Positions 1 to 35,269 of a stretch of 35,269 bases of DNA are shown here, one piece after another. Every line of letters begins with the position of its first letter. The stretch's first letter is position 1. Position numbers and translations under genes: made by a program. The DNA is from Candidatus Hydrogenedentota bacterium. Lineage in GTDB: Bacteria; Hydrogenedentota; Hydrogenedentia; Hydrogenedentales; SLHB01. Under the pieces are notes generated by a model, which saw only the letters and a program-made list of their open reading frames with translations, had not been told where the DNA came from and ran no database searches. The stretch is taken from the NCBI GenBank assembly GCA_019695095.1, contig JAIBAQ010000050.1, positions 1-35,269 of the forward strand, given 5' to 3'.

Positions 1-485
1 CCATTCAGTGCGCCGTGGCAACCCATGAAACCCACATGCACGCGCTCGGCGGTGGACTTCAACCCCAGACCTTTGATGAGGCCGATATCCACACCGGGCG
101 CGGCGAAGCCGCTACACGACACCGTCACAAGATGCGTGATGTCTTCAGGGTTTGTGCCCGCTTTCGCCAATGCTTCGCGCGCGGCCTTCAGAGCCAGAGG
201 CAACGCGTCCTGCTCGTATCGCTCCATGCGGCATCGGATAGACGGACCATGCTGCATCGTGCCGTTGGGATTCGGAAAAAACGACTGCCGGTTAGGTGTT
301 CCTTCGGGAGCATCCAGTACTACGGTGTGCCGCCGCTTAACGCCGGTCATCCGATAGAGCAGTTTGAGTTGGCGCGCTTGTTCATCGCTGCTGCAAAACG
401 CTTCTTTGGCGTAGAGAACCGCTTCTTCCATACCGATGGAATGCTCTGGGAGTGCTGTTCCTTGTCCGAGAATGGCGAACTTCAT
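1..485 (-). CDS. Type III polyketide synthase (chalcone/stilbene synthase family), N-terminal part, cut by window edge
   Basis: Only the first 161 codons are in the window; the gene continues beyond base 1. The start ATG is at 485-483 and overlaps the stop of the upstream FAD oxidoreductase by 4 bp (ATGA), so translation is probably coupled. The thiolase-fold N-domain is clear: VSCSGFAAPGVD at about residues 122-133, then GFMGCHGALN, whose Cys156 is the expected acyl-accepting nucleophile of bacterial type III PKSs. The family condenses a fatty acyl or other starter with malonyl-CoA to give alkylpyrones or alkylresorcinols in the cytoplasm. Next to a methyltransferase and a flavoprotein it resembles srsABC-type phenolic-lipid operons. 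Family is seen directly; the product (methylated alkylresorcinol or quinone) is inference. Confidence 0.9.
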   Translation of the reverse strand, partial: MKFAILGQGTALPEHSIGMEEAVLYAKEAFCSSDEQARQLKLLYRMTGVKRRHTVVLDAPEGTPNRQSFFPNPNGTMQHGPSIRCRMERYEQDALPLALKAAREALAKAGTNPEDITHLVTVSCSGFAAPGVDIGLIKGLGLKSTAERVHVGFMGCHGALN

Positions 486-1705
486 GGTGATACAACTTCC
501 TGTTGACACGCGACGTGCGTGTTGAGACGAGAAACGAACGGAGCCGCGACAAACGGCACCGCAGAAACGAGACTCAATGCCGTGCTCAACAGCTTGGGCC
601 ACCGCAGGCCTGCCGCAAGCATGCGGCACGTGTTCTGATCCGACGTCACAACTTTCCGATATTCACGTTCCCATTCCGCTTCAAGTCGCTGGTCATAGTG
701 CTGTACGGCCCGAAGCACAATCTTCGAGAGTGCAACCGCCGAGCATATCCCCCACTTCATTCCTTCACCCGTGAACGGCTCGACGTATCCCGCGGCGTCT
801 CCCAGTACAAACGCACGGTGCGCCGCCACCTTGGTGACACTTCGCGTCAACGCGGGCGTTCCTCGCCACGGTATATCGTAGATATCTGCAATCGGCGCGA
901 ACCCGGCATCGGCCAGGATAGAGGCCGACGCTTCCGCCAGTCCCCCTTGAGACTTCACAAATTCGGGATCACACGCCGAGGCAATCACCAGGCGTCCATC
1001 TTCGATGCGGCCTGAACCGACGTATCCGTTTTCTGAACATGCCATGTAGATAACGCCGGGCTTGTAGAATCCGGGAGCCCCCGAGGAAACAGCCCCTCCG
1101 CCAATTCGTGAGTCCTCTTTCGCTGTTGATTCAAACTCATCGGTCGCTCGAAGCAGCCGTCCTCCAAGGCCATCCGCAGCGAGAACCACTTTCGCCTTAA
1201 CAGTAGCTTCACTTTCGGCGGTGCGAAGTTGGATGGTCCTGCAGTCGTCAAAGACCGCATCGAGCGTAGCTTGGGTTTTGGGAAGGAAGTGCGCGCCCGC
1301 GTCAATAGCCGATTGAATCAACTCCACATCGAAGCGTTCGCGGGAGAGCAGGTAGTATCCGGGTAATTGAACATCCGCGCTCTTGCCCTTCAGCGCGACA
1401 TGGAATCTATCGGCGGGAACGGCGCCGTTCTCGGCAAGAAGCTGGCCGAGACCAATTTTATTCAGGATTTGCTGCGTGGGACGGCTAATGCAGCAACCGC
1501 AGACTTTCCAGCGGGGAAACGAGGCTTTGTCGACGAGAAGCACCTTCGCACCGCCCAGCGCGAGTTGCCGTGCGGCCACGGAGCCCGCGCAGCCCGCGCC
1601 GACGATGACAACATCCCAGAGTATCGACGAGGCATCTTCAAGAAGCAGCGTGAACAGAACTGCGCTCACTGCGGTCTCCATGTGAAAAGGAATCGACAGG
1701 GCCAC
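482..1705 (-). CDS. FAD-dependent oxidoreductase, geranylgeranyl reductase / flavoprotein hydroxylase-like
   Basis: The 407-residue flavoprotein has an N-terminal Rossmann motif DVVIVGAGCAGS (residues 31-42) ending in an acidic residue at the second strand (VLLVDK). It also has a second FAD-binding signature, FVLGDAAGYVEPFTGEG, around residue 295. These mark the geranylgeranyl-reductase-like / PHBH-type monooxygenase superfamily. It lies between the methyltransferase and the type III PKS, with overlaps at both ends, so it probably oxidises or hydroxylates the polyketide product, as SrsC does in the Streptomyces phenolic-lipid pathway. The GTG at 1705 gives a roughly 30-residue extension before the Rossmann strand and overlaps the methyltransferase by 40 bp. 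The in-frame ATG at 1681 is an equally good start. Substrate is inferred from context only. Confidence 0.82.
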   Translation of the reverse strand: MALSIPFHMETAVSAVLFTLLLEDASSILWDVVIVGAGCAGSVAARQLALGGAKVLLVDKASFPRWKVCGCCISRPTQQILNKIGLGQLLAENGAVPADRFHVALKGKSADVQLPGYYLLSRERFDVELIQSAIDAGAHFLPKTQATLDAVFDDCRTIQLRTAESEATVKAKVVLAADGLGGRLLRATDEFESTAKEDSRIGGGAVSSGAPGFYKPGVIYMACSENGYVGSGRIEDGRLVIASACDPEFVKSQGGLAEASASILADAGFAPIADIYDIPWRGTPALTRSVTKVAAHRAFVLGDAAGYVEPFTGEGMKWGICSAVALSKIVLRAVQHYDQRLEAEWEREYRKVVTSDQNTCRMLAAGLRWPKLLSTALSLVSAVPFVAAPFVSRLNTHVACQQEVVSP

Positions 1706-2418
1706 GTCCGGCGAATGCTATAACCGGATATGCCCTCCGCATCCGCCAGCGATGCGAACTCCTTCGGCGTAAATGCAGCTAAGACAGACAACGGAGCGTC
1801 ATTATGGACTACGAAAGATCGACTTAGGATTCGGCAAACCCAATATGCCATCAAATAACCGGAGCAACACCGATTAAGGTCGCTGATTATCACCTGGCGT
1901 TTGGCCGCTGCACACATGGACTTCAGAAGCCTTTGTGCAGCGGAGTCGGTCAGATGATGCATAAACAACGTGTTTATAATGACATCGTACCCCTCGGGAA
2001 CGCCGTCTTCGACAATATCGCGGACAAAGAATGACGTGGATGCACCCGCCTTACGGGCCTGGGAGTGGGCATAGGCAACCGAGTCGACACTTAAGTCACA
2101 TCCGTGTACTTCGACCGGAATACCGTCGCGTTGCGCGCAGAGGCTGAGGCCAATTGCCGTGTCACCTCCACCTGAAGCGATGTCCAGAACGCGCAAAGGT
2201 GTGCCAGGGTTACCTGCGGCGACTTCACGCACAACGCGCCACAGGGATCGCCGTGTGAGGCTCAGGGCGTTGATTCTTCGGAGACCTACGAGGGCGCGAA
2301 TGCGCTCGGCATGATCGAGGCTTTGATCATCCAGAATTTCCGGCTCGAGGGAGCGGGTCCGCAAACGCGGAAGTGCGCCCCATGCGCGGTTCGAAACAGC
2401 ACGCGTGCCTTCACTCAT
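1666..2418 (-). CDS. SAM-dependent class I methyltransferase of the type III PKS cassette
   Basis: From the ATG at 2418 the protein is 250 residues. Motif I VLDIASGGGDTAI (about residues 77-89) and the acidic residue after strand 2 (EVHGCDLS) identify a class I SAM methyltransferase. The preceding segment PEILDDQSLDHAERIRAL resembles methyltransferases found beside type III PKS genes. The frame stays open to 2535, but that longer start lies inside the rhodanese gene and adds 39 residues without a recognisable domain, so 2418 is preferred. It leaves a normal spacing of about 50 bp. The 3' end overlaps the FAD oxidoreductase gene. Likely role: C- or O-methylation of the phenolic or pyrone product, as for SrsB. 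Which atom is methylated cannot be read from sequence. Confidence 0.82.
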   Translation of the reverse strand: MSEGTRAVSNRAWGALPRLRTRSLEPEILDDQSLDHAERIRALVGLRRINALSLTRRSLWRVVREVAAGNPGTPLRVLDIASGGGDTAIGLSLCAQRDGIPVEVHGCDLSVDSVAYAHSQARKAGASTSFFVRDIVEDGVPEGYDVIINTLFMHHLTDSAAQRLLKSMCAAAKRQVIISDLNRCCSGYLMAYWVCRILSRSFVVHNDAPLSVLAAFTPKEFASLADAEGISGYSIRRTWPCRFLFTWRPQ

Positions 2419-2467
2419 TACGCCTGCCAAAGCCTCGCAATTCACCAGGACAGTTTGAACGCGTCTA

Positions 2468-2827
2468 CTAATACCTGCCAACGGCCGGATCGACAGAAGC
2501 GTATGCGTCAATCCCACCGGTAAGGTTCCTGACATGGGAAAAACCGCGGTCTCGCAGGAAATTGGCCGCCATGCTTGACCGCATCCCGTGGTGGCACATG
2601 ACTACGATCTCGGCGTCACGCTTGGACTCCAACTCGGCGATACGGTTCTCAAGCGAATCCAGCGGGACATGGACCGCGCCCTCGATGCGAGCCTTGGCCA
2701 ATTCATCGGCCCTGCGGACATCGAGAAGTACGAAATCGGCTTTCCGGTCAAGCAGTTCTTTCAGTTCACCGGGTGTACACGCCGGACTACCGTGCATAAA
2801 CGACTTCACTGCCGAGAAGATATTCAC
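2468..2827 (-). CDS. Single-domain rhodanese-like sulfurtransferase
   Basis: A 119-residue protein consisting of one rhodanese domain. It has LLDVRRADELAKARIEGAVHVP (CH2A-type motif), a six-residue active-site loop CHHGMR with the persulfide-forming Cys78, and a GGIDAY C-terminal motif. The loop length suits sulfur rather than phosphate or arsenate chemistry. GlpE and similar proteins of this size transfer sulfane sulfur to cyanide, thioredoxin or biosynthetic acceptors. The start is a GTG at 2827 with AGGA about 11 bases upstream. It begins 18 bp after thiC ends, so a link to sulfur delivery for thiamine synthesis is possible, although ThiC itself needs no sulfur donor. The partner is unknown. 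Confidence 0.85.
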   Translation of the reverse strand: MNIFSAVKSFMHGSPACTPGELKELLDRKADFVLLDVRRADELAKARIEGAVHVPLDSLENRIAELESKRDAEIVVMCHHGMRSSMAANFLRDRGFSHVRNLTGGIDAYASVDPAVGRY

Positions 2828-2845
2828 GACGTAACGATTCCTATG

Positions 2846-4741
<1,896 letters not shown>

Positions 4742-4918
4742 TCACCATGGCGATTCACCGGTAGGCTCGTTGGGTCACACGAAAATGGCCGTGTGGACAC
4801 GTTTCGAAGCGTCACGCCGTTGTCGTCGGCGGCGAATCGCGGTGTTTGTCAGTGAATATCGCACAAGACAGCGCGTTGGTTCAGACTACCATCGCTTTCG
4901 AGGGAATGCAACGATGGG

Positions 4919-6280
4919 CTATTTGGAGAGCAGGTCGACGGCTCGATGGGCGGAAACCACACAGTCGTTGAGTCCGACGCCCCGGAAGGCATTGCCTGCA
5001 AATACCAGCCCCGGGCATTCCCGTTCAGCGGCCTCAACGGCGGCCAAGGACTCCCCGTGGTGGAGCAAGTACTGCGGAATCCCTCGAATATGGCGGAATA
5101 TGCGCACGAATTCCGGGCTGCCGTGAACATCCAGTAGCGGATGAATCTCTCGGTCTAGCAGCGCCAGGAGTTCGGAATCGCTCCATTTCACCGGCGCGGG
5201 ATTGGCGTATCCGCCCACCATCGTCCGTAATAGCACCATGCCATTCGGGGCCTGATGGGGAAAGATTGACGAAGTCCAAAGGCAACCCAGAACCTGTTTG
5301 CCCTGACTGGGAGGAACGAGGAACCCGAAACCATCCAGCGAATGGCCGACCTGTTCGCGTCGATACGCCGTACACAAGACAGCAATGTCCGCGTAGGCAA
5401 TGCGCGCAAGTTCCTTGGCCGCAGCCGGGACAAGATTCTGCACGGCCTTCGCCGCCTCGTACGCGGGAATAGCCATGACTACCTTCTCGGCTTCCACGCA
5501 ATCGTCGCGATCCGTGCGTATGCGAAAGACGCCGTTGTCGCGCGTCAACGACGACACACGGGCTTCAGCAACGATCTGTGCCCGCATCGACTGAGCCGCA
5601 TACTCCGGCAGGCGTCCGATCCCCTGTTGGAATGTCGTAAGCACCCCGCCGGGTCCCATGGGACTTGCCCCGGAAGACTGACGCCGTTTCGCCATCAGGG
5701 CTTTGAACAGAGTCCCGAATTCCCTTTCCATTGCAGCCATCCGCGGGAAGCAGTGTGCGAGGGAAAGTTGCTTCGCGTCTCCACCAAACACTCCGAGGAC
5801 CATGGCGCTGACGAGCGTGTCGGCCGCCTCTGCGCCGATACGCCGCGCCGCGAAATTCCAGATTGTCTCGGGCTCGTCGGATGTTCTCTGCTTGATGAAC
5901 GGCTCGCAGAACAACCGTGCACGCCCAGCCGGAGATAACAGTGACGAAACAAGGAACCTTGGCGGACCTACAATTTCGACCAGCTTCCCGTTCTTGAAGA
6001 TGAATCGTCGCGCAGCGGCCTCGTTTGCGGCAATCAGCTCATGCGTGAGGCCCAGGTCATCGATCCAATCGAGGGTCAACGGCTCGCGATTCAGGAATCC
6101 GTTCGGTCCCCAATCGCAAAGCAGACCATTGATGTTCTCTGTGCGGGTGGTGCCTCCGATGTAATCGGATGCTTCGAGGAGGCGCACATTCTCCGCCCCC
6201 AATGTCTTGGAGAGGAAATGTGCAGTGCAGAGACCCGTCACTCCTCCCCCGAGGACGGCTACGCGAGTTTCAAGTCTCAT
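4919..6280 (-). CDS. hemG: Protoporphyrinogen oxidase, FAD-dependent (HemY/PPOX type)
   Basis: The 453-residue flavoprotein oxidises protoporphyrinogen IX to protoporphyrin IX, the penultimate step of heme synthesis, usually with O2. It opens with VAVLGGGVTGLCTAHFL (dinucleotide-binding GxGxxG) and LLEASDYIGGTTRTE, the amine-oxidase/PPOX fingerprint. It ends with LVFAGNAFRGVGLNDCV-, the PPOX C-terminal FAD-contacting region (GVGxNDC). It follows hemN after 37 bp in the same orientation, so the two act in sequence. The ATG at 6280 has AAGG just upstream. In naming practice it may be called hemG or hemY; it is the flavoprotein type, not the E. coli flavodoxin-like HemG. Confidence 0.93.
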   Translation of the reverse strand: MRLETRVAVLGGGVTGLCTAHFLSKTLGAENVRLLEASDYIGGTTRTENINGLLCDWGPNGFLNREPLTLDWIDDLGLTHELIAANEAAARRFIFKNGKLVEIVGPPRFLVSSLLSPAGRARLFCEPFIKQRTSDEPETIWNFAARRIGAEAADTLVSAMVLGVFGGDAKQLSLAHCFPRMAAMEREFGTLFKALMAKRRQSSGASPMGPGGVLTTFQQGIGRLPEYAAQSMRAQIVAEARVSSLTRDNGVFRIRTDRDDCVEAEKVVMAIPAYEAAKAVQNLVPAAAKELARIAYADIAVLCTAYRREQVGHSLDGFGFLVPPSQGKQVLGCLWTSSIFPHQAPNGMVLLRTMVGGYANPAPVKWSDSELLALLDREIHPLLDVHGSPEFVRIFRHIRGIPQYLLHHGESLAAVEAAERECPGLVFAGNAFRGVGLNDCVVSAHRAVDLLSK

Positions 6281-6317
6281 TGCCTTCTATCCTGCGCGAG
6301 TACTTCAAGAGTCATAA

Positions 6318-7706
6318 CTACACCGTACGCGAAAATTGAGTCGTGACTTTCGGAAGATACGCGTCAAACACCATCGCAATGTTGCGGATGAACACCTGCC
6401 CCAGCGGCAATACACGCAACGCCCCGCTTTCGCGACTGATAAAACCTTCGTCCAATGTCGATTTCAGCGTCTCATCCTCGGCGGCGAAGTAGACGCTATA
6501 CTCGACACCGAAGAGTGATTCCAGCTCAGCGAAATCGAGATAAAAGTTGCACATCAGTTGTTTGATGACATACTTGCGAATCACGTCGTCTTGCGTAAGC
6601 GCGATACCGCATGCAGTAGGGAACTTCCCTGCGTCGATGGCTTGATAGTATCGCGACAACTTCTTCTCGTTTTGCGCAAAACACCCGCCGATCTCGCCGA
6701 TCGCCGAGGTGCCGAATCCAAGCATCTCCGGCGCGGGCACGACGGTATATCCCATGAAATTGCGGTGAAGTCTTCGCTCTCTCATCGCGATCGCAAGTTC
6801 ATCGTGGGGCTTCGCGAAATGATCCATGCCAATTGCGCTGTATCCAGCTTCAAGGAACAACCGGCGCGCTGCCGAAAATAGCTCCAGCTTCAAGGTTGCT
6901 TTTGGCAATTTGTCCACGTCGATGTGACGCTGATTTCGCAAGCGATCGGGCAGATAGGCATAACTGTACACGGCGATCCGATCGGGGCCAATCTCAATGA
7001 CCTTGCGAATCGTCTCTTCCCAGTTCGGCAATTCCTGGCCGGGCAGTCCGTAGATCAAATCGAAGTTAATCCCTCCGAATCCCGCTTCTCTGCACCAGGC
7101 GAAGAGTTGACGCGTCTGTTCTTCCGTCTGATTGCGATGAATCTCGCACTGCACGTTCGGGTCCAAATCCTGGACCCCCATGCTTACGCGATTGAATCCC
7201 ATCGAACGCAAAAGGGCAATCTGCTCCTGCGACGTTACGCGCGGGTCCATTTCAAGGGCCAACTCGGCGTTGGGGTCGATCGCGAAGGTTCCGCCGATGG
7301 CGTTGAAGAGCCGTTGCATCTGCGAAAGATCGAGATAAGTGGGAGTGCCTCCGCCCCAATGCACCTGAAGCACACGTTTGCGCCGGCCCAAGGCCTTCGC
7401 GACCGCTTCCATCTCGCGGATGACGTAATCGAGATAGGCGTCCGCCAGACCTTCTTTGCGGCCGATGATGACGTTGCAGCCGCAGAATGCGCAACGCTCA
7501 TGGCAGAAAGGAATGTGGACGTACACGGACAGAGGGTCGTCTTCGTGCCCGGCGGCGCGCGTGAGGGCCTTTCTGTATTCGGAATCTCCGAAATCCTCCT
7601 TCCAAACCGGAGCCGTCGGGTAGCTTGTGTAGCGCGGCCCGGGACGGTCATACCGTTGGAGAAGTTCGGGGGTAACGTGTATATCGCTACATTTGGAGTC
7701 GCTCAT
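6318..7706 (-). CDS. hemN: Oxygen-independent coproporphyrinogen III oxidase HemN
   Basis: The radical SAM enzyme (462 residues) decarboxylates coproporphyrinogen III to protoporphyrinogen IX without oxygen. It has YVHIPFCHERCAFCGC with Cys68, Cys72, Cys75 and the HemN-typical extra Cys77. This CX3CX2CXC motif, the N-terminal RPGPRYTSYPTAPVW and full family length separate true HemN from the heme-chaperone HemW. As the first gene of the minus block it has a 214-bp upstream region shared with the divergent gene at 7921. Heme demand in this genome must be high, given 30 CXXCH motifs in two proteins at 17705-22642. HemN also implies heme synthesis under anoxia. Confidence 0.95.
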   Translation of the reverse strand: MSDSKCSDIHVTPELLQRYDRPGPRYTSYPTAPVWKEDFGDSEYRKALTRAAGHEDDPLSVYVHIPFCHERCAFCGCNVIIGRKEGLADAYLDYVIREMEAVAKALGRRKRVLQVHWGGGTPTYLDLSQMQRLFNAIGGTFAIDPNAELALEMDPRVTSQEQIALLRSMGFNRVSMGVQDLDPNVQCEIHRNQTEEQTRQLFAWCREAGFGGINFDLIYGLPGQELPNWEETIRKVIEIGPDRIAVYSYAYLPDRLRNQRHIDVDKLPKATLKLELFSAARRLFLEAGYSAIGMDHFAKPHDELAIAMRERRLHRNFMGYTVVPAPEMLGFGTSAIGEIGGCFAQNEKKLSRYYQAIDAGKFPTACGIALTQDDVIRKYVIKQLMCNFYLDFAELESLFGVEYSVYFAAEDETLKSTLDEGFISRESGALRVLPLGQVFIRNIAMVFDAYLPKVTTQFSRTV

Positions 7707-7920
7707 GTCTTAGTCGTTCTCTCTGAAAAGTCACACACGAATTCATCGAGCACAGGAAACTTGCACGAGTCTGGCCAGGACTTCCCTTTTAGCATGCGAA
7801 CCAGCACTCACCTCCAGAACACTCTAAACCATCCCCCGCTTCCCGGACAAACAAGCCAGTCGCTTCACATCTGGTACACTATGGATGGCTGAATGGTCTA
7901 AACATGGGAGTCGTTGACTG

Positions 7921-9066
7921 ATGCGATACAGAGTGGCCGCATTTGGCCCGCTGATTTTTGCAGTGGGCCTAATTGCCGGGGTTGCCATTTCATCCGTTTG
8001 GCATGCCAGAGACTCGCATGCTTCCCTTCCCGTGACCGATGCCCCTCCAGGGTTGCCATCGCCGTCCGTGGCCGCCAACCCACCGGCCGGCCTACCTACC
8101 GCTCAGTCGTCCTCCGGGAATTCCGCCCCGTCGACCGGTTTCCAAATGCGTTTCGTTCAGGGAGACATTTCGAACTACCGTGTCGATGCAGCAATTCGAG
8201 GCAAAGGCTTTGACGCCGGCGAATTCAGCGGAGTTGAAACGCAATTTGTGAGCGATTTCTCCGTGCTCACCAAAGAAGTCGCCGCTGACAAATCTGCCGA
8301 TATGCGCATATCGTTCGACAGTGCTCAGCTTACAGGCTCCTTCATGGATGTCCCCTTTGAAATGGGATATACGCCTGAGCGTTCGTACATGTTCTATGGG
8401 AACACGTCGTACGATACGGCAAAAACGCCTGCGCAGCCGGGTAACAGCCAGTTTGCCTATTTCTCTACGCCGATTGCGGTACGCGTGGCGTCCAACGGAA
8501 GTGTTCAGAAGATCGAAGGACCTGAAGGAATGGCATCGATGCTCTCCGCCGTGCCGAGCCTTTCATTTGTCGAGTATCCCGCCGACACAATCGAACAGGG
8601 CAAAGCGTGGGAATCTCGATTCGCACTGCCGATTCCGGGCTTTGGAGGCGCCGTGCAGGCCCGCGTCACGAACACGTTCTTGGGGTATCAGGAACTTGAG
8701 GGCCACACTTGCGGTGTCATACAACAGACCTACGCGACGGACGACACCGTGGGCGATGCTCCGCTCGTCAATACTGAAGAAGGTGTAAGCATCGGCATGC
8801 CCACCTTCGATCTCAATGGCCAGGGACTGGTTTATTTCGATGTAAACAATGGAAAGCTTGTGCACTCCACCCTCAATCTCCAATTGACCATGGGATTGTC
8901 GAAAATGCTTGGCGGACTCGCCGATGTGCTTTCAACCATCACGCAGGACTATGCGAATCAAGGCGAAGCAGAATCGGAACAACCGGCCAATCTTCTTGAT
9001 TTGATGCTCACCATTGAAGGGGCGATAACGCTCATCGACCCATCCGCTTCGGCCGCGCCACGGTAG
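7921..9066 (+). CDS. Membrane-anchored or secreted protein of unknown function
   Basis: The 381-residue protein starts with RYR and a hydrophobic stretch (about residues 6-26) and then an Ala/Pro/Ser-rich linker to about residue 65, consistent with an N-terminal anchor or uncleaved signal. The rest looks like a soluble extracytoplasmic beta-rich domain with alternating hydrophobic strands and two cysteines near the middle and N-terminal third at most. I do not recognise the family with certainty; the pattern of an early YRVDA strand and a later VTNTFLGYQELEGHTCGVI segment loosely recalls DUF6263-like proteins. GGGAG lies 10 bases before the ATG. It is divergent from hemN and not clearly part of an operon with the gene at 9176. 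Confidence 0.75.
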   Translation: MRYRVAAFGPLIFAVGLIAGVAISSVWHARDSHASLPVTDAPPGLPSPSVAANPPAGLPTAQSSSGNSAPSTGFQMRFVQGDISNYRVDAAIRGKGFDAGEFSGVETQFVSDFSVLTKEVAADKSADMRISFDSAQLTGSFMDVPFEMGYTPERSYMFYGNTSYDTAKTPAQPGNSQFAYFSTPIAVRVASNGSVQKIEGPEGMASMLSAVPSLSFVEYPADTIEQGKAWESRFALPIPGFGGAVQARVTNTFLGYQELEGHTCGVIQQTYATDDTVGDAPLVNTEEGVSIGMPTFDLNGQGLVYFDVNNGKLVHSTLNLQLTMGLSKMLGGLADVLSTITQDYANQGEAESEQPANLLDLMLTIEGAITLIDPSASAAPR

Positions 9067-9175
9067 GACTTCTTGACGCCCCCATTCACGGCGACTTAGC
9101 CGCTGAAATGCCGAGTGGAGTATGTTATCCTTCGAATTGTGGACTTGGAGTGAAGGCATTGCATAGGGAGAGACT

Positions 9176-9943
9176 ATGATACGAGTTGGTCTTGTTTCTG
9201 TCACGTTTCGCACACTCTCGCCTGCCGATATTGTTCGCGTGGCGGCTCAGGCCGAATTGGCAGGTATCGAGTGGGCTGGAGACACGCACGTCCCGGAAGG
9301 AGACATCAAAACGGCCAAAGAAGTTGGAGACATGACACGCGCCGCGAATCTGCAAGTCGTCTCTTACGGTTCTTACTATAGGGTAGGGTGCAGCACAACA
9401 AACCCCGTATCGTTCGATAAGGTATTGGATACCGCCGAAGCCTTGGGCGCTCCGAATGTGCGCGTTTTTGCGGGCAACATGGCATCGCGCAACGCGCGGG
9501 ACCACGTGTGGAACAGCCTATTCTCCGATGCGCAGCGGTGCGCCGATCTTGCCAAGGCCAGAAATATGACGCTCGCATTTGAGTTTCAGGCAAACACCAT
9601 GAACGATACAACGGAATCGTCGGCCACGCTTCACGAGAAGATTGCGCGCGACAACGTGTATTCCTATTGGCAACCGGATGGCCGCTTGTTGCCGGCCGAC
9701 AGGCTATCGGGGCTGAAGCACATGCGTGATTGGCTGCTGCATTTGCATGTCTTTCATTGGCTTGATGGCCGCCGCTGGCCCCTCGAAGAAGGCGAGTATG
9801 ACTGGGAGCGCTATATCACCACTGTCGCGTCGACCAAACGCAATCACATGGCGCTTATGGAGTTTGTTCAGGACGATCTTCCCGCGAACCTGATTCGCGA
9901 TGTGAATTTCTTGAAGGGGATCATCAATAAACTGCCGAATTGA
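9176..9943 (+). CDS. Sugar phosphate isomerase/epimerase-like TIM-barrel protein (AP endonuclease 2 / xylose isomerase superfamily)
   Basis: A 255-residue cytoplasmic protein beginning MIRVGLVSVTFRTLSPADIV, then AELAGIEWAGDTHV, ALGAPNVRVFAG and MTLAFEFQANTMND. These are the beta-strand ends of the xylose isomerase-like TIM barrel, with acidic metal-ligand candidates (Glu in IEW, Glu in FEFQ, His in LHVFHW, Glu in MEFV). Family members isomerise or epimerise sugars, inositols or hydroxypyruvate-type substrates; the exact reaction is not readable. A strong Shine-Dalgarno GGGAGAG precedes the ATG. It converges on the sulfatase at 9993 with 49 bp between, a pairing common in glycan-degrading bacteria. 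Confidence 0.85.
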   Translation: MIRVGLVSVTFRTLSPADIVRVAAQAELAGIEWAGDTHVPEGDIKTAKEVGDMTRAANLQVVSYGSYYRVGCSTTNPVSFDKVLDTAEALGAPNVRVFAGNMASRNARDHVWNSLFSDAQRCADLAKARNMTLAFEFQANTMNDTTESSATLHEKIARDNVYSYWQPDGRLLPADRLSGLKHMRDWLLHLHVFHWLDGRRWPLEEGEYDWERYITTVASTKRNHMALMEFVQDDLPANLIRDVNFLKGIINKLPN

Positions 9944-9992
9944 GGGCACAACCGAGCGCGACTCTCGAACATAGACGCTGGTTCGCCAAGTA

Positions 9993-11477
9993 TCAACGGA
10001 ATTGCGACGCCCACCGCTCCATGCGCTGATCCTCATGCTTCATTCGCCATCGGATCAAGTGACCGCAGTATTCCAGTTCAGCATGCGCGTATTCCGGCAA
10101 CCCGGCCACGTTTACCAGCTCGCTGGGGTCATTCTCCAAATCGAATAGAAGCGGAGGCATCTCATCCAGCCCGAACTGCACATACTTGAACCGTTCGTTG
10201 CGAACGACCCACATTAGGCAGGCGTCTTCTTCGCCGTCTCGAAGGCGTGGCATTCGACCGCGAAAATCAAACTCGAAGTGAACGCGAGGTTTCAATTGAG
10301 CGCCGTCTTCCGCGCGTACCACGCCGAGAAGACTCTTTCCCTGGAAGCGGTCGGGAACAGGAATCCCGAGGTAATCCAGTATCGTCGGCGCGACGTCGAT
10401 TGACTCACAAAATCCGTCGAGCACGCGCCCGCGCATCGAGTCGGCCTGCTGCGACGGGTCACGTACGATCAATGGCACGCGCATCGCCCCATCGTAGAAA
10501 TGGCCCTTGTCCAACAAATAGTGGTCGCCGAGGTATTCGCCGTGGTCCGACATAAAGACGACCAGCGTGTTTTCCCATTGGCCGGTCGCGCGAAGTGTAT
10601 CCAACACCTTGCCAACACAGGCATCGACTTCCGAGATCATTCCGTAGTAGCAGGCCATCGTCTCACGCAGTTCGCTCTCTTCCTCCAAGGCCGGACACGC
10701 GTGAATGAGCTTGAGGTAGGGGTGCGTTGAGGCCAGTTCGTCTGGGCACCGCGCAGGGGACGGCATTGTGCCGGGGTCATACATTGCGTGATACGGTTCA
10801 GGGCAGATCCTGGGCGGATGCGGCTTGATAAAGTTAAGGCTGAGAAACCAGCCTTCTCCCGCCCGCTGTCGAATGTAGTCTGTCGCTCTCCCCGCGAGAA
10901 AAGATGTCTCGCTGTCTTCCGCGCGGTAGTGCGCCGGAAAACGCAGCGGCAGATGCGGACCCGGCCCGTCCGGAGGGACATTGTAAGTCGAGCAGATTTC
11001 GGGGCCACACCACTCCTCCGGATACCCCTTTGCGCGAAGGTAGTCGAAGTACTCTGGCGAGTGGTATTCATGCTGAAGGCCCGTTTCGAAACCGGGCAAG
11101 AAGTTCTCGTAGTTCAGGCTCGTTCGCCGCGCATCGCCTTCGGGTAGAATGCGTGGATCAACCGCGTAGTCATTGTATCCGAGAATAGCGGTCTGATATC
11201 CCGCGTCCTTGATATGCATCACGACGTTCTCGTGCGCATCGGCCAACGGCGTGTAGTTGTTCACCGACCGCGTCGAGCACAAGTAACGGCTTGTGTAGAT
11301 GCACATGCGGCTCGGCCCGCACGGAGCAGTCTGCGCAAAGCACTTGCGAAACAAGGTCCCTTCGCGCGCCAACGCGTCTAAGTTCGGCGTGCGAATGACG
11401 GTGTTCCCCGCGGCCCCCAGACAGTCCCAGCGGAATTGGTCGGCAATGATCAAGAGAGTGTTACGACGAGTATTCAT
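9993..11477 (-). CDS. Sulfatase / phosphonate monoester hydrolase-like alkaline-phosphatase superfamily enzyme
   Basis: The 494-residue enzyme has the type I sulfatase formylglycine site APCGPSR (Cys53) and the N-terminal metal ligand Asp13 in LLIIADQFRWDCLG. The C-terminal half-site is SDHGEYLGDHYLLDKGHFYDGAMRVP, close to the phosphonate monoester hydrolase/choline sulfatase branch. Cys53 should be converted to formylglycine by a maturase, which is not in this window. There is no obvious signal peptide, so it may be cytoplasmic and act on imported sulfated sugars or esters. No good ribosome-binding site is visible before the ATG at 11477. A 41-bp copy of its 5' end survives at 14123-14163. 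Confidence 0.92.
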   Translation of the reverse strand: MNTRRNTLLIIADQFRWDCLGAAGNTVIRTPNLDALAREGTLFRKCFAQTAPCGPSRMCIYTSRYLCSTRSVNNYTPLADAHENVVMHIKDAGYQTAILGYNDYAVDPRILPEGDARRTSLNYENFLPGFETGLQHEYHSPEYFDYLRAKGYPEEWCGPEICSTYNVPPDGPGPHLPLRFPAHYRAEDSETSFLAGRATDYIRQRAGEGWFLSLNFIKPHPPRICPEPYHAMYDPGTMPSPARCPDELASTHPYLKLIHACPALEEESELRETMACYYGMISEVDACVGKVLDTLRATGQWENTLVVFMSDHGEYLGDHYLLDKGHFYDGAMRVPLIVRDPSQQADSMRGRVLDGFCESIDVAPTILDYLGIPVPDRFQGKSLLGVVRAEDGAQLKPRVHFEFDFRGRMPRLRDGEEDACLMWVVRNERFKYVQFGLDEMPPLLFDLENDPSELVNVAGLPEYAHAELEYCGHLIRWRMKHEDQRMERWASQFR

Positions 11478-11559
11478 GGTTAGAGAATATCAGACCAGTC
11501 CACCGAAGACTCAAGAGAGACATTATTATGTGCCGTCTATTCGACACCTCCCCAAAGAA

Positions 11560-11578
11560 GGCAGGCAAGATGCCTGCC
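11560..11578. repeat. Short palindrome, GGCAGGCA / TGCCTGCC hairpin
   Basis: GGCAGGCA, a 3-base loop AGA, then TGCCTGCC form a perfect 8-bp stem, followed by ACACA. No T-tract follows on either strand, so it is not a classical terminator for the sulfatase promoter side. It resembles the second hairpin at 11755 in stem ends (GGCAG...CTGCC) and in the CCACA-like right flank. Confidence 0.7.
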
Positions 11579-11754
11579 ACACAATGTGCAGATCAGCGCC
11601 GCGCTCGGCTGCGATTCGGGAGTGTCTTTGGAGAGTTAGCTGATGATTTTCTCCTCTGAGGGGATCACGCTTGCTCAAGAGTACGCCGTGCAATCTCCTT
11701 GAAGATCCCGGACGAGTAAATTCACGCCCGACGTGGAAGCCGGGCTATAGAATT

Positions 11755-11774
11755 GGCAGCCGAGGGCGGCTGCC
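11755..11774. repeat. Short palindrome, GGCAGCCG / CGGCTGCC hairpin
   Basis: GGCAGCCG, loop AGGG, then CGGCTGCC form a perfect 8-bp stem followed by CCACA. It lies 177 bp from the related hairpin at 11560. The pair may belong to a dispersed intergenic palindrome family; only two copies are in this window. Confidence 0.7.
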
Positions 11775-11982
11775 CCACATTGGCGATGGAGCACGCATCA
11801 GCGTTGCGCTGCCTACCAAGACACCCGGCTGTCGTCAGGCGTATCGACGGATACTCGACGCTAGTGGGCAAGCGCCATTCACTCCGAATCGCACAGGGCC
11901 TGCATGAAGATTGCAGTATGCACTCGTGTCAAATTCCGGCCACAAATCCGCGAGAGTATCAGTAGTATGCTGTTATAGGTTA

Positions 11983-12011
11983 TTGACAATTTACGCTTGA
12001 ATCGCGACAAT
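11983..12011 (+). promoter_or_regulatory. Candidate sigma70-type promoter for the beta-propeller gene
   Basis: A perfect TTGACA at 11983-11988 is followed after 17 bp by GACAAT at 12006-12011, a 4/6 match to the -10 consensus. Transcription would start near 12018, leaving a 5' leader of about 75 bases before the ATG at 12093. Confidence 0.5.
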
Positions 12012-12092
12012 ATTGAGGGGAGTGTTTTCGTACTTTGCAGTAGGCGGGGGCGGCAAGTTTATAGGTATTGCTCGGAGTAGGAGTGCATTACG

Positions 12093-14012
12093 ATGGGAAC
12101 AAAGGGCAGTGAGACTGGATTCGGCGAAACCGTAAACCGGTTGCTTGGTTGGCATACTGGGCCTCAACACACGAGGCGCAATTATTCCCCGGTCCAGATC
12201 CTACTCACTGTAGCGTGTTTCGGGCTCTATGCCGGGCTGACTCACGCTACAGAAGGCGACTACCTCTGGACTTGGCAGGAAGGGACCTCAGTCGGCTGGA
12301 CAGGCAGCTATTTGACGGCGGATTCTGACGGGAATGTCTATGCTGCGGGAAGTTTCTTCGCAGAGGAAGCCACTGTGTGCAAGCTGGACAGTTTCGGCAG
12401 TCTGATCTGGTCCAAGCATTTTGAAGGCAGTGGTTATTGCCAGATCAACGCCATTGCAGTCGAGTCGAGCGGGAACGTCTATGTTACAGGGAAGTTCTCC
12501 GAGACTTGGGACTTCGATCCGAGTTCCGGGACGGCCAACCTGACGGCAGCTGGCGAGGGAGATATTTTTGTATCGAAGCTGGACAGTTCGGGTAACTTTG
12601 TTTGGGCGAAGAGCACAGGCGGGGACATGCCCGATGAGGCCAATGCCATGGTGGTGGATTCCAGCGGGAACGCCTACATCGCGGGCACCTTCTTCAATAC
12701 AGTAGACTTTGACCCGGGGCCCGGCACAGCGTACTTGGCGGGAGTAGCTTATGAAGGGTTTGTGTTGAAGTTGGACAGTTCCGGTGGCTTCGTATGGGTC
12801 AGACACTTAGACGGCAACACTTCCTTGGTACCCCACGGCATCGTGGTGGATTCCAGTCGGAACGTCTACACCGTGGGCGAATTTAACGGAATAGCAGACT
12901 TCGATCCGGGTCCGGGCACCTTCAGCATCTCGGCAACCGGCCTTGCGGACACCTTTGTATCCAAGCTGGATAGTTCGGGCAATTTCGTCTGGGCCAAGAG
13001 CATGGGCGGCTCGTGGTTGACCTTCGGCCGTTCCGTGGCGGTGGATGAGAACAGAAACGTCTGTATTGCAGGGTTCTTTCAGGATACCGCCGACTTCGAT
13101 CCGGGTCCGGGCACGTTTAATATGACGGCGCAAGGCTTTACGAATATCTATGTTGCCAAGCTGAACCTCATGGGCGACTTTGTATGGGCCAGGCAATTTG
13201 TCGGGGCCAACCAATCGGAAGGCAGCTCCGTTACCGTGGATTCTAGCGGAAGCGTCTATACCACGGGCTACTTTCGCGGGACCGTCGATTTCGATCCGGG
13301 TCTAGGCGCGTATAATCTGACGGCGACTGGCCACGCGAACGTCTTCCTGTCCAAGCTTACTAGTTCCGGAAGTTTTGGCTGGGCTAAGCAGTTTGGCGGA
13401 AGCGGCACCTCCACAGGTGCCTATGCGCATTATTCTGCCGCCCTCAATTTGGACGGATACATTTACACAACGGGCGTCTTTAATGGAACGGTCGACTTCG
13501 ATCCGGGTCCCGGCACGGCGAACCTGACAGCGGAAGGCGGCGAAGCGGTATTCGTAACCAAACTGGCTGGACCTCCGCCCGCCGTCGATTTAATTCAGTT
13601 TGAGAGCGCCGCGGGTTCTACGGCGACGTTTACGGTTACCTTTGACCAGTGTGTGAGTGGCGTGGACATTTCGAGCTTCGCGCTTAGCACCACCGGGGCA
13701 GTCTCAGGAGCATCGGTATTAACCGTCGATGGTTCCTGTGATACGTATACCGTTACCGTTGATGCAGGCACGGGTGCCGGAACCATTCGCCTCGACTTGT
13801 TAGACGACGATTCGATATCGGCCATAGAGGGGGCAGGCCCCTTGGGTGGAGTCGGCGCGGGGAACGGTTCCACCACATCCGGACAAGTATTCGACACCGA
13901 AACTGGTGAACTGGTGGCCCCCCTGCAGGCGTGGCCGATTGCAGTTGTCCTGATGGCAGTTGGCGCGTTTGCGTTGTACCGTGGTCGCAGAAGACTAGGT
14001 CGCCCATGCTAG
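12093..14012 (+). CDS. Secreted SBBP-type beta-propeller repeat protein with a CTERM-like C-terminal anchor
   Basis: The 639-residue protein has a long positively charged N-region and a hydrophobic signal (about residues 33-49, ending near THAT). Six repeats of 64-69 residues follow, each with VDSSGNVYVTG, VDFDPGPGT and FVSKLDSSGNFVWAK blocks. These match beta-propeller (SBBP) repeats, and the DFDPGPGT loops may bind a metal. From about residue 497 there is one Ig-like domain of the kind seen in large exoproteins. The C-terminus has a linker, one hydrophobic helix (WPIAVVLMAVGAFALY) and an Arg-rich tail RGRRRLGR, the layout of CTERM sorting signals. GGAG lies 9 bases before the ATG. Likely exported and surface-attached; ligand unknown. 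Confidence 0.87.
   Translation: MGTKGSETGFGETVNRLLGWHTGPQHTRRNYSPVQILLTVACFGLYAGLTHATEGDYLWTWQEGTSVGWTGSYLTADSDGNVYAAGSFFAEEATVCKLDSFGSLIWSKHFEGSGYCQINAIAVESSGNVYVTGKFSETWDFDPSSGTANLTAAGEGDIFVSKLDSSGNFVWAKSTGGDMPDEANAMVVDSSGNAYIAGTFFNTVDFDPGPGTAYLAGVAYEGFVLKLDSSGGFVWVRHLDGNTSLVPHGIVVDSSRNVYTVGEFNGIADFDPGPGTFSISATGLADTFVSKLDSSGNFVWAKSMGGSWLTFGRSVAVDENRNVCIAGFFQDTADFDPGPGTFNMTAQGFTNIYVAKLNLMGDFVWARQFVGANQSEGSSVTVDSSGSVYTTGYFRGTVDFDPGLGAYNLTATGHANVFLSKLTSSGSFGWAKQFGGSGTSTGAYAHYSAALNLDGYIYTTGVFNGTVDFDPGPGTANLTAEGGEAVFVTKLAGPPPAVDLIQFESAAGSTATFTVTFDQCVSGVDISSFALSTTGAVSGASVLTVDGSCDTYTVTVDAGTGAGTIRLDLLDDDSISAIEGAGPLGGVGAGNGSTTSGQVFDTETGELVAPLQAWPIAVVLMAVGAFALYRGRRRLGRPC
12510..13570 (+). repeat. Six in-frame tandem repeats of 64-69 codons (DFDPGPGT repeats)
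   Basis: The codons for the first Asp of the DFDP block fall at about 12510, 12705, 12897, 13092, 13287 and 13494. Spacings are therefore 195, 192, 195, 195 and 207 bp. The repeats are well conserved in protein and partly in DNA (gacttcgatccgggtccggg-like cores), which suggests expansion by duplication and possible recombination between units. Confidence 0.85.
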
Positions 14013-14122
14013 GAAGCCGAGAGGGCGTCTGGCAAGCCTGATAGCGCGAGGGGAGTCCGGCGAATCCACACGAGCCATGGGATAGCAATCCCCTGCGCTT
14101 GATATGGGCGTGCGCGATTCCC

Positions 14123-14163
14123 CAGTCCCGGCGGAATTTGCCGGCAATGATCAGAAGCGTGTG
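14123..14163 (-). pseudogene. Relic of a sulfatase gene start
   Basis: On the minus strand this segment reads HTLLIIAGKFRRDWG, aligning with NTLLIIADQFRWDCLG at residues 6-21 of the sulfatase at 9993-11477. The DNA matches at 34 of 41 positions without gaps (11422-11462 against 14123-14163). The metal-binding Asp is replaced by Gly, and no downstream sulfatase sequence follows. The downstream sequence in the minus direction instead runs into the 3' end of the propeller gene. I read it as the remnant of a deleted sulfatase paralogue. Confidence 0.7.
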
Positions 14164-14287
14164 AGCAAACGCCCCCCGTGCGTGTTCCTGGTGGACCGCA
14201 AATTGCAGAGACTAAAACGATGAGCGACTGTCTTGGGGGAACAGTCTGTATGGGAATCAGAATGCCGACTGGGCACGCAATGCCTCT

Positions 14288-14878
14288 TTAGTGCGAACTT
14301 CCTGTAAGCGGTGCACCGCAAAAGCTGCAAAAAGCACCCAGGTCCTTCAGTTTCGCACCGCACTTTGAACATGTCATTGCGGTTACAAAAAGTGGAGAGC
14401 TGAAGTCGAACCCAATCAGACGCACGCTCGATTCAGTCTTCAGAAATGTCAATTTCACAATGGCGGTCCCGTTAGTGAATTCACACTCATACGTAGCAAC
14501 TGTTGTTCGACTCCCAAGAGTCGAGGCAACAAATGCTCCCCGTCTGGTGTGAGCCGTACAATTCCCGAGAACATCGTGCGCATTCTTCAAGAGTGTTACG
14601 ATCTGATCCTTCCTAGTTTCTTTCTTTAGAAAACTAGAGGCCTGCTCGTAGATCTCAGCGTACTCTTGCTTGTTATAGCGGTCAAAAAAGTCATCTGCCA
14701 AAGGCTCGACCGCCCGACCGCCCAAGTATAAGAATGCCCCGCATCCGCCCACGATAGTCGCAATCAGCAACACGAAGCCAACACACCCGAATGTGGCGAT
14801 AACGAGCGTACTTTGCGCGGTTTCGTCCCTCTTGATTCGCGGCACCCCCACGTCGACGCGTTGACTTGCGTTATCCAT
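14288..14878 (-). CDS. Single-pass membrane protein with extracytoplasmic-type domain and C-terminal zinc ribbon; function unknown
   Basis: From the ATG at 14878 the protein is 196 residues (an in-frame TTG at 14896 adds six). It has a charged N-terminus, one strong membrane helix (STLVIATFGCVGFVLLIATIVGG), and a domain of about 110 residues with FFDRYNKQEYAEIYEQASSFLKKE. That segment is reminiscent of DUF4019/DUF3887-like helical-strand folds. It ends with CSKCGAKLKDLGAFCSFCGAPL, a two-knuckle zinc ribbon (CX2C-X9-CX2C). The ribbon at the far end from the membrane helix is unusual, since these ribbons are mostly N-terminal in membrane proteins. No operon partner is evident. Confidence 0.72.
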   Translation of the reverse strand: MDNASQRVDVGVPRIKRDETAQSTLVIATFGCVGFVLLIATIVGGCGAFLYLGGRAVEPLADDFFDRYNKQEYAEIYEQASSFLKKETRKDQIVTLLKNAHDVLGNCTAHTRRGAFVASTLGSRTTVATYECEFTNGTAIVKLTFLKTESSVRLIGFDFSSPLFVTAMTCSKCGAKLKDLGAFCSFCGAPLTGSSH

Positions 14879-14911
14879 GAGATGAGTATAGGCCAAGAAT
14901 ACTACAGCCGA

Positions 14912-16027
14912 TCAAATCCGCACCGCTCTTGGGTAGCCGTCGCCGATACTGGCTTTAGGCGCGTTCGATTCCCACACGCCGGGGATGTCGTTTCCACAGC
15001 GGGGGCATTCGCGTCCTCGCATCTTGTTCTCAAGGACCAGAAAACCGTGCCGGCGGATGAGCAGCTCATCGCAGGAAGGGCAGTAGGTGTTTTCTCGGTC
15101 CCCGACCATTCCGGGGAGGTTTCCTGGATAGACGAAATGTAGTCCCGCTTCTTTGCCTGCGTGATAGGCGCGTTCCAGCTCACGCACAGTGGTCCGCGGC
15201 GGTTCGGTCATCTTGTAGTCGGGATGAAAGGCCGTGACGTGCCACGGGATATCCGGCGAGACTCCAGCGAGAAACTTGGCCATGCTTTTCAGTTCTTCGT
15301 CGTTGTCGTTAAACCCCGGAACGATGAGCGTCACAACTTCCACCCAGAAGTCCATGGACTTCAGCCTTTCGATGGTATCGCAGACATTCTTAAGAACGCC
15401 GCCAAGCTTGCGGTAGTTCTTGTCGTTGAACCCCTTCAAGTCGACCTTGTAGAGGCTGACAAAGGGTTGAAGGTACGACAAGACCTCGGGTGTTGCGTTC
15501 CCATTGCTCACGTACCCGCAGACCATGCCTTCTGCCCGGGCTTCCTCGAACACGCTTACCGCCCATTCGGACGTGATGAGCGGTTCGTTGTACGTGCTGA
15601 CCACAACAGGGGTGCAGTATCGCTTTCCCAGCGTCGCCAATTCCTCGGCTTCACACACTTTTGGCAGTGCCACGGCTGCGTCGTCGCGGAGTGCCTGACT
15701 GGTGACCCAGTTCTGGCAGTATCCGCAATGGAAATCGCATCCCAGCATCCCAAATGAAAGGGCGTCACGTCCTGGGTAGGCATGGAAGAAGGGCTTTTTC
15801 TCGATGGGGTCTATCTGCAAGCCCGCGACGTAGCCGCCCGGCACCCGCAGCTTGCCGCGTTCGTTAAAGCGGACCCGGCAGATACCCGCTTTCCCTTCTT
15901 TGATTAGACAACGATGTCCGCACGCGACGCACCGGATTGCTCCGTCAGCCTCATGGAGGGCCAGTTCTGGCGCGGCTCCCATCGTCTTGCCGCTTAGTAG
16001 ATCTTTCAGTCCGACTTGAACCGACAT
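14912..16027 (-). CDS. amrS: AmrS-like radical SAM enzyme (AmmeMemoRadiSam system family)
   Basis: From the ATG at 16027, preceded by GGAGG at 5 bases, the protein is 371 residues. The radical SAM motif is CDFHCGYC (Cys97, Cys101, Cys104). An N-terminal cysteine set CVACGHRC...GIC (Cys33, 36, 40, 50) and the QIDPIEKKPFFHAYPG segment are hallmarks of the AmrS / PflA-like subgroup. A C-terminal CPSC...CPRC ribbon binds a further metal. The usual Memo and AMMECR1 partners are not adjacent. Instead it is the last gene of a run with a ferredoxin and a Rieske protein, both plausible electron donors. The reaction of AmrS enzymes is not settled. Confidence 0.85.
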   Translation of the reverse strand: MSVQVGLKDLLSGKTMGAAPELALHEADGAIRCVACGHRCLIKEGKAGICRVRFNERGKLRVPGGYVAGLQIDPIEKKPFFHAYPGRDALSFGMLGCDFHCGYCQNWVTSQALRDDAAVALPKVCEAEELATLGKRYCTPVVVSTYNEPLITSEWAVSVFEEARAEGMVCGYVSNGNATPEVLSYLQPFVSLYKVDLKGFNDKNYRKLGGVLKNVCDTIERLKSMDFWVEVVTLIVPGFNDNDEELKSMAKFLAGVSPDIPWHVTAFHPDYKMTEPPRTTVRELERAYHAGKEAGLHFVYPGNLPGMVGDRENTYCPSCDELLIRRHGFLVLENKMRGRECPRCGNDIPGVWESNAPKASIGDGYPRAVRI

Positions 16028-16074
16028 GACCACCTCCAGCCCCGGCATGCCATGACAGATGCCCGCTCCGGTGA

Positions 16075-16419
16075 CTATGCGTCGCCGTTGCCTGGCGCGG
16101 GGTCTAGCAATGAGCGCTTATTCTCCACAGACTTGTATTCATCCGCCGAGGCCAACGGCTCCTTCTTCATCGTGATGGTGGGCCATTCCTTGGAAAAACG
16201 GGCATTGAGGTCAACGTATTCGCGCCATTTCTCCGGCAACGATTCCTCGGGGTAAATCGCGTTCACGGGGCACTGATCCACGCACGCTCCGCAATCGATG
16301 CATTCGTCAGGGTCAATAACTAGACAATTGGCCCCTTCGTGGAAGCACATGACCGGACAAATGGCGACGCAATCCACGTACTTACACCGAATACAAGGCT
16401 CCGCGACGATATACGCCAT
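16075..16419 (-). CDS. fdxA: FdxA-like 7Fe (3Fe-4S/4Fe-4S) ferredoxin
   Basis: The 114-residue ferredoxin has [18 protein letters not shown], in which the second half-motif lacks one canonical cysteine as in Azotobacter-type FdI. This is followed by a full [12 protein letters not shown] motif. The predicted clusters are one [3Fe-4S] and one [4Fe-4S]. The roughly 50-residue C-terminal tail ([16 protein letters not shown]) is typical of FdxA. GGGAGAG precedes the ATG. It sits 49 bp after the Rieske gene and 47 bp before amrS on the same strand, so one redox operon is likely. Confidence 0.92.
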
Positions 16420-16468
16420 TGCCTTCTCTCCCCTCTATTGTAGCACTCCAAGTCCCCCGACTCTCGGC

Positions 16469-16771
16469 CTACGGAATCTCGACTTTAACGTCTTCTCCGT
16501 CAATGACCACCTTGTATCGGCACACGCCGTCATGGTCGCTGCCATCCTGGTACGTTACATCGAAACTCCACCCATGCCACGGGCAAGTCACCTCGGTACC
16601 TTCGATCCACCCGTCAGACAGCGGCCCGCCCGCGTGAGGGCACATATCGCTGATGGCGTAAATCGTTCCCCCCGCATTGAATAGCGCAATGCGATCATTG
16701 CCGTGCTTGACGCAGATCCCCTCGCCCTCCGGAATGTCCTTTTTCTCCGCAACCTTGATAAGTTCACTCAC
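16469..16771 (-). CDS. Small Rieske [2Fe-2S] ferredoxin (NirD/biphenyl-dioxygenase ferredoxin-like)
   Basis: A soluble Rieske domain of 100 residues with CPHAGGPLSDG and CPWHGWSFDV, the two Cys-X-His box motifs that hold the [2Fe-2S] cluster. There is no membrane anchor, so it is a cytoplasmic electron carrier rather than a bc1 subunit. I chose the GTG at 16771 because GGAG lies 8 bases before it and because the domain starts at once with VSELIKVAEKKDIPEGEG. A TTG at 16837 would add 22 residues of no clear structure. It is divergent from the superoxide dismutase gene with 205 bp between starts. Confidence 0.88.
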   Translation of the reverse strand: MSELIKVAEKKDIPEGEGICVKHGNDRIALFNAGGTIYAISDMCPHAGGPLSDGWIEGTEVTCPWHGWSFDVTYQDGSDHDGVCRYKVVIDGEDVKVEIP

Positions 16772-16976
16772 GATTCGTACTCCGCTCTTAGTTCTGCCTG
16801 ATTCTATGTCACGAAAACTGGGGTCCGTCGGGCGCAAAGTCTACGCTTGGGGTGGGCTGGCGTCAAGACTTCGCGCACCGGAAACAAAACTGGTTTGCCC
16901 TGTGTTAACTCTCCGAACAACAACCGGGACAAACAAAAAGTATCCCGAAAAGAACGGACCGTGAAGGAGGGCCAAA

Positions 16977-17588
16977 ATGCCGTATTCGTTGCCACCGCTT
17001 CCCTACGCGTTTGACGCGCTTGAGCCTCATATCGATGCAAAGACCATGGAGATTCACCATGGAAAGCATCACCAAACGTACATTACCAATGTCAACACGG
17101 CGCTTGAAGGCACCGGTCTCGACAGCAAATCGGTTGAGGATTTGTTGAAGAGTATTGCCAACGTCCCTGAAGCCAAGCGCCAGGTGGTGATCAACAACGG
17201 TGGTGGGCACGCGAATCACACGCTGTTCTGGCAGATCATGGGCCCGAACGCGGGTGGCGAGCCTAAGGGAAAGATTGGCGATGCCATCAAGTCTGACTTG
17301 GGTGGCTTCGATGCGTTCAAGGATGCGTTCACGAAGGCGGGTCTCACGCGTTTTGGCAGCGGTTGGGCCTGGTTGGCCGTGGGTGATGGCGGCAAGCTGC
17401 AGGTATTGAGCACCGCGAATCAGGATAGCCCGCTTCTCCAGGGGCTTACTCCAGTTCTCGGTATGGACGTGTGGGAACACGCGTATTACCTGAAGTACCA
17501 GAACCGCCGCGCCGACTACATCTCCGCGTTCTACGAGGTGATCAATTGGTCGAAAGTCGATGAGATTTACGTAGCCGCAACCAAGTAG
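16977..17588 (+). CDS. sodA: Superoxide dismutase, Fe/Mn family, Mn-type signature
   Basis: The 203-residue enzyme disproportionates superoxide in the cytoplasm. Metal ligands are visible in [19 protein letters not shown] and DVWEHAYY. The STANQDSPL and KYQNRRADY segments follow the Mn-type (SodA) pattern rather than the Fe type, although cambialistic activity cannot be excluded. GGAGG precedes the ATG by 7 bases. The gene is monocistronic, since a strong terminator follows. It shares a 205-bp intergenic region with the divergent Rieske-fdxA-amrS genes, whose iron-sulfur clusters are superoxide targets. Confidence 0.96.
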
Positions 17589-17622
17589 CTTCTCGAGGAA
17601 TCCCCCTCTTCCTCCTCCCCTT

Positions 17623-17662
17623 GGCCGGACTATCCCCTCGATAGTCCGGCCGCGCCCTTTTT
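17623..17662 (+). terminator. Rho-independent terminator after sodA
   Basis: GGCCGGACTATC (17623-17634), loop CCCTC, then GATAGTCCGGCC (17640-17651) form a perfect 12-bp stem, followed by GCGCCC and five T. The T-tract is on the plus side only, so it terminates sodA and not the converging cytochrome operon. Confidence 0.95.
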
Positions 17663-17704
17663 GGTCAGCATTGTTCGTTGGCGCGGAATGCTCGCGTGGA
17701 TGTT

Positions 17705-19819
17705 CTACTTGTTTTCGGAAGTGCCTTCAGACGCTTTATTACCCACCTCTCGCTCGTATTCCAGGGCGTGGTGTTCCTTGAAGTCTTCTTCCGTGATCTT
17801 TCCGGTAATCCACGACCAGTTCATTGGATAGGTGACCGGATCGAGAATCATGTAATAGAAGTGCCAGATGACGATCGTTCCAACGGCAAGCCACGCTTCG
17901 TAGAAGTGAATCAAAGCAATGATGTCGAGGACGATCTTCGGGAAATGCTTGAGGAAATCGTTGGCAAACCACATCGCGAGGCCGGTTACTCCCATGAGCA
18001 CCGATCCCCACATCATTCCCCAGTACTCCATCTTCTCGCTGTAACTGTAGCGGTCGTACTTGGGACCGTGCGGGGCAAGGCCAAGGGTGAACTTCATATT
18101 GGCAATCACATCCTTGACGTCCTTGAACTTGGGCAACATCGCCCAAAGCTCTCTTCTTCCGTACGGACGCAGCAGCGTATGCAGAGCATGGACGATGATG
18201 AGCCCGATCAGGACGGCGCCGGCGACGCGGTGAACCAGTCCTCGCGTCTCGAGACTCGCGTCTCCGAAGAACCACATCTTCAACCACCAGACATCGGGAT
18301 AGCGGAGGGCGAATCCGGAAATAGCCAGCGCCACAAACGATACCGTCAGAATGAAGTGACCGACCGTTTGTCCCGTTGAGAACCGTCGATAGGTGCCGAC
18401 GCCGCTGATTTCCTTTCGGAACTTGATGAAGACATGTCGAAGCATCAGCAGGGAATTGTGTATGACCATTCCGCCGAGAAGCAGTGCAATTGCCCAAAGG
18501 TATACCAACCGGACGATTCCCAGGGCCTTTTGTCCCGGGTCCGTGGGCATGATATGAACGGGGCCTTCCGCGAAGTTGGGTCCGGCATTCTCGTGGCACT
18601 TTCCGCAGGTTTGCGGCAAGTTCGCTTTGTTGGTCGACGACGTGGGATCGCTGGCAGGAAGGATGTTGTGCGCGCCGTGGCAACTGGCGCAGCTTGCCAC
18701 CACCTTCGATCCGGCGGCACTGGCCATACCGTGGTAACTGTCCATGTAACTGGCTTGACGCCAGACCGTGATGCCGTATCGCTCCATCTTCTTTTCGTCG
18801 TCATGGCAACTCGGGCAAGTGCTGCGCGAGACCTCTTGCTGGCTGACTGCTGACCCTTCCGCTTCAGGGCCTTGGTTGTCATGTTCGCCGTGACAATCCA
18901 CACAGGTCGGCGCATCCTTGATGCCAGCCTGAAGGGCCTTACCATGAATGCTCGCATCGAATTCCGCGGTCTCTTTGACGTGGCATTTACCGCAGGTCTT
19001 CGGAATGTTCATGCGCGCAATCGGAGAAGTGGAATCTTGAGAGGTCTTCAGATCGTGCGTGCCGTGGCATTCCACGCAGGTGGCCGCGTGCTTGCCGCTC
19101 GCCAAAGCGCGCGCATGCGCGCTCTTCATGTAGGAGTCGGAAGGTTGCATCACCGACACCATGTGCTTCTTCATCTTTTCCCGGTCGGAATGACACACAC
19201 CACATGTCTCGACCAGCCGTGACGGATGCGTCCGAGACAGCGGGTCCGTAGAGGGGCGCATATCGTGAACGCCATGACAGTCCTTACAGCTTGCCGCATC
19301 GTGGTCGCCATTCCGCAAAGCCACTGCATGAAGGCTACCCTGGTATTGCTCCATCTCTTCGGTGTGACACTCGCCACAGTTCACATCCGCCAGCTCGGGA
19401 TTATGCGGCGTCTCCGTGGCGTCGGTATGGCACATGACACAGTCCAGGCCGCCATGAGTCAACTGTGAGAAGGCTTCCTTATCGATGTACAGCGAACGGG
19501 CGGAGCCATCGGGATTCGTCGCGGATAAACTCGGATCGCCGTGACACACGTAGCAATCAACAGGTTCGGAGTCCGACGCTGGAGTCTCTTCCGGCGCGGG
19601 CGCGGGCGCTTCAAGCGCGGGCGCTTCCGGAGCTGCTTCTCCGGCAGGCGCGACGCCGGCAGGCTGAGACGAAGTCTCGGCGGTGGTCTGCGCAAACACG
19701 ATGCCGCCCTCGCCCTTCTCTCCGAGTAACAGCCCGCCTCCGAGGGTCAGACAACACAGGCCCGCCAGTAGAGAGACTCGAATCAGTGTAACGCGCTTAC
19801 GGCCATTCTTGAGATTCAC
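17705..19819 (-). CDS. Undecaheme cytochrome c fused to a cytochrome b561/FdhC-like membrane domain
   Basis: An exported electron carrier of 704 residues from the GTG at 19819 (a TTG at 19837 adds six). A signal peptide (LIRVSLLAGLCCLTLGGGLLL) is followed by a Pro/Ala/Glu-rich linker of about 40 residues. Eleven CXXCH motifs start at residues 89, 127, 148, 178, 206, 248, 276, 306, 335, 377 and 405. About five membrane helices from residue 434 onward follow, with His pairs (HRVAG...HALH; IHFYEAWLAVGTIVIWHFYYMI) typical of di-heme cytochrome b in formate dehydrogenase or thiosulfate reductase gamma subunits. Heme spacings in the first eight (38, 21, 30, 28, 42, 28, 30) match those of its upstream neighbour, so the two are paralogues. 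It starts 33 bp after that gene and probably exchanges electrons between the quinone pool and the periplasm. Confidence 0.9.
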   Translation of the reverse strand: MNLKNGRKRVTLIRVSLLAGLCCLTLGGGLLLGEKGEGGIVFAQTTAETSSQPAGVAPAGEAAPEAPALEAPAPAPEETPASDSEPVDCYVCHGDPSLSATNPDGSARSLYIDKEAFSQLTHGGLDCVMCHTDATETPHNPELADVNCGECHTEEMEQYQGSLHAVALRNGDHDAASCKDCHGVHDMRPSTDPLSRTHPSRLVETCGVCHSDREKMKKHMVSVMQPSDSYMKSAHARALASGKHAATCVECHGTHDLKTSQDSTSPIARMNIPKTCGKCHVKETAEFDASIHGKALQAGIKDAPTCVDCHGEHDNQGPEAEGSAVSQQEVSRSTCPSCHDDEKKMERYGITVWRQASYMDSYHGMASAAGSKVVASCASCHGAHNILPASDPTSSTNKANLPQTCGKCHENAGPNFAEGPVHIMPTDPGQKALGIVRLVYLWAIALLLGGMVIHNSLLMLRHVFIKFRKEISGVGTYRRFSTGQTVGHFILTVSFVALAISGFALRYPDVWWLKMWFFGDASLETRGLVHRVAGAVLIGLIIVHALHTLLRPYGRRELWAMLPKFKDVKDVIANMKFTLGLAPHGPKYDRYSYSEKMEYWGMMWGSVLMGVTGLAMWFANDFLKHFPKIVLDIIALIHFYEAWLAVGTIVIWHFYYMILDPVTYPMNWSWITGKITEEDFKEHHALEYEREVGNKASEGTSENK

Positions 19820-19852
19820 GGCTATCCATACCTTCAATCAACGGAGACCCAA

Positions 19853-22642
19853 TCACTTGTACCCAATCAGCATCGACCAGATAATCAGCAGCACCAGGCC
19901 GAAGCCAACAACCAATGCCAACGTACCGAAAATGGCCGCCCAGAATCGGAACTCTTTGGGAGCCTGATGACGAAGCCGCTTGTCCAGTTCGCCGCTCTCC
20001 CTAAGCTCCTCGTAGTAGCGCGGACGCTCTTCTTTCAGTTCTTCTTCTGGCACAAGCCCGGTGAACATCGCCATGTCCATCGGGAACTTCTCCGGTCTGA
20101 AGTGCGTGTTGAAGAAGTGAATGGTGAAGATGAATCCAACAGCTAGAAGCGCCTCGTCACTGTGGATAATTGTCGCAACATTGATTAACCATCCCGGCAA
20201 TACGCGCGTGAACGCTTCGGGGAACCACAGGAATAAGCCGGTCGATCCAATTATCGCTACGCCCCAGAAAACAGCGAAGTAGTCGAACTTCTCCCAGTAG
20301 GTCCACTCGCCATACTGCGGGCGGGGCCCCTTTCCACGGAACCATTTGACCGTCGCCACAAACTCCCTGAAATCGCGCAGAGTCGGGAGCAACGTACCCG
20401 TGCCCAGTAGAATCTGCTTCCAACTGGAGCCCGTCTCTCTCTTGCGGTGCGCAATGTAGCCAAGGTGGGCAATGAACACGACGACCATGATCACAGCGCA
20501 CACACGATGAATGATCCCGCATGCGGCAAATCCGCCGAGCGCCCACGACAACCATTGCGCCCACGGCATGTACGAGAACTTGAGCGCCATCCCCGTGAGG
20601 GCCAGCCCAAAGAAGCTCAGGATGAGCACAAAGTGCATCTGACGGACGACCGGCACAAAGCGGACCACCATCTTCGCCTCTTCACCGCCGGCCGCCGCGA
20701 TATGATCGCGCGCACGCCGCATCTCACGCCAGGAACGCGGCAGCCACATGAGCGTGTGCAAGCCAAAGAATCCGAACGTTCCTACCAGCAAGGCGGTCAT
20801 TCCCCAGAATGCATAGAAGAGCGCCGGATACTTCTCCGGGTCGTGATGGGTCGCGTGGGTCAAATAGCCCGCGAAGCGTCTGTTCGCGCCCGGATGGCAC
20901 TTTGCGCACGTCTGCACGATGTTCTCACGGCTGAGATGGGACTCCGGATTCTCCGGAGGCAGCGTATCGTGCGCGCCGTGACAGTCGTAGCACTTCGCCG
21001 CCACCGCGGAACCCAGCTTCGATACTTTGCCATGGTACGTGTCGAAATAGGTCTTGCTGACGTCTTCATGACACTTGCCGCAGGTAGTTAGAATGTCGAA
21101 CTTGAACTTCTCCTCGCTTGTACGGGAAATGCTGTGCGCCGTATGGCAACTGCTGCACACGGGAAGATTGTCGGAGTTGCTGACCAAAGACGAGTGGATA
21201 CTCTTTCGGAACTGTTGTTCTATTCCGTCGTGGCACTGGCCACAGGTATTGGCAATGTTGTTCTTGTTTACCGTGGAACGGGAATCTGATGGCGGAAGGG
21301 GGCTGTGAGCCGTGTGGCAACTCGTACACGTGGCCGTGTTGATCAAACCGCTCTTGGACAATCCCTCGCCGTGCACGCTTTCCGTGTAGTGTGCGACGAT
21401 GCCCGCAAATTCCGGCCCGAGCCTGCGCGCTGCAGCCTCGCCCTCGCGATGGCACTTCCCGCAGAGGGTAGGTACGTTGCGCGCAAAAGTGGGCGATTCG
21501 GAATCCTTCTTCGATTTTGTTGCGTGCCCGCTATGACAATCCAGGCAATCCGGCGCTTCAGGATCGCCCTTTGCCAGAAGTTGTCCGTGAATACTCTCTT
21601 TGTGCTGATTTACCTGGTCCGCATGGCAGACAGCGCAGTCCACTTTCGCAATCACCGTCGCGCAGGGGCGCTCGGCGTGACGCGGGTCCGCTCCCGTATG
21701 GCACTGGGCGCACCGCGTGTCCTTGTGCGTGGAGTGGGTTAGGTCGTCAACGTTGACCGCCGCCAATGTGCCGCCTGCCTTCTTCTCGAGCGGCTTCTCG
21801 TGACAGATCATGCAATCGCGGTCGCTCACGCCTTCTTCGTAGTACACCCTTCGAGCTTTGTGCGGCTGATGGCAATCGATACAGACCGGAACCACATCCG
21901 GCTGTTCTTCCCAAAGCTTACCGTCGATAACCTTCCTGTGAACCTGCTCAATCAGCGCGTGGCACTTGGTGCAAACACCCGAGACGTTCTTGCGGTTAAT
22001 GCTCGACTCAGGGTCTGTGTGGGGAAGCACATTGTGGGCCGTATGACAACTCGTGCAGACTGCGGTGACTTTCAGCCCCTGCCCGAAAAGACCCTGCGCG
22101 TGCATGCTTTCGTCATAGTTGGTGAGAATGTCATGCTGCGAGATGTTGCGGCTTTTCGCGACTGGGGCGTTCTCCGCGTGACAGTTGCCGCACATCTCCG
22201 GAATGTGTATGGGATTGGTTCGCGACTTAGGATCGTCCAGCGCACGGATATCGTGGGTCCCGTGGCAATCGCTGCACTGAGGCGCAAGCGGATCGTTTTT
22301 CGCGACGGACTGCCCGTGGAGGCTCTTTGCGTACAGCGCCGCCTCGTCGCCATGACAGGAACCGCAATCAACAGGTTTGAGTCCGGGTTCGTGCGGTAGT
22401 TCGGCAATGTCCGTGTGGCACGCAATGCATCCGATGGGACCGTGGATGGTGTTCGTGTAGAGCTCTTGATCGATGTACAGAGAGATCGTCTTGCCGTCAT
22501 CTGTGGTCTTGGTGAGCGAGTTGTCGCCGTGGCACATGAAGCACTGCTCGTCTTCCAGTTGTGCGCCCGCCCAAGGAACCACAAACCAGACCATGCAAGC
22601 AAGCAGAACTAGCCTTGCAGCGTCGCGCACTCGAAAGAACAT
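19853..22642 (-). CDS. 19-heme cytochrome c fused to a cytochrome b561/FdhC-like membrane domain
   Basis: From the ATG at 22642 (AGGGG about 8 bases upstream) the protein is 929 residues, with signal peptide MFFRVRDAARLVLLACMVWF and cleavage near AGAQ. Nineteen CXXCH motifs begin at residues 34, 72, 93, 123, 151, 196, 224, 254, 277, 311, 336, 366, 394, 439, 467, 496, 521, 551 and 579. Hemes 1-8 and 9-16 are a tandem duplication with an offset near 243 residues. About five membrane helices (residues 607-845) form a cytochrome b domain with HRVCA and IIHSDEALLAVGFIFTIHFF His pairs. A further helix lies near the C-terminus. A frame start at 22714 would put 24 residues before the signal peptide and is unlikely. 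The periplasmic heme wire and quinone-facing b domain in one chain suggest a membrane-anchored electron conduit. Confidence 0.92.
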   Translation of the reverse strand: MFFRVRDAARLVLLACMVWFVVPWAGAQLEDEQCFMCHGDNSLTKTTDDGKTISLYIDQELYTNTIHGPIGCIACHTDIAELPHEPGLKPVDCGSCHGDEAALYAKSLHGQSVAKNDPLAPQCSDCHGTHDIRALDDPKSRTNPIHIPEMCGNCHAENAPVAKSRNISQHDILTNYDESMHAQGLFGQGLKVTAVCTSCHTAHNVLPHTDPESSINRKNVSGVCTKCHALIEQVHRKVIDGKLWEEQPDVVPVCIDCHQPHKARRVYYEEGVSDRDCMICHEKPLEKKAGGTLAAVNVDDLTHSTHKDTRCAQCHTGADPRHAERPCATVIAKVDCAVCHADQVNQHKESIHGQLLAKGDPEAPDCLDCHSGHATKSKKDSESPTFARNVPTLCGKCHREGEAAARRLGPEFAGIVAHYTESVHGEGLSKSGLINTATCTSCHTAHSPLPPSDSRSTVNKNNIANTCGQCHDGIEQQFRKSIHSSLVSNSDNLPVCSSCHTAHSISRTSEEKFKFDILTTCGKCHEDVSKTYFDTYHGKVSKLGSAVAAKCYDCHGAHDTLPPENPESHLSRENIVQTCAKCHPGANRRFAGYLTHATHHDPEKYPALFYAFWGMTALLVGTFGFFGLHTLMWLPRSWREMRRARDHIAAAGGEEAKMVVRFVPVVRQMHFVLILSFFGLALTGMALKFSYMPWAQWLSWALGGFAACGIIHRVCAVIMVVVFIAHLGYIAHRKRETGSSWKQILLGTGTLLPTLRDFREFVATVKWFRGKGPRPQYGEWTYWEKFDYFAVFWGVAIIGSTGLFLWFPEAFTRVLPGWLINVATIIHSDEALLAVGFIFTIHFFNTHFRPEKFPMDMAMFTGLVPEEELKEERPRYYEELRESGELDKRLRHQAPKEFRFWAAIFGTLALVVGFGLVLLIIWSMLIGYK
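21088..22543 (-). repeat. Tandem duplication of an octaheme unit inside the 19-heme cytochrome
   Basis: Unit 1 (hemes 1-8) and unit 2 (hemes 9-16) have corresponding CXXCH positions offset by 243, 239, 243, 243, 243, 243, 243 and 242 residues. Local sequence agrees, for example CTSCHTAHNVLPHTDPESS with CTSCHTAHSPLPPSDSRST, and SLHGQSVAKNDPLAPQC with SIHGQLLAKGDPEAPDC. The DNA has diverged, so the event is old. Confidence 0.88.
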
Positions 22643-22752
22643 CTTCACGCCCCTTTTGAATACAGCTCTGCCACGGTAACCCGCAGTTCTTACGGCGACT
22701 TTCCCCGCCAGCAAGAATTGCCCAGATGCAAAACCATGGGGTCATGCCATGA

Positions 22753-22861
22753 GGATTTCTTGCGAACACACGCTGCTTACGGAGGACTGCCTCGTCTCTA
22801 GCAGCAGATCTCACACACGTACTACTTACGAGATTTGTTCGTGTGTGTTCGTGAGAAATCC
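22753..22861. repeat. Nested inverted repeat in the cytochrome leader
   Basis: The outer arms are 22753-22772 and 22840-22861, matching as inverted copies at about 17 of 19 positions (GGATTTCT, then CGAACACAC). An inner arm CACACACG (22812-22819) can instead pair with CGTGTGTG (22840-22847), part of the same right arm. The two hairpins are therefore mutually exclusive. CACACG followed by a CTTACG-type block also occurs twice in direct orientation. Confidence 0.72.
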
Positions 22862-22960
22862 GGACTAACCACCATCCGGTGATTCCCCTTGACCAGTACA
22901 GCTCGGCTTGCGGAATCAGACGCGGTAGTATGGCATCTCCGGGAAGGCGCTGTCGAGCAA

Positions 22961-22989
22961 AAAATACGACTACATGCTTTTATTGTCAT
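22961..22989 (-). promoter_or_regulatory. Weak promoter candidate for the cytochrome operon
   Basis: On the minus strand ATGACA (22989-22984) is separated by 17 bp from TATTTT (22966-22961). Transcription would start near 22954 and give a leader of about 310 bases that contains the nested inverted repeat. The match is modest. Confidence 0.3.
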
Positions 22990-23061
22990 TCGCGTTTTGT
23001 TGGTTTTTTAATTAAACAAAAACAAAATTGAATCACCCGAGAAACAGAAAAGGGCGAGAAT

Positions 23062-23850
23062 TCACTTGGACTGGATTCTGACCGAATCGACTTCAATTCT
23101 GCCCAAAAGGCGAAGCAATCCGTCCAGAATAGTGAGCGGATGTGGAGGGCAACCGGGGATGTACAAATCGATCGGCAGCAAGCCTTCTACGCCATTGTGC
23201 TGCTGACTGTGCCCAGCATAAGGCCCACCCGAAATAGCACATGCTCCGACCACGATGACCAGCTTGGGCGCGGGGACTGCCTCGTAGGTCTTCTCAAGGG
23301 CCAACCGCATGTTCTCTGAAACGCAGCCGGTAACCAAGATACCGTCTGCGTGACGCGGCGAAGCCACCATCTGAATGCCGAACCGTCCGATATCCCATCC
23401 GATTGTGCTCAAAACGTTCACGTCCGCTTCGCACGCGTTACACCCGCCCGCGCTGACTTGCCGCAATCGCAACGAACGTCCAAACAGTCGCTTCAGTTTT
23501 GCATCAAGCGCTCGGGCGAGTCTGAGTTCATCCTGCGCTCCAACGAAGAGGTCCTCGCGCGTACGCGTGGACAAGCGATAGTCTTGGAGATGCGTGATCG
23601 CGTGTTGGGGACACGCTTCTGAGCAATCTGCACAAAACAGGCACTTTCCCAAATCAACCTGGGGAAGACGTTCGGCAGTCAGCGCTTCGGTTGGGCAAGC
23701 TTCAATGCACGCGCGGCACCCTTCCACGCACTTCGACGCATCGATCACGGGACGGCCCCTGAATCGATCGGGCATCGCAGGCGGTTCTCCGTCGGGATAC
23801 GTTATGGTGCGATGGCCTTGTTTCAGCCTGGCGAGTAACGGTTTCAGCAT
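23062..23850 (-). CDS. Fused 2x[4Fe-4S] ferredoxin and NuoB/HyfI-like small subunit of an Ehr-type complex
   Basis: The 262-residue subunit has an N-terminal ferredoxin domain (HyfH/NuoI-like) and a C-terminal NuoB/HyfI-like domain. The first cluster motif has Cys41, 45, 48 and 52, an unusual CX3CX2CX3C. The second is regular, with Cys70, 73, 76 and 80. The N2-type [4Fe-4S] ligands are present as GGCNAC (Cys137, Cys140), VGAC (Cys204) and PGCPPHP (Cys234). It should pass electrons from a ferredoxin-like donor to the membrane arm. HyfH and HyfI are separate proteins in E. coli, so the fusion is notable. AAGGA lies 7 bases before the ATG, and the gene starts 18 bp after the large-subunit gene. 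Confidence 0.88.
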   Translation of the reverse strand: MLKPLLARLKQGHRTITYPDGEPPAMPDRFRGRPVIDASKCVEGCRACIEACPTEALTAERLPQVDLGKCLFCADCSEACPQHAITHLQDYRLSTRTREDLFVGAQDELRLARALDAKLKRLFGRSLRLRQVSAGGCNACEADVNVLSTIGWDIGRFGIQMVASPRHADGILVTGCVSENMRLALEKTYEAVPAPKLVIVVGACAISGGPYAGHSQQHNGVEGLLPIDLYIPGCPPHPLTILDGLLRLLGRIEVDSVRIQSK

Positions 23851-23868
23851 GCGTCTATCCTTGCATAC

Positions 23869-25368
23869 TCACAGGTCGAACCCGCAGTACGAGAGATTGA
23901 AGCTCTTGTTGCAGAGCGGAAAATCCGAGATCGGCTGGTTGCGTAATGCCATCGATAGTCCCGTCCAATTGTGAAAGGATGGGTCCGTAACCTTGTATGA
24001 GGAAAACTTCCCGTTGCTGCCGGTTATTGCCACATGACAAATCTCGCCTCGCCAACCTTCTATCAGTGAGGCAGCAATGCTGTCAGCGGCCAGTTCGCGT
24101 CGGCTCGACAGACTATCCGAGGCGGGCAGCGAGTTGAGACGCTCTCGAATGAACACAATTGAGCGCTGTATCTCCAACCATCGGACGTACGCGCGCGAAT
24201 TCACGTCGCCGTGGTGGGCCGTTGCCAGCGGAATGTTTGTGAATTGGTATACCCCGGTCGGGTGCGTGGACCGGATATCCACCTCCACACCACACGCCCG
24301 CGCCGCAGGACCGACAAGGCCCAAATCCACGCAGGCCGTCCGGCTGACCATGCCCGTCTGCTCAAATCGCCCCTGGACGGTGGCGCTCTCCCAAAGGAGG
24401 TTGACGGCAATCTGCAAATCGCGCTCGGCAGTTTCCAGACGCTTCTTCAATTCGGTTGCACGCTCGGGCTCCAGCATAAAACGCACGCCACCGGGAACGA
24501 CCAAGGAACGTCCGAATCGGTTGCCGCAAAGCAATGCGGTCATGTTCAGGAGATCGCCTCGAATCCTGCCGCAGAACGATTGTGTGGGAAGAAAACCTAC
24601 GTCTCCCGCCAACGCGCCCAAGTCTCCCGTATGATTTGCCAGACGCTCCAGTTCAAGCGCGATTGCGCGCACCACCTGCGCGTGCGCAGACACATGAACT
24701 CGCGACAGGGCCTCGACATTCTGACTATATGCCCACGCGTGCCCAACGGTCGTGTCTCCCGCGAGTGTCTCCATCACATGAATCGTTCGATTGTGCGGGC
24801 CGTCAACCAACGCGTCTTCCACACCTCGGTGCTGATATCCCAACGAAATTTCGAGGTGGAAGACTTCTTCTCCGTGGCACTGGAAACGGAAGTGGCCGGG
24901 TTCAATGACACCGGCGTGAACCGGCCCCACGGCTACCTCATGCACTTCATCGCCATCGACTTTGAAGAAGTCCATCTCGCCAATTCGGGCATTTCGTTGG
25001 TCGGCTTTGTCAGGAAAACGGACCGGTTTCAGCCACGGATGACCTTCAGGAGCGACACCGGTTTGTTCCGCGATTTCTCTTTCAAAAAGATGGACTTGAG
25101 GGCAACTTGGCGTCAGCGATGCATAACGCTCACCTTCGAGTGCGCCAATCCCGATCAAAACGCTACCGTCCGAATCGTCCGTGAGCACGGCTACCAATTC
25201 CGGCTTGCCGCTTTCGGTTGGCCGCCGGACAAACAATGACGAAACCCTGCAACGAGCTTTCACGGCATCGATTAAGGCAACCCGAAACTGATCAATCGGC
25301 CTGCGCGGTACATCTATCAGCGCAAGCGCCTCGCCGTTCCACGTCTTCGCAAATGCAGACGAAGTCAT
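23869..25368 (-). CDS. NuoCD/HyfG-like large subunit lacking Ni-Fe ligands (Ehr-type)
   Basis: The 499-residue protein joins a NuoC-like N-domain (FEREIAEQTGVAPEGHPWL, about residues 94-113) to a NuoD/HycE-like large-subunit domain (GYQHRGVEDAL, ALELERLANHTGDLGAL, VGPAARACG). Group 4 hydrogenases bind Ni-Fe through CGIC and DPCxxC. Here the first site reads TLAGDTTVGHAWAY, with Ala203 and Thr206 in the cysteine positions. The last reads SFNLSYCGFDL, with Ser493 and Gly496, and the chain ends there. It therefore cannot bind Ni-Fe as in hydrogenases. This places it with the energy-converting hydrogenase-related (Ehr) complexes. The start ATG overlaps the HyfF-like stop (ATGA). Confidence 0.88.
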   Translation of the reverse strand: MTSSAFAKTWNGEALALIDVPRRPIDQFRVALIDAVKARCRVSSLFVRRPTESGKPELVAVLTDDSDGSVLIGIGALEGERYASLTPSCPQVHLFEREIAEQTGVAPEGHPWLKPVRFPDKADQRNARIGEMDFFKVDGDEVHEVAVGPVHAGVIEPGHFRFQCHGEEVFHLEISLGYQHRGVEDALVDGPHNRTIHVMETLAGDTTVGHAWAYSQNVEALSRVHVSAHAQVVRAIALELERLANHTGDLGALAGDVGFLPTQSFCGRIRGDLLNMTALLCGNRFGRSLVVPGGVRFMLEPERATELKKRLETAERDLQIAVNLLWESATVQGRFEQTGMVSRTACVDLGLVGPAARACGVEVDIRSTHPTGVYQFTNIPLATAHHGDVNSRAYVRWLEIQRSIVFIRERLNSLPASDSLSSRRELAADSIAASLIEGWRGEICHVAITGSNGKFSSYKVTDPSFHNWTGLSMALRNQPISDFPLCNKSFNLSYCGFDL

Positions 25369-26801
25369 GGCATCACCTGAACATAGTCAACGGCTTGATA
25401 AAGAATCGTGCGCAGCGTCTCGGGCAGGTGAACTCCAAGCACCAAGACAAACGTGAGCAAGACTACGATCGGTACAACTGTCCCCGCGTTGTCTCTGTAG
25501 TCTCGCTTGGAGGGAGAATCGTCAGCGCCGCCCATGACAACGGCAACTACCGTCTTCCCCATGCCTGCGAATACGAGGAACAGGAGCAGCAGGTACGCGG
25601 CGGCGATGCCGTATCGGTATTGTGTCATCGCTGCCTGCAAAATGGTTATCACGCTCACAAAGGGACCAAACGGAGGCGAACCGGCAACAGCAAAGAACCC
25701 GACCAGAAACAAACCTCCCGACAAAGGAACGCGCGACATGGCGCCCCGGACATCGGCGGAGGACTTGCTATCGTAGGCGCGGTGGATGTTTCCGGAAGAC
25801 AGGAACATCACACCTTTTGCGAGCGCGTTATTCAGCATGTGCAGCAACGCGCCGAAGAGTCCCAAGCCACCCAGCCCGGCTCCAATCGCCAAAATTCCCA
25901 TCTGCTCAACACTCGAATAGGCGAGCATGCGCTTGAAGTCTCGTTGACGGGCAAGAAATGCTGCGGCAAGGGCCATCGAAGACACGCCCAGTATGATCCA
26001 CGCGCGACTGACCATCGCTGCCTGTCCGGCCGCGACCAGAATCATGGAAACTCTAAGAATGGCGACGAACGCGCAACTCGTCAGTCCGCCCGCGAGCATG
26101 GCCCCCACAAGCCCTGGCGCTTCCCCATAGGCATCCGGCTTCCACGTGTGCATGGGCGCCAATCCCATTTTTGTTCCGTACCCTACGAGCAGCGTGAGAA
26201 ATGCAGCGCGCAACCACGGCGCCGAGAAATTGTGAGCCGAGCGCACCAAATCCGACAGCACCAATTTTGGGGCGTCTCCCGCGGTCAGAGTCGAATACGC
26301 AAGGAAATATAGTCCAAGTAGTGCCAACGCGATTCCCACCGAACAGACGATCAGGTACTTCCACGTTGCTTCGATCGCTTTCGGCGTATATCGAAAATGA
26401 ATCAATGGGGCCGCGGCCAGGGTGGTTGCTTCCACGGCGACCCACAGCACCCCCAAATGCTGCGCATACGCAACAAGCGACATCATCGCCACGAGTATGA
26501 GCAAACAGGCGACAAAGTTCCGGTTGGAGCGCTCGTTGCGAAACCGGAGGTATCCGGGCGCGTAGAATGAGCAGCACAGGAACAGTCCGCTCACCGAAAG
26601 TAGGAGTATCTTGCCGAGCGGGTCCAACATCATCCATTCATCACCTACCGGAGCGTACTCCTGCGCAACGGCATTCACCGTCGCGCCGGCATGCACTACA
26701 CCCACGAACGGTAGCACGTAAGGACGCAGCCGGTTGGATGGCACCGCATACGCCATGCAAGCGGCAAGGACTGGTCCTAATATGAGTAAAATCAAAGCCA
26801 C
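25365..26801 (-). CDS. HyfF/NuoN-like antiporter-type membrane subunit
   Basis: The 478-residue polytopic protein has about 13-14 hydrophobic helices. Family markers include a Glu in TM5 (LWVAVEATTLAAAP), the discontinuous helix region with Lys/His (APMHTWKPDAYGEAPGLVGAMLAGG) and YSSVEQMGILAIG. These belong to the proton-pumping MrpA/D-like subunits of complex I and group 4 hydrogenases, in the HyfF branch. The GTG at 26801 follows an AAGGA at 6 bases, and the site overlaps the HyfE-like stop region. It would carry ions across the inner membrane, coupled to electron flow in the HyfG/HyfI-like arm. Confidence 0.9.
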   Translation of the reverse strand: MALILLILGPVLAACMAYAVPSNRLRPYVLPFVGVVHAGATVNAVAQEYAPVGDEWMMLDPLGKILLLSVSGLFLCCSFYAPGYLRFRNERSNRNFVACLLILVAMMSLVAYAQHLGVLWVAVEATTLAAAPLIHFRYTPKAIEATWKYLIVCSVGIALALLGLYFLAYSTLTAGDAPKLVLSDLVRSAHNFSAPWLRAAFLTLLVGYGTKMGLAPMHTWKPDAYGEAPGLVGAMLAGGLTSCAFVAILRVSMILVAAGQAAMVSRAWIILGVSSMALAAAFLARQRDFKRMLAYSSVEQMGILAIGAGLGGLGLFGALLHMLNNALAKGVMFLSSGNIHRAYDSKSSADVRGAMSRVPLSGGLFLVGFFAVAGSPPFGPFVSVITILQAAMTQYRYGIAAAYLLLLFLVFAGMGKTVVAVVMGGADDSPSKRDYRDNAGTVVPIVVLLTFVLVLGVHLPETLRTILYQAVDYVQVMP

Positions 26802-26803
26802 GG

Positions 26804-27457
26804 CTATTCCTTCAACGTCGTGAGGTGGGCCGTATCCAACGACGAGAAGGTCAATCGGATATGGTTGATGATGATTCCCATCACGAATACGCCCACAAGG
26901 ACGTCAAGCAACACAGCCAACTCGACGAGGAGTGGCATTGCGTCGATCAGGAGCAAGCCAAAGATGAATACGCCGTTTTCAAGCACCAGGTATCCGACCA
27001 CCTGAGTGATCGCCTTGTGCCGTGTAGTAAGCAGGATAAAGCCGCTGAGTACGGTCGCGAAGGAGACGGAGACGACAAGCGTACCTTGCTGTCCATTCAC
27101 CAAGGGCAACGAGTCCGCGAATATCATGGCGAGTCCGGTACCTGCCGCTCCAAGCATCAGTGACGGAATGAATCCGAGAAGCGGCTCCACTTCGCGGCGA
27201 ATGTGGGCGTCGCGTATCGCTTTGAAAAGCAGTTTGGGTATCACCACCCCTTTGACGGTAGCGGTCAGTAGGCACAATCCAAGCACACGCAAGCCGGGAG
27301 TTGCCTCCTGCAACAGCGGCATGAGTCCCAACAAGGCACCCTGAATGCCAACCGTCCGTATCAATACGCGCAATCGGCTGGAACCCAGCGCGACAAAGTC
27401 GAGCAGTACGGTCAGTATAAGAGCCAAACTCAGCATTGCATTCATAGTCCCGTTCAT
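26804..27457 (-). CDS. HyfE-like membrane subunit
   Basis: From the ATG at 27457, which overlaps the HyfC-like stop by 4 bp (ATGA), the protein is 217 residues with about seven membrane helices. The second half carries a NuoK/MrpC-like pattern (VVGYLVLENGVFIFGLLL, with the Glu that NuoK uses in proton transfer). HyfE proteins are hydrogenase-4-specific and have a NuoK-like C-terminal half, which fits. An upstream in-frame start at 27496 would lie inside the previous gene and add a polar, Arg/Val-rich leader, so it is rejected. Confidence 0.85.
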   Translation of the reverse strand: MNGTMNAMLSLALILTVLLDFVALGSSRLRVLIRTVGIQGALLGLMPLLQEATPGLRVLGLCLLTATVKGVVIPKLLFKAIRDAHIRREVEPLLGFIPSLMLGAAGTGLAMIFADSLPLVNGQQGTLVVSVSFATVLSGFILLTTRHKAITQVVGYLVLENGVFIFGLLLIDAMPLLVELAVLLDVLVGVFVMGIIINHIRLTFSSLDTAHLTTLKE

Positions 27458-28371
27458 CGCAACAACAACGACGCGCCGAAGGCGGCCAACAGGCACGCGG
27501 ACACCAGAAGTTTTGGGACCGTCACCATTCGAAGCCGCGCTATCGACGACTCGACGATTCCAATCGCAATCCCAATCGCGGCCATTGCGACAAGGAAGAC
27601 CAGCCAGTCAAACGGGGAGCCCAAGCCGGTCTTTGGAACGATTAGATCGACAACAAGAACAGACATGACAAATAGCTTCACGGCGGCTGAGTAGACAATC
27701 ATCCCGAAAGCAGGGCCGCTGTGATCGAGCACCATCACCTCGTGAATCATGGTGAGTTCAAGATGCGTGTTGGGGTCGTCCACGGGTATTCGCGAGTTCT
27801 CGGAGAGTAGAACCGCAAACCATGCCACGACAAGCAACGCGATAATTCCGATCGAGGCGACGGAACCGGTAGACGTGGGTGCGGCAAGCATGTGTGATAG
27901 GCTCAAGCTTTCGGTCAGCCGCGCCAACACGGCGAAACCGAGGAACAAAGCCGGTTCCGCAAAACTGGAGAAGGTGACTTCTCGTGCGGCCCCCATCCCC
28001 TCAAACGATGAACCCGTATCCAAGGCGGCGCTCGCCGTGAAGAAGCGGCCAAGGGCAAGAAGATACGCGGCTAAAATAACGTCTCCCGTGAAAGATACCG
28101 GCGCCGCGTGCATTCCGAATGGAATGAGAAGACCCGCGAGAAGTACCGTCGTTAACGACACGGCAGGCCCCATGAGAAAGACCCATGTGGTGGTCCTGCT
28201 CAGCGTCAGGTCTTTTCGCATCAACTTGAAAACATCGGAGTACACCTGCGTCAGCGGCGGCCCTACCCGGCCGCCAAACCAAGCTTTGGTCTTGTTCACA
28301 ATCCCCAGCACGAGCGGAGGAAGCAGTACCAGCACCAGAAGATGGATGACTATGTCGAAGAACCTTGCCAT
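27454..28371 (-). CDS. HyfC/NuoH-like membrane subunit
   Basis: The 305-residue integral membrane protein belongs to the NuoH/HycD/HyfC family, which forms the quinone-proximal heel of the complex. Conserved loops are GRVGPPLTQVYSDVFKLMRKD, FAEPALFLGF and the acidic ENSRIPVDDPNTHLELTMIHEVMVLDHSGP. These keep the charged residues of the E-channel. I prefer the ATG at 28371; a GTG two codons upstream (28377) is possible. The spacing to the HyfB-like stop is a few bases, so translation is coupled. Confidence 0.92.
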   Translation of the reverse strand: MARFFDIVIHLLVLVLLPPLVLGIVNKTKAWFGGRVGPPLTQVYSDVFKLMRKDLTLSRTTTWVFLMGPAVSLTTVLLAGLLIPFGMHAAPVSFTGDVILAAYLLALGRFFTASAALDTGSSFEGMGAAREVTFSSFAEPALFLGFAVLARLTESLSLSHMLAAPTSTGSVASIGIIALLVVAWFAVLLSENSRIPVDDPNTHLELTMIHEVMVLDHSGPAFGMIVYSAAVKLFVMSVLVVDLIVPKTGLGSPFDWLVFLVAMAAIGIAIGIVESSIARLRMVTVPKLLVSACLLAAFGASLLLR

Positions 28372-28377
28372 GCTCAC

Positions 28378-30348
28378 CTACACGGTCGCCAGTAGGACCA
28401 GCAATGCGGCCACGATGTAGACCAAGTACAACTGTGCGCGTCCTTGTTGCATGACGCGCACAAGCGAGAACACGTCCGCGGTGCGCCTGAACAGGGGAAC
28501 TACCAACTGGTCAAGGACAGTCTCCGGCACGTGGCTTCGAAATACGTTGGTTTTGGGCCAATAGCCTTCGAAATGCACTTTCGAAGTATGTGGCCGTAGC
28601 GCCCACCCAAAGAGATTGACCAACATCTGCGCGAATGACGATGCCGTGTACTGCATGCGCGCCGCGGGCGCGATGTAGCCGCAGTCCCACGTTCCGGTGT
28701 ACGTGGTCGTGCCTCGCTTTCGGGCACGCCATAGCATGAAGAACACGACCGCGGTCCCCCCCGCGACAACAGAGCCAGCCGCCATCAGAGGAAGGATAGG
28801 GGCAATCTCAAACAGACTCGGCGTAAGGTCATGATGAGCGAACTGCCAGTCGGTTGTTGCGCGGTCCATAAATGCGACCACGACGACAGGCGCAAGTCCG
28901 ATCAGAAAACACAAACCCGCGAGAAGACGCATTGGCACAGCCATGCTGGGCGAACATTCGGACCCTGATTCTGCAATCTCGGTACGCGGCTCACCCAAGA
29001 AGACAATGCCGTAGACCTTTACGAAGCAGGCGACAGCCAATCCGCCGATGAGCGCGAGGGCCGCCGCGGTAAACGGAGCCAATGGCCAGGATCGCGCGTC
29101 CAGAGCGTAAGCCCGAAACAATCCGATGTAAACGAACAACTCGCTGATGAAGCCGTTCAGTGGGGGCAAGCCGCAAATAGCCACGGCCCCGATCAAGAAC
29201 ATGAGCGCCGTATGTGGCATGCGCTTAGACAGCCCGCCCAAGCGCTCGATATCGCGCGTATGAGTCGCGTGTATGACTGCCCCGGCGGCCAAGAATAGGA
29301 GTGCCTTGAAAAGCCCGTGATTCCAGACGTGAAGAACCGCCCCGGCCATACCCAGCGCGACAAGCGCAGGCTGCCCCAGCGAACGCCCAACCATCGCCAG
29401 GCCAAACCCCATGAAGATGATCCCGATGTTTTCAATGCTGTGGTACGCAAGCAGGCGTTTTATATCGTGCTGTCCCAACGCAAAGGCGACACCCAAGACA
29501 CCCGATACCACGCCCAGCGCCACGAGCAGACTCCCCCACCATAGTGGCGGATGGGGAAACAGCCAACACACGCGCATGACGCCATACACGCCCATCTTGA
29601 TCACGACGCCGGAGAACAGCGCTGAAACGTGGCTGGGGGCGTTGGCGTGCGCGGAAGGCAGCCACACGTGCAAAGGGAATAGCCCTGCCTTAATGCCGAA
29701 ACCCGCAACAGCGATGAGGAAAAGCAAAGCGCCGAATGCGGGCTGCTCTGAGAATGGCTTCAGTTCGAGCGTGCCGGTGATTGCGAAGTAGATGGCAAAG
29801 AAACCGAACAGAAGCAACGAACTCAAGTGCGTCGCGACGAGATAGACCCAACCGGCCTCTTGGACGTCCTTCTTCTCATGTTCCGTGGCAATCAGGAAGA
29901 ATCCGGACAAGGCCATGATTTCCCACGCGGTCAGAAACAGCAATCCGTTGCGCGCGATGAGAAGTAGGGCCATCGCCGAAGTCATGAGTCCGTAGAAGAA
30001 ACGCAGCCGCACACCATTTTCCGGGTGCTCCGCTTGCGCCCAGTACGACAGGCCATAAAGCGCGCCCAAGGCCGACAAAAGGAACACGGACACTAGAAAC
30101 GCAGCACTGAGACCGTCGAGCGTCACGTGGAATGCGCCGCCGGGTACTGCCCACGGCACGTTCAATTCAGGCGTCGCATCGTTTGCGAAGGTGAGTACCG
30201 CGCCTACAGCACCGATGGAGGTTGCGGCCAATGTGATCCCAAATGACCAGCGCTGCCCGGTGTCGGAGACACGGGAAAAGACAAGCGACGGAAGTCCGCT
30301 GCATGCCAACAGCAGTATCGCGGCCAGGACTAGAGTGAGACTGGTCAC
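28378..30348 (-). CDS. HyfB-like antiporter-type membrane subunit
   Basis: The 656-residue protein has around 16 hydrophobic helices. It has the NuoL/M/N hallmarks TAWEIMALSGFFLI (TM5 Glu), LPSAHANAPSHVSALFSGVVIKMGVYGV (conserved Lys helix) and HSIENIGIIFMG. The C-terminal extension WDCGYIAPAARMQYTASSFAQMLVNLFGW is diagnostic of HyfB/HycC rather than NuoL. The GTG start at 30348 has GGGGA 8 bases upstream and lies 11 bp after the EIIA-fusion stop. With the HyfF-like protein it gives the complex two antiporter-type pump modules. Confidence 0.92.
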   Translation of the reverse strand: MTSLTLVLAAILLLACSGLPSLVFSRVSDTGQRWSFGITLAATSIGAVGAVLTFANDATPELNVPWAVPGGAFHVTLDGLSAAFLVSVFLLSALGALYGLSYWAQAEHPENGVRLRFFYGLMTSAMALLLIARNGLLFLTAWEIMALSGFFLIATEHEKKDVQEAGWVYLVATHLSSLLLFGFFAIYFAITGTLELKPFSEQPAFGALLFLIAVAGFGIKAGLFPLHVWLPSAHANAPSHVSALFSGVVIKMGVYGVMRVCWLFPHPPLWWGSLLVALGVVSGVLGVAFALGQHDIKRLLAYHSIENIGIIFMGFGLAMVGRSLGQPALVALGMAGAVLHVWNHGLFKALLFLAAGAVIHATHTRDIERLGGLSKRMPHTALMFLIGAVAICGLPPLNGFISELFVYIGLFRAYALDARSWPLAPFTAAALALIGGLAVACFVKVYGIVFLGEPRTEIAESGSECSPSMAVPMRLLAGLCFLIGLAPVVVVAFMDRATTDWQFAHHDLTPSLFEIAPILPLMAAGSVVAGGTAVVFFMLWRARKRGTTTYTGTWDCGYIAPAARMQYTASSFAQMLVNLFGWALRPHTSKVHFEGYWPKTNVFRSHVPETVLDQLVVPLFRRTADVFSLVRVMQQGRAQLYLVYIVAALLVLLATV

Positions 30349-30359
30349 GGTTGCGTCCC

Positions 30360-31040
30360 CTATCCTGTCCCTTGGGTCCGGCTGGAGGACACGGCGTCTT
30401 GTTCAATGTGCCGTATGCGCGTCACCACCACTTCCGTGCCTGCTCGCGCCTCCAGCAACCGTAGCATTTCCGGATCTTCCAGGATACTGCCCAGTTTGGA
30501 GAGCAGGTGCAGATGTGCCGAGATCGTCGGTGTGACCATCGTGAACAAGGCGAAGACCGGCTGAAGATCGATAGCCTCGAAGTCGATGGGATGGTTCAGG
30601 TAGGCCAACATGACCACGGGCTGGGTCACCCGCAGCAGAATGGGATCGCGCGCATGCGGTATGGCAATCCCTTTGCCAAAGCCGGTCGTACCCTGCCGCT
30701 CGCGTGCCAGAAGCATCTCCAGCAGGTAGCCCCGGTCAGTGCTTTCGGGTAACGGCAAAAGAGCAACCACCTGCTCGAATACGCTGCGCTTGTCGTTTCC
30801 ACTAACTCCGTGACGGACGCCGCCCCGGAGAACCGATTCTTCAAGCGAAGATTGCCGGGAATCGCCTTCCAGCGTGAACGGCACACGGCGCTTGTGCGCC
30901 CATTCGACGAGCCGGACCCGGCTGAAGTGATACCGATCATTGAAGCGCGCCGCAGGCAATTCGTCTTCCTGGACCCAACGGTAGATGGTGTCTTCACTTA
31001 CGCGGAATAGCCTGGCTGCATCGCTGACGGACATCTGCAT
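30360..31040 (-). CDS. Excisionase-type HTH fused to a PtsN-like EIIA domain; regulator of the Ehr-like operon
   Basis: The 226-residue fusion has an N-terminal helix-turn-helix (MSVSDAARLFRVSEDTIYRWVQEDELPAARFNDRYHF, about residues 3-40). After a linker it has an EIIA domain of the PtsN/fructose type, with the phosphorylatable His129 in GIAIPHARD. The EIIA domain should sense the phosphorylation state of PTS or nitrogen-PTS, while the HTH could contact DNA. No PTS permease or HPr is in the window. It is the gene before hyfB with only 11 bp between, so it is made together with the complex it may control. Confidence 0.85.
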   Translation of the reverse strand: MQMSVSDAARLFRVSEDTIYRWVQEDELPAARFNDRYHFSRVRLVEWAHKRRVPFTLEGDSRQSSLEESVLRGGVRHGVSGNDKRSVFEQVVALLPLPESTDRGYLLEMLLARERQGTTGFGKGIAIPHARDPILLRVTQPVVMLAYLNHPIDFEAIDLQPVFALFTMVTPTISAHLHLLSKLGSILEDPEMLRLLEARAGTEVVVTRIRHIEQDAVSSSRTQGTG

Positions 31041-31094
31041 GATAAGTTGGCGCCTGTGTGGTGTTCGTTCCGCGAAGAGTGATTGAGCCCGAGC

Positions 31095-31442
31095 CTAGAT
31101 CTCAAGTGCCCGGTCTTCGTTGGCCATGACTTGCAGCAATTCGTTCGCTTCTGACAAATGCGTCATAAAGTACTGTCGCATAATGTCTAGAACATCCCCC
31201 AACATCGGATGGCGAAGCGAATAATAGACCCTCTTGCCCTCTTTCCGGCTGACGACGACGCCCTTCGTCTTCATGATCGCCAAGTGAACCGACGCATTCG
31301 ATTGCTCAAGTCCTGTCCGATCAAGGATTTCTCCCGTTGAGAACTCCCCTTCTCGGAGGATTTCCGCAATAGCCACCCTGCTCGGATGCGCCAATGCTTG
31401 AAAGATCCCTGATTTGAACTCTCGTAGACTTGACGACATCAT
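31095..31442 (-). CDS. ArsR-family winged-helix transcriptional regulator
   Basis: A 115-residue DNA-binding protein with the SLREFKSGIFQALAHPSRVAIAEILREGE pattern of the ArsR family and a recognition helix in TGLEQSNASVHLAIMK. It contains no cysteine, so it cannot sense metal or persulfide through thiols as ArsR, CadC or BigR do; the signal is unknown. There are two tandem ATG codons (31442 and 31439). A good promoter ends so close to the first ATG that the mRNA is predicted to be leaderless. No Shine-Dalgarno is visible. It lies 54 bp before the EIIA fusion, so it is probably the first gene of the respiratory operon and its autoregulator. Confidence 0.92.
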   Translation of the reverse strand: MMSSSLREFKSGIFQALAHPSRVAIAEILREGEFSTGEILDRTGLEQSNASVHLAIMKTKGVVVSRKEGKRVYYSLRHPMLGDVLDIMRQYFMTHLSEANELLQVMANEDRALEI

Positions 31443-31443
31443 A

Positions 31444-31467
31444 ATTCAATTATATACATACATGAAT
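31444..31467. promoter_or_regulatory. Candidate ArsR operator (imperfect 24-bp dyad over the -10 box)
   Basis: ATTCA (31444-31448) and TGAAT (31463-31467) flank a 14-bp core, and 9 of the 12 half-site positions are symmetric. ArsR-family operators are typically 12-2-12-like dyads with TGAA/TTCA ends. It covers the -10 element, so binding would block transcription. Confidence 0.5.
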
Positions 31468-31477
31468 GATCCTTCAA
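31449..31477 (-). promoter_or_regulatory. Strong sigma70-type promoter of the arsR-Ehr operon
   Basis: On the minus strand TTGAAG (31477-31472) is followed after exactly 17 bp by a perfect TATAAT (31454-31449). A start site 6-7 bases downstream falls on the A of the first ArsR ATG at 31442. The surrounding 31443-31560 is distinctly AT-rich compared with the rest of the window. Confidence 0.75.
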
Positions 31478-31573
31478 GTGAATAGATGATTTGTTCTGGA
31501 TTTTATTTGCTGATTACATTACAAAATGAATAGTGTGAAGTATTAGAAATTGAGAAATTTGACGGTCTTGGTC

Positions 31574-32251
31574 TTATGAGTTCTTGTCGCGAAGCGTGAA
31601 GCATTTCGACAGCAACAACGCCCCCACCGCTCCAATCGCAATACCGGCAACAACGTCGCTAACGAAATGGTCCAGCGTGACTACTCGTCCAAAGCACAGC
31701 ACAATGCCACAGGCCAGAATTGGAATTCGGAACCGCGGGTACACGACCGCCAACACCATAGCCACCGAAGCGATAGTGGCCGCATGCCCGGAAGGCATGG
31801 ACCACAACTGCCAATCGGTCTCCAACCAGCGGAAACTTCCGTCGCCCTCTTCAAGGAAGATACGCGGACGCGGCCTGCCGACGAGGTACTTCACCGCTTT
31901 GGCCGCAAGACCCGTCGCGACCACGGAAACAAACAGATACGCCGATCGCGCGGCCCACACGTTGTACCACCACCGAAGTAACACATACCCCACCGCCCCG
32001 CCAATCACATACCACGCGGAATCGCCCGCCTTCGACAGCATCGACACCAACCCGCGAAACGGAGTCTCTTGATACGCCCTGAAGAAATAAGCCGCGCGTT
32101 CATCAACAAAGAAATAGGCCACCACCGCCACGACACCACACACGCCGAGCCAACCGGCGCAATACGTTAACAAAGGAGGCCACGACAGCTCTGCCCACGA
32201 AGTATTACGCCGCGAGTCTGAAGTCTCTTTCGCTTGGTGCATGCACCCCAC
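31574..32251 (-). CDS. PAP2-family membrane phosphatase
   Basis: The 225-residue membrane protein has about six helices. It carries the complete PAP2 catalytic signature: KX6RP at Lys121-Pro129 (KYLVGRPRP), PSGH at 153-156 and RX5HX3D at Arg189, His195 and Asp199. Substrates in the family are undecaprenyl pyrophosphate, phosphatidic acid or phosphatidylglycerol phosphate; which one applies cannot be told. The GTG at 32251 has GGGGAG at 5 bases; the ATG at 32242 is an alternative. It transcribes towards the arsR promoter with 131 bp of AT-rich DNA between. Confidence 0.88.
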   Translation of the reverse strand: MGCMHQAKETSDSRRNTSWAELSWPPLLTYCAGWLGVCGVVAVVAYFFVDERAAYFFRAYQETPFRGLVSMLSKAGDSAWYVIGGAVGYVLLRWWYNVWAARSAYLFVSVVATGLAAKAVKYLVGRPRPRIFLEEGDGSFRWLETDWQLWSMPSGHAATIASVAMVLAVVYPRFRIPILACGIVLCFGRVVTLDHFVSDVVAGIAIGAVGALLLSKCFTLRDKNS

Positions 32252-32428
32252 TTCTACTCCCCAGTTCTCGGCCTTGTCGGAATCCCCAGACGATTATTGC
32301 AGAGAAGAAAGCGCATAAGAAATGCGAGTCAGACCAATTCGAAATGCACCATCGGCGAGCGAGTCACGCAAAAGCGCGCACAACCGTTATTGCACGTATG
32401 GAGTAGACCGGCTATTTCCTCGCAGAAC

Positions 32429-34726
32429 CTAATCGTCCACGCCGGGGCGCAATTTGACGCCTCTCAAGTCACCGCCGCGGCTATTCCAGAGCATCTCTTC
32501 GAAGTTGGGCAATGCGGGTTCGGTGTGGATGAGCCGCCAGGCCTGGTCCTCTTCCTGGAGCCAAGTGAAGGTGACGATTTCGTCGGCGTGGCGAGGTACG
32601 CGCACGGTGCCGTCGGTCCAGTAGCCGAAGGGGGCATCGTCGTAGCGGCATGCGCGGCAGAGCGCGAACATCCGAACACGCACGGCCCCGGTTTCTTTGT
32701 ACTCGGAAAAGTCCCAGGTGCGGATCTGCCTGAGGAAGGTTGTGTTGTTGTTGCGGAAGAACCACCACTTCCATGCGCGGCCCACGTATTCGCGGTGGAA
32801 TCCGTTCGGATCTTGGTAACGGCAGGAATAAAGGTCGGTCAGTCGACGCCAGTCGCGCGCGTCGTAGGCCTTCTTGAACTCGTCGATGCGCGTGACGATT
32901 TGCTGCGCAATGAGCTTGTTCGGCCCCTCCGCGCCGTCGAAAGTCGGATAGACAATCTGACTCGCCGGTCGCGTGTCTTCCGGCTCGACAATGGGCGCCA
33001 CGAATACAGCGCCGTCCGATGCTATGGATACGACTTCGGCGGGCAGGCTCTCGCTAAGGCTAAAGACGAAGTAGTCCAGATAGTTGACGGTGCCTTCGCG
33101 ACGTTCTTTGGCGTCTGTAATCGCGGTAACGGTAAACGATGCACCCGCTGTTAATCCGTCTTTTGCCACCATGAACGAAGGGGACTTGGAGACACCGATG
33201 AGATGTTTGCTCAAACCCACTGCGCCGTGGGCCGCGCCTTCGACGCGATACACGCGGTACTCGGTTGCGCCGTCCACGGCAGGCCAACTCAAATCGAGCC
33301 CTTTCGGGCCGGTCTTCGCGCTGATCTCTCGCACCGCTTTCGGTACATCAATCGCGTAGGTTTGCCGCTCGTAAAGGTTCTCGTGCGTCTGCATGACGTA
33401 CGTGTGGCCGTTGATGGTCATGATGCTGGCGGTGCCGTCGCCGTCCGCCTGCTTGAAGTGCTGTGCGAGCAATTCCTCATAGCCTTCTACCGAATTGCAG
33501 GTGCCGGGCGTTACCACGCGCGCGAAGTGATCCAATGCCTTCTTCGGGGTCTTGGGGGGCAACAACGGGATAAAGAAGTTCTTGCTTCGATTGGGGATCA
33601 ACTCGTGTTGAAGGTACTTCTCCCAGAGGCCGTATGCCGCGCGGCAGAACAAGCCTTCATCGCCAATCCAGTCGATATCGCGCAGACTCTCGTGAAATTC
33701 GTTGATGTCTTTCGCAGGCTTGTACTGGAACGCGACCTTGGTCTTCTCCATGACTTGTTCGCGCGAGGAAATCAGCTTGTTGTTGACCACCTCGAGCAGC
33801 GTCGGGCAGATCACGTCGCGCCAGCAGTGCGCATTGTCGTAATCGAACAGGTCCCAGTACGGTTCGAATTGGTAGACCGTCGCCCCGAGCAACGCGCCTT
33901 GAAGAATCATCGCGCGGTACAACAACGGCGGCATCTGGCGCGGGTCGTCGGCCATGCGCTGACCGAAGAGTCCTGGCTCCAGCATGCGCGCGTTCTCGAA
34001 CCACCACGACTGCGGCTCGACACCCCAGTGCTTCACCATGCCCGCGATCCAGAATCCCCACACGGAAGTCTGGCGTTGCAGGTGGCGCGGCCCGATGTGC
34101 TCATTCACGGCGAGCACATGGTCGCTGTGGTCCATGATGGCATCGACGAGCGTTTCGTGAAGCGCGTCGGCGCCGATATGCATCCACTTCAAATCCTGAA
34201 AGGACATGCTGATGTGCTTGCCGTAGCGTCCCGCCATGTCGATCATGTCGATGGCGTAGCGTGTCTCCGGCGGCAACGCATAGCGCGGCACGTTGAACGT
34301 TCGGTAGTGCTCCCAGCGCATCTCCGTGATGGTGTAGCTTTTGATACACGAGAACTCCTGCGTGAGCTTCTCAATGTACTCGGGATCGAACACGAACGGA
34401 TCGTGCGGGTCGGCCACCTGCAAATTCGCCGGCGCGCCTGCCTCCTCCAACTCGCTGAAGATCCGGCGAAACACTTCATAGCGATTCACGTGGTCGTGAG
34501 TACGCACCTCCATCTGCAGTTGGCAGAGCGGCCGCAACTCATCCGGAAGGACGTCGCGCCAGACACGCACGGCCTCCTTCCCGTGCTCCGTGGCCGCGGC
34601 CATACGGTCTCCGCCTTCTCCGAACTGCTCGTCCGAGTCGGGAAAGCGGTTGGAGGTCTGCAAAATGATGAGCGGGTGTTCACGGTCGATTCGTGTAACC
34701 GGTGCAATGCGCGACTCGCTGGCCAT
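32429..34726 (-). CDS. GH98-like glycoside hydrolase with FnIII and NTF2-like domains
   Basis: The 765-residue protein shows a pattern that I align to GH98 endo-beta-galactosidases. SCIKSYTITEMRWEHY puts Glu135 where GH98 has its catalytic Glu after FIGFNYAE. ATVYQFEPYWDL has Glu288 matching the second acidic catalytic site. ISSREQVMEKTK followed by FFIPLLPP matches the C-terminal linker region. A fibronectin-type-III-like domain (about 475-565, GLDLSWPAVDGATEYRVYRV) and an NTF2/SnoaL-like fold (about 625-750) follow. There is no signal peptide, which is odd for a GH98 enzyme that attacks external glycans. GGGGGA precedes the ATG. Family assignment is by eye; substrate unknown. Confidence 0.68.
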   Translation of the reverse strand: MASESRIAPVTRIDREHPLIILQTSNRFPDSDEQFGEGGDRMAAATEHGKEAVRVWRDVLPDELRPLCQLQMEVRTHDHVNRYEVFRRIFSELEEAGAPANLQVADPHDPFVFDPEYIEKLTQEFSCIKSYTITEMRWEHYRTFNVPRYALPPETRYAIDMIDMAGRYGKHISMSFQDLKWMHIGADALHETLVDAIMDHSDHVLAVNEHIGPRHLQRQTSVWGFWIAGMVKHWGVEPQSWWFENARMLEPGLFGQRMADDPRQMPPLLYRAMILQGALLGATVYQFEPYWDLFDYDNAHCWRDVICPTLLEVVNNKLISSREQVMEKTKVAFQYKPAKDINEFHESLRDIDWIGDEGLFCRAAYGLWEKYLQHELIPNRSKNFFIPLLPPKTPKKALDHFARVVTPGTCNSVEGYEELLAQHFKQADGDGTASIMTINGHTYVMQTHENLYERQTYAIDVPKAVREISAKTGPKGLDLSWPAVDGATEYRVYRVEGAAHGAVGLSKHLIGVSKSPSFMVAKDGLTAGASFTVTAITDAKERREGTVNYLDYFVFSLSESLPAEVVSIASDGAVFVAPIVEPEDTRPASQIVYPTFDGAEGPNKLIAQQIVTRIDEFKKAYDARDWRRLTDLYSCRYQDPNGFHREYVGRAWKWWFFRNNNTTFLRQIRTWDFSEYKETGAVRVRMFALCRACRYDDAPFGYWTDGTVRVPRHADEIVTFTWLQEEDQAWRLIHTEPALPNFEEMLWNSRGGDLRGVKLRPGVDD

Positions 34727-34819
34727 GGTATCCCCCGGCGCGAATCCACCTATCCCCGGAGACCCGCCCGGTTCGATGGAAACACGCTGAATCTTGGTTG
34801 CTGGAATTGGTAAACATCG

Positions 34820-34845
34820 AGGCTTTGGGCGCTACCCCGAAGCCT
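34820..34845. repeat. Hairpin between the GH98-like gene and the diguanylate cyclase gene
   Basis: AGGCTTTGGG, loop CGCTAC, then CCCGAAGCCT form a 10-bp stem with one wobble pair. It is about 90 bases after the GGDEF stop in that gene's direction but has no T-tract, so it may be a weak or factor-assisted terminator, or a structured leader of the GH98-like gene. Confidence 0.5.
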
Positions 34846-34933
34846 TATGAGGGGATTCTATCAGATTGGCAGGCCAATTGAAAAGTGACGGCGAATTGTA
34901 ATTACAGACACGCGGCCACTTTAACCTAAAGCA

Positions 34934-35269
34934 TTACACGGCAGTGACTTCCAAGCACACGCGATCCCGTCCAGATTCTTTGGCGCGGTACAAAGCATGG
35001 TCAGCGGCGCTGAGCAGTTCCTCGCTCGTACCGCCGTGTTCGGGAAAGGCGCTAACCCCAATGGAAAGCGTTATGGCCGGAAGAGTAACCCCTCCGTGAT
35101 GAATGCTCATTGTGCGCACGCCTTCAATCAAATTGTCGGCGCGTCGGCCAGCATCTTCTATTGAGGAGTCCGGCATGATGATCGCGAACTCCTCGCCGCC
35201 AAAGCGGCAGGCGATGTCGCTGGCACGCACATGGGTATGGATGAAGTGCCCCAGGGCTTTCAGAACTTC
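34934..35269 (-). CDS. Diguanylate cyclase GGDEF domain, C-terminal part, cut by window edge
   Basis: The last 111 codons of a longer gene are visible, in frame to the window end. RFGGEEFAIIMP is an intact GGEEF active site, so the enzyme should make cyclic di-GMP from two GTP. Five residues before it, RASD forms the RxxD I-site for product inhibition. ITLSIGVSAFPEHG and ADHALYRAKESGRDRV are the usual closing motifs. The sensor or membrane part lies outside the window, so the input signal is unknown. Confidence 0.93.
   Translation of the reverse strand, partial: EVLKALGHFIHTHVRASDIACRFGGEEFAIIMPDSSIEDAGRRADNLIEGVRTMSIHHGGVTLPAITLSIGVSAFPEHGGTSEELLSAADHALYRAKESGRDRVCLEVTAV

Follow-up and report, generated by a model that had tools for sequence, protein, structure and literature searches.

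The window, a stretch of 35,269 nucleotides from a Candidatus Hydrogenedentota genome, contains an operon of six genes, which overlap or lie no more than 18 bases apart and encode in turn HyfB-type, NuoH-type, HyfE-type and HyfF-type proteins, EhrL and EhrS (Table 1). This is the complete gene set of the Ech-hydrogenase-related (Ehr) complex: A, B, C, D, L and S, that is, NuoL/HyfB-, NuoH-, HyfE- and HyfF-type subunits with an Fe-S small subunit. The names follow PMC6688271, with which PMC7894505 agrees. Since the gene order is the published ehrABCDLS, with ehrL fifth of the six, we regard it as near certain that the product of ehrL is the group-4-hydrogenase/NuoCD-type large subunit of this already described complex.

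Table 1. Features of the ehr locus, in coordinates of the window.
Feature	Position	Strand	Description
HTH_17 + PTS_EIIA_2 gene	30360..31040	(-)	11 bases upstream of ehrA; candidate phosphorylation site His129
ehrA	28378..30348	(-)	NuoL/HyfB-type antiporter-like subunit
ehrB	27454..28377	(-)	NuoH/HycD-type membrane anchor
ehrC	26804..27496	(-)	HyfE-type membrane subunit; PRK11492, hydrogenase 4 membrane subunit
ehrD	25365..26801	(-)	antiporter-like subunit, HyfF type
ehrL	23869..25368	(-)	large subunit without Ni-Fe cysteines; joins an N-terminal NuoC-like to a NuoD/HycE-like domain
CGIC equivalent in ehrL (N-terminal motif)	24751..24762	(-)	codons A203-G204-D205-T206, from the alignment
DPCxxC equivalent in ehrL	23869..23898	(-)	codons N491-L-S493-Y-C495-G496-F-D498-L499 and stop, from the alignment
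ehrS	23062..23850	(-)	ferredoxin domain for two [4Fe-4S] clusters (NuoI/HycF type), joined to a NuoB/HycG-type domain

The locus resembles the Ehr loci of Geobacter (GSU0739-0745), Methylacidiphilum and Nitrospira in gene content and order, in the large subunit devoid of CxxC and in the antiporter-like subunits; in the features compared, only the number of ehrA genes differs. Here a single ehrA precedes ehrB, whereas many relatives have two. The Geobacter, Geomonas and Citrifermentans loci have an identical gene order and share 53-59% identity over nearly the full EhrL, which relates the window locus to the Ehr of Geobacteraceae. In six of the related loci the operon is preceded or followed by extra ehrA-type (NuoL-like) genes; the number of antiporter-like subunits varies by lineage. 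Four of these six (about 15-19 kb into the loci; verrucomicrobial and unclassified) also have, downstream of the first ehr operon, a second EhrL about 35% identical to the first; it too is without Ni-Fe cysteines (GDS ... NLSYSG, ending DR), and these copies apparently represent a tandem second Ehr type. No second EhrL was found in the genome of the window.

EhrL consists of 499 amino acids, begins with ATG and its reading frame shares 4 bases with the preceding gene. It matches the Pfam families Complex1_49kDa (E 5e-33) and Complex1_30kDa. The nearest solved structure is E. coli HycE (7z0s_E, E 2e-39), followed by MbhL (6cfw_L) and Nqo4 (2fug_4), and a family profile leaves this order unchanged. 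The AlphaFold model (mean pLDDT 86) superimposes on HycE with Z 43 and rmsd 2.4 over 487 aligned residues, and HycE is also ranked top by Foldseek. The statement of the earlier note that the architecture of the complex is kept despite the loss of Ni-Fe is supported. The model was made without EhrS, and its pLDDT falls below 50 at loop 148-158 and residues 495-499; since these cavity loops are poorly predicted without the small subunit, the model is unusable for the cavity.

EhrL and 80 relatives from genome contigs, which share 53-64% identity with the EhrL of the window (81 sequences in all), were aligned with E. coli K-12 HycE, HyfG and NuoCD. The relatives come from Hydrogenedentota, Acidobacteriota, Planctomycetota, Verrucomicrobiota, Kiritimatiellota, Spirochaetota, Omnitrophota, Desulfuromonadales and other groups. 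The columns of the four Ni-Fe ligands are occupied in EhrL by Ala203, Thr206, Ser493 and Gly496, exactly the residues given in the earlier note, so that all four cysteines are lost. Position 203 is Ala in 72 sequences, Ser in 6 and Cys in 3; position 206 is Thr in 75 and Ser in 6; Ser493 and Gly496 are found in all 81, and Gly204 and Asp205 are likewise invariant. This uniformity greatly exceeds what chance would give. The C-terminal motif NKSFNLSYCG(F/H)DL is near letter-perfect across the family, and each protein stops right after it. The CxxC ... DPCxxC signature of group 4 [NiFe]-hydrogenases is absent from EhrL, and no cysteine pair stands elsewhere in its place: none of the ten cysteines of the protein forms part of a CxxC. 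CRAC motifs in two relatives and a CxxC near the N-terminus in four others were considered as Ni-Fe ligands and rejected, cysteine being absent at positions 206, 493 and 496 throughout the family. Judging by the alignment, none of the relatives examined has kept the Ni-Fe site. The missing motifs are already on record as the hallmark of Ehr (PMC10284858, PMC7304191, PMC6349859, PMC12342949), and the window EhrL is hence a further member of a known complex with a known loss. The same papers call the function of Ehr unknown or merely suspected, and the cited Ehr literature reports no biochemical activity of any Ehr complex.

Neither the maturation machinery nor the cleavable C-terminal tail of a group 4 [NiFe]-hydrogenase is found. 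HycE and HyfG continue for 32 more residues from the column where EhrL ends, and in HycE this tail is removed by HycI after Arg537. EhrL ends where HycE ends after maturation, and the tail is absent from all 81 sequences. The genome of the window (95.3% complete) gave no match to HypD or to the HycI protease family; among 50 other EhrL-bearing genomes there were 14, some possibly incomplete, in which HypD was not found either.

Part of the hydrogenase pocket is nevertheless kept. Among the solved relatives, the E. coli formate hydrogenlyase and hydrogenases 3 and 4 (HycE, HyfG; group 4a) are the closest and have a similar domain layout; Ehr shares with them Glu156 (the proton-transfer Glu, equivalent to MbhL Glu21), His159, Arg440 and the hydrogenase-type cysteines of the proximal cluster, but lacks the four Ni-Fe ligands and the maturation tail. 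Glu156 and Arg440 are present in 81 of 81 sequences. In hydrogenases the PR loop lies near the Ni-Fe cyanides; its equivalent in EhrL is W439-R440, with Trp in place of Pro and both residues invariant. Across the 81 sequences the replacements are fixed rather than drifting, and from its residues the former site looks rebuilt, not decayed. The opposite view, that EhrL is the decaying remnant of a hydrogenase in a nonfunctional complex, draws on the lost ligands and on PMC13194489, where the ehr of Geobacter is read as nonfunctional. We consider it extremely improbable: the invariance at and around the site spans several phyla, the operon and the Fe-S ligands are intact, and the Ehr proteins are expressed in G. 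sulfurreducens (PMC7894505), so that conservation and expression together argue against it.

As the earlier note had also stated, the ligands of the N2-type cluster are intact in the partner subunit. In EhrS this proximal cluster has the ligands C137, C140, C204 and C234, each of which is kept in 74-75 of 75 sequences, and the ferredoxin domain has eight further cysteines, which are almost invariant. The first proximal-cluster pair is spaced CxxC, as in HycG/HyfI, whereas in NuoB the two cysteines are adjacent. In EhrB, D201, H205 and H212 are invariant and specific to Ehr, while HycD/HyfC have Leu/Val, Glu and Gln there; this stretch would correspond to the TM5-6 loop that faces the cavity in MBS.

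Complex I NuoD/Nqo4 is similar to EhrL in its fold and in the absence of Ni-Fe ligands, and the earlier note had suggested that the vacated cavity could bind quinone as in NuoD. The residues do not support this. In Nqo4 the quinone headgroup is liganded by His38 and Tyr87 (PMC7684303); in EhrL these become Ile155 and Gly204, each in 81 of 81 sequences, and so the headgroup ligands of the NuoD-type quinone site are absent. Ehr might still be a ferredoxin:menaquinone oxidoreductase, or work in reverse, with quinone held by other residues in the complex I cavity: the EhrL fold is common to complex I subunits, the cavity geometry is conserved across MBH, MBS and complex I (PMC7684303), and a NuoD-type fragment at a contig end of the same genome makes quinone respiration likely. 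Against these points stand the two invariant replacements and the spacing of the proximal-cluster cysteines, which is of the hydrogenase type and not the adjacent pair of complex I, and we find this reading possible but rather doubtful.

The Pyrococcus sulfane reductase MBS/Mbx is, like Ehr, group-4-related, has lost the Ni-Fe chemistry and has no equivalents of His38 and Tyr87, without which it reduces polysulfide (PMC7684303). However, of the four cysteines MBS still has two, and it has no equivalent of MbhL Glu21 (PMC7684303), while EhrL keeps none of the cysteines and retains the Glu. The proximal cluster of MBS has a shortened motif and three Cys ligands; the EhrS motif aligns without gaps with HycG/HyfI, which argues for four. 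By its residues, the Ehr cavity thus appears to be neither the NuoD quinone site nor the MBS site.

The gene upstream of ehrA accompanies Ehr across phyla. Of about 55 loci with enough flank, 47 have a homologue of this HTH-EIIA gene no more than 350 bases from a gene of the ehrA or ehrB type, and the candidate phosphorylation site is kept in 44 of 45. Among 60 genomes (that of the window and its kin), 11 have a strong HTH-EIIA homologue (E <1e-36, against 1e-16 for the next best); all 11 belong to the 14 that bear EhrL (E <1e-200), and none of the 46 others has one (Fisher p 1e-9, uncorrected for kinship or gene adjacency). HPr is encoded in the genome of the window. We found no mention of an Ehr-PTS link in the literature, the coverage of which was partial. 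This conserved neighbour is one reason to ask whether Ehr is mainly a cation/proton antiporter under HTH-EIIA control that serves pH or K+/Na+ homeostasis and is gated by its redox arm. EhrA and EhrD are Mrp-like, a role in pH homeostasis was suggested in PMC6688271, and in E. coli a K+/H+ antiporter is regulated by PtsN, a protein of the EIIA-Ntr type (PMC11808508). We think it distinctly unlikely, since the fully conserved Fe-S wire and the rebuilt cavity suggest that redox chemistry is still needed.

Besides the ehr and HTH-EIIA genes, no gene family turns up in more than 8 loci; clusters of 14-21 ‘conserved’ ORFs antisense to ehr genes were left out of this count as shadows. The absence of a recurring companion enzyme family fits a diffusible donor. 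It also bears on the proposal, made for Margulisbacteria and Geobacter, that Ehr and formate dehydrogenase form a formate-linked pump: this FDH-Ehr hypothesis (PMC6349859) agrees with the proteins made in G. sulfurreducens, where Ehr is more abundant with formate (PMC7894505), but no companion enzyme gene is conserved across the ehr loci, no formate dehydrogenase gene is seen among the ORFs of the window, the single clear molybdopterin oxidoreductase match genome-wide lies on another contig, and without the Ni-Fe ligands H2 production is not expected at the site. For the complex described here we judge a formate-linked pump improbable.

Downstream of ehrS, two adjacent genes (17705-19837 and 19853-22714, both on the minus strand) encode large proteins that each combine a multihaem c-type part with a cytochrome b561-like membrane domain. 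As partners of Ehr these multihaem cytochrome b genes (17705-22714) were rejected, a homologue being near ehr in 0 of 80 loci. Further on (14912-16837, minus strand), the translations, judged by eye, show in succession a radical SAM protein resembling AmmeMemoRadiSam, a 2[4Fe-4S] ferredoxin and a ferredoxin of the Rieske type.

Altogether, we suggest as the probable reading that Ehr is a ferredoxin-linked ion-pumping complex, which has given up H2 chemistry and has a rebuilt substrate cavity without Ni-Fe. Reduced ferredoxin or another low-potential donor would pass electrons to the two [4Fe-4S] clusters of EhrS and from there they would flow to the proximal cluster. A small acceptor, held otherwise than quinone in NuoD, would then be reduced in the rebuilt cavity, where EhrL, EhrS and EhrB meet, with proton uptake from the Glu156/His159 side. 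Through EhrB the redox reaction would be linked to the antiporter-like EhrA and EhrD, which would move ions, and the reaction could run in reverse too. The HTH-EIIA protein encoded next door probably adjusts the expression of ehr.

More tentatively, the former Ni-Fe site may be an active site of a new kind, with no metal or a different one, protonatable and shared by EhrL (Glu156, His159, Asp205, Thr/Ser206, Trp439, Lys488, Ser493, Cys495) and EhrB (Asp201, His205, His212), whose substrate would be neither protons, nor quinone bound as in NuoD, nor polysulfide bound as in MBS, and which would be controlled by a dedicated phosphorelay protein of the HTH-EIIA type. This remains a speculative possibility, which we consider unlikely to hold in full.

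What this analysis adds is that the replacements are fixed in 81 sequences, that HypD and HycI are not found in the genome, that the NuoD quinone ligands are absent, with Glu156, Arg440 and the hydrogenase-type CxxC spacing kept, and that Ehr has an HTH-EIIA companion. Ehr, kin to both hydrogenases and complex I, is widespread, in Geobacter, Nitrospira, Planctomycetota, Verrucomicrobiota, Acidobacteriota and others. Together with the retained proton-transfer Glu, the fixed replacements, the lost quinone ligands and the conserved HTH-EIIA neighbour bring the question of its substrate down to a few residues and one putative regulator.
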